The translations under genes and the position numbers were made by a program. 64,000 bases of DNA from Caballeronia sp. TF1N1 (GTDB lineage: Bacteria > Pseudomonadota > Gammaproteobacteria > Burkholderiales > Burkholderiaceae): assembly GCF_022878925.1 (NCBI RefSeq), contig NZ_CP084626.1:1-64000 (forward strand), in the 5' to 3' direction. The notes beneath the pieces are model-generated. The model was not told the origin of the DNA. It saw nothing but the letters and a program-made list of their open reading frames with translations, and ran no database searches. Positions 1 through 64,000 of this stretch are shown here, piece after piece (the first letter of the stretch is position 1; the number at the start of each line of letters is the position of its first letter).

Positions 1-936
1 GTCGCCGACAATCCCGGCATCTCGTACAACCCGCTTTTTCTTTACGGAGGCGTGGGCCTGGGCAAGACGCATCTGATCCACGCTATCGGCAATCAGTTGC
101 TGATGGACAAGGCGGGCGCGCGCATCCGCTACATTCACGCGGAGCAGTACGTGTCCGACGTGGTGAAGGCGTATCAGCGCAAGGCGTTCGACGACTTCAA
201 GCGTTACTACCATTCGCTCGATCTTTTGTTGATCGACGATATTCAGTTCTTCTCGGGCAAGTCGCGTACGCAGGAAGAGTTCTTCTACGCGTTCGAGGCG
301 CTGGTCGCGAACAAGGCGCAAGTCATCATCACGAGCGACACGTATCCGAAGGAAATCTCCGGTATCGACGACCGTCTGATCTCGCGCTTCGATTCCGGTT
401 TGACGGTCGCCATCGAGCCGCCCGAGCTGGAAATGCGCGTTGCCATTCTGATGAGAAAGGCGCAGTCCGAAGGCGTGAGTCTTTCCGAAGACGTCGCGTT
501 CTTCGTCGCGAAGCATCTGCGCTCGAACGTGCGTGAACTCGAAGGCGCGCTGCGCAAGATCCTCGCTTATTCGAAGTTCCATGGCCGCGACATCACCATC
601 GAGCTGACCAAGGAAGCGCTCAAGGATCTGTTGACGGTGCAGAACCGCCAGATCTCGGTGGAGAACATTCAGAAGACCGTCGCGGATTTCTACAGCATCA
701 AGGTCGCCGACATGTATTCGAAGAAGCGGCCGGCCAACATCGCGCGCCCGCGCCAGATCGCGATGTATCTGGCGAAGGAACTGACGCAGAAGAGTCTGCC
801 CGAGATCGGCGAGCTTTTTGGCGGTCGCGATCACACCACCGTGCTGCACGCCGTGCGCAAGATCGCGGCCGAACGCGGCACGGATGCGCAGCTCAATCAC
901 GAACTTCACGTGCTCGAACAAACGCTGAAGGGTTGA
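1..936 (+). CDS. dnaA: Chromosomal replication initiator DnaA (5' end outside window)
   Basis: The frame is open from the first base, so about the last 311 residues of DnaA are present and the N-terminal domains I and II are missing. DnaA binds DnaA boxes at oriC and opens the origin in its ATP form. The AAA+ domain shows Walker [10 protein letters not shown] near visible residues 16-24 and Walker [10 protein letters not shown] near 76-84. The C-terminal DNA-binding domain IV carries the DnaA signature around [16 protein letters not shown] methionine is not available before base 52 and there is no reason to start there, because the family pattern continues upstream. It is followed by a terminator and then dnaN, the usual order at the origin. 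I am very sure of the identity; only the missing start limits the entry. Confidence 0.98.
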
Positions 937-989
937 GCCGGCGCGAACGCGTCGATTATTGCGCCACCGGACCTGTTTATTGGTAAAAA

Positions 990-1020
990 CGCCCCCAATT
1001 TTCGGGGGCGGTTCCGTTTT
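990..1020 (+). terminator. Intrinsic terminator after dnaA
   Basis: A perfect 7-bp stem CGCCCCC / GGGGGCG (990-996 and 1004-1010) with a 7-nt loop is followed by GTTCCGTTTT. It lies 53 bp after the dnaA stop and separates dnaA from the dnaN leader. Confidence 0.75.
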
Positions 1021-1139
1021 AAGGCACAATATAGGTTTAGCTATCCGTGGCCTGGGCGGCTGGCGTCAAGCATTCGCGAGTGACCGGCGGGGGGCCGGCA
1101 ACGCGTGTTACGAGGTTGTCCGGCGAGCGCGGCGAACCA

Positions 1140-1163
1140 ACCGCTGGTGACAAAACCAGCGGT
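1140..1163 (+). other. Perfect 9-bp hairpin in the dnaN leader
   Basis: ACCGCTGGT (1140-1148) and ACCAGCGGT (1155-1163) are exact inverted copies around the loop GACAAA. The hairpin ends 43 nt before the dnaN start. It has no T-run, so it is not an intrinsic terminator. It could be an operator or an mRNA leader stem; its function is unknown. Confidence 0.5.
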
Positions 1164-1206
1164 GGCAAAACCGGCGGACAGGCCGTCACATCAACGAAGG
1201 AACTCT

Positions 1207-2313
1207 ATGCAACTGGTCAAGACCGAACGAGACAATCTTCTAAGGCCGCTGCAAACCGTGAGCGGTATCGTAGAACGCCGCCATACCTTGCCGATCCTCG
1301 CCAATCTGCTGATCACCAAGAACGGCGCCGATGTGTCGTTCCTCTCGACGGATCTCGAACTCCAGATCACCACCCGCGCCGATTTCGGCGTTGGCAGCGA
1401 CCAGATCGCCACCACGGTCGCCGCGCGCAAGTTGCTCGACATTTTGCGCGCCATGCCGCCGGGTGAGGTTGCGCTCGACTTGTCCGACAAGCGCCTGACC
1501 GTGCGCTCCGGCAAGAGCCGCTTCGCGCTGCAGACGCTCGCCGCGGACGAGTTTCCTACCGTCAACCAGGCTACAGACTTCGGCGCGAGCCTTTCGGTTC
1601 CGCAGAAAACGTTTCGCCAGTTGCTCGGCATGGTGTATTTCGCCATGGCCCAGCAAGACATTCGCTATTACCTGAACGGCATGTTGCTCGTGGTGGATGG
1701 CGACCAGTTGATGGCCGTCGCAACGGACGGTCACCGTCTCGCGTTCTCGTCCATGAAGATCGACGGCGGCACGTTCCCGCGTCAGGAAGTCATCATCCCG
1801 CGCAAGACCATCCTCGAATTGCAGCGTCTGCTGGAAGACATCGACGACACGCTCAAGATCGACATCGCCGCGACGCAGGTGAAGTTCAGTTTTGGCCAAG
1901 TCGAACTCGTGTCGAAGCTCGTCGAAGGCAAGTTCCCCGACTTCCAGCGCGTGATTCCCAAGGCGCACAAGAACACATTCGAAATCGGTCGCGAAGAACT
2001 GCAGCGCTCCCTGCAGCGCGCGGCCATTCTCACGTCGGACAAGTTCAAGGGCGTGCGGTGTCTGGTCGAGCCGGGTCAGCTCAAGATCATGTCGACCAAC
2101 GCCGACCAGGAAGAAGCGCAGGAAGAGCTGGAAATCGCATATCAGGGCGATACCGTCGACATCGGTTTCAACGTCACGTATCTGCTCGACGTGCTTGCGA
2201 ATCTGAAGGTCGACACGCTGCAAGTGAGCCTTGGCGACGCCAACTCCAGCGCGCTCATCACAATTCCGGAAAACGAGGAATTCAAGTATGTCGTGATGCC
2301 AATGCGCATCTGA
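1207..2313 (+). CDS. dnaN: DNA polymerase III beta subunit (sliding clamp)
   Basis: The 368-residue protein has the normal length for the beta clamp, which forms a dimeric ring around DNA and tethers polymerase III and other repair and replication proteins. The N-terminus MQLVKTERDNLLRPLQTVSG, the internal QQDIRYYLNGMLL stretch and the C-terminal VVMPMRI are typical of the family, the last being part of the partner-binding end of the ring. The frame is open further upstream to 1105, but ATG 1207 is preceded by GAAGGAACTCT, a well placed ribosome binding site, and matches the family N-terminus. The gene lies between dnaA and gyrB and is bounded by terminators on both sides, so it probably has its own promoter in the dnaA-dnaN spacer. 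Confidence 0.98.
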   Translation: MQLVKTERDNLLRPLQTVSGIVERRHTLPILANLLITKNGADVSFLSTDLELQITTRADFGVGSDQIATTVAARKLLDILRAMPPGEVALDLSDKRLTVRSGKSRFALQTLAADEFPTVNQATDFGASLSVPQKTFRQLLGMVYFAMAQQDIRYYLNGMLLVVDGDQLMAVATDGHRLAFSSMKIDGGTFPRQEVIIPRKTILELQRLLEDIDDTLKIDIAATQVKFSFGQVELVSKLVEGKFPDFQRVIPKAHKNTFEIGREELQRSLQRAAILTSDKFKGVRCLVEPGQLKIMSTNADQEEAQEELEIAYQGDTVDIGFNVTYLLDVLANLKVDTLQVSLGDANSSALITIPENEEFKYVVMPMRI

Positions 2314-2338
2314 CGCGTTCAGGTACCACGAACACACC

Positions 2339-2367
2339 AAGGGGCGGCTCGCCCCTTTGGCGTTTTT
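2339..2367 (+). terminator. Intrinsic terminator after dnaN
   Basis: The 8-bp perfect stem AAGGGGCG / CGCCCCTT with loop GCT is followed by TGGCGTTTTT. It lies 25 bp after the dnaN stop and leaves only about 60 bp for a gyrB promoter. Confidence 0.8.
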
Positions 2368-2379
2368 AAGGTGTTTTGA

Positions 2380-4899
<2,520 letters not shown>

Positions 4900-4928
4900 G
4901 GGGTAGGTAGCGCGACGCTATCACTCCG

Positions 4929-4982
4929 AAACCGTAAGTACCGCGCGCGAGGTCTCACGCGCTGGCACTTACGGTTTTTTTA
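4929..4982 (+). terminator. Strong intrinsic terminator after gyrB
   Basis: AAACCGTAAGT (4929-4939) pairs perfectly with ACTTACGGTTT (4967-4977), and the interior can add a GC-rich stem. The 3' arm runs into eight T residues (4975-4982). Confidence 0.85.
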
Positions 4983-5053
4983 TTGAACGCCAACGCCATA
5001 CTCCCACCCAAAACGCACGGACCTGGTTCCGCCGCGCCACCCGCAGACCCGCG

Positions 5054-5076
5054 TACACTTTCGGTTTGAACCGAAA
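5054..5076 (+). promoter_or_regulatory. Candidate -10 box with adjoining perfect palindrome
   Basis: TACACT (5054-5059) resembles a -10 box. It touches the inverted repeat TTTCGGTT-TG-AACCGAAA (5059-5076), which is 8 bp per arm and perfect. The site is 58 bp before the zinc-ribbon gene and dbpA. I see no convincing -35. It could be a repressor operator or a leader hairpin. Confidence 0.4.
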
Positions 5077-5134
5077 ATCACTTCGCCGCATTCCGTCGCG
5101 GCTACGTGCATCACGCAACAACGAGAAATCCGAC

Positions 5135-5329
5135 ATGTTCACCTGCCGAAACCAGTCCTGCGACGCAACGTGGGACGTCTCAGACGTCGTCATCAAGAAT
5201 GAAGGTCAGGGCCTGCTGTTCCGCTGCCCGATGTGCGGCGCGCGCAATTACGTGACGCGCCACGACGCACCCGATGGCGCCATCACCTACGAGCAGGTCA
5301 CCGAAATCCCGCCGCGAGGCGCGCAATAA
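5135..5329 (+). CDS. Small zinc-ribbon protein, function unknown
   Basis: This is a 64-residue protein with two cysteine pairs, CRNQSC at residues 4-9 and CPMC near 31-34, spaced as in a zinc ribbon. It has no signal peptide or membrane segment, so it is likely cytoplasmic. The frame is open upstream to 5066, but ATG 5135 puts the first cysteine pair at the very N-terminus and gives a compact domain. The stop is two bases before the dbpA start, so the two genes are almost certainly co-transcribed and may both act on RNA. I do not recognise a named family and assign no reaction. The palindrome at 5059-5076 is the only visible regulatory candidate. Confidence 0.75.
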   Translation: MFTCRNQSCDATWDVSDVVIKNEGQGLLFRCPMCGARNYVTRHDAPDGAITYEQVTEIPPRGAQ

Positions 5330-5331
5330 CC

Positions 5332-6714
<1,383 letters not shown>

Positions 6715-6926
6715 GTCCGGTGAGTCGCCAACGAGCTAGTTAAGGAAATGTAGCGTGAAGGGTTGTCCTCCAAGCGAGCCCGCCCGACGCGCCCCGCAGC
6801 GCCGCACCGCGAATTCACGGAAGCGAGCCGCGCGCGCGAAAGCTTTGCAGATTCAGCGTATCCCGGCCTTCACGCGGGTTTCCAAGCAACTGCAAACGTG
6901 CGGTGCAACGGCGCCGTGCTCGACCC

Positions 6927-8312
6927 TCAAACTTTCCTCTGCGGCTCGACTGAAATCCCATCCGACGACGTCACCTTCGACGTTCTCGCCGTCACCAGCC
7001 GCAATCCGCTCGCCACGCTTCCCACGCCCGCGAACGCCGCTCCAAGCGACAACGCGAGCGCCGGACCATGCTTCCCCGCGATGCTGAAGCACAACGCGAC
7101 GAGCGCCGCGCCGGTGGCCTGTCCGATCAGCCGCGAAGTCGCGATCGTGCCACTTGCGCCACCCGCGCGTTCGCGCGGCGCGCTCGACATGAACGCCTTC
7201 AGATTCGGCGACTGAAAGAAGCCGAAGCCCGCGCCACAGATCGCCATGCGGATGCAGATTTCGAGCACATGCGGTTGCGCTGGCAGCATCGCGAGCGACA
7301 CCATTCCCACGCATAGAATCGCGAGCCCGACGCCGCCCAGCAAACCCGGCGCGTGCCGATCCGACAAGCGTCCGGCGATCGGCGCCATCAACGCGACGAG
7401 CGCTGACCACGGCGTCATCAGAAAGCCGGTTTCCACCTGACTGCGACCGAGCACGCTTTCGAAGAAAAACGGCAACGACACGAACGCGAGCCCTTGCGCG
7501 GCAAACGAGCAGATCGCGGTCATCGTGGAGAGCGCGAACATCGGGCGGCGGAAGAGATCGACGGGTAGCATCGGCGCGGGATGACCGCGCTCGCGTCGGA
7601 GAAGCAGAACGCCCGCAATCAACGTGACGCCGAACGACGCGAGCACGGTATGCGCGGGCGCGCGCTGGGCCGCTTCGCCGAGCGCGAAGATGAGCGACGC
7701 GAACGTGATCACGTTGAGCAAGGCGGCGACACGGTCGAAGCCGTGTTCGGCGCGCTTGGTCTGCGGCAACGACCGCACCGCGATGGCGAGCGCGAACACG
7801 CCGATCGGCAAGTTCACGGCGAAGAGCCACGGCCACGTGCCGAGCGAGAGCACGATCGATGCGACCGTCGGCCCGACCGCGAACGCGATACCCACGACGA
7901 GCGCGTTGAGTCCCACGCCGCGCCCAAGCCGATGCGGCGGAAAAATCGCGCTGATGAGCGCCGCGTTGACGCTCATGATCGCGCTCGCGCCGAGCCCTTG
8001 CAGCAGGCGCGCGGCGACGAGCGTCGGCAGCGACCACGAGAACGCGCAGACCGCGGACGCGACGAGGAACACGACGAGCCCGCCGAGATACACGCGCCGG
8101 TGTCCGAGGATGCCGCCGAGCGCGGCAAGCGGCAGCAACGTGGCGACCATTGCCAGCTGATACGCGTTGATGATCCAGACCGACGCGGCGGGTGTCGTAT
8201 GCAGATCGGCCGCGATGGCCGGCAACGCCGTGTTCGCGATGGCGGTATCGAGCGTGGCGAGCGCGACGGACAGCAGGATCGCGAGCATGCCGCGGCGCTC
8301 GAGCGAGGACAT
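6927..8312 (-). CDS. MFS drug/proton antiporter, DHA2-like (14 TM)
   Basis: The 461-residue protein is strongly hydrophobic with about 14 predicted membrane segments. LDTAIANTALP in the first segment and GGILGHRRVYLGG after the second are characteristic of DHA2-type major facilitator exporters such as the EmrB/QacA group, which expel toxic compounds with proton uptake. The reading frame extends to 8456, but the extra 48 residues are polar, proline-rich and unlike the family; MSSLERRGM at 8312 gives the usual short lead into segment 1. No good ribosome binding site is seen at either place, so the start is uncertain. It is convergent with dbpA and divergent from the DUF488 gene. No adjacent TetR or MarR regulator is present, and the substrate cannot be predicted. 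Confidence 0.85.
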   Translation of the reverse strand: MSSLERRGMLAILLSVALATLDTAIANTALPAIAADLHTTPAASVWIINAYQLAMVATLLPLAALGGILGHRRVYLGGLVVFLVASAVCAFSWSLPTLVAARLLQGLGASAIMSVNAALISAIFPPHRLGRGVGLNALVVGIAFAVGPTVASIVLSLGTWPWLFAVNLPIGVFALAIAVRSLPQTKRAEHGFDRVAALLNVITFASLIFALGEAAQRAPAHTVLASFGVTLIAGVLLLRRERGHPAPMLPVDLFRRPMFALSTMTAICSFAAQGLAFVSLPFFFESVLGRSQVETGFLMTPWSALVALMAPIAGRLSDRHAPGLLGGVGLAILCVGMVSLAMLPAQPHVLEICIRMAICGAGFGFFQSPNLKAFMSSAPRERAGGASGTIATSRLIGQATGAALVALCFSIAGKHGPALALSLGAAFAGVGSVASGLRLVTARTSKVTSSDGISVEPQRKV

Positions 8313-8530
8313 GGGTGCGTCGGGGTTGCGGGGCGCGTTTTGGGGATGTTCTTCGGAGGGCACGTCGGCGGTTCCGGATGTAAGCGGAAGAGGAATAATC
8401 CGAAACGATACGGGAACCCGGTGCATTCCGCTCGCCACGGTCGCGGGAGCTTTCAAAGCGTTGTCAGCGTGTATCGCGCGTTGCTTCGGCGCGGTTATCC
8501 TTCGCCGGTGACATTCGAAGGAAAACGATC

Positions 8531-8911
8531 ATGGCGATTCGAATCGTGCGGCTCGGCACGCCGCGCGCGGTGGACGAAGGGCTGCGTATCGGCACGGTTC
8601 GGCGTCCGCCGCGCGGCGTGCCGAAAGCCGAATTCGCGAGCCGCGACTTTTACGACGTGTGGTATCCGAATCTGGCGCCGTCGGCAGAACTGGTCGCCGA
8701 AGCGCTCGCGGCCGAAGACGACAAACAATGGCGCGCGTTCGTGAGGAAATTCAAGGCGGAGATGGCGGTTTCCGAGGCGAGCCGATCGCTGGACTTGCTT
8801 GCGGCGTTATCGCGTTCGACGAATTTGTCGGTCGGATGTTATTGCGAGGACGAGTCGCGGTGCCACCGTTCGGTGCTGCGGGAGTTGCTGGCGGAAAGGG
8901 CGCGGTGGTGA
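8531..8911 (+). CDS. DUF488 family protein (YeaO-like)
   Basis: This 126-residue cytoplasmic protein carries the DUF488 hallmark CYCEDESRCHR at residues 103-113, after the conserved N-terminal GTVRRPPRG and FYDVWYPNLAPS stretches. The family is widespread and biochemically uncharacterised; a catalytic or metal-binding role for the cysteines is plausible but not shown. ATG 8531 has a GAAGGAAAACGATC ribosome binding site. The gene diverges from the MFS exporter, with about 220 bp between the starts, and is followed by a 9-bp inverted repeat before the convergent lipoprotein operon. Length is normal for the family. Confidence 0.85.
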   Translation: MAIRIVRLGTPRAVDEGLRIGTVRRPPRGVPKAEFASRDFYDVWYPNLAPSAELVAEALAAEDDKQWRAFVRKFKAEMAVSEASRSLDLLAALSRSTNLSVGCYCEDESRCHRSVLRELLAERARW

Positions 8912-8915
8912 TTTA

Positions 8916-8945
8916 GCTCGCCTGGGCTGTGGGGCTCAGGCGAGC
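8916..8945. terminator. Inverted repeat between convergent genes
   Basis: GCTCGCCTG (8916-8924) and CAGGCGAGC (8937-8945) form a perfect 9-bp stem with a 12-nt loop between the convergent DUF488 and DUF799 genes. Neither side has a T-run, so termination is inferred from position only. Confidence 0.45.
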
Positions 8946-8951
8946 ATGCGT

Positions 8952-9623
8952 TCAGTCCGTGCCGTATTTAGGCGAGTGCGGTCCGTAGAGTACGGTTGTC
9001 TTGCCGCCCGATGCCAGAAGACGTTGGCTCGTGAGGCCTGCCACGTCGAAGGACTTGTCGGTTAAGGTATGCGCGACCTGCGTCACGACACTCTGCGCAA
9101 TCGCGCTGATGAGCCCGTAACCGACGCCCACGTTCACGCCCACTTCCTTGCCATTCGCGCTCGCGGAGCCTTTCCAGAGTTCGTCGCCTGAGCGCAGATC
9201 GACGAGCTTCGCGTTTGCGGTGACGACGGTCCTGCTGTCGAAGACCACGAACTTGGTGCCGTAGTTCGTGACTGTCGTGTACAACGCCGCATCCGCGCCG
9301 AAAATCTCGCGCAGCTTGGCCGGCGCGACATTCTGGATGTCCGTTGGCGTAGTCAGGCCGTTGTGCTTGAACGTCTCGTCCATTTCAGCGACCGGCACGA
9401 CGTAGTAGCCCGCTTCTGCGAGCGGCATCGTCATTTGGGCGAGCATGCCGTATGTCGCCTTGATATCCGACGTCTCGTTGACCGGCGGCAACACGAGAAT
9501 CGTGCGCGGCTTGCTATTGCGAAATGCGGTGTAGTCGATCTGTTGCGGAGTGGAAGCGCACGCGCTCAACAGGCACAAAACCGACAGCGCCGCGAAGAGT
9601 TTATGAGAGAGGAACTTGATCAT
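8952..9623 (-). CDS. DUF799 / GNA1162-type lipoprotein
   Basis: The 223-residue protein begins with a lipoprotein signal peptide ending LLSAC, so Cys22 should be lipidated. The mature part fits the DUF799 family, known from the neisserial antigen GNA1162, which resembles TolB-N/CsgG-type periplasmic domains. It is the last gene of a three-lipoprotein operon (CsgG-like, DUF4810, DUF799) with 9-bp and 25-bp gaps. That trio recurs together in proteobacteria and is thought to form an envelope assembly or secretion device, but the cargo is unknown. Nothing next to it encodes an obvious substrate such as curli. Confidence 0.88.
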   Translation of the reverse strand: MIKFLSHKLFAALSVLCLLSACASTPQQIDYTAFRNSKPRTILVLPPVNETSDIKATYGMLAQMTMPLAEAGYYVVPVAEMDETFKHNGLTTPTDIQNVAPAKLREIFGADAALYTTVTNYGTKFVVFDSRTVVTANAKLVDLRSGDELWKGSASANGKEVGVNVGVGYGLISAIAQSVVTQVAHTLTDKSFDVAGLTSQRLLASGGKTTVLYGPHSPKYGTD

Positions 9624-9632
9624 GGCCGGCGT

Positions 9633-9998
9633 TTAATGAAGTTTGCTCAACAAAAGGTTCATGTAGGCGGACGACTCGGGGAACGCGTTCTTTTCGGCTT
9701 CGAGTTCCTTTCTGGCTTCATCCGAACGGCCGACGCTTGCATACAGTGCGCCGATGTGGGCACGGAAGCCGGGCGGCAGCGCGTTATTCTTCGCAAGGAT
9801 TTGCTGGCGCGCTTTTTCGAGCGCGTCGATCTGCTCGGGGACGGGTTTGTCGCCCGTGAAGAAGGCATACACCTGCGGTTGATACGCGTCCCACTGGTAA
9901 AGCGGCGGCGTGGATTGCGTGGCACAACCGGTCAGCAGCGCGCACGCTGCCGCGACCGGCAAGAGAATGCCGGTCGAGAAAAGTTTCTTGTGATTCAT
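9633..9998 (-). CDS. DUF4810 lipoprotein
   Basis: This small 121-residue lipoprotein has a signal peptide ending LLTGC (lipidated Cys25), followed by LYQWDAYQPQVYAFF, typical of DUF4810. The rest is helical and resembles a short TPR-like hairpin, with ALYASVGRSDEARKELEAEK. In this gene set it is a fixed middle partner between the CsgG-like and DUF799 lipoproteins, so a structural or adaptor role at the outer membrane is likely. Function is inferred only from conserved neighbourhood. Confidence 0.87.
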   Translation of the reverse strand: MNHKKLFSTGILLPVAAACALLTGCATQSTPPLYQWDAYQPQVYAFFTGDKPVPEQIDALEKARQQILAKNNALPPGFRAHIGALYASVGRSDEARKELEAEKNAFPESSAYMNLLLSKLH

Positions 9999-10023
9999 GC
10001 TTCTGAGTGTTGATGAGTGATGC

Positions 10024-10701
10024 TTACTTGGAGGCTCGTAGCGCGCCCGCGTCGACTTGTTCGGACAGGTGGTTCACCGCTTCTTGAATTGCCAGGTCGA
10101 GCACCTTGCCGTTGAGCGTGGAGTCATAACTCGCAGTGCCGCCGAAGCCGATGATTTCCCGGTTGGACAGGCTGTACTCGCCGGCGCCCTGGCTCGACAC
10201 GACGACTTCGGAGGTCGATGCATCGACGATATTCAGGCTCACCTTGGCGTAGGCTACCTGGCTCTTGCCGCTGCCGAGAATGCCGAACAACTCGCGATCG
10301 CCGACTTCCTTGCGCCCGAATTCGGTGACGTCGCCGGTAATGACGTAGTTGGCCGCTTTAAGCGCTTGCTGCTTGTTTGCGATGGCGGCTTCCTGCTTGG
10401 TCTCGTTCATGTTCTCGCGATCGAGGACGGAGAAGCGCCGGCTCTGTTGCAGCGTCGTGACGAGAATGGTCTTGGCCTGGCTGCCGACGCGGTCGACGCC
10501 ATCGGAGAAAAGGCCGCGCATATAGCTCGAACGGTTGTCGAATTTGCCAACGGCGACGGCTACCGGCTTGCCCGCATAGGGCGTCTGAGCGATGCTGACC
10601 GCCTGAACGGGCAGTGATTTGAATGCTTCCGTCGCACATCCGCTCAGGAGGACGGTAACGGAAGCGAGGGCGACTACTAAGTGTTGTTTTGTGAAGACCA
10701 T
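10024..10701 (-). CDS. CsgG-like lipoprotein
   Basis: The 225-residue protein has a lipobox ending LLSGC (Cys22) and a CsgG/TolB-N-like fold signature, including AVAVGKFDNRSSYMRG, QSRRFSVLDRENM and YVITGDVTEFGRKE. CsgG forms the outer-membrane pore for curli export, but this homologue has no csgA, csgB, csgE or csgF beside it, so it belongs to the separate CsgG-DUF4810-DUF799 set. The frame runs to 10770; ATG 10701 is chosen because AAGG lies just upstream and the signal peptide then has normal length. It is the first gene of the operon. The region between its start and the terminator at 10989 is about 290 bp and shows no gene. Confidence 0.87.
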   Translation of the reverse strand: MVFTKQHLVVALASVTVLLSGCATEAFKSLPVQAVSIAQTPYAGKPVAVAVGKFDNRSSYMRGLFSDGVDRVGSQAKTILVTTLQQSRRFSVLDRENMNETKQEAAIANKQQALKAANYVITGDVTEFGRKEVGDRELFGILGSGKSQVAYAKVSLNIVDASTSEVVVSSQGAGEYSLSNREIIGFGGTASYDSTLNGKVLDLAIQEAVNHLSEQVDAGALRASK

Positions 10702-10988
10702 TGGAACCTTGCGAGACAGCGTGCCGGACGCATTCGATGCGGTGACGAACAGCGCGGGTTTTCGCGTCACGATGTTTCGACAGTTGCGTTCGCGGACTCG
10801 TGTGAACGGTAACGGATCGACCAGCGCCCTTGTTGCATCGAGAGCGAAAGAGGCAAGGATTGTTCAGCGATTTGAAAGCGAGGGCTAGCGCGAAAATTCT
10901 TAATTTTTGGCGCGATGAGGTGGAAGCGGCAGACATGACCGACCGTCCGCTGCGGATGCGAGTGAGAGAGTCGCAAGGCTCAGAATGC

Positions 10989-11019
10989 AAAAAGCCCGGT
11001 CACGAGGACCGGGCTTTTT
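10989..11019. terminator. Bidirectional terminator beside tRNA-Lys
   Basis: AAAAAGCCCGGT (10989-11000) pairs perfectly with ACCGGGCTTTTT (11008-11019), giving T-runs in both directions. On the minus strand it lies 12 nt after the tRNA-Lys CCA end. Confidence 0.88.
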
Positions 11020-11031
11020 GCATTAATTCTT

Positions 11032-11107
11032 TGGTGGGGCGTGAGTGACTCGAACACTCGACCTACGGATTAAGAGTCCGCTGCTCTACCAACTGAGCTA
11101 ACGCCCC
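11032..11107 (-). tRNA. tRNA-Lys (anticodon CUU), CCA encoded
   Basis: The minus strand reads as a full 76-nt cloverleaf. The acceptor stem GGGGCGT / ACGCCCC is perfect and is followed by A and an encoded CCA. The anticodon stem is GCGGA / TCCGT with loop CTCTTAA, giving anticodon CTT for the lysine codon AAG. The T-arm is normal. A terminator follows at once. Confidence 0.97.
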
Positions 11108-11253
11108 CAACACAGAAATGAAATTATAGCGGGGTTATTTCGAAAAGCGCAAGTCCTTCGCCCGAAAATTTTCGCATCGCACCAACGGCCAGCCCGCGAA
11201 TCAAAAACGTCCCGCCCGGTATCATCACGCACACAACACAAAGACTCACAGCC

Positions 11254-11679
11254 ATGGACGACTCTGCCATCCGCAATCTGCTGGACACGATCCTCGCGCC
11301 GTGGGTCCGCGAACTGCATCTCGCGCCGCAATCTTCCACGGAAGATTCGATCACGCTGCGTCTGCCGCACGCCGATCATCTGCGGCACGCGGGCGGAGTC
11401 ATCTGCGGTCAGGTCTTCATGGCCGCCGCCGATACCGCGATGGTCGTCGCCATCTCCCACGCAATGGGCGGCTTCGTTCCCGTGACCACCGTCTCGCTCA
11501 ACACGACCTTCATGCGCCCGGTCAAGTCCGGCGATGTCCTCGTCACCGCGAAAATCCAGCGACGCGGCCGCAATCTCGTCTTCGGCGAAATCGAGCTTCG
11601 CGGCAACGACGGCGAACTCGCCGCTCACGCGACCACGACCTACGCATTCATCAACCCGACGCATCAGCAAAAGGCTTAA
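11254..11679 (+). CDS. PaaI-like hotdog thioesterase
   Basis: This 141-residue protein is a single hotdog domain. HAGGVICGQVFMAAADTAMVVA is typical of the PaaI/YbgC branch, where the histidine-glycine segment and the aspartate on the central helix form the active site that hydrolyses acyl-CoA thioesters. TVSLNTTFMRPVKSGD is the matching strand. The substrate cannot be told from sequence. It is followed 9 bp later by the patatin-like lipase and then an OsmC protein, so the three probably form an operon linked to lipid or acyl turnover. The start ATG 11254 gives a full domain; the upstream tRNA region offers no other start. Confidence 0.88.
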   Translation: MDDSAIRNLLDTILAPWVRELHLAPQSSTEDSITLRLPHADHLRHAGGVICGQVFMAAADTAMVVAISHAMGGFVPVTTVSLNTTFMRPVKSGDVLVTAKIQRRGRNLVFGEIELRGNDGELAAHATTTYAFINPTHQQKA

Positions 11680-11688
11680 GCAGCAAAC

Positions 11689-12558
11689 ATGTTCGATCAA
11701 GTCGTATTCGCAGGCGGCGGCAATCGCTGCTGGTGGCAGGCAGGTTTCTGGGACGTCATCCAGCCGCAACTCGATCTCAAGCCGCGCATCATCGCGGGCA
11801 TCTCGGCGGGCGCGGCCACCGCCTGCATGCTCTACACGAACAACGCGCAATGGGTGATGAAGTACTACGCAAAAGCCCTGAGCGGCAACACGAAGAACGC
11901 CTATTGGGGCAACCTGCTGCGCGGTCAGTCCGTGTTCCCGCATTACCGCATCTACCGTCAGGCGCTGCTCGATATTTTCGCGGAACGCTTCGGCGTGCTG
12001 CAAACGGCGCCGGAAATTCGCATCGGCGTGTCGCATCTGCCGCGCTGGCTCGGGGCGCGCAGCGCGGTGGCGGCGGGCATCATCGCGTATAACATCGAAA
12101 AGTACGTGCGCAAGACGCTGCATCCGACGCTCGGCACCGCGCTCGGTTTTCATCCGGAGTTCGTCACCGCGCAAGAGTGCGCGACGCTGGAGGACCTCGC
12201 CGACCTCATCCTGCAGTCGTCGAGCACGCCGCCTTTCACGCCGATTTTGCGGCGCAACGGTCGTCCCGTGCTCGATGGCGGCATGGTCGATAACGTGCCC
12301 GTCTCCGCGCTCGATGCATCGCCGGGAACGGTGCTCGTCATGGTCACGCGGCTGTATCCGCGCGAGCGCATGTTCGTGGTGCCGCACGGCGAGCAGCGAC
12401 GCATCTACGTTCAGCCGTCGCGCAAGGTGCCAATTTCGAGCTGGGACTATACGAGCCCCGCGCAGATGCAACACGCGTACGATCTGGGCCGCGCCGATGC
12501 CGACGATTTCCTCGCGCATCTGCCGCGTCTTCTGGAGGCAGCTTCACATCTCGACTAG
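11689..12558 (+). CDS. Patatin-like phospholipase
   Basis: The 289-residue protein has the catalytic dyad of patatin lipases: the oxyanion loop AGGGNR at residues 8-13, nucleophile Ser39 in GISAG, and Asp196 in LDGGMVDN. Such enzymes hydrolyse acyl chains from phospholipids. There is no signal peptide, so a cytoplasmic or inner-face location is likely. Unusual features are the tryptophan pair RCWWQAGFW right after the oxyanion loop and a C-terminal half rich in arginine. It lies 9 bp after a thioesterase gene and 16 bp before an OsmC gene. The lipid substrate is not predictable. Confidence 0.87.
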   Translation: MFDQVVFAGGGNRCWWQAGFWDVIQPQLDLKPRIIAGISAGAATACMLYTNNAQWVMKYYAKALSGNTKNAYWGNLLRGQSVFPHYRIYRQALLDIFAERFGVLQTAPEIRIGVSHLPRWLGARSAVAAGIIAYNIEKYVRKTLHPTLGTALGFHPEFVTAQECATLEDLADLILQSSSTPPFTPILRRNGRPVLDGGMVDNVPVSALDASPGTVLVMVTRLYPRERMFVVPHGEQRRIYVQPSRKVPISSWDYTSPAQMQHAYDLGRADADDFLAHLPRLLEAASHLD

Positions 12559-12574
12559 AGCCAAGGAGCAGAAC

Positions 12575-13051
12575 GTGGCGAAGAAGCACACCTATACGCT
12601 CAGCGTGGCGTGGACGGGCGATCTCGGTTCGGGCACGTCCGCCTACGACGCTTATTCGCGCGACCATCTCGTGCGCGTGGCGAACAAGGCCGCGATAGAA
12701 GCGTCGAGCGATCCCGCCTTTCGCGGCAATCCTGCGCGCCACAATCCGGAGGAGTTGTTCGTGGCGTCGGTGTCGTCGTGTCACATGCTCTGGTACTTGC
12801 ATTTGTGCGCGACCAACAAGATCGTCGTGACCGGATATGTCGATGAAGCCATCGGCACGATGCAGGAAGATAAGGACAGCAGCGGCCGTTTCATCGACGT
12901 GACGCTGCATCCGCGCGTGACCATCGGCGCGGGGAACGACGCCGAGTTAGCCGCGCGTCTGCATGAAGACGCGCATCGCTATTGCTTCATCGCGAACTCG
13001 GTGAATTTTCCGGTGCGATGCGAGCCTTCGATCGAGGTATCGACGCTTTAG
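12575..13051 (+). CDS. OsmC family protein
   Basis: The 158-residue protein starts at GTG 12575 with a clear AAGGAG ribosome binding site; the longer open frame upstream overlaps the patatin gene and is rejected. OsmC/Ohr proteins are thiol peroxidases that reduce organic hydroperoxides with two cysteines. Here the first lies in SVSSCHMLWYLHLC and the second in AHRYCFIANSVNFPV, in the expected places. The N-terminal WTGDLGSGTSAYDAYSRDH matches the YhfA/OsmC-like branch rather than Ohr. It is the last gene of the thioesterase-patatin-OsmC group, so it may protect against lipid peroxides, which is an inference from context. Confidence 0.88.
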   Translation: MAKKHTYTLSVAWTGDLGSGTSAYDAYSRDHLVRVANKAAIEASSDPAFRGNPARHNPEELFVASVSSCHMLWYLHLCATNKIVVTGYVDEAIGTMQEDKDSSGRFIDVTLHPRVTIGAGNDAELAARLHEDAHRYCFIANSVNFPVRCEPSIEVSTL

Positions 13052-13081
13052 CGAAAGCCGCGCGGCCGCTCGCTCTTGCGC

Positions 13082-14104
13082 TCAACGCCGCCGCGCGTGC
13101 TGCAACGCTTCCGGGTTCGACACGCTCGACTTGTCGCCGGCGTCGAAGGCCAGAATGTTCCTGAACGCCGCGCCAAAGTAGAGCTCGTAACTCTCGCGCT
13201 CGACGTAGCCGATGTGCGGCGTGCAGATCACGTTCTCCATGCGCAAGAGTCCGTAGCCTTGCAGAATCGGCTCGCTTTCATAGACATCGGTGGCGACCAT
13301 GCCCGGCCGGTTGTGATGCAGCGAATTGAGCAACGCGTTCTCTTCGAGCAGTTCGGCGCGGCTCGTGTTGACGAAGAGCGCGGTCGGCTTCATGCGCATG
13401 AGGTCTTCCGTTCGAACGATGCCGCGCGTTTCATCGCTCATACGTAGATGGACGGTGAGCACGTCGCTCTGTTCGAAGAGCGCTTCGCGGCTTTCGGCGA
13501 CGGCGAAGCCATCGTCGCGTGCTGCCTGCAACGAATGCTCGCGGCCGAACACCAGCACATTCATGCCGAACGCCTTGCCGTAGCCCGCGACCAACTGGCC
13601 GATCTTGCCGTATCCCCAGATGCCGAGCGTCTGTCCGCGCAGCACTTGTCCCAAGCCGAAGTTCGGCGGCAGTGCAGACGTTTTTAATCCAGATTGCTGC
13701 CACGCGCCCTGTTTGAGATTCGCGACGTATTGAGGAATGCGCCGCTGTGCCGCCATGATGAGCGCCCAAGTAAGCTCGGCCGGCGCGACCGGCGAACCCG
13801 TGCCTTCGAGCACGGCGATACCGCGTTCGGTACAAGCGTCGATGTCGATATGTCCGCCGCCCGCGCGCCCGGTCTGGCTGATCATGCGCAGCTTCGGGCA
13901 CTTGTCGAGAAGCTGGGAACTGATGCGCGTGCGTTCGCGAATGAGCACGAGGGCATCTGTTTCCGACAGTCTGCTAGCCAACTGTCCGAGCCCGCGCACC
14001 GTGTTATTGAAGACCTTCACCTCATGGTCATCGAGCAAATGGAAGCAATCGAGCTTCCGAACGGCGTCCTGGTAGTCGTCGAGAATGGCGATTTTCATGT
14101 GCAT
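13082..14104 (-). CDS. D-2-hydroxyacid dehydrogenase family protein
   Basis: The 340-residue protein (338 if the second methionine at 14098 is used) belongs to the D-isomer 2-hydroxyacid dehydrogenases. The NAD-binding fold shows GIWGYGKIGQ. The catalytic set is present: Arg in NTSRAEL, Glu in DVYESEP and His in TPHIGYVER. The family includes SerA-type phosphoglycerate dehydrogenases, but the short length and absent ACT domain argue against true SerA. Substrate is unknown. It is convergent with the OsmC gene and divergent from pckG. No clear ribosome binding site is seen at either methionine. Confidence 0.85.
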   Translation of the reverse strand: MHMKIAILDDYQDAVRKLDCFHLLDDHEVKVFNNTVRGLGQLASRLSETDALVLIRERTRISSQLLDKCPKLRMISQTGRAGGGHIDIDACTERGIAVLEGTGSPVAPAELTWALIMAAQRRIPQYVANLKQGAWQQSGLKTSALPPNFGLGQVLRGQTLGIWGYGKIGQLVAGYGKAFGMNVLVFGREHSLQAARDDGFAVAESREALFEQSDVLTVHLRMSDETRGIVRTEDLMRMKPTALFVNTSRAELLEENALLNSLHHNRPGMVATDVYESEPILQGYGLLRMENVICTPHIGYVERESYELYFGAAFRNILAFDAGDKSSVSNPEALQHARRR

Positions 14105-14571
14105 TGATTAGCTTTTGTTGGGCATCAAACGTGCTGCTCGATTGAACTCGCGAGACAATGAATCACGCACTAACTTCGGGTAACTACCGATAAATATGCG
14201 CTTCATCCATGTACGCGCTGCATCACGGTAGGCGTGTGACGCGGTGTTATGCTTGACTCCCAATTTTTGAACGACCGCGAACGAATGCGCTAAAAATAAA
14301 GAATCTCAGCGCACACTGCGGAAAACGCGGTTAGGCAGGAGGAGACAGGCCACTTAGTATCTCTTTTTAACAGTTTGTTCCTTTAAGGCGCAAGGCGCAA
14401 AGTCGCTCGCTTGAGCGCCTGAGGGACACACGCCCACGACGCGCAAACGGCTCACGAACCGTTCTTCATGCGCCAACGCGCATGAAGCGCCCGGCGGTTC
14501 AGTCGCAAAAAGCCTCTCGCATGCAGCGTCGTTGGGCCACCGGTTTTCATTGCAGAGAACGGAGAAGCTCG
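14105..14571 (+). promoter_or_regulatory. Long structured leader/promoter region of pckG
   Basis: This 467-bp spacer holds no gene. A candidate sigma70 promoter is TTGAAC (14267-14272), 18 nt, TAAAAA (14291-14296), which would give a leader of roughly 270 nt. Within it lie AGGAGGAG (about 14337-14344) with no start codon at the right distance, GC-rich repeats around GGCGCAAGGCGCAAAG, and a perfect 10-bp hairpin at 14464-14487. The pckG ribosome binding site GGAG is close to 14561. The promoter call is tentative. Confidence 0.4.
14464..14487 (+). other. Perfect 10-bp hairpin with tetraloop in pckG leader
   Basis: CTTCATGCGC (14464-14473) and GCGCATGAAG (14478-14487) pair perfectly around CAAC. 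It lies 85 nt before the pckG start and has no T-run. The upstream in-frame ATG (14482) of pckG is buried in its 3' arm. Confidence 0.55.
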
Positions 14572-16440
14572 ATGAACCAGCCCGCAGTAGTCGAAGACAA
14601 CAAAACCGCCGCAGATCTTGAAGCACCGGCCTATGTACGACATCGAAGATTGATCGATTGGGTGCAGCAGGTCGCGGCCCTCACGAAGCCGGATCGCATC
14701 GAATGGTGCGATGGGTCGCAAGCGGAATACGACCGCCTTTGCGAACAGATGGTCGCCGCCGGCACGATGAAGAAACTGAACCCCGCCAAACGCCCCAACT
14801 CTTTTCTAGCCTGTTCCGATCCCACGGATGTGGCGCGCGTCGAAGACCGCACGTTCATCTGCTCGCAACGCCCCGAAGACGCTGGTCCCACGAACAACTG
14901 GATCGACCCGCAGGAAATGCGCGTGACGCTCGATGGCCTCTTCGACGGCTCGATGCGTGGCCGCACGATGTACGTCGTGCCGTTCTCGATGGGTCCGCTC
15001 GGTTCGCCGATCGCGCACATCGGCGTGGAGTTGTCGGACAGCCCGTATGTGGTCACGAACATGCGGATCATGACGCGCATGGGCCGCGAAGTGTACGACG
15101 TGCTCGGCGACGACGGCGAGTTCGTGCCGTGCGTGCATTCGGTCGGCGCGCCGCTTTCGGATGGTCGCAAGGACGTGCCCTGGCCGTGCAACGACACGAA
15201 GTACATCGTGCACTTTCCGGAATCGCGCGAGATCTGGAGCTTCGGGTCGGGATACGGCGGCAACGCGCTGCTCGGCAAGAAGTGCTTCGCGTTGCGTATC
15301 GCATCGACGATGGGCCGCGACGAAGGCTGGCTCGCCGAACACATGCTGATCCTCGGCGTCACGTCGCCTGCCGGACGCAAGTACCACGTCGCGGCGGCGT
15401 TTCCTTCGGCGTGCGGCAAGACAAATTTCGCGATGCTGATTCCGCCGCAAGACATGAACGGCTGGAAGGTGACGACCATCGGAGACGACATCGCCTGGAT
15501 CAAGCCCGGCCGCGATGGCCGGCTCTACGCGATCAATCCGGAAGCCGGCTATTTCGGCGTCGCGCCGGGCACGAGCGAGAAGACCAACTTCAACGCAATG
15601 GCGACGCTCAAGGAAAACGTGATCTTCACCAATGTCGCGCTCACCGATGACGGCGACGTGTGGTGGGAAGGCATGACTGATAAGCCGCCCGCGCATCTCA
15701 CCGACTGGCAAGGCCGCGACTGGACGCCGGAACTCGCGAAGGAAACCGGCGCTAAAGCCGCGCATCCGAACGCGCGCTTCACCGTGTCGGCATCGCAATG
15801 TCCGTCGATCGACGCGGACTGGGAGAATCCAGCAGGCGTCGCAATCGATGCCTTCATCTTCGGCGGCCGGCGTTCGAACACCGTGCCGCTCGTGACCGAG
15901 GCACGCGACTGGAAAGAGGGCGTCTACATGGCCGCCACCATGGGCTCCGAAACCACGGCGGCCGCTGCCGGCCAGCAAGGCGTCGTGCGCCGCGATCCGT
16001 TCGCGATGCTGCCGTTTTGCGGCTACAACATGAGCGACTACTTCGATCACTGGCTCAAGATGGGCGAGCGCCTTGAAGGCATGAACGCGAAGTCGCCGAA
16101 GTTCTTCTGTGTGAACTGGTTCAGAAAGGGCGCGGACGGCAAGTTCGCGTGGCCCGGCTTCGGTGAAAACATGCGCGTGCTGAACTGGATGGTCGGGCGT
16201 ATTGAAGGCACGGCGGCGGGCGAGGAACACGCGTTCGGCATCTCGCCGCGTTACGAGGACATCGACTGGGGCGGCATGAACTTTACGCGCGAGCAATTCG
16301 AGCAGGTCATTTCCGTCAACGATACCGCCTGGCGCGACGAGCTTGCCCTACACGACGAGCTTTTTGCGAAGCTGCATCAAGGCTTGCCGGATGCGCTTCC
16401 GGAGGCCAAGGCGGATATCGAACGGCGTCTGGCAGCCTGA
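14572..16440 (+). CDS. pckG: Phosphoenolpyruvate carboxykinase (GTP)
   Basis: The 622-residue protein is the GTP-dependent type, which converts oxaloacetate and GTP to PEP, CO2 and GDP in gluconeogenesis. The P-loop [12 protein letters not shown] has its reactive Cys at residue 281 and Lys at 283. GDDIAW follows, and [14 protein letters not shown] and [10 protein letters not shown] segments complete the active site. The ATP-type enzyme has a different P-loop and is excluded. The frame is open to 14482, but ATG 14572 has a GGAGAAGCTCG ribosome binding site and the usual N-terminus. The long hairpin-rich leader suggests control after transcription starts. A perfect 11-bp hairpin follows the stop. 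Confidence 0.96.
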
Positions 16441-16775
16441 TTTCCGTCGTTGCAAGCGCTCCGTGATTACGCTCACGGAGCGCATCAATCCCTAAATGCG
16501 AATCTGCCGATGCCGGTTCGCATTTTCTTCCGCTAACCCGCCAAAATTGGCGCGGCCAGCTTGACCAAAAATCTCGGCTTGTGGCGCGTGCGTTCGAGTG
16601 TTGTGCGGCCGACAACAATCGGCGATCTTTCGTTCGCGTAAGCCATGATTTTCATCGGAAATTTCCGAAAAAACTCCGCGCCCTCGCAACTTCTGCACGA
16701 AATCGCTAGTCCTAGGATAATTCTGAATAGCTTTTCAGCAGAAATTGAAAGCCGCCTCGCGGCAGGAGTTGTCCC
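16441..16775. other. Spacer between pckG and the LysR gene
   Basis: No gene is visible here. A perfect 11-bp hairpin, GCGCTCCGTGA / TCACGGAGCGC (16456-16466 and 16473-16483), follows pckG without a T-run and may end its transcript or stabilise its 3' end. GATAAT (16716-16721) is a candidate -10 box for the LysR gene, overlapping the palindromic CCTAGG. I see no clear -35. Confidence 0.5.
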
Positions 16776-17861
16776 ATGGATCATTTGCAGTCGATGAGAG
16801 TGTTCATTCGCGTGGCCGATCTCGGCAGCTTCGCCCGCGCGGCGAACGCGATGGATATCTCCAATGCGGTGGCAACGCGCCATGTCGCCGACCTCGAAGG
16901 TCGCCTCGGCACGCGTTTGCTGAACCGCACGACGCGCAGCCTTTCGCTCACGGAGTCCGGGCAGGTTTATCTGGAGCGTGCGCGGCAGATTCTCGATGAG
17001 CTGGAAGATGTCGAGCAAATGGTGGTTGCGCGGAATCACGAGCCAATGGGTTCGTTGAGAATTGTCGCCCCGGTGGTGTTCGGTCTGCATAATCTCGCGC
17101 CCGTGTTACAGACATATGCACAGCGCTATCCCAAAGTCGTACCCGACGTGACGCTCGTGGATCGTCAGGTCGATCTGGTCGAGGAAGGTTTCGATGTGGG
17201 CATCGTGATCGCGCGGCAAGTGAAAAGCGCGAGCGTCGTTACGCGGCGTCTGACCACCGGCTGCATGACTGTCTGCGCCACGCCCGCTTACCTCGAATCG
17301 CACGGCACGCCAACGCGCCCCGAACATCTGCTCGAGCATCCGTGTCTGAGCCTTCCCGCCGAGTATTGGGGCGATGAACGCGTGTTCACCGGCCCGGACG
17401 GCGAAGTGCGGGTGCGGCCGACCAACGTGATCATCGCGAACAACACGGAAATGCTGCGCCAGTTTGCGCTGCTCGGCATGGGCATCGCGATTCTGCCGAG
17501 CTATCTGATCGGCAACGATACGACGCGCGGCCAGCTCGTACGCCTGCTCGGCGACTTCCAGTTGCCGCAAGTGGAGATCAACGTGGCTTATCCGAGCCGT
17601 CGGCATCTGCCGGCGAAGGTGCGCACGTTTATCGATCACCTCGTCGAGTATTTCAGCCAGACGCCGAATCATCAGCTCGGCGAACAGTGGATTCGCGATG
17701 GCATGGGCCGGCCCGCGGTATCGACTGCGCCGCCGCCGCACTACGGGCGCGCCGAAGAGGAAGTGGCGTCGCGTTCGCGTTCGAATCAGAGTGAACTCGG
17801 CCCAAAGCTGGCCAAGCCGACGCGTCCGCGTGGCCGCTTGCCGGCGGCGTCGCCATACTGA
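16776..17861 (+). CDS. LysR-type transcriptional regulator
   Basis: The 361-residue protein has the LysR winged helix-turn-helix in the first 65 residues (MDHLQSMRVFIRVADLGSF, then RTTRSLSLTESG) and a periplasmic-binding-like effector domain to about residue 300. It is longer than the usual 300-310 residues: about 55 extra residues at the C-terminus are polar, rich in Pro, Arg and Ser, and look disordered. ATG 16776 has GCAGGAGTTGTCCC upstream. The gene runs alone between pckG and topB and does not face a divergent target operon, so the regulon cannot be guessed; the CrgA/DsdC-like branch that acts on aromatic or efflux genes is a possible home. Confidence 0.9.
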   Translation: MDHLQSMRVFIRVADLGSFARAANAMDISNAVATRHVADLEGRLGTRLLNRTTRSLSLTESGQVYLERARQILDELEDVEQMVVARNHEPMGSLRIVAPVVFGLHNLAPVLQTYAQRYPKVVPDVTLVDRQVDLVEEGFDVGIVIARQVKSASVVTRRLTTGCMTVCATPAYLESHGTPTRPEHLLEHPCLSLPAEYWGDERVFTGPDGEVRVRPTNVIIANNTEMLRQFALLGMGIAILPSYLIGNDTTRGQLVRLLGDFQLPQVEINVAYPSRRHLPAKVRTFIDHLVEYFSQTPNHQLGEQWIRDGMGRPAVSTAPPPHYGRAEEEVASRSRSNQSELGPKLAKPTRPRGRLPAASPY

Positions 17862-17883
17862 ACACGGCTGCGCCGCCAATGAC

Positions 17884-17917
17884 AAAAAGCCCCGCAAATT
17901 GCTTCGCGGGGCTTTTT
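17884..17917. terminator. Bidirectional terminator between lysR-type gene and topB
   Basis: AAAAAGCCCCGC (17884-17895) pairs perfectly with GCGGGGCTTTTT (17906-17917). T-runs on both strands fit the convergent genes. Confidence 0.9.
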
Positions 17918-17937
17918 CTTTTCGACGCGAGCTAAAG

Positions 17938-20595
17938 CTAGCTCGTCTTGCGCGCAGCGGTCTTTTTCACCGCGGCTTTCTTCGCAGGCGCTTTCTTCGC
18001 CGCGACCGTCTTGGTCGCGGGCTTGGCGCGCGTCGTCTTGGCGGCTACGGCGACATCGCTATCGCCTTCGTCGCCGTTATCGGCTGGCGCTTCCGTTGCC
18101 GCGCCGCGCTTCGCTGCCGTCTTCGCGCCGGGTTTGGCTTCCTTCTTCTCGAATTCGAAGCCGATCTTGCCGTCCGGCTGCTTGACGAGAAACGCCTTGA
18201 AGTTGCGGCCCGTGCGCGATGACTTGAAGTTGGTCAGCAAGTCGGTGCGTCCTTCGTTCAGCAGCTTCTCCATCTGCTCACGCGCGATTTCCTGCTGCAG
18301 GATGACCTTGCCCGAGCGGAAGTCGCAGGTCTTCGGATTCGCGACGTAGTTCTCGCAGACGTAGCTCATGCCGTGCTCGTACACGCGCGACTGGCACTTC
18401 GGGCACGCGCCGACCGGCGTCTGCTCGGAAAAGTCGGGCGGTTCTCCGTCTTCGCCGCCGTTGTCCTGACCGAAATCGAACTCCAGCTTGAAGTTCTTGA
18501 TCTCGTCGTCGAAAGCGAGCTTTAGGATGGCCGAGAACGGACGGCCCATCTTGCTGCGGAAACCCGACAGCGGTCCGATGGTTTTCTCGCGCAACAACTC
18601 CTCGACTTCAGGAATCTCGAACTGACGTCCGCCCGGAATCTTCGAGATGGAAAATTCGCACTTGGTACACGCGAAGCGGCGATAGTTCTCCTTCACCTGC
18701 GACTCGCAGTGCGGACACGGCGTTTCGAGCGTGGCGTAGTCGCCTGGGATCGTGTCGGAGTCGTACTCCTTCGCGCGCTTGACGATGGTCTGCGTCATGC
18801 GGGCGATTTCCTGCATGAACGCATCGCGATGCAAATTGCCGCGCTCCATCTGCGACAGTTTGTGCTCCCACTCGCCGGTCAGTTCCGGCGCCGTCAGTTC
18901 CTCGACGCCCAGACCGCGCAGAAGCGTCATCAACTGAAATGCCTTGGCAGTCGGAATCAGTTCGCGGCCTTCGCGCACCATGTACTTCTCGCCCAACAGA
19001 CCTTCGATGATCGCCGCGCGCGTGGCCGGCGTGCCGAGCCCTTTCGCAGCCATCGCTTCGCGCAACTCTTCGTCTTCGACGAGCTTGCCCGCGCCTTCCA
19101 TGGCTGAGAGCAACGACGCTTCGTTGTAGCGCGCGGGCGGCTTGGTGACGAGACCGTGAGCGGCGACCTTGTCGACATCGACCTGTTCGTTTTTCTGCAC
19201 CGGCACGAGATTGCCTTCCTCGCCCGCCGCTTCGCGACCGTAGACCTGCAGCCAGCCCGGCTCGACGAGCACCTTGCCCTCGGTCTTGAAGTGATGCCCC
19301 GAGACTTCGGTGATCCGCGTCGTCACCAGATATTCCGCCGCCGGGAAGAACACGGCGAGGAAGCGCTTGACCACGAGGTCATACAGCTTCTGCTCGGGCT
19401 CGGACAACGCCTTGGGCGCCAGAAGCGTGGGGATGATGGCAAAGTGATCGCTGATCTTCGAGTTGTCGAAGATGCGCTTGTTCGGCTTCACCCAGCCCTT
19501 GTCGAGCACTTGCTTCGCGAACGGCAGATAGTTGTTGCTGTCCTTGAGCATGGTCAGCGTGTCCTTGACCGTGCCGAGATAGTCTTCCGGCAGCGCGCGT
19601 GCATCGGTACGCGGGTAGGTCAGGACCTTGTGCTTTTCATACAGCGCTTGCGCGAGGCCGAGCGTGTTCTTCGCCGAAAAGCCGAAGCGGCTGTTGGCTT
19701 CGCGCTGAAGACTCGTCAGGTCGAAGAGCAGCGGCGACATTTGCGTGGACGGCTTCGATTCTTCCGTCACGGTGCCGGTCTTGTCGCGACAAGCCGCCAC
19801 CACGGACTCGGCCGCGGCGAGACTCCACAGACGCGAGTCGCGCTGTTCGGGATCGTTCTCGACGCGCTTGAATTTCGGGTCGAACCAGCGGCCTTCGTAA
19901 ATGCCCTTCGCCGCAACGAATTCGGCGCGCACTTCCCAATAGTCGCGCGCCACGAAGCGGCGAATCTTTTCCTCGCGTTCCACGACGATAGACAACGTTG
20001 GCGTCTGAACGCGGCCCACGGTGGTCAGGAAGAAACCGCCGCCTTTGCTGTTGAACGCGGTCATCGCGCGCGTGCCGTTGATGCCAACGAGCCAGTCCGC
20101 TTCCGAGCGGCAACGGGCGGCATCGGCGAGCGGTTGCATGTCGGCGTCGCTACGCAGATGCGCAAATCCGTCGCGGATGGCGGCGGGCGTCATCGACTGC
20201 AGCCACAGGCGCTGGACCGGCTGCTTCGCCTTCGCGTGCTGCGCAATCAGACGGAAGATCAGTTCGCCTTCACGCCCCGCGTCGCAGGCGTTGATGAGCC
20301 GGTCGACATCCTTGCGCTTGAGCAGCTTCGTTAGAACCTTCAGCCGTGATTCGCTTTTCGCGATGGGATTCAGGTCGAAATGCGGCGGAATGACCGGCAG
20401 ATTGGCGAAGCTCCACTTCCCGCGCTTGACGTCGTATTCCTCCGGGGCCGCGATTTCGAGCAAATGGCCGACCGCGGACGAGAGCACGTAGTCGTCGCTC
20501 TCGTAATACTCGTCATGTTTCGTGAAGCCGCCCAGCGCGCGCGCGATGTCGTTCGCGACGGAAGGCTTCTCAGCGATGATCAGGGCTTTGGACAT
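17938..20595 (-). CDS. topB: DNA topoisomerase III with H1-like basic tail
   Basis: The 885-residue type IA topoisomerase relaxes and decatenates DNA through a 5'-phosphotyrosyl link. The N-terminal Toprim domain includes EKPSVA and DAGREGE (105-111). The catalytic tyrosine is Tyr327 in LTYPRTDAR. After the core there are two zinc-finger-like units, CPHC...CTKC and CPKC...C with CDFRSG, where type IA enzymes bind single strands. The last 70 or so residues switch to a Lys/Ala/Pro-rich tail with repeated AAKK and PAKK steps, like histone H1 or AlgP-type proteins, preceded by an acidic DNGDEGDSD patch. That makes it much longer than E. coli TopB (653 residues). The tail probably adds nonspecific DNA binding. 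Confidence 0.93.
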   Translation of the reverse strand: MSKALIIAEKPSVANDIARALGGFTKHDEYYESDDYVLSSAVGHLLEIAAPEEYDVKRGKWSFANLPVIPPHFDLNPIAKSESRLKVLTKLLKRKDVDRLINACDAGREGELIFRLIAQHAKAKQPVQRLWLQSMTPAAIRDGFAHLRSDADMQPLADAARCRSEADWLVGINGTRAMTAFNSKGGGFFLTTVGRVQTPTLSIVVEREEKIRRFVARDYWEVRAEFVAAKGIYEGRWFDPKFKRVENDPEQRDSRLWSLAAAESVVAACRDKTGTVTEESKPSTQMSPLLFDLTSLQREANSRFGFSAKNTLGLAQALYEKHKVLTYPRTDARALPEDYLGTVKDTLTMLKDSNNYLPFAKQVLDKGWVKPNKRIFDNSKISDHFAIIPTLLAPKALSEPEQKLYDLVVKRFLAVFFPAAEYLVTTRITEVSGHHFKTEGKVLVEPGWLQVYGREAAGEEGNLVPVQKNEQVDVDKVAAHGLVTKPPARYNEASLLSAMEGAGKLVEDEELREAMAAKGLGTPATRAAIIEGLLGEKYMVREGRELIPTAKAFQLMTLLRGLGVEELTAPELTGEWEHKLSQMERGNLHRDAFMQEIARMTQTIVKRAKEYDSDTIPGDYATLETPCPHCESQVKENYRRFACTKCEFSISKIPGGRQFEIPEVEELLREKTIGPLSGFRSKMGRPFSAILKLAFDDEIKNFKLEFDFGQDNGGEDGEPPDFSEQTPVGACPKCQSRVYEHGMSYVCENYVANPKTCDFRSGKVILQQEIAREQMEKLLNEGRTDLLTNFKSSRTGRNFKAFLVKQPDGKIGFEFEKKEAKPGAKTAAKRGAATEAPADNGDEGDSDVAVAAKTTRAKPATKTVAAKKAPAKKAAVKKTAARKTS

Positions 20596-20753
20596 GACTC
20601 AATATAGTAGGTATTTGGCAGCGGTCCGATTTGGACTGCATTAACGCCGCTTTATAGCACAGGCTTTGTTCGATGCGCGCCGAAGCACGAATTGCGACGC
20701 TCGCCGTATAGTTCCGCGAACTTCGTTTCGCGACGCCGCGCGCACGCACTTTT

Positions 20754-21131
20754 CTACGCCGTGGCAAGCGCCGGGCGCAGTTTCGGCGCGCCCGCCATGT
20801 TCGGCAGCGCGGTCAGATCGACCAGCATGCGTTCGACGATGGAAGCCTGCGGCAACACGGTGCCGAAGAAGCGGGTCGTCACCGAGTCCTCGATGAGAAT
20901 GGTCGGGAAATTCTCGACATCGAGGTCATCGAAACGGTCCGCGTGATTTTCGATATCGATCCATGCGAAGCAGATTTCCGGGTGCGCCGCCGCCAGTTTG
21001 TCGAAACCGTCGCGATATTCACGGCAGGTTCCGCACCATTCGGCGCACAGACAGGCGACGAACAAGGTGCCGGGCACGGCGATGCGCTCGGCGATCTCAT
21101 CGGCATCGGTATCGAGATTCAGCGCGGACAT
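20754..21131 (-). CDS. Thioredoxin-fold protein
   Basis: From ATG 21131 this is a 125-residue thioredoxin-like domain with the active site CAEWCGTC (Cys33 and Cys36) and the cis-proline region VENFPTILI. The CGTC pair between cysteines resembles redox-active members rather than structural ones. It has no signal peptide, so it should act in the cytoplasm as a reductase of disulfides. Two earlier starts are possible, ATG 21176 and GTG 21194, both adding a basic stretch; they lie close to the dprA stop (21204), so the gene may be translated with dprA. AGGA upstream of 21131 weakly supports my choice. The exact start is uncertain. Confidence 0.8.
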   Translation of the reverse strand: MSALNLDTDADEIAERIAVPGTLFVACLCAEWCGTCREYRDGFDKLAAAHPEICFAWIDIENHADRFDDLDVENFPTILIEDSVTTRFFGTVLPQASIVERMLVDLTALPNMAGAPKLRPALATA

Positions 21132-21203
21132 GGCGTTTCTCGCGTCCTTTCGTCTGGGGTTTGGCGTCGTACTCATTTTTCGCGAATGTAGCACGACGCC
21201 ACT

Positions 21204-22406
21204 TCACGAGCGTTCGAGCGCCGTCACGCGTCCGCCCGGCAAGGCCGCGATCAAGCCCGATAATTCGAGTTGCAGCAGAGCGCTTTGCAGCGCGGCTCCG
21301 TCGAGATCGGTGCGGGCAGCGAGATTTTCAAGCGTCGCGGGTGCATGGCCGAGCGCGGCGAGCACGCGGGCGGCTTCGTCGGTCTCGGGTTTGCCGGGCA
21401 GACGCGCCGAAGCCCACGAGGCGTTTGCCGGAGCCGGTGCCTTGCCGCGCTTTTTGCGAGGTGTGGCGGGAAAGCCGAATTCCTCCAGCACGTCTTCCGG
21501 CGTTTCCACAAGCTTCGCGCCCTGCTTGATGATGCGATGACAACCCTGCGACAGCGGCGCGTGGATCGAACCGGGCATGGCGAAAACATCGCGGCCCATT
21601 TCGTTGGCAAGCCGCGCGGTGATGAGCGAGCCGGAGCGCATTGCCGCCTCGACGATCAAAACGCCCTGCACCAGGCCCGCGATGAGCCGGTTGCGCTGCG
21701 GAAAGTTGGCGGAGCGCGCGGGCGTGCCGAGCGGCCATTCGGACACGATCACGCCATCGCGGGCGATTTCATGCGCGAGCTGATGATGCAGCGACGGATA
21801 CACGAGATCCGCGCCCGTCCCGATGACGGCGATCGTGCCTGTGGCGCCGTCCAGCGCGCCCCGATGCGCCGCGCCGTCGATGCCGAGCGCGAGCCCCGAC
21901 GCGACGGCAAGCCCGGCGTCCGAGAGCGCGCGCGCGAACCGGCGCGCGTCTTCGAGTCCTTGCGGCGTGGCGTTCCGGCTGCCGACGATCGCCACCGCGC
22001 GCGCTTGCAGCAAGTCGGTTCGCCCTTTCGCGTACAAGAGCGCGGGCGGATCGGGCATGGTGAGGAGCGCTTGCGGATACGCGGTATCGGCGAAAGTAAG
22101 AATGTGATTGCCGGGTTCGGCGGCCCATTCCAGCACGCGTTCAATATAGTTGCCGAATGGCACGCCTTCGACTTCGGCGGGCGGCGCGAGCGCGGCGGTC
22201 GCGGCATCGGTGTTGGTGACTTCGGCGAGCGAGGCGAAACTTTCGGCTAAAACGTCCTTCGGTCCGCCAAACGCGCTCAAGAGCGCGCGCAGGGCGGCGG
22301 GACGCAGTCCCTTTGCATGCGTGAGCCGCAGCCAGGCGGAAAGTTCGTCGAGGTCCGTGGTGAGCGCTTCCGGTTGAGGCTCGGTCGGCGGTAAGGCGGT
22401 CGTCAT
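21204..22406 (-). CDS. dprA: DNA processing protein DprA
   Basis: The 400-residue protein is DprA (Smf), which loads RecA on incoming single-stranded DNA during transformation. The Rossmann-like core shows AIVGSRNATPQGLEDARRFA, ASGLALGIDGAAHRGAL and FPQRNRLIAGL, all family hallmarks. An N-terminal SAM-like helical region and a C-terminal winged helix (about 330-400, ARVLAALGHAPATLENLA) complete the three-domain form. It diverges from def, with about 200 bp between the starts, and is upstream of the thioredoxin-like gene. Its presence does not by itself prove natural competence. Confidence 0.94.
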   Translation of the reverse strand: MTTALPPTEPQPEALTTDLDELSAWLRLTHAKGLRPAALRALLSAFGGPKDVLAESFASLAEVTNTDAATAALAPPAEVEGVPFGNYIERVLEWAAEPGNHILTFADTAYPQALLTMPDPPALLYAKGRTDLLQARAVAIVGSRNATPQGLEDARRFARALSDAGLAVASGLALGIDGAAHRGALDGATGTIAVIGTGADLVYPSLHHQLAHEIARDGVIVSEWPLGTPARSANFPQRNRLIAGLVQGVLIVEAAMRSGSLITARLANEMGRDVFAMPGSIHAPLSQGCHRIIKQGAKLVETPEDVLEEFGFPATPRKKRGKAPAPANASWASARLPGKPETDEAARVLAALGHAPATLENLAARTDLDGAALQSALLQLELSGLIAALPGGRVTALERS

Positions 22407-22607
22407 GTTAAGATTTTTGGTCCCGGAACGTAATTAAGAAGTGTCGCCCGCCCGTGTGTTCAGGCCGAGCGACGCCGGTTGGCCGCTTGCCGGCGGCGTT
22501 GAATCCAGCGGATTCACCTGCATATCTTCGGCATGCCGCCACCCACCCGCAACCTGGCCGAATGGCCGACTTCACACGCGTCGCGGCGCGCGTAGATAAT
22601 CCGAATC

Positions 22608-23111
22608 ATGGCTCTGCTCAAGATACTGAACTACCCGGACAAGCGGCTGCACAAGGTGGCGAAGCCCGTCGCCGTCGTGGACGACCGCATTCGCAAGCTC
22701 GTCGCCGACATGGCCGAAACCATGTACGCGGCACCCGGCGTCGGCCTCGCCGCGACTCAGGTGGACGTCCATGAGCGGGTAATCGTCATCGACGTATCGG
22801 ATGCGCACGACGAACTGCTCGTATTCATCAACCCGGAGATCGTCTGGGCAAGCGAAGTCAAGAAAGAGTGGGAAGAAGGCTGCCTCTCGGTGCCGGGCAT
22901 CTACGACTTCGTCGAACGGCCGGACAAGGTGCGCGTGAAGGCGCTCAACGAGAAAGGCGAAAGCTACGAACTGGACTGCGATGGCCTGCTTGCCGTGTGC
23001 ATCCAGCATGAAATGGATCATCTGGCGGGTCACGTGTTCGTCGAATATCTCTCGACGCTCAAGCAGACGCGCATTCGCGGCAAGATGAAGAAGCTCGAAA
23101 AGGCGCTGTAA
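22608..23111 (+). CDS. def: Peptide deformylase
   Basis: The 167-residue enzyme removes the formyl group from the initiator methionine of new proteins. All three motifs are present: GVGLAATQ (44-51), EGCLSVPG with metal ligand Cys92, and QHEMDH with ligands His134 and His138 and catalytic Glu135. Length is standard for type I deformylases. fmt starts 35 bp downstream, which is the usual def-fmt pair and couples formylation with deformylation. The stretch between dprA and def (22407-22607) shows no gene. Confidence 0.97.
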
Positions 23112-23146
23112 AGCGCTTTATGTTGTCTCAAAGGTAGTAACAATCG

Positions 23147-24139
23147 ATGACTCAATCGCTGCGTGTCGTTTTCGCCGGTACGCCGGAATTTGCCGCCGCC
23201 GCGCTCGCGGCTATCCACGCGGCCGGATTTCCCGTGCCGCTGGTTCTGACCCAGCCCGACCGGCCCGCTGGCCGTGGCATGAAGCTGACCGCCAGCCCCG
23301 TCAAGCGTTTTGCCGTCGAACACGGGCTAACGGTCGCGCAGCCCACGTCGCTCAGGCGCGCGGGGAAGTATCCGCAAGAAGCCGCCGATGCCATCGAGTT
23401 GCTGCGCGCCACGCCGCACGACGTGATGGTTGTCGCCGCTTACGGGCTCATCCTGCCGCAGGAAGTGCTCGACATTCCGCCGCGCGGCGCCATCAACATC
23501 CACGCTTCGTTGTTGCCGCGCTGGCGCGGCGCCGCGCCGATCCATCGCGCGATCGAAGCGGGCGACGCCGAATCGGGCATTACGCTCATGCAAATGGACG
23601 CGGGCCTCGACACCGGCGCGATGATCCGCGAGGGCCGCACGGCTATTGGCGCGGACGACACCACCGCCACGCTGCACGACCGCCTCGCGAAAATTGGCGC
23701 GGATCTGATCGTCGCGGCTCTCCGCGACCTCGAACGCGACGGCGCGCTGCCATCGACACCGCAGCCTGACGACGGCACGACCTACGCACAGAAGATCGCC
23801 AAGAACGAGGCCGCGCTCGACTGGCGGCGTCCGGCAGAAACGCTTGCGCGTCAGGTGCGCGCGTTCGACCCGTTCCCCGGCGCGTTCGGCACGCTCGATG
23901 GCGTCGCGATCAAGATCTGGTCCGCGCAGCCGGTGAGCGGCGAGTGGCAAGCCGATCCGGGCACCGTCGTGGATGTGTCGGCGGAAGGAATTGTCGTGGC
24001 CTGCGGAACGGGCGCGCTCAGGCTCACGCAGTTGCAAAAGCCCGGCGGCAAGCGCCTGCCCGTGCGCGAGTTTCTCGCGGGCGCGCCGCTTGCCCGAGGT
24101 CAGCGTTTCGCGCTGCTGGAAACCGATCCGGACGCTTGA
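23147..24139 (+). CDS. fmt: Methionyl-tRNA formyltransferase
   Basis: The 330-residue enzyme transfers a formyl group from 10-formyl-THF to initiator Met-tRNA. The N-terminal Rossmann-type catalytic domain shows [28 protein letters not shown] and the catalytic [17 protein letters not shown], with Asn and His in the conserved NxH. The C-terminal OB-like domain covers the last roughly 100 residues. AAGGTAGTAACAATCG before ATG 23147 is the ribosome binding site. It is co-transcribed with def. A GC-rich 9-bp hairpin follows. Confidence 0.96.
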
Positions 24140-24154
24140 CCCAGGCTCAAAGCA

Positions 24155-24187
24155 CGCGCGACGGACATGTAACGCATGCGTCGCGCG
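24155..24187 (+). terminator. GC-rich inverted repeat after fmt
   Basis: CGCGCGACG (24155-24163) and CGTCGCGCG (24179-24187) form a perfect 9-bp stem between fmt and the LysE gene. There is no T-run, so termination is only suggested by position. Confidence 0.4.
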
Positions 24188-24233
24188 GCGCTAGAATCGT
24201 GAATCTTCAACACGCGCACGCTTGGAGTTTCCG

Positions 24234-24881
24234 ATGCTCGGCATTACCGGTTTTGCCTTCTTTCTCGTCGCCGTCTTTCTGCTGAATGTCACGCCCGGCC
24301 CCGATACCGCCTATATCGTCGGGCGCAGCGTCGCGCAGGGACGCGGCGCGGGAATCGTATCCGCGCTCGGCATCTCGGCGGGCTGCATCGTTCATACGCT
24401 CGCGTGCGCATTCGGATTGACGGCGATTCTCGCGGCGTCGGCCACGGCGTTCACCGTCGTCAAGATCGCTGGCGCGATCTACCTGATTTATCTCGGCGTG
24501 CGGCTCATTCTCACGAAGCACGACAAGGCCGTAGACGCCCACGCAGACCGAACCAGCGCGCAAGCCGCGCCAAAATCACTGCATCAATTGTTCGCGCAAG
24601 GCTTCGTCACGAACGTGCTGAATCCGAAAGTCGTGCTGTTTTTCGTCTCGTTCTTTCCTCAATTCGTCGCGGCGGACAGCCAGCACAAGACGCTCGCGTT
24701 TCTCACACTCGGACTCGTGTTTATCGCCATGAGCACGGTCTGGAACAGCTTCGTTGCGTGGATCGCGGGCAGCGTCACCGAACGTTTTTCGGGCAAACCG
24801 GGGATGAAAAAGTGGCTGGATCGGGGTGTGGGCACGGCGTTCGTCGGCCTGGGACTGAAGCTCGCGACGTCACATCGCTGA
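24234..24881 (+). CDS. LysE/RhtB family exporter
   Basis: This 215-residue membrane protein fits the LysE/RhtB amino-acid exporter family, with about six hydrophobic segments. The family hallmark NVTPGPDTAYIVGRSVAQGRGAG in the first loop is clear, as is the central GFVTNVLNPKVVLFF. Members export amino acids such as homoserine, threonine or lysine. ATG 24234 has GGAG seven bases upstream; a TTG in frame at 24222 lies before that site and is rejected. It stands alone between fmt and htpX, so context does not reveal the substrate. Confidence 0.9.
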   Translation: MLGITGFAFFLVAVFLLNVTPGPDTAYIVGRSVAQGRGAGIVSALGISAGCIVHTLACAFGLTAILAASATAFTVVKIAGAIYLIYLGVRLILTKHDKAVDAHADRTSAQAAPKSLHQLFAQGFVTNVLNPKVVLFFVSFFPQFVAADSQHKTLAFLTLGLVFIAMSTVWNSFVAWIAGSVTERFSGKPGMKKWLDRGVGTAFVGLGLKLATSHR

Positions 24882-24895
24882 ACGCAACAACCCGA

Positions 24896-24922
24896 TTGAA
24901 TTTTTCGCGGACGCCCCTATCT
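24896..24922 (+). promoter_or_regulatory. htpX: Sigma32-like promoter for htpX
   Basis: TTGAA (24896-24900), a 13-nt gap and CCCCTATCT (24914-24922) match the heat-shock pattern CTTGAA-N13/14-CCCCATNT except for two positions. It is 88 bp before the htpX start, a gene known to be heat-inducible in E. coli. Confidence 0.55.
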
Positions 24923-25010
24923 AACGATTTGCTTACAATGAGCGTCCTGGCCAGTGTGGCCGGGACCATCGCGCAAATTGCGCACCGTATTAGGGATAGG
25001 AGTTTCTGAC

Positions 25011-25865
25011 ATGTTCAACTGGGTCAAAACCGCGATGCTGATGGCTGCGATCACGGCCCTCTTCGTCGTGATCGGCGGGATGATCGGCGGGTCGAAGGGC
25101 ATGATGCTCGCGCTCGTCGTCGCGCTCGGCATGAATTTCTTTTCGTATTGGTTCTCGGACAAGATGGTCCTGCGCATGTACAACGCGCAGGAGGTCGACG
25201 AAACCACTGCGCCGCAGTTTTATCGCATGGTGCGCGACCTGGCCACGCGCGCTCAGTTGCCAATGCCGCGTGTCTACCTCATCAACGAAGACGCGCCGAA
25301 CGCGTTTGCAACCGGTCGCAATCCGGAACACGCGGCCGTCGCGGCGACCACCGGCATCCTGCGCGTGCTGTCCGAGCGCGAAATGCGCGGCGTGATGGCG
25401 CACGAACTGGCGCACGTGAAGCATCGCGACATTCTCATCTCGACCATTTCGGCGACGATGGCCGGTGCAATCTCCGCGCTCGCGAACTTCGCCATGTTCT
25501 TCGGTGGCCGCGATGACGAAGGGCGCCCGTCGAACCCGATTGCGAGCATCGCGGTGGCTATCCTCGCGCCTATTGCGGGCGCGTTGATCCAGATGGCCAT
25601 TTCTCGCGCGCGTGAATTCGAGGCGGATCGCGGCGGCGCGGAGATTTCCGGCGATCCACAAGCGCTCGCCAGCGCGCTCGAGAAAATCCACGCGTACGCG
25701 TCCGGCGTGCCGTTCCCCACGGCGGAAGCGCACCCGGCCACGGCGCAGATGATGATCATGAATCCGCTGTCGGGCGGCAGCATCGCGAACTGGTTCTCGA
25801 CGCACCCGGCGACGGAAGAACGCGTCGCGCGCCTGATGGAAATGGCGCGCACCGGGCGCATGTAA
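25011..25865 (+). CDS. htpX: Membrane zinc protease HtpX
   Basis: The 284-residue M48B protease degrades damaged inner-membrane proteins together with FtsH. Two N-terminal membrane segments (about residues 8-26 and 30-47) are followed by the zinc site HELAH (His131, Glu132, His135) and the third-ligand region REFEAD (201-206), with two further hydrophobic segments between them. ATG 25011 has AGGAGTTTCTGAC upstream; an open frame reaches 24954 but lacks such a site. The sigma32-like promoter upstream fits heat induction. A terminator follows. Length equals that of close family members. Confidence 0.96.
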
Positions 25866-25895
25866 TCCGGGGCGTCGTCACGACGCGTTACACCG

Positions 25896-25934
25896 AAGGC
25901 CGTTCCAGTCACGCTGGCGCGGCCTTTTTCCTTT
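25896..25934 (+). terminator. Intrinsic terminator after htpX
   Basis: AAGGCCG (25896-25902) pairs with CGGCCTT (25920-25926), with an inner CCAG / CTGG stem, and is followed by TTTTTCCTTTTG. Confidence 0.85.
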
Positions 25935-26029
25935 TGTGGTGCGAAACGCGCAAGCACCGGGCCACGAAGCCTTGCACGTTACAATCGTCGTTCGAATCGA
26001 TGTTCACACGAAGTCGCACGACCTTACAC

Positions 26030-27490
26030 ATGACCGACAAGCCTTCCCGGCGACTTTCCACCGCGCCGCACTCGGCGCGCGGAGCGACTCATTTGAGCGC
26101 GCTGCATCTTGCTCCCGATTCCCTTGCGTTCGCGCTCGACGGCGCGGCGCAGGCGGTCGGCGCCGTGCGCGCGGGATCGGCGTTGCCGGCCGCCTTGCAG
26201 ACGGTTATCGCCGCGGGCAGACAGCCGGCGGCACGTGGCGCGATTCAGGACATTGCGTATCGCGCGATGCGCCGTCTCGCACTTGCCGATGCGCTTTTGC
26301 ATAAGCTCGTCCGCAAGGCGCCGCCGCCGCACGTGGCCAACGTGCTGGTCTGCGCGTTCACGCTGCTCACCGACGACGAAGCGCACGCGGCCTACGCGCC
26401 GTTCACCGTCGTCGATCAGGCGGTGACCGCCATCGCCACGCGCCGCGAGTTTGCTTTCGCGAAGGGCCTCGTCAACGCCGTGCTGCGCGGCTTTCTGCGC
26501 GAACGCGATGCGCTCCTCGAAGAAGCGCGTGTGAGCGAAGTCGCGCGCTGGAATTATCCGCAATGGTGGATCGACGCCGTGAAGCGCGGTCAGCCGGACG
26601 CGTGGCAAGAGATTCTCGATGCGGGCAACGTGCAGGCGCCGCTCACGCTGCGTGTGAACGCGCGTCACGCCACCGTCGATGCCTATCTCGAACGCTTGCG
26701 GCAGGAACATATCCAAGCGGAAGCCGCCGGTCTGCACGCGGTGCGCCTTGAAACACCGATGCCGGTCGAGCGTATTCCGGGCTTCGCGGATGGCGTCGTC
26801 TCCGTGCAGGACGCGGGCGCGCAACTCGCGGCACAAGCGCTCGACGCGCGTGACGGCATGCGCGTGCTCGACGCGTGCGCCGCGCCTGGCGGCAAGACCG
26901 GTCATATCCTCGAACTCGCGAATGTCGAACTCGTCGCGCTGGAAAGCGATGCGACTCGCGCGGGACGTATCGGCGAAAATCTCGCGCGCCTCAAGCTGCA
27001 CGCCGAGATTTGCGTGGGCGATGCCGGCGATCCTTCGCAATGGTTCGATGGCGCGCCGTTCGATCGCATTCTCGCGGACGTGCCGTGTTCGGCCTCGGGC
27101 ATCGTGCGGCGTCATCCGGACATCCGCTGGTTGCGGCGGCCCTCGGACATCGCGACGCTCGTCGAAGAACAGCGGCGCATTCTCACGGCGCTCTGGCCGC
27201 TCGTCGCCAAGGGTGGCGAGTTGCTCTACGTGACTTGCTCGATCTTTCCCGAAGAAGGCGAAGAGCAGGCCCGCTGGTTTGGAAGCACGCATGAAGATGC
27301 GGTACGATTGGACGCGCCGGGCCAGTTGCTGCCGACCAGGGCGCGTGCCGGTGCGGGCGCGGGCGCGGCAAACGGGTCACGGGACAGTAAACAAGTGGCC
27401 GGCCAGCCATCGAACGGGAACGCGGAAGCTGCATCGAGTTACCGCGCGGACCACGACGGATTCTTCTACGCGCGCTTTCAGAAACGGTGA
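26030..27490 (+). CDS. rsmB: 16S rRNA m5C967 methyltransferase RsmB
   Basis: The 486-residue protein joins an N-terminal NusB-like RNA-binding domain (about 1-180) to a SAM-dependent methyltransferase. DACAAPGGKTGHIL is the SAM loop, DVPCSASGIVRRHPDIRW holds one catalytic Cys and YVTCSIFPEEGE holds the nucleophilic Cys. It methylates C967 of 16S rRNA in E. coli. A Gly/Ala/Asn-rich insertion sits between the last catalytic motif and the C-terminal FFYARFQKR. ATG 26030 starts MTDKPSRRL; ATG 26000 is a possible alternative and neither has a strong ribosome binding site. The stop overlaps the next gene's GTG (GTGA), so the rsmB-DUF4390-kinase-regulator genes form one operon. Confidence 0.94.
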   Translation: MTDKPSRRLSTAPHSARGATHLSALHLAPDSLAFALDGAAQAVGAVRAGSALPAALQTVIAAGRQPAARGAIQDIAYRAMRRLALADALLHKLVRKAPPPHVANVLVCAFTLLTDDEAHAAYAPFTVVDQAVTAIATRREFAFAKGLVNAVLRGFLRERDALLEEARVSEVARWNYPQWWIDAVKRGQPDAWQEILDAGNVQAPLTLRVNARHATVDAYLERLRQEHIQAEAAGLHAVRLETPMPVERIPGFADGVVSVQDAGAQLAAQALDARDGMRVLDACAAPGGKTGHILELANVELVALESDATRAGRIGENLARLKLHAEICVGDAGDPSQWFDGAPFDRILADVPCSASGIVRRHPDIRWLRRPSDIATLVEEQRRILTALWPLVAKGGELLYVTCSIFPEEGEEQARWFGSTHEDAVRLDAPGQLLPTRARAGAGAGAANGSRDSKQVAGQPSNGNAEAASSYRADHDGFFYARFQKR

Positions 27491-28083
27491 CGATCAAACG
27501 CCTTTTTCCGCTTCGGCTCGCGCTCGTCGTCTGGACCGCGCTGACGTTCTGCCTGTATTTCGCGGCAGCGGATTTCGCCTTCGCCGAAACCATTTCCGTG
27601 CAGCGGGCTTCGTTGCAGTCGGACAATAACGGCTGGAATCTCGATGCCCATTTCGACTTCGACCTCAACAGCAGCCTCGAAGAAGCCGTGAACCGCAGCG
27701 TGCCGCTCTATTTCACCATCGACTTCAACTTGTCCCGGCCGCGCTGGTACTGGTTCGACGAGGAGCCGGTGAATGTTTCGCAGAGCATCCGGCTGTCTTA
27801 TCAGCCGTTGACCAATGAATATCGCGTGTCGACCGGCGGCCTGCAATTGCGCTTTGCATCGCTCAACGAAGCCATGGCGGTGATCAAGCACGTGACATCG
27901 TGGCATGTCTTCGACCGCAATCAGGTGCATCCCGGCGAAACCTATAACGCATCGGTGCGCATGCAACTCGACATCGCGCTGATGCCCAAGCCGTTCCAGA
28001 TCGACGCGGTGAACAACCGCGACTGGAACCTCTCATCGGACTGGAAGCGTTTTACTTTTACGGCGGCAGAACGTGCGAAATAG
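27487..28083 (+). CDS. DUF4390 exported protein
   Basis: The 198-residue protein starts at GTG 27487 overlapping the rsmB stop. It has an N-terminal signal peptide or anchor (LRLALVVWTALTFCLYFAAADFAFA, cut here as a description) and then a beta-rich periplasmic domain fitting DUF4390, with DFNLSRPRWYWFDE as a typical stretch. The family is almost always encoded between rsmB and an NtrY-like kinase in betaproteobacteria, so it probably works with the sensor kinase in the periplasm. No enzymatic motif is visible. The kinase start overlaps its end by 11 bp. Confidence 0.86.
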   Translation: MTIKRLFPLRLALVVWTALTFCLYFAAADFAFAETISVQRASLQSDNNGWNLDAHFDFDLNSSLEEAVNRSVPLYFTIDFNLSRPRWYWFDEEPVNVSQSIRLSYQPLTNEYRVSTGGLQLRFASLNEAMAVIKHVTSWHVFDRNQVHPGETYNASVRMQLDIALMPKPFQIDAVNNRDWNLSSDWKRFTFTAAERAK

Positions 28084-30535
28084 ATTTCGACGCGGCCGCA
28101 CGGACATGAAAAGTCTCGTCGTCCGGTTGCTGGTCTCGACAGTGGCGGTCACGGCGGTTCTGCTGCTCGTGATGCTCGCGCTCGCCAGCGCCAATACCGA
28201 ATTCTTCGACCGCTATTACGGCTGGCTCTACGCGGCGAACGTGGCGATTGCGCTCATCTTCATGCTGATCGTGATCAGCCTCACGGCGATCATCGTGGCG
28301 CGCGTGCGGCAGGGCCGCTTCGGCACGCGGCTACTGGCCAAGCTCGCGTTGATCTTCGCGCTGGTCGGCGTGCTGCCGGGCGCGATCATCTACGTCGTGT
28401 CGTATCAGTTCGTGTCGCGCAGTATCGAATCATGGTTCGACGTGAACGTCGAGACCGCGCTCACGTCGGGTCTCACGCTCGGGCGCGGCATGTTGCAGAC
28501 ATCGCTCGCCGACTTCAAGGCGCGCGGCCGGCAAATGAGCGATCAGCTTGCTAGCGCGGATCAGTCGAGTCTCACGCTTTCGCTCCTGCGGTTGCGCGAT
28601 CAATACAACATTCAGGACGCGGTCGTGTTTGAACGTCCGCGCGATCAGTACAACCGCGAAGATCTGTCCGCGAATAACGGCACGCAGCGCGTGTCGGGAT
28701 TGCGCACTATCGCGCAGGCCTCGGGCAACTACTATTCGCTGTTGCCGACGAACGAGCCGACCGGCTCGATGCTGAAGGAGGCGCAAGATCATCCATATGG
28801 CGCAATAGAAGGCGAGATCGACGGCGATCCATCGTCCACCGGGCCGAAAGGCGCGTTGCGATTGCGGGTGATCACGAAGATCCCCGATCCCACGACGACC
28901 ACGGAGTTTCAGCACGTCGATCGCTTCCTGCAGATCGAGCAGCCGGTGAGTCAGGAACTCGCGCGCAACGCGGATGCCGTGCAGCGCGCGTATCGTGAAT
29001 ATCAGGAAAAGCGGCTGGGGCGCACGGGCTTGCGCAAGATGTATATCGGCACGCTGACGCTCGCGCTCTTTCTCGCCACGTTCATCGCGATGATGCTCGC
29101 GCTCGCGCTTGGCAATCAGCTCGCGCGACCGCTGTTCCTGCTCGCGCAAGGCACGAAGGAGGTGGCCGAAGGCGACTACACGCCAAAACGCGAGATCAAT
29201 TCGCGCGATGAACTCGGCTTTCTCACGCAGTCGTTCAACGCGATGACGCGGCAGCTTTCCGAGGCGCGCGCGGCGGTGGAAAACAACCGCATCGCGCTGG
29301 AGCATTCGAAGGCGTATCTGGAAAGCATTCTCGCGAATCTCACGGCGGGCGTGTTCGTGTTCGACCGGCAGTTTCGGCTCACCACTGTCAATCGCGGCGC
29401 GGAACGCATCTTCCGGCAGCGGTTTATCGGCTTGCTGAATCAGCCGCTCGATCAGATCGATGCCCTCGGCGAGTTCGGCGCGATGGTCAAGAAAGCCTTC
29501 GCCGAACGCGATGCCGCCGCTGTCGGCAGCGGGCATCCCATTGGCGATCGCGGACACTGGCAGCAGCAAGTCGCGGTGACGGTGCCTGGCGAGAACGAGC
29601 CGCTCACCTTGCTCGTGCGCGGCACGCAGTTGCTGAGCGCCACCGACGCCGACTCCGACGACGCGGAAACCACCGGCTATGTCGTCGTGTTCGACGATAT
29701 CTCCGACGTGATCTCCGCGCAGCGTTCCGTGGCTTGGGGCGAAGTGGCGCGGCGCCTTGCGCATGAGATCAAGAATCCGCTCACGCCCATTCAGCTTTCC
29801 GCCGAACGTCTGCAAATGAAGCTCGCGGACAAACTTGCCGCGCCGGACGCCGAAGTGCTGAGGCGCGCATCGACGACCATCGTCAATCAGGTGCAGGCGA
29901 TGAAGCAGATGGTCGACGATTTCCGCGAATATGCGCGTACGCCGCCGGCCGTCCTCGGTAATCTGCAATTGAACGAATTGGTCGCCGAAGTGCTTACCTT
30001 GTACGGCATCGAGGAAGGCAAGAGCGCGATCAAGGTGGACCTCACGAAACTCCCGGTAATTCGCGGCGATGCCACGCAGATAAGACAGGTGATTCACAAC
30101 CTGTTGCAGAACGCGCAGGACGCCGTGGCCGATGTCGCGGAGCCGCGCGTGCTTCTCGAAACGAGAACAGTAGAATATGGCGAGCCTGACGCATCGGGCC
30201 ATGCGCGTGTCGCGGTACGGCTCACGGTGTCGGACAACGGTTCGGGCTTCCCGGCGCGCATCTTGTCACGCGCTTTCGAGCCGTACGTCACGACGAAAGC
30301 AAAGGGCACGGGACTAGGACTTGCAACGGTGAAGAAGATCGTCGACGAGCACGGCGCGCGGATCGACATTCGCAATCGGTCGAAGAACGCGGATGTCATC
30401 GAAGGCGCGCAGATATCGATTCTGTTTCTTCAACTCGCGGACGATACCGCCGCTCCCGGCGCGACGACGCGGGGAACGGGCACGGCAGTGAATCACGGAA
30501 CGACAAAAGCAACAGTGCAGACAAGGGCAGCTTAA
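28073..30535 (+). CDS. NtrY-like sensor histidine kinase
   Basis: The 820-residue membrane kinase has N-terminal membrane segments (about 16-40, 50-75 and 90-110), a periplasmic region to about 320, another membrane segment, a HAMP domain, a PAS-like region around LANLTAGVFVFDRQFRLTTVN, and the kinase core. The phospho-accepting His is residue 564 in RLAHEIKNPLTPIQL; VIHNLLQNAQDA and GTGLGLATVKKI are the ATP-binding boxes. A polar Thr/Gly-rich tail follows. This domain order is that of NtrY. GTG 28073 overlaps the DUF4390 gene; ATG 28106 (MKSLVVRLL) is a fair alternative. It pairs with the response regulator that starts right after its stop. Confidence 0.92.
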   Translation: MRNRFRRGRTDMKSLVVRLLVSTVAVTAVLLLVMLALASANTEFFDRYYGWLYAANVAIALIFMLIVISLTAIIVARVRQGRFGTRLLAKLALIFALVGVLPGAIIYVVSYQFVSRSIESWFDVNVETALTSGLTLGRGMLQTSLADFKARGRQMSDQLASADQSSLTLSLLRLRDQYNIQDAVVFERPRDQYNREDLSANNGTQRVSGLRTIAQASGNYYSLLPTNEPTGSMLKEAQDHPYGAIEGEIDGDPSSTGPKGALRLRVITKIPDPTTTTEFQHVDRFLQIEQPVSQELARNADAVQRAYREYQEKRLGRTGLRKMYIGTLTLALFLATFIAMMLALALGNQLARPLFLLAQGTKEVAEGDYTPKREINSRDELGFLTQSFNAMTRQLSEARAAVENNRIALEHSKAYLESILANLTAGVFVFDRQFRLTTVNRGAERIFRQRFIGLLNQPLDQIDALGEFGAMVKKAFAERDAAAVGSGHPIGDRGHWQQQVAVTVPGENEPLTLLVRGTQLLSATDADSDDAETTGYVVVFDDISDVISAQRSVAWGEVARRLAHEIKNPLTPIQLSAERLQMKLADKLAAPDAEVLRRASTTIVNQVQAMKQMVDDFREYARTPPAVLGNLQLNELVAEVLTLYGIEEGKSAIKVDLTKLPVIRGDATQIRQVIHNLLQNAQDAVADVAEPRVLLETRTVEYGEPDASGHARVAVRLTVSDNGSGFPARILSRAFEPYVTTKAKGTGLGLATVKKIVDEHGARIDIRNRSKNADVIEGAQISILFLQLADDTAAPGATTRGTGTAVNHGTTKATVQTRAA

Positions 30536-31249
30536 ATGGCGACCATCCTGGTAGTAGACGATGAAATGGGGATCCGGGAACTGCTCTCCGAGATCCTGAG
30601 CGACGAAGGCCACGTGGTGGACGTGGCGGAGAACGCGCAACACGCGCGCGACTACCGCTTGCAGCAGACGCCCGACCTCGTGCTGCTCGACATCTGGATG
30701 CCCGACACCGACGGCGTAACGCTGCTGAAGGAGTGGGCCGCGCAGGGCAAGCTCACGATGCCGGTCATCATGATGTCGGGGCACGCGACCATCGACACGG
30801 CCGTCGAAGCGACGAAGATCGGCGCGCTCAATTTTCTCGAGAAGCCGATCGCGTTGCAGAAACTGCTTAAGGCGGTCGAGCAGGGTCTGGCGCATGGAAG
30901 CGCGGCGCCCGCGGTCGTGTCATCGACCAAGCCGCTGACGAGCGCGGGGGCATCCGGCGTGCCGGTGGCCGCTGCGCTGCCGAGCGCGTCGGCGTTGAAC
31001 GCCACACCCGGCGACGTGGCTTCGGGTGGGGCATCGCCGAACGCGGGACAGACGGCATCGATCTCGTTCGATATTCCCTTGCGCGACGCCCGCGATGCTT
31101 TCGAGCGCGCGTACTTCGAATATCACCTCGCGCGCGAGAACGGCAGCATGACGCGCGTCGCCGAAAAGACGGGGCTCGAACGTACACACTTGTACCGCAA
31201 GCTCAAGCAATTGGGCGTCGATCTCGGAAAGAACAAGAACGACGTTTGA
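30536..31249 (+). CDS. NtrX-like response regulator without AAA+ domain
   Basis: The 237-residue protein joins a receiver domain (1-120, phosphorylated Asp52 in LVLLDIWMPDTDG, Lys of the EKPI motif) to a Fis-type helix-turn-helix (about 195-237, MTRVAEKTGLERTHLYRKL) through a 60-residue Ala/Ser/Gly/Pro linker. NtrX proteins normally have a sigma54-activating AAA+ module between those parts; here it is absent, so this protein cannot drive sigma54 polymerase by itself and should act as a sigma70-type activator or repressor. The start codon follows the kinase stop directly (TAAATG), showing translational coupling. Regulated genes are unknown. Confidence 0.92.
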   Translation: MATILVVDDEMGIRELLSEILSDEGHVVDVAENAQHARDYRLQQTPDLVLLDIWMPDTDGVTLLKEWAAQGKLTMPVIMMSGHATIDTAVEATKIGALNFLEKPIALQKLLKAVEQGLAHGSAAPAVVSSTKPLTSAGASGVPVAAALPSASALNATPGDVASGGASPNAGQTASISFDIPLRDARDAFERAYFEYHLARENGSMTRVAEKTGLERTHLYRKLKQLGVDLGKNKNDV

Positions 31250-31344
31250 CCCGCGGCATCGAGCCGATTGCGTCGAATTGGAGAAAAATTCGGCTCAAGG
31301 CTTGAGCCTCGTGCATCACTCTGATATAGTCTCACTTCTCCGAT

Positions 31345-31420
31345 GGCCCGGTAGCTCAGTTGGTAGAGCAGCGGATTGAAAATCCGCGTGTCGATGGTTC
31401 GATTCCGTCCCAGGCCACCA
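31345..31420 (+). tRNA. tRNA-Phe (anticodon GAA), CCA encoded, one acceptor mismatch
   Basis: A complete 76-nt cloverleaf is present. The anticodon stem GCGGA / TCCGC encloses TTGAAAA, giving GAA. The T-stem GATGG / CCGTC is intact with one wobble pair. The acceptor stem is GGCCCGG / CCAGGCC, so position 5 (C) faces A68, a C-A mismatch; all other pairs are normal. CCA is encoded. Confidence 0.95.
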
Positions 31421-31429
31421 GAATTAAGA

Positions 31430-31465
31430 AGCCCGAGAGTGTCATCACTCTCGGGCTTTTTCTTT
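31430..31465 (+). terminator. Intrinsic terminator after tRNA-Phe
   Basis: AGCCCGAGAGTG (31430-31441) and CACTCTCGGGCT (31446-31457) form a perfect 12-bp stem with loop TCAT, followed by TTTTCTTTT. Confidence 0.92.
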
Positions 31466-31509
31466 TGCGGCGGGCCTTTGTCAGGCTCGGTATCTGCACG
31501 AAACAAGCG

Positions 31510-31550
31510 AAAAAGCGGACAGGCGTTTGATTTGCCTGTCCGCTTTTTTT
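31510..31550. terminator. Bidirectional terminator before the glycosidase gene end
   Basis: AAAAAGCGGACAGGC (31510-31524) pairs perfectly with GCCTGTCCGCTTTTT (31534-31548). The outer flanks AACAAGC and GCTTGTT extend the symmetry. It serves the minus-strand gene ending at 31593 and backs up the tRNA terminator. Confidence 0.9.
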
Positions 31551-31592
31551 GCTTGTTGCGGCCCCTACTGCGAGCCGCTTGGAAGAACATCT

Positions 31593-32984
31593 TTACTTCG
31601 GGTTTGCCGTGACGAAGTTTTTGAATGCCGTGTAAGCCGCCTTCACCGTCTTGCCGTCGTTCTTGATCAGACCGTAAGCACCTTCGCCGCCCGCCGGATC
31701 GTCGTACAGTTCGTACGTCTGGATAGCCTGGATGTTGTACTTCGTCGCCACCGAGACGAACTGCGCCATCATCTTGTTGCCAACGAGGTACGACGCGATC
31801 TGTTGATCCGTGCCCATGTTCGGACGCACGCCGAATTCGTTGATCCAGATCGGCTTGCCCATTGCCTGCAGCGTCGCGAGGATGTCGTGGCAGCCCGTGC
31901 CGCCGCATGCGTTCGTGATGTCGCCCTGGTCCGAGTACCAGTGCCATGCGGTGACGTCCCAGCTCACAACCGGGTGACCCGTCGTGCCGTCCGGCTGCGT
32001 GCCGGCCGCGAGCATCTGGTCGAAGCCGTAGTGCATCCACGCGCCGCCGCCCATGATGATCTTGCCCGCCGTATCCACCGACTTCACGCCGGCGATCATG
32101 CCGCGGATCACGCCACGCGCAAGCTGGAACTTCTTGTTGTCGAAGTGCTGGGGATAGACGCCATCCACGTTGCCTGTGAGGCAGTCCGCTTCGAGTTCGT
32201 TGCTGACTTCATAGTACGGATACTTGTTCGCGGCGGCCGTTTGCTGGCCGAGCGCGAAGCCTGCGTTATAAGCATCGGTTTCGCTGTTGAAGTCGATACC
32301 CATCAGCATCACCGGATACACGGTCACGCCGCCTGCCGCCATCGTCTTCGCAATGCCCGCGAGCTTGGTCGCCGCAGCCTGGCTATAGACCTCGTTGCGG
32401 TACAGCTTCACGCCGAGATCCTGCAGTTGCGACAGTTGCAGCGCGGGGCTGGAAATGTCGTATGCGCCGCCTTCGTTATTGTGGCCGTTCGCGCCGTAGA
32501 AGATCTTGGTGGTGGTCGGCGTGGCGGGCGGCGTGGCCTTCGTGTTCGACACCGTCACGCTGACGTTTTGCACCGAGCGCACGCTGTTCGATGCATTCGC
32601 CGCCGTGATCTGCCACGTATGCACGCCGTTGACCTGGCGCGTGGTATCGACGGTCGTCGAGAATGCGCCGCTTGCGGGCACGGCATCGCGCGCTACCTTG
32701 TTGCCCGTCGTCATGTCGACGACAGAAACCGTGGTCCATTTCGATCCGGTCGTGCCTTTCACGGTCACGGTGCCGGTCGCGGTTGCGTTGACCGTCGGCG
32801 CCGTCACGACGAATGCCGATGTGTTGCGCTTCGAGGCTTCCGCGGTCGATGCGAGGTCGAAGGCGTCGTTGCCGGCCCCGCCGCACGCGGTGAGCAGCAC
32901 GCTGGCGACGATCGTGGCGGCAATCAGACTTGCCTTGGGAGCGGTGAAGGCGAAACGGGCAGGGGTATGGGTCGAATTCTTCAT
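31593..32984 (-). CDS. Secreted lipoprotein, clan GH-A glycosidase-like
   Basis: The 463-residue protein has a lipoprotein signal peptide ending SVLLTACGG, so it should be anchored at the cell surface or periplasm. Residues about 55-145 look like an immunoglobulin-like beta domain rich in Thr and Val. From about 160 a TIM-barrel begins with KIFYGANGHNNEGGAYD. YYEVSNELEADC has the NE step expected for the acid/base glutamate on strand 4, and IWINEFGV the nucleophile glutamate on strand 7, the arrangement of clan GH-A (for example GH39 or GH5). The substrate is unknown; an exopolysaccharide role is a guess. No Shine-Dalgarno is visible; an inverted repeat occupies that place. Confidence 0.8.
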   Translation of the reverse strand: MKNSTHTPARFAFTAPKASLIAATIVASVLLTACGGAGNDAFDLASTAEASKRNTSAFVVTAPTVNATATGTVTVKGTTGSKWTTVSVVDMTTGNKVARDAVPASGAFSTTVDTTRQVNGVHTWQITAANASNSVRSVQNVSVTVSNTKATPPATPTTTKIFYGANGHNNEGGAYDISSPALQLSQLQDLGVKLYRNEVYSQAAATKLAGIAKTMAAGGVTVYPVMLMGIDFNSETDAYNAGFALGQQTAAANKYPYYEVSNELEADCLTGNVDGVYPQHFDNKKFQLARGVIRGMIAGVKSVDTAGKIIMGGGAWMHYGFDQMLAAGTQPDGTTGHPVVSWDVTAWHWYSDQGDITNACGGTGCHDILATLQAMGKPIWINEFGVRPNMGTDQQIASYLVGNKMMAQFVSVATKYNIQAIQTYELYDDPAGGEGAYGLIKNDGKTVKAAYTAFKNFVTANPK

Positions 32985-32987
32985 ATT

Positions 32988-33006
32988 ATTAGTTAGCGTT
33001 ACTAAT
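32988..33006 (-). repeat. Inverted repeat abutting the glycosidase start codon
   Basis: ATTAGT and ACTAAT (6 bp each, 7-nt spacer) lie 4-22 bases upstream of the ATG at 32984, where a ribosome binding site should be. It could be an operator or a leader hairpin controlling translation. Confidence 0.5.
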
Positions 33007-33743
33007 GATGTGTTGTGCGTCGGCTCAGAAAATGAGTGCGTTGACCAAAGCGCCGGAAATAAATCGGCAAATCGGTTACGGACCTGCGTCCCGCTTAACC
33101 CTGCGGATGGGTGCCGGGAGCGAGTTCATTCGCATGCCGAATGAAATTGCCCCGAAGGGTGGGCAGATCAGTCCAACGGCAGATGCCGGACGCTGCCAGA
33201 CAGCCGGACCCACACCGTTCGTCCACGCGTTTCGAGCGCCTGGAGCGATTGCGGCGTATTACCTATGGACCGGCACGAAGAAAAAGCCACGCGCTTGCTG
33301 CGTTTAAACGTTTGCGCGTTGAATTCGCCTTCAGGCGCGAATTCTGGTAAAGCGGAACTTATTGCTTGACGCAAACCGTCTTTCGGGACGATTACCTAGA
33401 ATTACGACTCATCGGCGCGGACCTTTAGCTTATAAAGACAGTTTTGCTGATTTCATTTTGGCCAATAAGTATATATTTCCGAATTCGAGTGTGTCGCACG
33501 CAGTTACGACGGATAACCGGAAGGTCATCCACGACCGCGTGTGTGGAAAAGATGATTCATTCAAGTGACGGCATTTCCTTAAAGAAGAATGACCTTCAGC
33601 CGCGTGGTGGTATGTCTCCAACAACCAGAATTCGGTGCGTATCGCCGGCCTTTACCGATAATCCGTGCTGAATCTTCGAAGCGTTTTGGGTAACTCTTTG
33701 CTCGACGCAGCCAGCCTAACGATCGGCAAACAATCGCGCTGCG

Positions 33744-33806
33744 TGATAAAATCCGCATCGAATTAAGGACTTGCCTGTCCTCGGACCGCAGGTCCTTTTT
33801 GTTTTT
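33744..33806 (+). ncRNA. Candidate small RNA or leader: extended -10 promoter and terminator
   Basis: TGATAAAAT (33744-33752) is an extended -10 box. Starting near 33759, a transcript would meet a terminator within about 48 nt: AAGGACTTGC (33765-33774) pairs with GCAGGTCCTT (33788-33797, one G-T pair) before TTTTTGTTTTT. GGACC-GCA-GGTCC (33783-33795) is an overlapping alternative hairpin. It lies 195 bp before queC. No -35 is evident. This is a candidate only. Confidence 0.4.
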
Positions 33807-34001
33807 CGACGTTGTGGCTTACAGGCGCGGCCGGTAAAAAGCGTGCGAATTCTGGCGACGCCTTCGTATATGGGACATAAAGAGTCGCCGCACGTGGGGA
33901 AAGGGTCGTCGGCCTATACTGAAACGTCGGGGTAAAAGCATGTCTCTCTTACCGACCGGCGACATGGCCCGTAGGCCAATCTCAAAACACGGAGTTTCAC
34001 G

Positions 34002-34736
34002 GTGACTCGTACAGACGCTAAGGACAGCGCGCTCGTGCTGTTTTCCGGCGGACAGGACTCGGCTACATGCCTTGCCTGGGCGCTCGAACGCTATAAGACC
34101 GTCGAGACGCTGGGTTTCGACTATGGTCAGCGGCATCGCGTCGAACTCGAGTGTCGTGACGGTTTTCGCGCCGCCGTGCTGCGCGATTTTCCGCATTGGG
34201 CTGAGCGGCTCGGCGAAGACCACACAATCGATCTATCGGTTCTCGGCGCCATCAGCGATACCGCGATGACACGCGAAATCGAGATTCAGTCGACCGCAAG
34301 CGGCCTGCCGAACACCTTCGTGCCCGGACGCAATCTGTTGTTCATGACGATCGCGGCGGCGGTGGCGTATCGGCGCGGATTGAAAGTTCTCGTCGGCGGC
34401 ATGTGCGAGACGGATTTCTCCGGCTATCCCGATTGCCGTGACGACACCATGAAAGCGCTGCAAGTGGCGCTCAATCTCGGCATGGAGACGCGTTACGCGC
34501 TTGAAACGCCGCTGATGTGGCTCGACAAGGCCGACACGTGGCGTTTGGCTGAAACGCTCGGCGGCGACGCGCTCGTCGAATTGATCCGCGTCGAAACGCA
34601 CACGTGCTATGTAGGCGAGCGCGCCGAGCTACACGACTGGGGCTTCGGCTGCGGCCAATGCCCGGCGTGCAAGCTGCGCAAACGCGGTTACGAGGCATAC
34701 CGCGCGGGCGAGCAAGTCACTATTGCGCCGGTTTGA
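34002..34736 (+). CDS. queC: 7-cyano-7-deazaguanine synthase QueC
   Basis: The 244-residue enzyme converts 7-carboxy-7-deazaguanine, ammonia and ATP to preQ0, the precursor of queuosine in tRNA. The PP-loop SGGQDS (15-20) binds ATP, and the C-terminal zinc site is [11 protein letters not shown] with an earlier cysteine in [10 protein letters not shown]. The start is GTG 34002 with GGAG nearby; no ATG fits. The gene is followed by queE after 24 bp and queD after 17 more, giving three consecutive pathway steps in one operon. FolE/QueF are not in the window. I see no match to a preQ1 riboswitch upstream. Confidence 0.95.
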
Positions 34737-34760
34737 ACTTCAATTGATCACAGAGCAGTC

Positions 34761-35393
34761 ATGACGTACGCAGTGAAGGAAATCTTCTACACGTTGCAAG
34801 GCGAGGGCGCGAACGCCGGGCGTCCGGCCGTGTTTTGCCGCTTTGCCGGCTGCAATCTGTGGTCGGGTCGCGAGCAGGATCGCGCTGAAGCCGTCTGCCA
34901 GTTCTGCGATACCGACTTCGTCGGCACCGATGGCGAGAACGGCGGCAAATACCGCACGCCCGCCGAACTCGTCGCGATGATCGCCTCGCTCTGGCCCGAA
35001 GGCGAGGCGAACAAGTTCGTCGTCTGCACGGGCGGCGAACCGATGCTGCAAATCGACCAGCCTTTCGTCGATGCCCTTCACGGCGCTGGCTTCGAAATGG
35101 CTATCGAAACGAATGGCTCGCTGCCGGTACTCGACAGCATCGACTGGATTTGCGTGAGTCCGAAAGCCGACGCACCGCTCGTTGTGACCAAGGGCCATGA
35201 GCTGAAGGTCGTCGTGCCGCAGGACAACCAGCGCCTCGCCGATTACGAAAAGCTCGATTTCGAGTACTTCCTCGTCCAGCCAATGGACGGCCCGTCGCGC
35301 GACATCAACACGAAGCTCGCGGTCGACTGGTGCAAGCGGCATCCCAAGTGGCGGCTGTCGATGCAGACGCATAAATATTTGAACATTCCCTGA
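34761..35393 (+). CDS. queE: 7-carboxy-7-deazaguanine synthase QueE
   Basis: The 210-residue radical SAM enzyme contracts 6-carboxytetrahydropterin to 7-carboxy-7-deazaguanine. The cluster cysteines are C31, C46 and C49, a CX14CX2C spacing instead of the classic CX3CX2C; this modified loop is known from the Burkholderia multivorans QueE. GGEPM is the SAM-binding GGE motif, and the short core lacks parts of the full radical SAM barrel, also as in that enzyme. ATG 34761 is preceded only by a weak ribosome binding site. It stands between queC and queD, as expected for the pathway. Confidence 0.95.
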   Translation: MTYAVKEIFYTLQGEGANAGRPAVFCRFAGCNLWSGREQDRAEAVCQFCDTDFVGTDGENGGKYRTPAELVAMIASLWPEGEANKFVVCTGGEPMLQIDQPFVDALHGAGFEMAIETNGSLPVLDSIDWICVSPKADAPLVVTKGHELKVVVPQDNQRLADYEKLDFEYFLVQPMDGPSRDINTKLAVDWCKRHPKWRLSMQTHKYLNIP

Positions 35394-35410
35394 CAGACGG
35401 TCCCGCCGAC

Positions 35411-35857
35411 GTGCAGACGATTACCCGAAAACTCGAATTCGATGCGGGCCACCGCATCCCCGATCACCGCAGTCAGTGCCGCAATTTGCACGGGCATCGT
35501 TACGTGCTCGAAATCACGCTGCAAGGCGATCTCGTGGATGTCGAAGGCGCGCCCGATCGCGGCATGGTCATGGACTTCGCGGATGTGAAGTCGCTCGCCA
35601 TGGAGCATCTCGTCAACAAGTGGGATCACGCTTTCATCGTCTACGAAGGCGACGTGAAAGTACGCGATTTCTTGCAGTCGATGGCCGATCACAAGACCGT
35701 CGTGTTCGACCGCATTCCGACGGTCGAGAATATGGCGGCGGTCGCGTTCAAGATTCTCGCGGAAGTCTACGACGCGCATTACGGCGTCAATCTCAAGCTC
35801 AAGCGCCTTCGCTTGTACGAAACGCCCAATTGTTGGGCCGACGTGGAACACGCCTGA
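35411..35857 (+). CDS. queD: 6-carboxytetrahydropterin synthase QueD
   Basis: The 148-residue enzyme makes 6-carboxy-5,6,7,8-tetrahydropterin from dihydroneopterin triphosphate, the step before QueE. The zinc ligands are His14 in DAGHRI and His27 and His29 in LHGHRY; catalytic Cys23 lies in SQCRN. PTVENMA near the C-terminal half is the pterin-binding glutamate region. The start is GTG 35411, 17 bp after the queE stop. It is longer than E. coli QueD (121 residues), mainly in the middle. It closes the queC-queE-queD operon. Confidence 0.94.
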   Translation: MQTITRKLEFDAGHRIPDHRSQCRNLHGHRYVLEITLQGDLVDVEGAPDRGMVMDFADVKSLAMEHLVNKWDHAFIVYEGDVKVRDFLQSMADHKTVVFDRIPTVENMAAVAFKILAEVYDAHYGVNLKLKRLRLYETPNCWADVEHA

Positions 35858-36019
35858 CGCATCCGGCGGCGCGGCCCACGCCTGCGTCGCCGTCACGGTA
35901 TCATCGCTCGTTGAATCGCCCGTCTTCCGCGGCGACACAAACGGAGCGCGAGTAATGCCGTCATTCCTTCCGCCGTTTTTCTGCTTCTCGAAGCGCGCCC
36001 AACTTACAGGAGCCGCGCT

Positions 36020-36802
36020 ATGAGCACCTTCACGAATCCCCTCAAGCAACGTCTCGCCGAACCCGGCGCGCTCTTCGGCCTGTGGCTGTCGCTCGGCAGC
36101 GCCGATGCCGCCGAAGCGCTCGCGCACGCGGGCTTCGACTGGCTGTGTATCGACATGGAGCACTCGCCGAACGATAGCCGCGACGTCGTCGATCAGTTGC
36201 GCGCGATCGCGGCGGCGCATCTGCCGAGCGAGCCGATCGTGCGCGTGCCGTTCTCGGATGGCTGGCTCGTCAAGCGCGTGCTGGACGCGGGCGCGCGCAC
36301 GCTGATGTTCCCCAACGTGCAATCGGCCGAGGATGCCGCGCGCATCGTGCAGCTCACGCAGTATCCGACCGAAGCCCAGCTCGACGGCTTGCGCGGCGTC
36401 GCGGGCATGGTGCGCGCGGCTGCGTACGGCATGCGGCGCGACTACGTGACGGGCGCGAACGCGCAGATCGCGACCATCGTGCAGATCGAATCGGTGGCGG
36501 CGCTCGAAGCCGTCGACGAGATCGCGGCGACGCCCGGCATAGACTGCCTCTTCATCGGGCCCGCGGATCTCGCGGCAAGCCTCGGCCATCTCGGCGACAT
36601 GAAGCACCCGGATGTGCAGGCAGCCATCGACAAGGTTGCGGCAGCCGCGAAGCGCGCGGGCATCGCGAGCGGCATTTTCGCGATCGATGTCGCTGGCGCG
36701 CGACAATATGCGCAAGCCGGCATCAACCTGATCGCGCTCGCCGCCGACGTCATGTGGCTCCTGAAGGCGACGCGCCAGGCTTTGCAGGAGGCAAGAGCAT
36801 GA
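36020..36802 (+). CDS. HpcH/HpaI family aldolase
   Basis: The 260-residue TIM-barrel protein fits the metal-dependent class II aldolases that cleave 4-hydroxy-2-oxo acids to pyruvate and an aldehyde. FDWLCIDMEHSPND, RVPFSDGWLVKRVLDAGA, VQIESVAALEAVDEIAATPG (with the metal-binding Glu) and CLFIGPADLAASLG are family hallmarks. Substrate chain length cannot be told; neighbours do not encode an aromatic or sugar-acid pathway. ATG 36020 has TTACAGGAGCCGCGCT upstream. Its stop overlaps the Sel1 gene start by ATGA, so the two are co-translated although their roles do not look linked. Confidence 0.9.
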   Translation: MSTFTNPLKQRLAEPGALFGLWLSLGSADAAEALAHAGFDWLCIDMEHSPNDSRDVVDQLRAIAAAHLPSEPIVRVPFSDGWLVKRVLDAGARTLMFPNVQSAEDAARIVQLTQYPTEAQLDGLRGVAGMVRAAAYGMRRDYVTGANAQIATIVQIESVAALEAVDEIAATPGIDCLFIGPADLAASLGHLGDMKHPDVQAAIDKVAAAAKRAGIASGIFAIDVAGARQYAQAGINLIALAADVMWLLKATRQALQEARA

Positions 36803-37488
36803 ACACGGCTTGGCGTGGCGGCATCGCTGCAGCCTGTTTGATGTTCGGCGCGGCGTTCGCGGCCAACGCGCAGTCGCAGACGATGCCAAAGCCGACGGAC
36901 CTCGCGACGCAAAACGCCGTCGCCGATTACAACGCGGGCAATCTCGTCTCAGCGCGTTCGCAGTTCCGTCGCGCCGCGCAAAAGGGCAGCCGCCTCGCCG
37001 AATTCAATTACGCGATGATGCTGCTGAACGGCGAAGGCGGTCCCGCAAATGTCCCCGAAGGCAAGAAGTGGTTGCGTAGCGCCGCCGACGCCAACATGTC
37101 TCACGCGCAGTTCGTGTACGGCAAGATGTACGACGACGGCCAGTTCGTGGACAAGGACCCGGCGGAAGCGCATCGCTGGTTCTTGCGCGCCGCGAGTCAG
37201 GGACACGTGCAGGCGGAACTCGCGCTCGCCAACCAGTTCCTCGATGGACGCGGCACCACGCGAGACAACGAGCAGGCATTCACCTGGTACAAGAAGGCGG
37301 CGGAAGGCGGCGACATGACCGCGCAATACGTGGCGGGATCGTTCTACGAACGTGGCGGCGATGGCGTCGAGCGCAATCTCAACGTCGCGCGTGCTTATTA
37401 CGCGGCGGCGGCCGCGCAAGGCGATCCGGCGGCGAAGCTCAAGTACCTGCAACTGAGCGCGGAGCTGGAAAAGCAAAAGCCGCAGTGA
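36799..37488 (+). CDS. Exported Sel1-repeat protein
   Basis: The 229-residue protein has a signal peptide (cleaved after about AANAQS, residue 26) followed by four or five Sel1-like repeats of about 36 residues, for example YNAGNLVSARSQFRRAAQKG, VPEGKKWLRSAADANMSHAQ and PAEAHRWFLRAASQGHVQAE. Sel1 repeats form alpha solenoids that bind partner proteins. The start ATG 36799 overlaps the aldolase stop and follows GCAGGAGGCAAGAGC. The 3' end of the gene forms the 5' arm of its own terminator. The partner is unknown; a periplasmic scaffold is likely. Confidence 0.88.
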   Translation: MNTAWRGGIAAACLMFGAAFAANAQSQTMPKPTDLATQNAVADYNAGNLVSARSQFRRAAQKGSRLAEFNYAMMLLNGEGGPANVPEGKKWLRSAADANMSHAQFVYGKMYDDGQFVDKDPAEAHRWFLRAASQGHVQAELALANQFLDGRGTTRDNEQAFTWYKKAAEGGDMTAQYVAGSFYERGGDGVERNLNVARAYYAAAAAQGDPAAKLKYLQLSAELEKQKPQ

Positions 37489-37508
37489 ACATGACGCTGC
37501 GGCTTTTT
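37476..37508. terminator. Terminator whose stem starts inside the Sel1 gene
   Basis: AAAGCCGCAG (37476-37485, coding) pairs perfectly with CTGCGGCTTT (37497-37506), followed by TT. The minus strand also yields TTTTGCTTTT, so it can serve the convergent rodA gene. Confidence 0.8.
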
Positions 37509-37527
37509 CGGGACACGGGGATTGAGG

Positions 37528-38682
37528 CTAGCCTTGCATCAATCGCTTCTGTCGCGCGACGCTCATGATGAGTCCAACAGCGACGCCGAGCGTGGTGAGC
37601 GCCGTCCCGCCGTAACTCATGAACGGCAACGGCACGCCGACCACGGGCAGAATTCCGCTCACCATGCCGATATTGACGAACGCGTAGGTGAAGAACGCGA
37701 GCGTGAGCGAACCGGCCAATAATCGCCCGAAGAAGGTGGCGCCGTTTGCCGCGATGAACAGACCGCGCGCGATCAGCGCCATATAGAGAAAGAGCAGCAC
37801 GAGCCCGCCCGCAAGGCCGAATTCCTCGGCGAACACCGCGAAGATGAAGTCCGTGTGCTTTTCGGGGATGAATTCCAGGTGCGCCTGCGTGCCCTTCAGC
37901 CAGCCCTTGCCGAGCGTGCCGCCGGAGCCGATGGCAATCACCGCCTGAATGGTGTGAAAGCCTTTGCCGAGCGGGTCTGAAGTCGGATCGAGCAGCGTGC
38001 AGATACGATGCTTTTGATAGTCGTGCATCATCGGCCAGTTCACTTCGGGCTGGCAGATGCGGTTCTGGAACACCGCCACGCACGCGATGACGACCACGGC
38101 CGCCGCGAGCACCGGCACGATCAGCTTGAAACTGAGCCCGGCGAAATAGATGACGAACATCCCCGCCGCGAACACGAGCACTGCCGTCCCGAGGTCCGGC
38201 TGCTTGGCGATCAGCGCAACGGGCAGCAGCAGAATGACGAACCCGGCAACGTAATCCCACCAGCGAATGTTGCCTTCACGCCGCTGGTAATACCACGCGA
38301 GCATGAGCGGCATCGCTATCTTCATGATTTCCGACGGCTGAATCACCACGCCGACATTGAGCCAGCGTTTTGCACCCTTGCGCGTGAGCCCGAACGCCGC
38401 GACCGCTATCAGCAGCGCCACGCCGACGGTGTATAGCGGGACGGCGAAGCGCATCAGCGTTTGCGGCGGGATATTGGCGAGCACCCACATCAGCCCGAAG
38501 GTCAGCATGATGTTGCGCAGTTGGTCTTCCACGCGGCCCGGCATGTCGATACTCGCGCTATACAGAGTCACGATTCCCACGCACAGCAACAAGAAGACGA
38601 TCAGCGCGAGCGGCTTGTCGAAGCCCGCGAACATGCGCTTTGCGTGCTCTTTCCAGACGTGCTTGTCGAAGGTGAGTTGCAT
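37528..38682 (-). CDS. rodA: Rod-shape peptidoglycan glycosyltransferase RodA
   Basis: The 384-residue SEDS protein has about ten membrane segments and polymerises lipid II into glycan strands for side-wall growth, in complex with PBP2. Hallmarks are KRWLNVGVVIQPSE, IAKQPDLGTAVLV and VGVPLPFMSYGG. ATG 38682 is chosen because AAAGG lies eight bases before it; the upstream ATG at 38691 touches that site. Only 12 bp separate this start from the mrdA stop, so the two are one unit in the mreB-mreC-mreD-mrdA-rodA cluster. It is convergent with the Sel1 gene. Confidence 0.95.
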   Translation of the reverse strand: MQLTFDKHVWKEHAKRMFAGFDKPLALIVFLLLCVGIVTLYSASIDMPGRVEDQLRNIMLTFGLMWVLANIPPQTLMRFAVPLYTVGVALLIAVAAFGLTRKGAKRWLNVGVVIQPSEIMKIAMPLMLAWYYQRREGNIRWWDYVAGFVILLLPVALIAKQPDLGTAVLVFAAGMFVIYFAGLSFKLIVPVLAAAVVVIACVAVFQNRICQPEVNWPMMHDYQKHRICTLLDPTSDPLGKGFHTIQAVIAIGSGGTLGKGWLKGTQAHLEFIPEKHTDFIFAVFAEEFGLAGGLVLLFLYMALIARGLFIAANGATFFGRLLAGSLTLAFFTYAFVNIGMVSGILPVVGVPLPFMSYGGTALTTLGVAVGLIMSVARQKRLMQG

Positions 38683-38694
38683 GCCGGTCATCCT

Positions 38695-41016
38695 TTATTC
38701 GTCGATACCGCCGGACGGCGCCAGCGTGCGCACGGCGTCGTTCGGGTTACTGCGAACCATCGTCGGCGTGGGCTCGGCGGGTCGTTTGTTCGGCGCGGGC
38801 TTGCGGCCCGGCGCGGACGCGGGCAACGCCGCGGCAGGCGCCGAAGCGACGCGCGCGTTCGCGGCCCGTGCTGCAGACGCCGCCGCTGGCGCCGAAGCGA
38901 TGCGCGCGTTCGCTGCTTTCGGCGATGATGCGGGCAACGCCGGCGCCGATGCAGCCCGAGCCACCGCCGGATTCGACGCCGCCAGCGGCGAGAACGCCGG
39001 CGACGCGTTCACCACCGAGGCCGGCAGCGCCGCCGCGACGGGCGATTGCGTGCCGCCGATCATCGGTAGGCCGGCGTCCGTGGTCGCGGATGCGGCGGCT
39101 TCGATCGCGGCCGCCTCGGCGCCAGGCTTCATACGATCGACCAGATAATAGTCGAGCACCTTGCGCGCGACCGGCCCCGCCGATTCCGCGCCCCAGCCGC
39201 CGTTTTCGACGATCAGCGCAAGCGCGATCTTTGGCTGCTCGGCCGGCGCAAACGCGATGAACAACGCGTGGTCGCGCAAATGCTCGGCCGTCGCATGACC
39301 GTGATAGTTCGCGCCCTGCAGCGAGTAAACCTGCGCGGTTCCGGTCTTGCCCGCTGCCTGATAAGGCGCGCCCACGAAGAGCTTCGCGGCCGTACCGTTC
39401 GTGATGACGCCTTCCATTGCGCGCTTGATGAAGTCGACGTCTTGCTGGCGCACGGGAATCTTGTCGCTCGGGTCGCGCACTACGACGCGCATGGCCTTCG
39501 TCAGCGGATTCTCGATGTCGCGCACCAGGTGCGGCTTCATCACGACGCCGTTATTGGCAAGCGTCGCCGTGGCGTGCGCGAGTTGCAGGATGGTGAACGA
39601 GTTGTAGCCCTGCCCGATGCCAAGGCTGATCGTTTCGCCTTCGTACCAGCGTTGCTGCTCCGGCTTGCGATACGCCTTGCGCTTCCATTCCGTCGACGGA
39701 AGAATGCCGCGCGCCTCACCCGAAATGTCGATCCCGGTAATTTGGCCGAATCCCCACGGCTTCATGAAGCCGGCCATCGCGTTCACGCCGAGGTCGCGCG
39801 CGAGCATGTAGAAGTACGTGTCGTTCGACACGACGATCGCGCGATTCATGTCCACCCAGCCCTGACCCGAGCGCACGTCGTTGCGGAACGTGTGACCGCC
39901 GAACGTGAAGAACCCGGGGTCCTGAAAGCCCCAGCCGGGCGTGCGCTTGTGCAGCGTGAGCGCGGCGAGCGCCATGAACGGCTTATAGGTCGAGCCCGGC
40001 GGATACGTGCCATGCAGCGGACGATTCAGCAACGGATGATCGGGCGAGTTGTTGAGCGCGTCCCACGTCTGCTGATCGATACCATCGACGAAGGAATTCG
40101 GATCGAAGCTCGGCGCGGACACGAACGCGAGCACGTCGCCCGTCGATGGCTCGATTGCCACGAGCGCGCCGCGCTTGCCCGCGAATGCTTGCTCGGCGAC
40201 CTGCTGCAGCCCGATATCGAGCGACAGCACGAGGTTGTTGCCGGGCGTCGCCTGCGTGCGCGACATCGTGCGGACCGGGCGGCCGCCCGCCGTGACTTCG
40301 ACTTCCTCGAAACCTGTCAGACCATGCAGTTCGGTTTCGTAGCTCTGCTCGACCCCGATCTTGCCGACGTAATCCGTGCCCTTGTAGTTGTTGGCGTCGA
40401 GACGCGGATCGTAGTGATCGGAGGCTTCGTCGTTGGCGTCGCTCGCGTCGTCGATACGCTCCTGATCGCGCTGCGAAATTCGCCCGATATAGCCGATGAC
40501 GTGCGCGGCCGTCATGCCGAGCGGATATTGCCGGAAGAGCCGCGCGCGCACTTCGACGCCTGGAAAGCGGTAATGCTGCGCGGTGAACTTGGCGACTTCG
40601 TCGTCGGTGAGACGCGTGCGGATTGGCAGGCTTTCGAAGTTCTTCGAGTCTTCCAGCAGCTTCTTGAAACGCCGGCGATCGCGTGAATCGATAGGAATGA
40701 CTTGCGAGAGTGCGTCGATGGTGTCGTCGAGCGACGCGGTGATCTTGGACGGCGTGATTTCGAGCGTATACGCGGAATAGTTCTTCGCCAGCACCACGCC
40801 GTTGCGATCGGTGATGATGCCGCGGTTCGGCACGATCGGCGCCACGGAGATGCGGTTCTCGTTTGCCTGCAACGAGTATTTGCTGAAGTTCCAGACCTGC
40901 AGATAGAGGAAACGCAGGCCGATCAAACCGAAGCAGACGAACACGAACATTCCCGCCGCCGCGACGCGCAGGCGGAATCTGGACAACTGTTGCTCGGTGT
41001 TCTTTATTTCGGTCAT
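38695..41016 (-). CDS. mrdA: Penicillin-binding protein 2 with long Ala/Ser/Pro tail
   Basis: The 773-residue class B PBP is the transpeptidase of the elongation machine. One membrane anchor (about 16-40) is followed by the pedestal domain and the transpeptidase domain, with the active-site Ser in GSTYKPF, SND in VVSNDTYF and KTGTAQ. It is much longer than E. coli PBP2 (633 residues): after the domain ends near 640 there is a tail of about 130 residues rich in Ala, Ser and Pro, containing a duplicated ARxASAPAAA unit, ending in a short polar segment. The tail is periplasmic and probably disordered. rodA follows closely. Confidence 0.95.
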   Translation of the reverse strand: MTEIKNTEQQLSRFRLRVAAAGMFVFVCFGLIGLRFLYLQVWNFSKYSLQANENRISVAPIVPNRGIITDRNGVVLAKNYSAYTLEITPSKITASLDDTIDALSQVIPIDSRDRRRFKKLLEDSKNFESLPIRTRLTDDEVAKFTAQHYRFPGVEVRARLFRQYPLGMTAAHVIGYIGRISQRDQERIDDASDANDEASDHYDPRLDANNYKGTDYVGKIGVEQSYETELHGLTGFEEVEVTAGGRPVRTMSRTQATPGNNLVLSLDIGLQQVAEQAFAGKRGALVAIEPSTGDVLAFVSAPSFDPNSFVDGIDQQTWDALNNSPDHPLLNRPLHGTYPPGSTYKPFMALAALTLHKRTPGWGFQDPGFFTFGGHTFRNDVRSGQGWVDMNRAIVVSNDTYFYMLARDLGVNAMAGFMKPWGFGQITGIDISGEARGILPSTEWKRKAYRKPEQQRWYEGETISLGIGQGYNSFTILQLAHATATLANNGVVMKPHLVRDIENPLTKAMRVVVRDPSDKIPVRQQDVDFIKRAMEGVITNGTAAKLFVGAPYQAAGKTGTAQVYSLQGANYHGHATAEHLRDHALFIAFAPAEQPKIALALIVENGGWGAESAGPVARKVLDYYLVDRMKPGAEAAAIEAAASATTDAGLPMIGGTQSPVAAALPASVVNASPAFSPLAASNPAVARAASAPALPASSPKAANARIASAPAAASAARAANARVASAPAAALPASAPGRKPAPNKRPAEPTPTMVRSNPNDAVRTLAPSGGIDE
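38837..38913 (-). repeat. Direct repeat encoding duplicated mrdA tail unit
   Basis: A 26-bp unit at 38837-38862 recurs at 38888-38913 with one mismatch, 51 bp (17 codons) apart. It encodes the repeated ARxASAP segment of the PBP2 tail and is a candidate site for slippage length variation. Confidence 0.6.
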
Positions 41017-41093
41017 GCAGCTTTCGCGGTGGGTCGCGATTCAAGTGTAGTCCGCGCGCGTTCGCATCGGGGGCGGCACGCGCGCGGTGGCGC

Positions 41094-41606
41094 TCAGATC
41101 GGGCGCGTATCGTCGGGATCGGCGGCGCGTCGTTGCGGTATCAGCAGCAGAAAACTCGTGACCGGCCAGAGCGCGGCTTCGACAAATCCGTTGACGAGAT
41201 AACTCCAGCCGGGAAACGCGGCGCCCGTCATCAGGCGGATTACGAACGGCACGAGATGCGCGCCCACCAAAAGCGGCGCGACGACGAAGGTTTGTACAGG
41301 CAGGGACATCCACAGGACACGCCTGTGAATGGTAATCGCGCCATAAGACAACAAGGTATAAGCCAGCGCATGTTCGCCGAGCAGATTCGCGTTATGCACG
41401 TCCATCAACAGCCCAAGCAGAAACGCGATGCCCATGCCCACCTTGCGCGGCTGATGGACGTTCCAAAACAGCAGCACGAGCGCGACGAAATCCGGTATGC
41501 CGATAAGCCGGCCCCAAGGCACCAGATTCAGCAGAAACGCTGCAGCGAGGCTGAAGGTGATGAAGTACGGATTGACCGGCTGAAGAATGTATTGCGGGCG
41601 GTTCAT
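41094..41606 (-). CDS. mreD: Rod-shape determining protein MreD
   Basis: The 170-residue protein is a small inner-membrane protein with about five or six segments, as in MreD, which links MreC to the elongation complex. FLLNLVPWGRLIGIPDFVALVLLFWNVHQPRKVGMG fits the family (shown here only as a location near residues 24-58). The start overlaps the mreC stop by ATGA, showing coupling. The gap to mrdA is 77 bp. No enzymatic role is expected. Confidence 0.93.
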   Translation of the reverse strand: MNRPQYILQPVNPYFITFSLAAAFLLNLVPWGRLIGIPDFVALVLLFWNVHQPRKVGMGIAFLLGLLMDVHNANLLGEHALAYTLLSYGAITIHRRVLWMSLPVQTFVVAPLLVGAHLVPFVIRLMTGAAFPGWSYLVNGFVEAALWPVTSFLLLIPQRRAADPDDTRPI

Positions 41607-42721
41607 TGCGCGGCCCTCGCGGATGCGGGCTTAGGCATATGCGCTTTTTGCGATGGCCGGGCGGTAGCGGCCGAGGCGGCTTTCGCCGCGGCAGGTTTCG
41701 CGCCGGGCTTTTCCACGGCAGCGGGAGCGGATACCGGAGCGGCAGCCGACGCGGCCGACGTCGCCGATGCGCCGCTTGCACCTTCAGCGGAGACCGTGGC
41801 CTTCGCAGTAGGCTTCTTCTTGCCCTTGTTCTCTTTCGCTTCCTTTGCAGCGGCGGCGGCTTCGACTTCGATCGGATTCGGCGGCACGTTCACGTTGTAA
41901 TGCAGCACGAGCAACTGACGCGCGCCGCGAACAGCGGCGATAGGCACGCAGACGACGCGCGCGAATGCCGTATCCGCCTGCTTGTCGACGCGCAACACTT
42001 TGGCCACCGCGAGTCCCGGCGGATAGATGCCATCGAGACCGCTCGTCACGAGCTCGTCGCCAGCTTGGACGTCGGCGCTGATCGGCACGAAGCGCAGGTC
42101 GAGTGTGTCGCCTTTCGGCGTGCCGTAGATCACGCTGCGCAAACCCGTGCGCGCGATCTGCACCGGCACCGCTTGATCCTTGTCCGTCAGCAGCGTGACT
42201 TCCGATTGCAACGGAAACACGCGCGTGACCTGACCGATCACGCCGTCTTCTGTCACGACGGGCGCGCCATCCTGGATGTTTTGCTGCGAACCCTTGCCGA
42301 TCACGACTTTCTGCGTGAAAGGATCGCGCGTGTCGTATTGGATTTCGACGGGCGTGGTTTGCGTCGTCGCGCGCGATTGCAGATTCAGCAATGCACGCAG
42401 ATGCGCGTTCTCAGCCGAAAGCTGAGAGGCATCGCCCGCCTTGACGGACAGGTCCAGATTCTTGTCGGAGAGCTTGCGGTTCTCGCTGCGCAAGGTGGCG
42501 CTCGTAACCGCGAGGTCGGCCGCGCCCATGAAGATGTCGCGTGGCACGAGCGCCGCGCGTTGCAGCGGATAGAGGCCGGCGCCGAGCATGCCGCGCGCAA
42601 TTTCCAGCGTATTGAACCGCGCATCCGAAACGAGCAATGCGATGGCGAGCACCACAAAGAAGATCAGTCGCGCGAGCGCGGAAGGGCCTTGCTTGAAAAG
42701 TGGCGGCGGACTGTATTCCAT
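41603..42721 (-). CDS. mreC: Rod-shape determining protein MreC
   Basis: The 372-residue protein has one N-terminal membrane anchor (about residues 14-35), a coiled-coil (LRSENRKLSDKNLDLSVKAG and SAENAHLRALLNL) and a periplasmic beta-barrel pair, for example GKGSQQNIQDGAPVVTEDGV. It bridges PBP2, MreD and MreB. The last 85 residues are Ala/Pro/Lys/Ser-rich and probably disordered, comparable to the tail of PBP2 downstream. An open frame reaches 42817, but MEYSPPPLFKQG at 42721 is the usual start. The stop overlaps the mreD start. Confidence 0.94.
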   Translation of the reverse strand: MEYSPPPLFKQGPSALARLIFFVVLAIALLVSDARFNTLEIARGMLGAGLYPLQRAALVPRDIFMGAADLAVTSATLRSENRKLSDKNLDLSVKAGDASQLSAENAHLRALLNLQSRATTQTTPVEIQYDTRDPFTQKVVIGKGSQQNIQDGAPVVTEDGVIGQVTRVFPLQSEVTLLTDKDQAVPVQIARTGLRSVIYGTPKGDTLDLRFVPISADVQAGDELVTSGLDGIYPPGLAVAKVLRVDKQADTAFARVVCVPIAAVRGARQLLVLHYNVNVPPNPIEVEAAAAAKEAKENKGKKKPTAKATVSAEGASGASATSAASAAAPVSAPAAVEKPGAKPAAAKAASAATARPSQKAHMPKPASARAAQ

Positions 42722-42804
42722 GGTCGGCGCCGAGGGCGTGAGCGGGTGGATCGATGCTGCAGGTTTGCCGGTTTCGGCTGAGCCTGCCCTACGCTGTTTC
42801 AACA

Positions 42805-42829
42805 ACGGCCCGGACATGAGCCGGGCCGT
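42805..42829 (-). other. Hairpin between mreB and mreC
   Basis: ACGGCCCGG (42805-42813) and CCGGGCCGT (42821-42829) form a perfect 9-bp stem. In the direction of transcription only a weak T content follows, so it may attenuate or process the mreB-mreC message, allowing more MreB than MreCD. Confidence 0.5.
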
Positions 42830-42917
42830 GTGCGCGTCGCGTTACGCGGGTGCGTTCAGACTGCGCGTTGAAGACCGTGAGGTCGTGGAACAGCAAAGTC
42901 TGAAGGTCACGGCCGTA

Positions 42918-43961
<1,044 letters not shown>

Positions 43962-44349
43962 TCAAAAATCCTGTCTCGCTGGGTGGCCGTGCGTCGCTAT
44001 GAGCGCCGGGGACGGCAGCGGAAAAAATAACGGTTTGCCGGGGCGGCGAAGGTTCGCCGTGAAGTGCAAATCCGCGAGGAAATCTACCGCAGGATGAGAC
44101 GTGTCGCGTAAACGTTTCTCGCAATTTAACGATTCAAGGAGAAAGCCGCTGGCAGGTCAATCCAGATGTGAGTCGAACGTGTAATGATACCTTATAATTT
44201 GGGCGTATCTATAGGAAAAGGATGGCACTTTTTGCCGTCGCCAGTCTGCTTTTTAGCGCTTTTCCCAGGATCGCAACGCGCGCCGCAAACGATCGCGGCG
44301 CAGTGTGTTTTCGAGATTGGGAAGTCCACGCTTATCTCCGGTGATTTTC
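43962..44349. promoter_or_regulatory. Divergent promoter region of mreB and gatCAB
   Basis: This 388-bp spacer holds no gene. A perfect -10 box TATAAT is at 44193-44198 on the plus strand, pointing to gatC and giving a leader of about 145 nt; the -35 at 17 bp (GAGTCG) is poor. I could not identify a convincing mreB promoter on the other strand. Confidence 0.5.
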
Positions 44350-44649
44350 ATGTCTTTGACCCTGACCGACGTAAAACGTATCGCGCATCTCGCGCGGCTC
44401 GAGTTGCCCGAACACGAGGCAGAACCCACGCTCGCGCGCCTGAATGACTTCTTCGGTCTCGTCGAACAGATGCAGGCCGTGGATACCTCCGGCATCGAAC
44501 CGCTTGCGCATCCGATCGAACAGATCGAGGAAGTCGCGCTGCGCCTGCGCGACGACGCAGTTTCAGAGCGCGTCGAGCGCGAAGAGTTCCAGCGCAGTGC
44601 GCCAGCCGTTCAAGACGGGCTGTATCTGGTGCCGAAGGTCATCGAATAA
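44350..44649 (+). CDS. gatC: Glu-tRNA(Gln)/Asp-tRNA(Asn) amidotransferase subunit C
   Basis: This 99-residue protein is the small subunit that holds GatA and GatB together. [45 protein letters not shown] (cut here as a location near residues 32-56) and the C-terminal [12 protein letters not shown] are hallmarks. An open frame extends to 44305 but ATG 44350 gives the standard start. It begins the gatC-gatA-gatB operon. Confidence 0.95.
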
Positions 44650-44739
44650 CGCAATCGAACAAGTAACGCGTCGGGCGTATCCAGCGCCGAAACGACACTC
44701 CCGCGCGGCGTTCACCGCCGCGCTCATCAGGGAACTGCA

Positions 44740-46233
44740 ATGCATCAGAAAAGTTTGACCGAACTGCGCGCCGCGCTCGACTCCAAGGAAATCTCCGCGG
44801 TCGAGCTGGCGCAGTCGTATCTGCAGCGCATCGAGGCCGCGAAGAATCTGAACGCCTTCATCGGCATGGACCGCGACCTCACGCTCGCTCAGGCTAAAGC
44901 CGCCGACGCGCTCATCGCGGAAGGAAAGGCGGGCGCGCTCACCGGTTTGCCGATTGCGCACAAGGACGTGTTCGTGACGCGCGGCTGGGCATCCACGGCC
45001 GGTTCGCACATGCTCGAAAACTACGCAAGCCCGTTTGATGCCACCGTCGTCGATCGCTTGAAGCAAGCGGGCATGGTCTGTCTCGGCAAGACCAACATGG
45101 ACGAGTTCGCCATGGGCTCGTCCAACGAGAATTCGTACTTCGGCGCGGTGAAAAATCCGTGGGACCTGAAGGCCGTGCCGGGCGGTTCGTCGGGCGGCTC
45201 GGCCGCTGCCGTCGCCGCGCGTCTTGCGCCCGCCGCGACCGGCACCGACACGGGCGGCTCCATTCGCCAGCCCGCGTCGTTCACCGGCATCACCGGTATC
45301 AAGCCGACTTACGGCCGCGTGTCGCGTTACGGCATGATCGCGTTCGCGTCGTCGCTGGATCAGGGCGGGCCGATGGCTCAGACCGCCGCGGACTGCGCGC
45401 TCTTGCTCAACGCAATGGGTGGCTTCGACGAACGCGACTCCACCAGCCTGCAACGCGACAGCGAAGACTACACGCGCCATCTCGGCCAGACGTGGAACGG
45501 CGGCGACGCGCAAAAGCCGCTCGCCGGATTGCGTATCGGCATGCCGAAGGAGTACTTCGGCGCAGGCCTTGCCGACGACGTGCGCGCCGCCATCGACGCC
45601 GCGTTGAAGCAATACGAAGCGCTCGGCGCGACGCTCGTCGAAGTATCGTTGCCGAAGACCGAGCTTTCCATTCCCGTGTACTACATCATCGCGCCGGCGG
45701 AGGCCTCGTCGAATCTGTCGCGTTTCGACGGCGTGCGCTACGGGCATCGCGCGGCGCACTACACGGACTTGCTCGACATGTACAAGAAGTCGCGCGCGGA
45801 AGGCTTCGGTCCCGAAGTGAAGCGGCGCATTCTGGTTGGCACGTACGTGTTGTCGCATGGCTACTACGACGCGTATTACCTTCAAGCGCAGAAGATTCGC
45901 CGCATCATCGCGCGCGATTTCCAGGAAGCGTTCAAGCGGTGCGACGTCATCATGGGACCGGTCGCGCCGTCGGTCGCGTGGAATCTCGGCGAGAAGGCCG
46001 ACGATCCCGTGCAGATGTATCTCGCCGATATCTACACGCTCTCCGTGAGCCTCGCGGGTCTGCCCGGCATGAGCGTGCCGTGCGGTTTCGGCGCAGGCCC
46101 GAATGCGAATCGGCCGGTCGGTCTGCAGATCGTCGGCAACTATTTCAACGAAGCCCGGATGCTTCAGGTCGCCGACGCGTTCCAGCGCGCGACCGACTGG
46201 CATGCCAAGGCACCATCGGCAGCGGGAGTATGA
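44740..46233 (+). CDS. gatA: Glu-tRNA(Gln)/Asp-tRNA(Asn) amidotransferase subunit A
   Basis: The 497-residue amidase releases ammonia from glutamine for GatB. The Ser-cisSer-Lys triad is fully present: Lys75 in PIAHKDVF, Ser150 in PGGSSGGS and nucleophile Ser174 in [10 protein letters not shown], with the same spacing as in the Staphylococcus enzyme. The indirect route to Gln-tRNA or Asn-tRNA is thus used here. It follows gatC after 90 bp and overlaps gatB by ATGA. Confidence 0.96.
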
Positions 46234-46235
46234 GC

Positions 46236-47705
46236 ATGCAGTGGGAAGTCGTCATCGGTCTGGAAACGCATGCGCAGTTATCCACCGTTTCCAAGATTTT
46301 CTCGGGCGCGGCAACGCAGTTCGGCGCAGCGCCGAACACGCAAGCCTGTCCCGTCGATCTCGCGTTGCCGGGCGTGCTGCCCGTGATGAATCGCGGCGCG
46401 GTCGAACGCGCGATTCGCTTCGGCTTGTCGATCGGCGCTCATATCGCGCCGCGCAGCGTCTTCGCGCGCAAGAACTACTTCTATCCGGATCTGCCGAAGG
46501 GCTATCAGATCAGCCAGTACGAGATTCCTGTCGTGCAGGGCGGCCAGCTCACCATCCAGGTTCCAGCCAATGAAAAGGCCGGCAAGGAAGCATACGAGAA
46601 GACCGTCAATCTGACGCGCGCTCACCTCGAGGAAGACGCGGGCAAGTCGCTGCACGAAGACTTCGCGGGCATGACGGGCATCGATTTGAATCGCGCGGGC
46701 ACGCCGCTGCTCGAGATCGTCACCGAGCCGGAAATGCGCAGCGCGGCGGAAGCGGTTGCGTATGCGAAGGCGTTGCATGGTCTCGTCGTGTGGCTCGGCA
46801 TCTGCGACGGCAACATGCAGGAAGGCTCGTTCCGTTGCGATGCCAACGTGTCGGTGCGCCTGGTCGGCCAGAAGGAATTCGGCACGCGCGCGGAGATCAA
46901 GAACCTGAATTCGTTCCGGTTCCTCGAAGAAGCGATTCAATATGAAGTACGCCGTCAGATCGAACTGATCGAAGACGGCGGCACCGTCGTGCAAGAGACG
47001 CGTCTTTACGATCCCGACAAGCGCGAAACGCGCTCCATGCGCAGCAAGGAAGACGCGCACGACTACCGCTATTTCCCAGACCCGGACTTGATGCCCCTGG
47101 TTATCGAGGAAAGCTGGGTGGCGCGCGTGAAGTCGGAACTGCCGGAGTTGCCAGCCGACATGCAGAAGCGTTTCGCCGAAACGTACGGCTTGACGCCTTA
47201 CGACGCCGGCGTGCTCACGTCGTCGAAGGCAATGGCTTCATATTTCGAAGCCGTCGTGCAGGCGGCGGGCGCGGCGCAGGCGAAGATCGCCGCTAATTGG
47301 CTCATGGGCGACGTCTCCGCGCAACTGAACCGCGAATCGCTCGACATCGGCGAGTCGCCGGTCGCGGCGGCACAACTCGCGCTGCTTCTGCAACGCATTG
47401 CGGATGGCACCATCTCCAACAAGATCGCGAAGGACATTTTCCAGGCGATCTGGGACGAGAAGGCAACCGACGTGGGCGCGGCGGACCGCATCATCGAGGC
47501 GAAGGGGCTCAAGCAGATTTCCGATACCGGCGCGCTCGAAGCGATCATCGACGAGGTGCTCGCGGCGAACCAGAAATCGGTGGAAGAATTCCGCGCGGGC
47601 AAGGAAAAGGCGTTCAACGCGCTGATCGGCCAGGCAATGAAGGCGACCAAGGGCAAGGCAAACCCGCAGCAGGTAAACGAGCTTCTGAAGAAAAAGCTAT
47701 CCTGA
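46236..47705 (+). CDS. gatB: Glu-tRNA(Gln)/Asp-tRNA(Asn) amidotransferase subunit B
   Basis: The 489-residue subunit activates the misacylated tRNA with ATP and receives ammonia from Gat[34 protein letters not shown] and the C-terminal YqeY-like domain ([21 protein letters not shown], about 340-489) are typical. Two ATGs compete: 46230 overlaps the gatA stop, but GGGAG then lies only one base away; at 46236 the spacing is seven, so I use 46236. The operon ends with a strong terminator. Confidence 0.96.
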
Positions 47706-47768
47706 GCGAGCACTTGGGCGAACTCCTCCGCGTCGACGGAGAGCCGGTCGCCTGGAAGTAGCACGACG

Positions 47769-47808
47769 AACGGGCTGTTGCCGTCTAGCTTGGCAGCGGC
47801 CCGTTTTC
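47769..47808 (+). terminator. Intrinsic terminator after gatB
   Basis: A 14-bp stem, AACGGGCTGTTGCC with GGCAGCGGCCCGTT (47769-47782 and 47792-47805, two G-T pairs), is followed by TTTTC. Confidence 0.85.
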
Positions 47809-47843
47809 ATTGGCGTTTCGGGATAGAACAAAAGGTTGGCGAC

Positions 47844-48683
47844 ATGGCAAAGAAACCGTCTCTGGACGACTTCCTCGTCCCGTATTTCGATGACGACAAG
47901 AAGGTCAAGCCCTTCGATCTGAGTTCGATCGATCCATCCGGCAAGCCGTTTTCGAACGGCTCGAAAGACGAAGACCGCGACCGGCTCGCGGCAATCGGCG
48001 CGCAGCTCGACGACCTGCAGGAGAAGCTGCACGCGCGGCGTCTTCGGCGCGTGCTGCTCGTGCTGCAAGGCATGGACACGAGCGGCAAGGACGGTACGGT
48101 GCGCGCGGTGTTCCATGACGTCGATCCGCTCGGCTTGCGCATCGTGCCGTTTCGCGCGCCTTCCGAGCGCGAGGCCTCGCACGATTTCCTCTGGCGCGTG
48201 CACGCGCAGGCGCCGATGGCCGGCGAGTTCGCTGTCTTCAATCGCAGCCACTATGAAGACGTGCTCGTGCCGCGGGTGATGAAGTCTATCGACGATGACG
48301 AATGCGAGCGCCGTTACCGGCATATTCGCGAGTTCGAGGCGTTGCTCGCGGATAGCGGTACGACCATCGTCAAATGCTTTCTGCATATCTCGAAGGACGA
48401 GCAGCGCGAGCGCTTGCAAGCGCGTATCGACGATCCGACCAAGCACTGGAAGTTCGATGTCTCCGATCTCGACGCGCGCAAGCTGTGGGACGAATATCAG
48501 CGCTCGTATGAGCTGGCGTTAGGCGCGACCTCGACCGAATACGCGCCGTGGTACATCATTCCCGGCGATTCGAAACCGCATCGCAACGTGATGGTCGCGG
48601 AGCTTTTGCTGCGCACGATGCAAGGCATGAAACTCGAATTTCCGGCCGCCAAGGAATCGCTCAAGGGCGTGAAGGTCGAATGA
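47844..48683 (+). CDS. PPK2-family polyphosphate kinase
   Basis: The 279-residue protein fits the PPK2 family, which uses polyphosphate to phosphorylate nucleotides. Walker A is GMDTSGKDG (76-84), Walker B lies in FNRSHYEDVLVPRV, and a lid module rich in Arg follows (DDECERRYRHIREFE). HISKDEQRERLQARIDDPTKHWKF is another conserved segment near 200-224. The single domain and the FDDDKKVKPFD start suggest the class that acts on AMP and ADP (class III), which is an inference. ATG 47844 has AAAGGTTGGCGAC upstream. It follows the gatB terminator and precedes exonuclease III by 19 bp. Confidence 0.88.
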   Translation: MAKKPSLDDFLVPYFDDDKKVKPFDLSSIDPSGKPFSNGSKDEDRDRLAAIGAQLDDLQEKLHARRLRRVLLVLQGMDTSGKDGTVRAVFHDVDPLGLRIVPFRAPSEREASHDFLWRVHAQAPMAGEFAVFNRSHYEDVLVPRVMKSIDDDECERRYRHIREFEALLADSGTTIVKCFLHISKDEQRERLQARIDDPTKHWKFDVSDLDARKLWDEYQRSYELALGATSTEYAPWYIIPGDSKPHRNVMVAELLLRTMQGMKLEFPAAKESLKGVKVE

Positions 48684-48702
48684 ACAAGGAAAGAGGACAA
48701 GT

Positions 48703-49485
48703 ATGTTTCGGGTGATTACCGCCAATCTGAATGGCATCCGTTCGGCGGCCAAGAAAGGTTTCTTCGACTGGTTTGGCGAGCAGAAATCGGACGTCGTGTG
48801 CGTGCAGGAAATCAAGTGTTCGCAGGACGATCTCACGCCGGAGTTTCTCGCGCCGCACGGTTTCAAGGGTTATTTCCAGCACGCGGTGAAGAAGGGTTAT
48901 AGCGGCGCGGGTTTGTACACGCGTCACGAGCCGGACGATGTCGTGATCGGCTTCGGCAGTGCGGAGTTCGATCCCGAAGGACGTTACGTGGAAGCGCGTT
49001 TCGGCAAGCTGTCCGTGGTGTCGGTGTATGTCCCGTCCGGGTCGAGCGGCGAAGAGCGGCAGCAGGCGAAGTATCGTTTCATGGACGAATTCATGCCGCA
49101 TCTCGCCGGGCTTTCGCAAGAGCGTGAGGTGATCGTGTGCGGTGACGTGAATATCGTGCACAAGGAAATTGACATCAAGAACTGGAAGAGCAACCAGAAG
49201 AACTCGGGTTGTCTGCCGCAAGAGCGCGAGTGGCTCACGAAGCTTTTCGACGATGTCGGTTACGTCGATGTCTTTCGCACGCTCGACCAGCGTGCCGAGC
49301 AATACACGTGGTGGAGCAATCGCGGGCAGGCGTACGCGAAGAACGTGGGGTGGCGTATCGACTATCAAATCGCGACGCAGGAAGTCGCGGCGACCGCCAA
49401 GAAGACTTCCATTTTCCGCGACATTAAATTCAGCGATCACGCGCCGCTGACTATCGATTACAACTGGAAGATTGGGAAGAAGTAG
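48703..49485 (+). CDS. xth: Exodeoxyribonuclease III (AP endonuclease)
   Basis: The 260-residue enzyme cuts at abasic sites and degrades 3' ends in base-excision repair. ANLNGIRSAAKKG, VQEIKC with the metal-binding Glu, GDVNIVHKEID and SDHAPLTID with the catalytic Asp and His complete the EEP-fold active site. AGGACAAGT precedes ATG 48703. The closest relatives are of the ExoA/Xth type rather than E. coli XthA in detail. It ends one base before the convergent M48 peptidase gene, so the two 3' ends abut. Confidence 0.94.
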   Translation: MFRVITANLNGIRSAAKKGFFDWFGEQKSDVVCVQEIKCSQDDLTPEFLAPHGFKGYFQHAVKKGYSGAGLYTRHEPDDVVIGFGSAEFDPEGRYVEARFGKLSVVSVYVPSGSSGEERQQAKYRFMDEFMPHLAGLSQEREVIVCGDVNIVHKEIDIKNWKSNQKNSGCLPQEREWLTKLFDDVGYVDVFRTLDQRAEQYTWWSNRGQAYAKNVGWRIDYQIATQEVAATAKKTSIFRDIKFSDHAPLTIDYNWKIGKK

Positions 49486-49486
49486 G

Positions 49487-50410
49487 CTAACGCCCGCCCT
49501 TCTTAAACCGCCCCAACCCGCCGTAATTCGGCAACTGATCGATGCTCTTTCCCACCGCTTTGGCATACAGCGGCATCATGTCCGGCAGGCGCTTGAGCAA
49601 GTCCTGCCGGCGCTCCGGCCCATACGGATGCATCCAGATGAAACCGTTGTCGGAGCGTCGCGTGGCGGTATCGATCTTGTTCCACAAGGTGACGGCCGCG
49701 CGCGGATCGTAACCTGCGCGCGAAGCGATCTCGCTGCCGATGACATCCGCTTCGGTCTCGTCGGCGGGGGCGTATTTCATGGCCAGCAACTGATCGCCGA
49801 TGCCAAGCGGCTGCGAACCGTAATCGGTAAAGCCGAAAAGCTGCGGCATGGTACCCGACGACAACTGCTGCGCCTGCTGCCGCCCGAGCCGCTCGCGCGC
49901 ATGTTCGCGCAGCGCGTGCGCGATCTCATGGCCGATCATCATGCCGATCTCGTTGTCGTTCAGATGCAGCTTGTCGATGAGCCCGCTATACACCACGATC
50001 TTGCCGCCCGGCAAACAGTACATGCGCACTTCGGGCGACTTGATGACGTTGATTTCCCACTTCCAGTTCTTCGCGCGGTCATTCCACTTGAGCGCGAACG
50101 GAATCTCGTGAGTGGCGATATCGCGCACGCGTTTGACGAGCGGATTGTCATTGCCGAGCAGTGTCTTGTTGCGCTCGGCGTCGTGAATGATCTGCGCATA
50201 TTCATCGCTTGCCTGCTGTTCGAGCGTCGCGGGCGGAATCAGATTGCGGAACAACGCCGAGTTGCCGAAGCGGATCTGGCTGTTCGGCGCCGTGTAAGGC
50301 GGCGCGCGCTCTTCGTCCTGCGCGCGCGCGGACATGGGCGCGAGCGTCGCCAGCATGAGCGCGCAGATGAGCGCGCCAAGCGTGGGCCGGGCCGGCATCG
50401 ATACCGTCAT
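49487..50410 (-). CDS. M48-family metallopeptidase (exported)
   Basis: The 307-residue protein has a signal peptide (LGALICALMLATLAPMSARA, ending near residue 30) and an M48 zinc peptidase domain with HEIAHALREHARER, whose two His and Glu are the zinc and catalytic residues; DETEADVIGSEI supplies the third ligand. Such proteins (BepA/LoiP-like) maintain outer-membrane proteins. ATG 50410 is chosen because GGAG is nine bases upstream and it overlaps the ampG stop as ATGA; an upstream ATG at 50425 lacks this. It is the last gene of the metX-metW-ampG-M48 run. Confidence 0.9.
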   Translation of the reverse strand: MTVSMPARPTLGALICALMLATLAPMSARAQDEERAPPYTAPNSQIRFGNSALFRNLIPPATLEQQASDEYAQIIHDAERNKTLLGNDNPLVKRVRDIATHEIPFALKWNDRAKNWKWEINVIKSPEVRMYCLPGGKIVVYSGLIDKLHLNDNEIGMMIGHEIAHALREHARERLGRQQAQQLSSGTMPQLFGFTDYGSQPLGIGDQLLAMKYAPADETEADVIGSEIASRAGYDPRAAVTLWNKIDTATRRSDNGFIWMHPYGPERRQDLLKRLPDMMPLYAKAVGKSIDQLPNYGGLGRFKKGGR

Positions 50411-51693
50411 CGTGGCGTTCTCCATGGCGCGATCTTCGGCAACAGTAGCATGCCGGGTATGGACAGCGCGACGCACACCATGAAGTACGGAAACCATCCT
50501 GTTTCACTCACGATAAAGCCGCTGCCCGCCGCCGCGAAAGTCCGTGGCACGGCGGCGAGGCTCGTGAAGAGCGCGAACTGAGTCGCGGTGTAGCGCGGAT
50601 CGGTCGTGCTCGCGATATATGCCGTGAATGTGGCGAGCGTGAGGCCCGTCGCGAACGTTTCGAAGCCGTAAAGCACCGCGAGCGCGGCGGGCGACGGCCC
50701 GATTTTCGTGAGCCACGCAAAGCCGAGCGTCGCGATGATCTGCAAGAAGCCGAAGACCCAGAGTCCGCGCGCAATGCCGATCTTCACGAGGCAGATACCG
50801 CCGATCAAGCCACCCGCGATGCTCGCCCAGAACGCCACCGCTTTCGCTATCACGCCGATCTGCGTGAGCGTGAAGCCTACGTCGATGAAGAACTTCGTGG
50901 CAAGCGCGGTCGCCATGGTGTCGCCGAGCTTGTAGAGGAAGATGAAGCCCAGCACCAGCAGCGCGGATTGCCAGCCATTGCGCGTGATGAACTCGTGGAA
51001 CGGCTCGACGATCGCCTCGCGCAACGTCTTGGGTGGCGCGCCGTGAATGGCCGGCTCCTTGACCACGAGCGTCATGATGAGGCCCGGCAGCATGAACGCG
51101 GCGGTGATCAGAAACACGGTCTTCCACGGAAGAACGTTCGTGAGAATCAGCGAAAGCGAGCCAGGCACGAGCCCCGCCACTTTGTACGCGTTGACATGAA
51201 CCGCGTTGCCGAGACCTTGCTCGGTATCGGCGAGCAGTTCGCGGCGGTACGCATCGATGACGATATCCTGACTCGCACTGAAGAACGCGACGAGCGCGGC
51301 GATGGCCGCAACCGCCCACAGGTTCTGCGCGGGCGAAAAGAACCCGAAGGAGCCGATAGCCACCATCACGAGCACTTGCGCGACGAACATCCAGCCGCGC
51401 CGTCGGCCCGGACGCCAGCCCGGAAAGCGCGGAATGAAGCGGTCCATCAGCGGCGACCAGACGAACTTCCACGTATAGGGAAGCCCGATCAGCGCGAAGA
51501 GGCCGATCTCCTTGACGTTGACGCCCGCAGTCGAGAGCCACGCCTGCAACAGGCTGTAGAGCGTGAAGAGCGGCAGTCCGGACGTGAAGCCGAGAAAGAC
51601 GCAAATGAGGATGCGCGCGTTGAGGAACGCGTGCAAGCCGGGATCTTCTTCGTGAGCTGTAAGAGCGGGCGCCTCGCGTGGCGTTTCGGGCAT
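50407..51693 (-). CDS. ampG: AmpG-like muropeptide permease
   Basis: The 428-residue protein has about 12-14 membrane segments and belongs to the AmpG group of the MFS, which imports anhydromuropeptides for peptidoglycan recycling and indirectly triggers AmpC beta-lactamase. Hallmarks are LGFTSGLPLFTLYSLLQAWL (near 35-54), GLPYTWKFVWSPLMDR and FSASQDIVIDAYRRELL. ATG 51693 begins MPETPREAP. It follows metW by about 60 bp and overlaps the M48 gene, so cell-wall recycling and envelope quality control may share a transcript. Confidence 0.93.
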   Translation of the reverse strand: MPETPREAPALTAHEEDPGLHAFLNARILICVFLGFTSGLPLFTLYSLLQAWLSTAGVNVKEIGLFALIGLPYTWKFVWSPLMDRFIPRFPGWRPGRRRGWMFVAQVLVMVAIGSFGFFSPAQNLWAVAAIAALVAFFSASQDIVIDAYRRELLADTEQGLGNAVHVNAYKVAGLVPGSLSLILTNVLPWKTVFLITAAFMLPGLIMTLVVKEPAIHGAPPKTLREAIVEPFHEFITRNGWQSALLVLGFIFLYKLGDTMATALATKFFIDVGFTLTQIGVIAKAVAFWASIAGGLIGGICLVKIGIARGLWVFGFLQIIATLGFAWLTKIGPSPAALAVLYGFETFATGLTLATFTAYIASTTDPRYTATQFALFTSLAAVPRTFAAAGSGFIVSETGWFPYFMVCVALSIPGMLLLPKIAPWRTPR

Positions 51694-51753
51694 ATCGATG
51701 TGGGTAATACGTCGTGGTGGTGCGTTTCGATGCGTGACGGGCCGATTTCGAAC

Positions 51754-52362
51754 TCAACGGCGCTTCACGCGATAGACCGCAAGACTACCACGCCAGTTCG
51801 CGCCCCAACGGACCGTTTGACCGTCGTGCAGCACCACGCGGTCCAGTATCTCGATGCCCACTTCGGGCGCGAGCGCCTCGAAGTCCTTGATGGTCAGAAC
51901 GCGCACGTTCGGCGTGTTATGCCATTGATACGGCAGCGATTTCGAAACCGGCATGCGCCCTTGAATAACCGAGAGCCGATGCTGCCAGTACCCGAAGTTG
52001 GGGAACGAGACAATGCATTCGCGACCCACGCGAACGGTTTCACTCAAGATCGCCGCGGTCTGATGAATGGTCTGCAGCGTCTGCGAAAGCACGGCGAAAT
52101 CGAAGCTGTCGTCTTCGAAAAGACGCAGGCCGTCTTCGAGATTCTGCTGGATCACGTTCACGCCTTTTTGCGCGCACGCGAGCACGCCGGCGTCGTTGAT
52201 TTCGATGCCGTAACCGTGCACTTCGAGTTCTTCGCCGAGCAGCGAGAGCAGCGAACCGTCGCCACAACCGAGATCGAGCACGGAGGAACGCGGTTCGACC
52301 CAGCGCGCGATGGCGCGAAAGTCCGAACGCAGCGCGAGGGAATCGAGAGTGTGCTGGTTCAT
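51754..52362 (-). CDS. metW: Methionine biosynthesis protein MetW
   Basis: The 202-residue protein has the SAM-binding methyltransferase fold [15 protein letters not shown] and the MetW hallmarks [19 protein letters not shown] and [10 protein letters not shown]. It works with MetX in homoserine acylation in many bacteria; its exact role is still unclear. Its start overlaps the metX stop by ATGA, so the two are translated together, as in other proteobacteria. Confidence 0.95.
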
Positions 52363-53504
52363 GCGCCGATCTCCGTGGCAATGCGTTCGTAATAGGCGCG
52401 CATCAGGTTGTGATAGCGCGCGTCGTCGAGCAGGAAGGCGTCGTGGCCGTGCGGCGCGTCGATCTCCGCGTAGCTCACGGTGCGCTTGTTGTCGAGCAGC
52501 GCTTTGACGATCTCGCGGGAACGCGCGGGCGCGAAACGCCAGTCGGTCGTAAAGCTCGCGATCAGATACTTCGCCGTGGTGTTGGCGAGCGCGCGGCGCA
52601 GGTCGCCTTCGAAGGCCTTGGCGGGATCGAAATAATCGAGCGCGCGCGTGATGAGCAGGTACGTGTTGGCGTCGAAGTATTCGGCGAACTTGTCGGCCTG
52701 ATAGCGCAGATACGACTCCACTTCGAACTCGACGTCGAAGTTGAAGTTGTACGCGTCGAGCGCGCCTTCGGCACGGCGCAGCGCGCGGCCGAACTTCACG
52801 GCCATGTCGTCATCCGACAGATAGGTGATATGGCCGATCATGCGTGCCACGCGCAAGCCGCGGCGCGGCTTCACGTCGTGTGCGTAGTAGTCGCCGCCGT
52901 GGAAGTCGGGGTCGGAGAGAATCGCCGAGCGCGCCGTTTCGTTGAACGCGATGTTCTGCGCCGAAAGCTTCGGCGTCGATGCCACCACGATGCAATGCCC
53001 GAGCCGCTCCGGATACATCGTGCTCCAGGCAAGCGCCTGCATGCCGCCGAGACTGCCGCCCATCACCGCCGCGAAGCGTTCAATGCCGAAGCGGTCGGCC
53101 ACGCGCGCCTGCGCATGCACCCAGTCTTCCACCGTCACGACGGGAAAGCTCTTGCCGTAGGGCTTACCGCTTGTGCGGTCGATGCTCATCGGCCCGGTCG
53201 AGCCGAAACACGAACCGAGATTGTTCACGCCGATCACGAAGAAGCGGTCGGTATCGAGCGGCTTGCCCGGACCAACCATGTTGTCCCACCAGCCTACGTC
53301 TTTCGGGTTGTCGGCATAGACGCCCGCCACGTGATGCGACGCATTGAGCGCGTGGCAAACGAGCACGGCGTTCGAGCGAGCGGCGTTGAGTTCGCCGTAG
53401 GTTTCGACGACGAGTTCGTAGTCGTTGAGCGTCGAGCCGCTTTGCATGACAAGCGGCTCGGTGAAGCGCAAGGTTTGGGGAGTGACGATGCCGATTGATT
53501 CCAT
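52359..53504 (-). CDS. metX: Homoserine O-acyltransferase MetX
   Basis: The 381-residue alpha/beta hydrolase-fold enzyme acylates homoserine with acetyl- or succinyl-CoA, the first committed step of methionine synthesis; sequence alone does not settle the donor. The nucleophile is Ser151 in GGSLGG, the His lies in [10 protein letters not shown], and [12 protein letters not shown] is a strong family stretch. AAGG is eight bases before ATG 53504. The leader carries a SAM-II-like riboswitch, so expression should fall when SAM is abundant. metW overlaps downstream. Confidence 0.96.
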
Positions 53505-53509
53505 TCATT

Positions 53510-53662
53510 CCGCCTTGAAATAGCGGCTAAACGGGTGTCGGCGATGCGCGTGTGGATTGACGGCGCGGCTGACGACCTCTTTAGCCGCATTTGTATTGAA
53601 CCTCCCGGCAATACCGCTTGGGAAGGTTCGCGCGCCCGCAATCGAGTCAGCAAATCGGCGCG
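53510..53662 (-). promoter_or_regulatory. SAM-II-type riboswitch and expression platform of metX
   Basis: On the minus strand, the aptamer spans 53662-53576. P1 is CGCGCC (53662-53657) with GGCGCG (53636-53631), perfect. L1 begins GATTTG, as in SAM-II. The conserved 3' strand ACAAATGCGGCTAAAG (53593-53578) matches the SAM-II consensus ATAAATG-N2/3-GCTAAA. Between P1 and this strand an extra 9-bp hairpin is inserted (53629-53598, one bulge). Downstream, TTTAGCCGC (53531-53523) is the exact complement of GCGGCTAAA (53588-53580), and AGCCGC (53570-53565) of GCGGCT. CCGC (53526-53523) can pair with GCGG (53513-53510) next to the ribosome binding site. A -10-like TATACT is at 53693-53688. Confidence 0.85.
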
Positions 53663-53756
53663 TGTTCGAATTCAGATTGAGCGAAGAAGTATAGCGGAAA
53701 ACGTAATAAAGCCGCCAATAGCGGTGCCCGGGCGTTCTGGATATGGCCCGAGTTTG

Positions 53757-53771
53757 TGTCTATATTGTCTA
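53757..53771 (+). promoter_or_regulatory. Direct repeats over the toxin-antitoxin promoter
   Basis: TGTCTA-TAT-TGTCTA (two 6-bp copies, 9-bp period) overlaps the -10-like TATATT (53761-53766), 26 bp before the antitoxin start. This placement suits autoregulation by the antitoxin. Confidence 0.45.
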
Positions 53772-53797
53772 ATCTGCGCGTGGGCCCTGGAGCGGAA

Positions 53798-54079
53798 ATG
53801 AAACCGAGTCGTGTGAGGCCGCTGAGCCATCTCAAGAGCCGCGCGGCCGAAATGATCCGCAACGTCGTCGAGAGCCGCGAGCCCATGCTCATCACGCAAA
53901 ACGGCGAAGGCCGGGTGGTCGTGCAGGACGTGCAGTCTTATGAAGACCTGCATCAGACCGTGGCTTTGCTCAAGATTCTGGCGATGGGGCAGAAGTACAT
54001 CGAGGCCGGGCATTGCATAGACGCAATCGACCTCTTCGGCGAACTCGAACGGCTCGACAGGGAAGAAGGCGTCAAGTGA
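53798..54079 (+). CDS. Antitoxin, Phd/YefM family
   Basis: The 93-residue protein has the Phd/YefM N-terminal fold signature HLKSRAAEMIRNVVESREPMLITQNGEGRVVVQ (location about residues 9-41), which binds the operator DNA, and an acidic C-terminus (DLFGELERLDREEG) that would wrap the toxin. ATG 53798 has GGAGCGGAA just before; the frame reaches 53756 but the longer form is not needed. Its stop overlaps the toxin's GTG start by GTGA. As usual for such pairs it comes first. Confidence 0.87.
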   Translation: MKPSRVRPLSHLKSRAAEMIRNVVESREPMLITQNGEGRVVVQDVQSYEDLHQTVALLKILAMGQKYIEAGHCIDAIDLFGELERLDREEGVK

Positions 54080-54396
54080 AAACCGTCTTTCTCGATCCGG
54101 TGCAGCAGGAGTTGCGCGACTATAGACGCTACGTCATCAACAAGTTCGGCAAGATGGCGTGGAAGGCCACGCGCGACGGCCTGGCCGACACCATCGCCGA
54201 GATAGAAGCGTCACCGCGCCGTGGCGCGACGCCGCCCGAACTGGTCGACTTCCGCATGACGGGATACTACGAAGTGGCGAGCGGCACCAACCGCGTCATC
54301 TACAAGGTGGATGGCGAAACCATCTACGTGCATCTCGTCGTCGATCAGCGCTCGGACCTCGAAGACATGCTCGCGCGGCGCCTCTTCAGGATGTAG
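54076..54396 (+). CDS. Toxin, RelE/ParE superfamily
   Basis: The 106-residue protein starts at GTG 54076 and fits the RelE/ParE fold: FLDPVQQELRDYRRYVINKFG, MTGYYEVASGTNRVIYKVDGE and the C-terminal VHLVVDQRSDLEDMLARRLFRM area (85-106). Members either cleave mRNA on the ribosome (RelE) or poison gyrase (ParE); the sequence alone does not decide. GGAAGAAGG precedes the start. Its last 11 bp overlap the convergent HAD gene, a sign of a compact locus. Confidence 0.86.
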   Translation: MKTVFLDPVQQELRDYRRYVINKFGKMAWKATRDGLADTIAEIEASPRRGATPPELVDFRMTGYYEVASGTNRVIYKVDGETIYVHLVVDQRSDLEDMLARRLFRM

Positions 54397-55156
54397 TCGC
54401 TTTCGCCGCTCGAAAGCCGCCGCCGCGCATGCCGAGCGTGAGCGCGCGCAACGAACGCACGGTGCGATCCACGTAATGCGGCCGGCCCGAGCCGGGCAAG
54501 CGCTGCGAAATGCCGCCACTTGACGTGCGCGCCATCGGTAAATGGCCGACGATCCACACCGTGCGAATGCCGAGCCGCCGGTAACGCTTCAGATGCCCGC
54601 GCGTGTCTTCCACCAGAATCGCGTCTTGCAGATGCACGTGCGCGCGGCGCATCGCGCGACGAAGCATGGGCGCATCGGGCTTGGCGCGCCAGCGTTCGCC
54701 GTCGCGCATGTCCTCGATGGCGATCACGCGCTCGAACAGCTTGCCGATACCCAGTTCCGCGAGCACCGAGCGCGCGTAGAGCGTCGGTCCGTTGGTGAGC
54801 ACGATCTTGCGGCCCGGCAGCGCGCGCACGATGCGCTTCAGGCCGCGCTCGGCGCGCAGCATGGACGGCAGATCGGGGAAGGTGTGGACTTCGCGCAGGA
54901 AATCGGCGGGATCGATGCCGTGATGCCGCACGAGTCCGAGCAAGGTCGCGCCGTATCGCACCGTGTAGCCGACGCGCAGCCGGTTCGCTTCGTCGATATC
55001 CACGCCCAGCCGGTCGATGATGTACTGCGTCATCGCGCGATTGATCGCCGGAAAAATCTCGTGCGACGCGTGATGCAGCGTGTTGTCGAGATCGAAGAGC
55101 CAAACTGGGCCGCGCGTTTTGACATGACGGCGGCGAGCACTGCGAGATGAACTCAT
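54386..55156 (-). CDS. HAD-superfamily pyrimidine 5'-nucleotidase
   Basis: The 256-residue protein is a HAD phosphatase of the pyrimidine 5'-nucleotidase (YjjG/SDT1) type. Motif I is DLDNTLHHAS with nucleophile Asp22 and Asp24, motif II is VLTNGP with its Thr, and LVEDTRGHLKRYRRLG holds the acidic motif IV. It removes phosphate from UMP/CMP or non-canonical nucleotides; the exact substrate is open. A 17-residue basic N-terminus and a C-terminal basic tail flank the domain. It overlaps the toxin gene at the 3' end and is divergent from nothing nearby. It lies downstream of argB, 76 bp away. Confidence 0.88.
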   Translation of the reverse strand: MSSSRSARRRHVKTRGPVWLFDLDNTLHHASHEIFPAINRAMTQYIIDRLGVDIDEANRLRVGYTVRYGATLLGLVRHHGIDPADFLREVHTFPDLPSMLRAERGLKRIVRALPGRKIVLTNGPTLYARSVLAELGIGKLFERVIAIEDMRDGERWRAKPDAPMLRRAMRRAHVHLQDAILVEDTRGHLKRYRRLGIRTVWIVGHLPMARTSSGGISQRLPGSGRPHYVDRTVRSLRALTLGMRGGGFRAAKATTS

Positions 55157-55173
55157 GCGCGATTACGTTCGGC

Positions 55174-55213
55174 AAATAAAAACGCCCGCGCGGAGCAAAC
55201 CGCAGCGGGCGTT
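55174..55213 (-). terminator. Intrinsic terminator after argB
   Basis: On the minus strand AACGCCCGC (55213-55205) pairs perfectly with GCGGGCGTT (55189-55181) and is followed by TTTATTT. It separates argB from the HAD gene. Confidence 0.8.
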
Positions 55214-55232
55214 GGAGGAAGAGTGACGAAGC

Positions 55233-56156
<924 letters not shown>

Positions 56157-56280
56157 TTAAACACGCGGATTGTACAGGAGTGACGCTACACGACAGGTCG
56201 TTTTTCCCCGCGCGCCGTCTCGTTTTCCGGCATGGCGGCCGGGCATGCGATCATCGCTTATCAATGTCGATGACACGATG

Positions 56281-56484
56281 ATGAACGTATCGCTTCAATC
56301 AGGCTCCGACGCGACGCAACGGTGCACGCGCTGCGGCGCGGCGTTTCATTGCGGCGCGCTCGCCGGCGCTGCGACGTGCTGGTGCGCAACCTTGCCCGCG
56401 CTGCCGCGCGAACGCTTGCGGCCGGACTCGACTTGCCTGTGCCGCGCATGCCTGGCGGCGGAGATAGGCCAAGCGTCACGCTGA
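56281..56484 (+). CDS. Small Cys-rich CWC-type protein
   Basis: The 67-residue protein carries the cysteine-rich pattern CTRCGAAFHCGA...CWC and CLCRACL, matching the small CWC family. Eight cysteines in such a short chain suggest metal binding, probably zinc. The function is unknown. ATG 56278 or 56281 could start it; no clear ribosome binding site is visible, and an open frame to 56170 without family match is ignored. It lies between divergent argB and regB. Confidence 0.65.
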   Translation: MNVSLQSGSDATQRCTRCGAAFHCGALAGAATCWCATLPALPRERLRPDSTCLCRACLAAEIGQASR

Positions 56485-56541
56485 TATCAGGGTGCGACAA
56501 ATCGCGCCACGTTCGGTTTCACTATAGGCGCAAGCGGGATA

Positions 56542-57867
56542 ATGTCGCATGGACCGCACGCACTCAATCACCCGATGCATCGCATAACCAATACCGGACG
56601 GGTCAACCTCGGTCACCTTTTCTGGCTTCGCTCGCTGGCGATCATCGGCCAGTTGACGACCATCGCCGTCGTGCAGATTTTCTACAGCGCGAAGCTGCCC
56701 TTGCCGGCCATGCTCCTCGTCGTCGCGCTCGAAATGTTCTTCAACGGGCTGACGTGGCTGCGCGTGGCGCGGGCTCAGCCGGAAACCAATGTCGAACTCT
56801 TCGGCCAGATGTGGGTCGACTTAGGCGCGCTCTCCGCGCTTCTGTTTCTCTCGGGCGGCTCGACCAATCCGTTCGTCACCTTGTATCTGCCGTCGCTGGC
56901 CATTTCCGCGGCCATTCTGCCGTGGACCATGACCGCGTGGCTCGCGCTCTTCGCGGTCTCTTGTTATGCGCTCCTGAGCTACAACTACGTGCCGCTCAAC
57001 ATAGAGAATCCATCGAATCTGTTCGACTACTTCCGCACGGGTCTGTGGGTGAACTTCATGGTGAGCGTCGGGCTGATCGGCTGGTTTGTCGCGCGCATGT
57101 CGCGGGCGCTGCGCGTGCGTGACGCCGCGCTCGCCGACGCCCAGCAACGCCATCTGCGCGACGAACGCGCCGTTGCGCTTGGCGTGCAGGCGGCCACCGT
57201 TGCGCACGAAATGGGCACGCCGCTGTCCACCATTGCAATGCTGAGCGAGGAATTGCGCGATTCCGCCGCGCACGACCGCAACCTCGCGCCGTATGCGGCC
57301 GACTTCGAATTGCTCGAACAGCAGATGGCGCTGTGCACCTCGGCGCTCGCGCGCTTGCGCAGCCGCGCGACGGGGCCGTCGAATCGCCAGCCGCTTCGCG
57401 AATGGCTCGCGAGCTTCATCGAGCAATGGCGGCTGCGGCATCCGCAAGTGAAGTTCGAGCACGCGGGCAAGACGCCGGAGTCCATGTCCATCGACGATTC
57501 CGTTGCCATCGGTCAGATTCTCACGATCTTGCTGGACAACGCGGCGCGCGCGAGCAGCGAGCTCGTGACCTTGCAGGCATCGGCTGAAAAGGTGGAAGGC
57601 GTGCAGATGGTGCGCTTCGATATCTGCGATCGCGGGCCGGGCATTCCGCCCGCGCTGCGTTCGAGCCTGGGCGCCGCGCCAGTGGACAGCACGCAGGGCG
57701 GCCACGGCGTCGGGCTATACCTTGCGTTCGCGGCGGCGGCGCGCCTGCAGGGATCGATAGAACTCGCGGCGGATCAGCCACGCGGCACGCGCGCGATCTT
57801 GCGCCTGCCGAATTTCGGCGCATCGCCCGCCGATGAAGCACGAACCGAATCAAGCGGCGCGGCGTGA
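56542..57867 (+). CDS. regB: RegB/RoxS/ActS-type redox sensor kinase
   Basis: The 441-residue kinase has six membrane segments (about 30-180) with the quinone-site motif GGSTNPF (105-111), the mark of RegB-type redox sensors. The phosphorylated His is 222 in TVAHEMGTPLSTIAML. The ATP-binding region ends with DRGPGIPP and GGHGVGLYLAFAAA. RegB senses the quinone pool and a cytoplasmic cysteine; a Cys lies in LEQQMALCTSALARL, its role unproven here. ATG 56542 has GCGGGATA before it; ATG 56575 is possible. regA follows, so the pair controls genes for redox balance, respiration or carbon fixation. Confidence 0.93.
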   Translation: MSHGPHALNHPMHRITNTGRVNLGHLFWLRSLAIIGQLTTIAVVQIFYSAKLPLPAMLLVVALEMFFNGLTWLRVARAQPETNVELFGQMWVDLGALSALLFLSGGSTNPFVTLYLPSLAISAAILPWTMTAWLALFAVSCYALLSYNYVPLNIENPSNLFDYFRTGLWVNFMVSVGLIGWFVARMSRALRVRDAALADAQQRHLRDERAVALGVQAATVAHEMGTPLSTIAMLSEELRDSAAHDRNLAPYAADFELLEQQMALCTSALARLRSRATGPSNRQPLREWLASFIEQWRLRHPQVKFEHAGKTPESMSIDDSVAIGQILTILLDNAARASSELVTLQASAEKVEGVQMVRFDICDRGPGIPPALRSSLGAAPVDSTQGGHGVGLYLAFAAAARLQGSIELAADQPRGTRAILRLPNFGASPADEARTESSGAA

Positions 57868-57899
57868 GCACGACGCCGGCCAACATTGGAGAAAGAAGC

Positions 57900-58442
57900 A
57901 TGAGCGACATGAATTTCCTGATCATCGACGACGACGAGGTTTTTTCGGGCATTCTCGCGCGCGGCCTGGTTCGGCGCGGCTACACCGCGCATCAGGCGCA
58001 CGACGCGAGCGAAGCGCTGAAGCTCGCCAATCAGCACAAGTTCGGCCAGATCACGGTCGATCTTCACCTCGGCAACGATTCCGGTTTGCGTCTTGTCTCG
58101 CCGCTGCGCGACTTGCAGCCGGACGCGCGCATTCTCGTGCTGACGGGTTACGCGAGCATTGCGACGGCGGTTCAGGCGGTAAAGGACGGTGCGGACAATT
58201 ATCTGGCGAAGCCCGCGAACGTCGAGTCCATTCTTGCCGCGCTGCATGAACAGGCGAGCGAGCAGACGGCGGAAGAAGCGATTGAGAATCCGACTTTGCT
58301 TTCCGTGGCGCGGCTCGAGTGGGAGCACATTCAGCGGGCGCTGGCCGAGAACAACGGCAATATTTCGGCGACGGCGCGTGCGCTCAACATGCACCGGCGG
58401 ACGTTGCAGCGGAAGCTGGCGAAGAAGCCCGTGCGCCAATAA
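57900..58442 (+). CDS. regA: RegA/RoxR/ActR-type response regulator
   Basis: The 180-residue protein has a receiver domain (phosphorylated Asp54 in [11 protein letters not shown]) and a Fis-like C-terminal helix-turn-helix, [23 protein letters not shown] (150-172), nearly identical to the RegA/PrrA/ActR DNA-binding domain. These regulators activate genes of aerobic and anaerobic respiration. ATG 57900 has GGAGAAAGAAGC upstream; GTG 57864 overlaps the regB end but lacks such a site. It directly follows its kinase. Confidence 0.93.
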
Positions 58443-58478
58443 AAAAAGAACCGCCCAAGCCGGGGGAACGAGGGCGGT
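58441..58478 (-). terminator. Minus-strand intrinsic terminator behind regA
   Basis: ACCGCCC (58450-58456) pairs with GGGCGGT (58472-58478). Only the minus strand has a T-run after it (TTCTTTTTTT), so it is built to stop transcripts coming from the 58479-58926 spacer, where no gene is seen. Confidence 0.65.
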
Positions 58479-58926
58479 AATCGGAGAGTTACAACGACTA
58501 CGTGCATATACAGGGGAATACGCACAGGGAAAGAATACGTCGACTCGTTGCGGCCAAATATACGATTATTCCGAATCTAGGAAGACTCCTAGAAAGCTGC
58601 GATTCAGCAGGAACTTGAAGGCGGCGAGCATCCTCGGCGCAGCACTGAACGACAGCGAGCGCGCACGCGCAACGCAAGCGTCCAGCGCTTGCATGACAAC
58701 GCCAGTTTTCGTCCGCCTTTCGCCTCACATCTCATCCGCCGTATTCTCCGCATTCGATCTCAAGAAGGCCGCAACCCGCGCCGTAAAGCTCTCTGTGCGC
58801 GAACCTGAGTTCGCACCACGCCGTCCGTGGGCGTCGTCTGCGGGGCGTGGGACCAGACGGACCGGCGCGGAAAGCTCGACGCTCGAACGCCGGTCGATGA
58901 AGCGCTGGTCGACAGAGGAGACATCG
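58443..58926. other. 484-bp spacer between regA and the chemoreceptor gene
   Basis: No convincing gene is present. Besides the minus-strand terminator, there is a perfect repeat CTAGGA-AGAC-TCCTAG (58577-58592) and, on the minus strand, TATATT near 58560. The chemoreceptor ribosome binding site GAGGAG is at 58915-58920. I find no sigma28 promoter (TAAA-N15-GCCGATAA). Confidence 0.5.
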
Positions 58927-60486
58927 ATGAACTGGTTTGACCGCCTTTCCGTGTTTGGCAAGCTCGTGCTGTCATTCGCGGTGGTGATTGTATTTACCGC
59001 ATGCGTGGGCGTGACCGGCGTCGTATCGCTGGCGAAGATGAACAGCTTGATCGGCGAGATCGGCGCGAAACACATGGACGGCCTTTACTGGGTCGAGGAA
59101 GCCAACAAGCACAAGCTGAACACCGACCTCGCCGCCGCGAATCTCACCTTCGCCGACGATGCCGGCAAGGCGAAGCTCAAGGAGGGCATGACCGCCTCGC
59201 TCGCAAGCATGCATCAGGCGCTCGACAACCTGCGCCCCACGATGACGACGACGGATGGCCGCGCGCTCTACGACTCGGCGGCGCAGGCTATCGCCGGATG
59301 GGAAGACATCGTGCATATGCAGATCGGCACGAAACCCATGCCGACGGACGTCGATCAGATGGGTCTCATCGCCCGTGCGATCGATGCCAGCGAGAAAGCG
59401 CGCGCATCGCTCGAACGTCTCGCCGACTTCAAGCGTGAGCGCGCAACCGGCGCACGCAACAACGCGGCGTCCGAATACCAGACGATGCGCGTCGTGATGC
59501 TCGCACTCGTGCTCGGCGCGATGGCGGCCGGCGGCTTGCTCGCGGTCTTGATCGGCAGGCGGCTGTCGGCGCAGCTCGGCGGCGAGCCGGGCTATGCGGC
59601 GCAAATTGCGAACCGTATCGCGGAAGGCGATCTGACGGCGCGCGTGCAAACGCGTCCGGGCGACGACAGCAGCATGCTTCACAGCCTCGGCAACATGAGC
59701 GTGAAGCTGGCGGAGATCGTCGGCGGCATCCGGCATTCGAGCGAATCGATTCTGTTCGCATCGCGTGAAATCGCACAAGGCAACACCGACTTGTCGCAAC
59801 GCACGGAAGAGCAGGCGGCGTCGCTGGAAGAAACCGCGTCGAGCATGGAGCAGCTCACTGCGACCGTGCGTCAGAACGCCAGCAACGCCGATGAAGCCAG
59901 CGGCCTGGCGCGCGGCGCATCGGATGTCTCGACGCGCGGCAGCGAACTCGTCGGCGAAGTGGTGGACAACATGCGCGAACTCGCGGCGGGCTCGAAGCGA
60001 ATGACGGACATCATCGCGGTGATCGAAGGCATCGCGTTTCAGACTAATATCCTGGCGCTGAATGCCGCTGTCGAAGCGGCGCGCGCGGGCGAGGAAGGAC
60101 GCGGTTTCGCGGTCGTCGCCGGTGAAGTGCGTTCGCTTGCGCAACGCAGCGCGATGTCGGCGAAGGAGATCAAGGAACTGATCGAAGCGTCGACGGCGCG
60201 GGTGGACAGCGGCGCGGCGATCGCCGAGCGCGCGGGTTCGACCATGGCCGAAGTGACGGAAGCCGTGCAGCGCGTGACGGACATCATGGCGCAGATTTCG
60301 GCGGCCTCGCACGAGCAGAGCGCGGGCATCGAACAGGTGAATCGCGCGGTGGCGCAAATGGACCAGGTGACGCAGCAGAACGCGGCGTTGGTCGAGCAAG
60401 CGGCGGCCGCTGCGGGCGCGATGGCCGATCAGGCCGAGCAACTGAAGGGCGCGGTCGCGGTGTTCGAACTGGACGGGCGCGGGTAA
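58927..60486 (+). CDS. Methyl-accepting chemotaxis protein
   Basis: The 519-residue receptor has membrane segments near 10-32 and 190-212 with a periplasmic four-helix ligand domain between, then a HAMP region ([19 protein letters not shown]) and the signalling hairpin with [32 protein letters not shown] (location about 365-396), the conserved CheA/CheW contact tip. It ends without a NWETF-type CheR-binding tail, so it depends on other receptors for that. ATG 58927 has GAGGAGACATCG before it. No che genes are nearby, and the ligand is unknown. Confidence 0.93.
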
Positions 60487-60779
60487 TTCGGTTCGCGCTG
60501 GCCGCTTGCGATGGCGGCCAGCGTCGAATGTCGCCGACGGCGAGCAGCGGACGCGCTAGCGTTTCGGTGCTCATCGTGCGGTCGCGGTCGAGCGGGCCGC
60601 GCATGAATCTTGGCGCCAATGCACCTTTCGCAACGATGTGTACGAAGCGCTCATCGCCGCAAGCCTCCCGTAATATCACCTCGCTTGCCACCCTGCATCC
60701 CACTCCGTAAACTCGCGCCAGTTTCCAGAACACCCGCGCCGCACGAAACGGCGTCAATGTCGAGAAGGAGTTGTTTCCC

Positions 60780-62081
60780 ATGTCCAATCCCTATTTCCCG
60801 CGCTGGCCCGTCCAGCCGGATGCGCAAGGCGGCCGCGTCGTCGGCCCCGATGAGCGCCTGCCCTGGCCGCAGATGTTCGCCATGGGCATTCAGCACGTCG
60901 TCGCCATGTTCGGCTCGACCGTGCTCGCGCCGCTTCTCATGGGCTTCGATCCCAATCTGTGCATTTTCATGTCGGGCATCGGCACGCTGCTCTTCTTCGT
61001 GCTGGTCGGCGGACGCGTGCCTAGCTATCTCGGTTCGAGCTTCGCGTTCATCGGGCTCGTCATCGCGGTGACGGGCTACAGCGGCCACGGCCCGAACATG
61101 AACATTCCCGTTGCGCTCGGCGGCATCGTGGCGTGCGGCGTGGCTTACGCGATCATCGGTGCAATCGTCACGGCGGTCGGCACGAAGTGGATCGAAGCGC
61201 TGATGCCGCCCGTCGTCACCGGTGCGATTGTCTGCGTGATCGGACTGAATCTCGCGCCTATCGCCGTGAAAGGCGTGAGCGCCAGCAATTTCGATTCGTG
61301 GATGGCGCTCGTCACCGTGCTTTGCGTGGGCGGCGTGGCCGTGTTCGCGCACGGCATGGCGCAGCGCCTGTTGATTCTGATCGGGCTGGCGATTGCCTAC
61401 ATCATCTACGCGGTGCTGACCAATGGCATGAGCATGGGCAAACCGATCGACTTCTCGATCGTCGCGAACGCCGCATGGTTCGGCATGCCGCACTTCACCG
61501 CGCCCGTGTTCGAACCGCAGGCGATGACCCTGCTCGCGCCCATCGCGATCATTCTCGTCGCCGAGAACCTCGGCCACATCAAGGCGGTCGGCGCGATGAC
61601 GGGACAGAGTCTCGACCGTTACATCGGACGCGCGTTCATCGGCGACGGACTGGCGACCATCGTCTCCGGTTTCGCGGGCGGCACGGGCGTGACGACTTAT
61701 GCGGAGAACATCGGCGTGATGGCCGTCACGAAGATTTATTCGACACTCGTGTTCGCCATCGCGGCATTGTTCGCCATCGTGCTCGGCTTCTCGCCGAAGT
61801 TCGGCGCGGTCATTCAAACCATTCCGGGGCCGGTGCTCGGCGGCGTGTCGATCGTGGTGTTCGGGCTGATCGCGGTGACCGGCGCGCGCATCTGGGTCGT
61901 CAACAAGGTGGACTTCTCGGATAACCGCAATCTGATCGTCGCGGCCGTCACGCTCGTGCTCGGCGCGGGCGACTTCACGCTCAAACTCGGCGGTTTCGCG
62001 CTTGGCGGGATTGGCACCGCGACGTTCGGCGCGATCATTCTGTATGCGCTGCTGCGCCGGCGTGGGTCGGGCGTGGTTTGA
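60780..62081 (+). CDS. uraA: Uracil/xanthine permease, NCS2 family
   Basis: The 433-residue protein has about 14 membrane segments of the NCS2 nucleobase:proton symporters. GGTGVTTYAENIGVMAVTKIYS (about 301-322) and VAENLGHIKAVG are signatures; the second holds the Glu that contacts the base in UraA. The N-terminus with PQMFAMGIQHVVAMFGSTVLAPLL-like text is typical. ATG 60780 has AAGGAG nine bases upstream; a TTG at 60771 touches that site and is rejected. Uracil is the most probable substrate. The 293-bp spacer before it shows no gene. Confidence 0.9.
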   Translation: MSNPYFPRWPVQPDAQGGRVVGPDERLPWPQMFAMGIQHVVAMFGSTVLAPLLMGFDPNLCIFMSGIGTLLFFVLVGGRVPSYLGSSFAFIGLVIAVTGYSGHGPNMNIPVALGGIVACGVAYAIIGAIVTAVGTKWIEALMPPVVTGAIVCVIGLNLAPIAVKGVSASNFDSWMALVTVLCVGGVAVFAHGMAQRLLILIGLAIAYIIYAVLTNGMSMGKPIDFSIVANAAWFGMPHFTAPVFEPQAMTLLAPIAIILVAENLGHIKAVGAMTGQSLDRYIGRAFIGDGLATIVSGFAGGTGVTTYAENIGVMAVTKIYSTLVFAIAALFAIVLGFSPKFGAVIQTIPGPVLGGVSIVVFGLIAVTGARIWVVNKVDFSDNRNLIVAAVTLVLGAGDFTLKLGGFALGGIGTATFGAIILYALLRRRGSGVV

Positions 62082-62090
62082 TGACAAAGC

Positions 62091-62122
62091 GCCTGCGCGC
62101 CCGGTGGAACGCACGCGCAGGC
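62091..62122. terminator. Inverted repeat between convergent uraA and antiporter
   Basis: GCCTGCGCG (62091-62099) and CGCGCAGGC (62114-62122) form a perfect 9-bp stem. No T-run follows on either strand; the position between convergent genes suggests termination. Confidence 0.45.
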
Positions 62123-62136
62123 AAGAGAGCATGCTC

Positions 62137-63801
62137 TCAAGCCGACAACCCCCGCTTCCGATTCACCAGCGCGGTCTCCGCCAGATCGATCTCCCGGATG
62201 AGCTTGTTCAACGTCTCGTCGTTGATCGTCTGAGCGGCGCGCAACCTGAACAACTCGGCCCGCTCGGCGCGCATCGCGGCCATGCGCAGCCGTGTCTCGA
62301 CCATTTCGCTTCTCTTCGCGGCCACGCGTGGCGCTTCCTCATCGCCGAGGGATTCCAGCCTGCGCCGGTAAATGCCCATCACACGCGCGGATGAATCCGT
62401 GCAGCGCGCCGCCGCCGTTTCGTCCATCTGCTCGATGAGCGTCTCGTGCGTGTCGTCGATAGCGCGTATCGCCGCCTGCGCGATGCGCCGCCGCGCCATG
62501 CGCTCCTCCGCCGCGTAGGGCTTGTCGATGCGCGCGGTGCCGCGCAAGAGAATAGGCAAGCCGATGACCGCAATGATTAGCGACACCAGGATCACCGCCG
62601 ACGCGATGAAGATTGCCACGTCACGACCCGCGAGCGGCGTGCCGTTATCGAGCGTGACCGGCAGCGAGAGCACGCCCGCGAGTGTGACCGCGCCGCGCAC
62701 GCCGCCAATCGTGGTCATGGCGAGCGTGCGGAAACCGGGCGCCGCGCCAATGCCCTGTTTCGCGGCGTTGCGGCTCGCCACCCAGCGCAGGCAATACACC
62801 CACACGAAGCGCAACGCATACAACGCGACAACGGTCGCAAGCACATAGCCGATCAAAAGGCCCACTTGAGCGTCGCCATCGTGATGCGCTTCGATCAGCG
62901 CCTGCCCGATCACGTGCGGCAACTGCAGGCCGAGCAGAATGAACACCATTCCGTTGAAGACGAACTCGATCATCGCCCAGGTGCTCGTCATGCGGATACG
63001 CACCGCGCTCGGAATGCTGTCGCGCAGGCTCTGGATGTTCATCATCATCCCCGCCGATACCGCCGCCAGAATGCCCGAGCAACCCGCGCGCTCGGCGATC
63101 ACGTAGGCGGCGAACGGAATCAGCACGGTGAGAATGACGCCCGCCGCGGGGTCGTCGTCCTCGGAAAACTTGAGGATGCGCGCGGGTATCTCCGTGATCG
63201 CCCAACTGATCGCCGCGCCGATGGCGAGCCCGCCCGCCGCGATGATGAAGAAGCTGATGGTCGCGTCGCGCAGGGAGAACACGCCGGTGAGCGCCGCCGC
63301 GATGGCGAACTTCAGCGCGACGAGGCCGGACGCGTCGTTCATCAGCGCTTCGCCTTCGAGGATATGCATGAGGTTCGGCGGAATGCGATTGCGCCCGGCA
63401 ATGCCCGTCAGCGCGACGGCATCCGTCGGCGAAAGTACGGCCGCGAGCGCAAACGCGACGGGCAGCGGCATCTCGGGAATCATCGCGTGCAGGAAGTAGC
63501 CGAGCAGCCCGACCGTGATGAACACGAGGCCGAGCGCGAGCATGAGTATCGCGCGGCGCTGCATGTAGAGCTCGCGCTTCGGAATGCGCCAGCCATCCGC
63601 GAAAAGCAGCGGCGGAATGAACAGCAGCATGAAGAGTTCGGGATCGAACGTGACGTGAAGCCCGAAGCCGTGCCACGCCAGCACCGCGCCGATGGCGATC
63701 TGGATCAGCGGCAGTGGCAGCTTGACCGGAAGCAGGCTCAGTCCGAAGCCGGACAGCGCGACCACCATCAGAAGAATGAGTACGGTGAAGACGATTTCCA
63801 T
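62137..63801 (-). CDS. CPA1-type Na+/H+ antiporter
   Basis: The 554-residue protein has 12 or so membrane segments of the monovalent cation:proton antiporters. LSPTDAVALTGIAG and EGEALMNDASGLVALK (with the ND pair of electroneutral CPA1 exchangers) are present. The C-terminal 130 residues are cytoplasmic, charged and helical (ERMARRRIAQAAIRAIDDTHE). The frame extends to 63855, but ATG 63801 (MEIVFTVLILL) gives the normal short lead. No ribosome binding site is evident. It probably exports Na+ and helps pH balance. Confidence 0.9.
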   Translation of the reverse strand: MEIVFTVLILLMVVALSGFGLSLLPVKLPLPLIQIAIGAVLAWHGFGLHVTFDPELFMLLFIPPLLFADGWRIPKRELYMQRRAILMLALGLVFITVGLLGYFLHAMIPEMPLPVAFALAAVLSPTDAVALTGIAGRNRIPPNLMHILEGEALMNDASGLVALKFAIAAALTGVFSLRDATISFFIIAAGGLAIGAAISWAITEIPARILKFSEDDDPAAGVILTVLIPFAAYVIAERAGCSGILAAVSAGMMMNIQSLRDSIPSAVRIRMTSTWAMIEFVFNGMVFILLGLQLPHVIGQALIEAHHDGDAQVGLLIGYVLATVVALYALRFVWVYCLRWVASRNAAKQGIGAAPGFRTLAMTTIGGVRGAVTLAGVLSLPVTLDNGTPLAGRDVAIFIASAVILVSLIIAVIGLPILLRGTARIDKPYAAEERMARRRIAQAAIRAIDDTHETLIEQMDETAAARCTDSSARVMGIYRRRLESLGDEEAPRVAAKRSEMVETRLRMAAMRAERAELFRLRAAQTINDETLNKLIREIDLAETALVNRKRGLSA

Positions 63802-63898
63802 ATGTGCGGTACTGCACGACGCAAAGAGGCGAAAGCCCTTGATGCCGTCTAGCATTGCTCGGGCGACGCGAAAGTTTATCGCGTGAGCCGGTCAGGGT

Positions 63899-63938
63899 TG
63901 ATATACGGTGATATACGACGCTCGCACCGCGGCGGTGC
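63899..63938. repeat. Repeats upstream of the antiporter gene
   Basis: TGATATACG occurs at 63899-63907 and again at 63909-63917, a 10-bp period, followed by the perfect inverted repeat GCACCGC-G-GCGGTGC (63924-63938). They lie about 100-140 bp before the antiporter start and could be regulator sites. Confidence 0.4.
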
Positions 63939-64000
63939 GCATGCACGCGAAATCGCCTGATAGCGGTGCACATTCCACCTAAAACGCCGACAAATCCACA

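Follow-up and report, generated by a model that had tools for sequence, protein, structure and literature searches.

A SAM-II-type riboswitch with an inserted hairpin and a probable strand-exchange translational platform before metX in Caballeronia

The minus-strand metX leader of Caballeronia sp. TF1N1 (53501-53665) raises two questions: what kind of RNA element it contains, and how an aptamer could act on a ribosome start site that lies well downstream of it. We addressed both by computation in the window, which is the whole 64,000-nucleotide stretch of DNA analysed. The element inside this leader is of SAM-II type and, as described for that class, it stands upstream of methionine biosynthesis genes, here metX and metW. 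The 3' end of the aptamer core lies 74 nt ahead of the metX ATG, and the Shine-Dalgarno (SD) sequence is outside the pseudoknot. An earlier reading made from the letters alone (the sequence-only reading) had put this distance at about 70 nt and had concluded that direct occlusion does not apply, and both points hold. Downstream of the aptamer the minus strand carries, in order, TTTAGCCGC, AAGGCGG and ATG (Table 1). About 25 bases before the aptamer there is a TATACT at 53688-53693 (minus strand) that could be a -10 box; several relatives share it, and it is not among the promoter-scan predictions. A divergent gene for a Phd-family antitoxin and then a small ORF, possibly the toxin partner, occupy 53756-54396 on the plus strand, and the small ORF had no NCBIfam match.

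Rfam did not recognise the element. With release 15, the minus-strand leader region gave no family match at E ≤ 1, RF00521 and RF01726 included, and a scan of the whole window at gathering scores returned two tRNAs only. We sampled metX leaders from 80 named loci (Caballeronia, Paraburkholderia, Trinickia and Burkholderia) and from 110 loci in genomes of the order, where at least 182 of 200 genomes have a metX match; the named loci nearest to the window are from Caballeronia and Burkholderia sp. A strict motif search matched 118 of these 190 loci, 40 of them outside the window's genus. Alignment A1 holds 36 of the 40 (L097, L108, L118 and L130 were omitted), and the covariance model R1 was built from these 36 metX leaders, all outside the window's genus. 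R1 matches the window at 53572-53665 with an E value of 1.4e-15. Across the window's own 7.07-Mb genome the element has an E value of 1.6e-13 and is the sole match below E 0.5, the next being at 0.59. Among the named metX loci 79 of 80 are matched, the missing one being L031. R1 also matches 27 of 80 distant leader loci, 23 of which had served to build it; the other 53 gave no R1 match within 511 nt each (68 nt at one locus). At the level of genomes and at E ≤ 0.001, R1 has matches in at least 175 of 200 from the family and in 16 of 120 from the phylum; for the class the figure is 78 of 143 at E ≤ 0.01.

Reciprocal searches connect R1 with the published family. Both models, R1 and Rfam RF00521, were run on eight loci detected with Rfam SAM_alpha and on ten detected with R1; they agreed on position at all 18, including one (L003) that contains sequence used to build R1. 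RF00521 scored these loci at 24.8-45.2 bits against a cut-off of 36, which three of the 18 pass. All 18 lack an insertion in L3, and their best R1 matches span 58-61 nt. At a locus from another class of the phylum (L294), R1 gave an E value of 1.2e-7 and Rfam 63.7 bits as SAM_alpha. Among Burkholderiaceae metX loci, RF00521 matched none of 20 from the family at E ≤ 0.1 and none of ten named clade loci at E ≤ 1; all 30 encode MetX beside the element, and all were taken from R1 matches or are R1-positive. Given the agreement of R1 with SAM_alpha at each of the 18 other loci, we file the window element as SAM-II. Because the 18 insertion-free loci match both models and none of the 30 Burkholderiaceae metX loci matches Rfam, we read the Rfam miss as a failure of detection and dropped it as a ground for rejection. 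The L3 insertion, perhaps together with divergence of the lineage, probably hides the Burkholderiaceae branch from Rfam. The sequence-only reading had named RF00521 as its check and the lack of a significant score as evidence against it; there is indeed no score at E ≤ 1, and R1 nevertheless recovers the element. A relaxed RF00521 search (E ≤ 10) had matches in 60 of 61 relatives and also in 13 of 14 control genomes, so we set it aside as mostly noise. Scores over the cut-off occurred in two of the 61 relatives, both outside the window's family among the matches listed.

The SAM pocket is complete. As given in the part of the structural account available to us, the SAM-II pocket consists of U10-U12, U20, U21, G22, C23, G42, C43, U44, A45, A46 and A47, of which U11, U21, U44, A47 and G22 touch SAM (PMC3764141). 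When positions are matched to SAM-II by the letter order UUU, UUGC, GCUAAA, all 13 published pocket nucleotides are found in the window and are invariant in 36 of 36 A1 leaders, U11, U21, U44, A47 and G22 included. The 3' region of the aptamer reads ACAAATGCGGCTAAAG at 53594-53579 (minus strand), and ACAAATGCGGCTAAAGAGGTCG comes after the inserted hairpin on the same strand. In A3, an alignment of 32 Burkholderiaceae aptamers, P1 and the P2b pseudoknot UUGC:GC(U)AA are paired in 100% of cells. P2b never varies, so its pairing shows conservation only. The putative P2a helix TGAC:GTCG is paired in 94.3% of A3 cells, with one-sided changes only. The 6-bp P1 and the L1 motif are where the sequence-only reading had placed them. 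With the R1 match, the reciprocal agreement and the full set of pocket nucleotides, the metX leader aptamer of the window is by its sequence a SAM-II aptamer, and it is predicted to bind SAM.

The hairpin inserted in L3 sets this branch apart from the 18 reciprocal loci. A 9-bp hairpin between P1 and the conserved 3' strand, also part of the earlier description, appears in the predicted folds. All 102 distinct inserts of at least 12 nt fold with at least five pairs; z averages -3.45 and is below -1 in 101 of them. This statistic omits one short insert of 6 nt (L221). The inserted hairpin covaries strongly. In A3, 35 cells are changed on both sides of a pair as compared with a shuffled mean of 8.1, none of 500 shuffles reaches 35, and 34 of the 35 cells fall in the inserted helix.

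Table 1. Features of the metX-metW leader and genes; coordinates are those of the window
Feature	Position	Strand	Basis or remark
SAM-II (SAM_alpha-type) aptamer, Burkholderiaceae variant	53572..53665	-	R1 E 1.4e-15
P1 5' strand CGCGCC	53657..53662	-	sequence; 100% of cells paired in A3
L1 GATTTG	53651..53656	-	UUU = U10-U12 of SAM-II (available part of PMC3764141); GATTT invariant in A1
Putative P2a 5' strand TGAC	53646..53649	-	pairs with GTCG 53576-53573, U-G at one end
P2b 5' strand TTGC (U20 U21 G22 C23)	53638..53641	-	invariant in A1 and A3
P1 3' strand GGCGCG	53631..53636	-	sequence; 100% of P1 cells paired in A3
P1b hairpin inserted in L3, 32 nt	53598..53629	-	arms 53621-53629 and 53598-53606, 9 bp
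P2b 3' strand GCTAAA (G42 C43 U44 A45 A46 A47), SAM pocket strand	53580..53585	-	invariant in A1 and A3
Anti-sequestor hairpin	53523..53588	-	GCGGCTAAA with TTTAGCCGC, plus GGT/ACC, GTC/GAC, GC/GC, GCGC/GCGC
Switch strand S	53522..53534	-	common to anti-sequestor and sequestor
Shine-Dalgarno-like AAGG	53513..53516	-	sequence; 8 nt upstream of metX ATG
Masked target of S	53501..53514	-	GGCGG 53514-53510 and TGAATGG 53507-53501 (part of SD, start codon)
metX (MetX_succinyl)	52359..53504	-	ATG 53504-53502; NCBIfam NF047916, 679 bits vs cut-off 560
metW	51754..52362	-	overlaps metX end; NCBIfam TIGR02081, 274.5 bits vs cut-off 189.5

The candidate for a switching strand is the 9-nt segment that the sequence-only reading had described as an exact complement of the aptamer tail just upstream of the ribosome binding site (RBS). 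It is present: TTTAGCCGC (53531-53523) is the exact complement of GCGGCTAAA (53588-53580) on the minus strand, and a 9-nt tail complement, with G-U allowed, arose in 3 of 1000 dinucleotide shuffles of the window spacer. The clade set comprised the window, the named loci and seven further genomes of the family, with 93 leaders merged to 86 distinct ones; L031 (without an intact tail, 163 nt upstream) and L090 (a copy of the window) were excluded, as was L239, whose motif was unmatched, from the family set. TTTAGCCGC is kept in all 86 leaders, exactly in 53, with one mismatch in 31 and with two in 2. The GTTTAGCCGC columns, which represent S, are 92% identical as compared with 60% for the apical loop and 66% for the linker before the SD. 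In ten leaders of other genera of the family, searches for S gave runs of 4-7 nt only, and at least 39 of 1000 shuffles reach the run in every leader listed (best L261). In L031, from the leaf-nodule symbiont Candidatus Burkholderia brachyanthoides (163 nt upstream), the 3' strand of the aptamer is disrupted and S and the RBS remain.

S can pair in two ways. The anti-sequestor hairpin is the minimum free energy fold (z -2.83), and its pairs are formed in 97.6% of cells of the 86 leaders as compared with 24-44% when slid. The sequestor CCGC(C):(G)GCGG is paired in 97.2% of cells (21-51% when slid) and, with the start codon region added, 11 of the 12 pairs are formed in 95.0% of cells (23-42% when slid). 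A masking stem of 4 bp, as proposed in the sequence-only reading, was rejected on the basis of a constrained fold of the window's masked state, which has 12 predicted pairs, 3 of them G-U, joining 53534-53528 with 53507-53501 and 53526-53522 with 53514-53510, start codon included. Compensatory change beyond that of shuffles was found in neither the anti-sequestor nor the sequestor of the 86 leaders, and in 29 of them a change in S breaks one pair in both helices. On the tail side this is to be expected because the tail letters are fixed by the SAM pocket. The leader alignment that had been suggested as a check thus bears out the pairing of tail and S and not their covariation. Because neither helix has an excess of compensatory changes, the case for a switch rests on conservation.

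We modelled the platform with folds that start at the aptamer tail and leave out the pseudoknot, representing SAM by a tail kept unpaired. When 30 nt of the ORF are included and the tail is free, transcripts truncated directly after S form the anti-sequestor in 86 of 86 leaders, and in full-length RNA its probability averages 0.84. Holding the tail raises S-RBS pairing from a mean of 0.11 to 0.72, with an increase in 86 of 86 leaders; for the window the change is from 0.00 to 0.91. With 45 nt of the ORF the anti-sequestor is at 0.88 and S-RBS pairing at 0.08 (tail free) and 0.75 (tail held). With 15 nt, only 28 of 86 leaders have an anti-sequestor probability above 0.5, S-RBS pairing stands at 0.53 even while the tail is free, and a shift of more than 0.3 in SD opening is confined to 8 of 86. 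For the window, holding the tail lowers the unpaired fraction of the SD from 0.66 to 0.34. Averaged across the entire RBS region, openness is hardly affected (0.44 to 0.38, with a decrease in 68 of 86 leaders). When the complete window leader is folded, the anti-sequestor and the inserted hairpin persist and P1 is partial, at a modest z of -1.88. In L013, L041 and L057, folding with 15 nt of the ORF predicts a local hairpin, GCGGCU/AGCCGC, which in these models may represent a third state.

Sham blocks placed elsewhere in the hairpin, some of which overlap a hairpin arm, also raise S-RBS pairing (mean 0.32, mean of the maxima 0.58) as compared with 0.61 for the real block. The real tail block is above the largest sham in 36 of 86 leaders, and in the window the values are 0.91 and 0.47. 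Freeing 16 nt of the tail costs 9-12 kcal/mol on average and 11-13 in the window, which in these models is probably too high for switching at equilibrium. S appears about 48 nt after the aptamer tail. Given this cost and the dependence of the folds on context, we read the switch as one decided during transcription, before S emerges. The two-state platform of the sequence-only reading is backed by conservation and folding; its helices do not covary, and its equilibrium folding varies with the length of ORF included.

The reading that we prefer, and consider probable, is a SAM-II riboswitch of metX-metW with an extra hairpin in L3 and a strand-exchange translational platform, for which we infer SAM binding, the direction of control and a co-transcriptional choice. 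It draws on what the computation shows: a homologous aptamer with a conserved pocket, an inserted hairpin, and a conserved S whose two possible pairings are conserved as well. When SAM is absent, the pocket strand (GCGGCUAAA...) would pair with S (UUUAGCCGC) in the long hairpin; with S held in this way, the RBS would be freer and metX on. When SAM is bound before S is transcribed, the pseudoknot would keep the pocket strand, and S would instead bind the RBS and the start codon (5 + 7 bp) and lower metX expression. The ribosome start site, some 75 bases from the aptamer, is thus probably covered by strand exchange.

The main alternative outcome of SAM binding is transcriptional, with SAM promoting termination at a degenerate intrinsic terminator or through Rho. 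A strict scan, whose loop limit of 20 nt misses long-loop terminators, found terminators in 36 of the 40 leaders from other genera of the order and in 17 of 37 other Burkholderiaceae loci, but in none of the 86 clade leaders, window included. With loose settings the counts were 38 of 40, 28 of 37 and 23 of 86, and in all four clade hairpin-plus-T matches listed of the 23 the aptamer tail forms one arm. Some family members without a terminator are also without a clear S strand. The high counts outside the genus speak for termination, as do the 23 loose matches within the clade and the statement in the available text of Leyn 2014 that terminators are consistently downstream of metXZ elements (PMC4239095). 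The strict count of 0 of 86 speaks against it, and T-runs of at least 5 occur in 32 of the 40 leaders outside the genus as compared with 8 of 86 in the clade, the longest in the window being 3. Furthermore, the strongest hairpin recruits the 3' strand of the aptamer itself and would therefore be blocked by SAM, which is the wrong direction for a biosynthetic gene. With no strict match and few T-runs in the clade, we rejected its long hairpin as a terminator in spite of the loose matches, and we regard transcriptional control as unlikely. Control could also act mainly on mRNA stability or via a standby site, S being structural and not a switch. The anti-sequestor hairpin is very stable, and the Sinorhizobium meliloti metA SAM-II resembles the present case in acting on a distant start codon: as described in the accessible part of PMC9373788, it governs translation from an AUG located 74 nt past the SD and also stabilises the mRNA. 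However, the S. meliloti SD is inside the riboswitch and directly sequestered, and that text describes no S strand, whereas here the SD adjoins the AUG, and almost every cell counted preserves the complementarity of S to both partners. We judge this reading improbable as well.

Two further readings question the sensor itself or its function in the window's species. By its position the window element is the "metXZ element" of Leyn 2014, reported there as a new pseudoknot element with terminators before metX in beta-proteobacteria including Burkholderia (PMC4239095). It shares with metXZ the location upstream of metX-metW in these bacteria and a pseudoknot of conserved regions, as proposed by Leyn (PMC4239095). 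As far as its wording goes, their account of six conserved regions, drawn in their Figure 8, is compatible with the window (PMC4239095). Leyn reports terminators throughout and one copy in each genome (PMC4239095). By contrast, a clear terminator is missing from the window clade, and ten of ten family genomes chosen for more than one R1 match have a second copy before metZ. In the available text the authors draw no link to SAM-II, list SAM_alpha apart and report it only in Rhizobiales and Rhodobacterales (PMC4239095). Their calling metXZ new, and the lack of an Rfam match in the window, would fit a separate element that resembles SAM-II and senses something else. Against this stand the reciprocal matches at 18 of 18 loci, identical pocket nucleotides and the same gene context, and we find such a reading very hard to credit. 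Even less probable, in our view, is a vestigial leader, with the aptamer kept by descent and the platform dead in the window's species. The leaf-nodule symbiont locus, where the tail is not intact and S and the RBS remain, speaks for it, but the pocket, S and RBS columns are near-invariant beside variable linkers.

Our preferred reading, the strand-exchange SAM-II riboswitch, can be set beside the known forms of the class. As far as the sources at hand describe it, it shares with SAM-II RF00521 (structure 2QWY) the pocket, the H-type pseudoknot arrangement, P1 and the methionine context (PMC3764141, PMC10907184). Unlike RF00521, it has a 32-nt L3 hairpin and no Rfam score, its core ends 74 nt before the AUG, its SD is not overlapped, and strand exchange would take the place of direct occlusion, under which the accessible part of a review places SAM-II (PMC10907184). 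Like the SAM-II long loops family (RF01726, Weinberg 2010), it has the SAM-II form with longer loops, but that family is described, in the text available, from Bacteroidetes and marine samples (PMC2864571), and the window has no RF01726 match. Among the open-access papers that our literature searches listed, we saw none that connects metXZ with SAM-II or describes an S-strand platform. The assignment ties the orphan metXZ element to SAM-II and would fill a gap in riboswitch annotation, as Rfam finds 0 of 30 Burkholderiaceae metX loci. The platform would add strand-exchange control of translation to a class filed under direct occlusion. Two leaders of the same order (L093, L101) have GCTAAAGAGGTC and then ATG within a few bases, which is the direct-occlusion type.

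Because terminators are common outside the clade and, by the strict scan, absent within it, the translational platform looks derived in one branch, as judged from the distribution of terminators alone. A wider statement, on which we are evenly balanced, is that one Burkholderiaceae lineage turned a terminator-type SAM-II into a kinetic, remote translational switch in which one strand serves either the SAM pocket or a 12-bp cover of SD and start codon, while family members keep a terminator-type SAM-II before metZ. If so, two genes of one pathway would be run by one aptamer class through two different platforms, and the family would offer a natural case of platform change.

The second copies come from ten genomes of the family that were chosen for having more than one R1 match and were searched again; all ten have a second match (L275-L284). 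At all ten loci (around 1364-1676 of each), a hit to Rfam RF02424, the Burkholderia sRNA Bp2_287, overlaps the R1 match on the other strand; RF02424 scores are 42-204 bits, seven of ten above the cut-off of 70. On the aptamer strand metZ is downstream in 10 of 10 (tblastn 72-100% to the MetZ of L283, itself among the ten), and the two metZ products checked are O-succinylhomoserine sulfhydrylase. By eye, a hairpin and a T-run lie between the aptamer and metZ. P1 of the second copies is changed on both sides, for example to GCGUC/GACGC. RF02424 is above its cut-off in 5 of 31 genomes searched, and the window's own genome has sub-threshold matches only, the best at 33.9 bits. Bp2_Cand287 was detected by RT-PCR and a cis-acting methionine metabolism element was suggested, according to the available text of Khoo 2012 (PMC3521395). 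From the sequences, the RF02424 model probably represents the reverse complement of a SAM-II riboswitch that precedes metZ.

R1 also pointed to other arrangements. Upstream of an ABC transporter ATPase, L292 and L293 each have a match that includes an L3 hairpin and is accompanied by a hairpin with a T-run; the ATPase of L293 is MetN-like (384.7 bits, under the TIGR02314 threshold of 499.7). Pairs of SAM-II-like aptamers separated by about 110-165 bases were seen in L288 and L290 (in both, the second by eye only) and in L002 (1507 and 1670), and further pairs are G351:C37:37946 and 38059, G318:C2:263808 and 263696, and G355:C1:47881 and 48000. These pairs are possible tandem SAM-II riboswitches. 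Finally, three genomes of the same class have SAM-II-like matches around 1501 of L295-L297 with E values of 1.6e-7 to 6e-7, and in L295 and L296 a short ORF follows the match.
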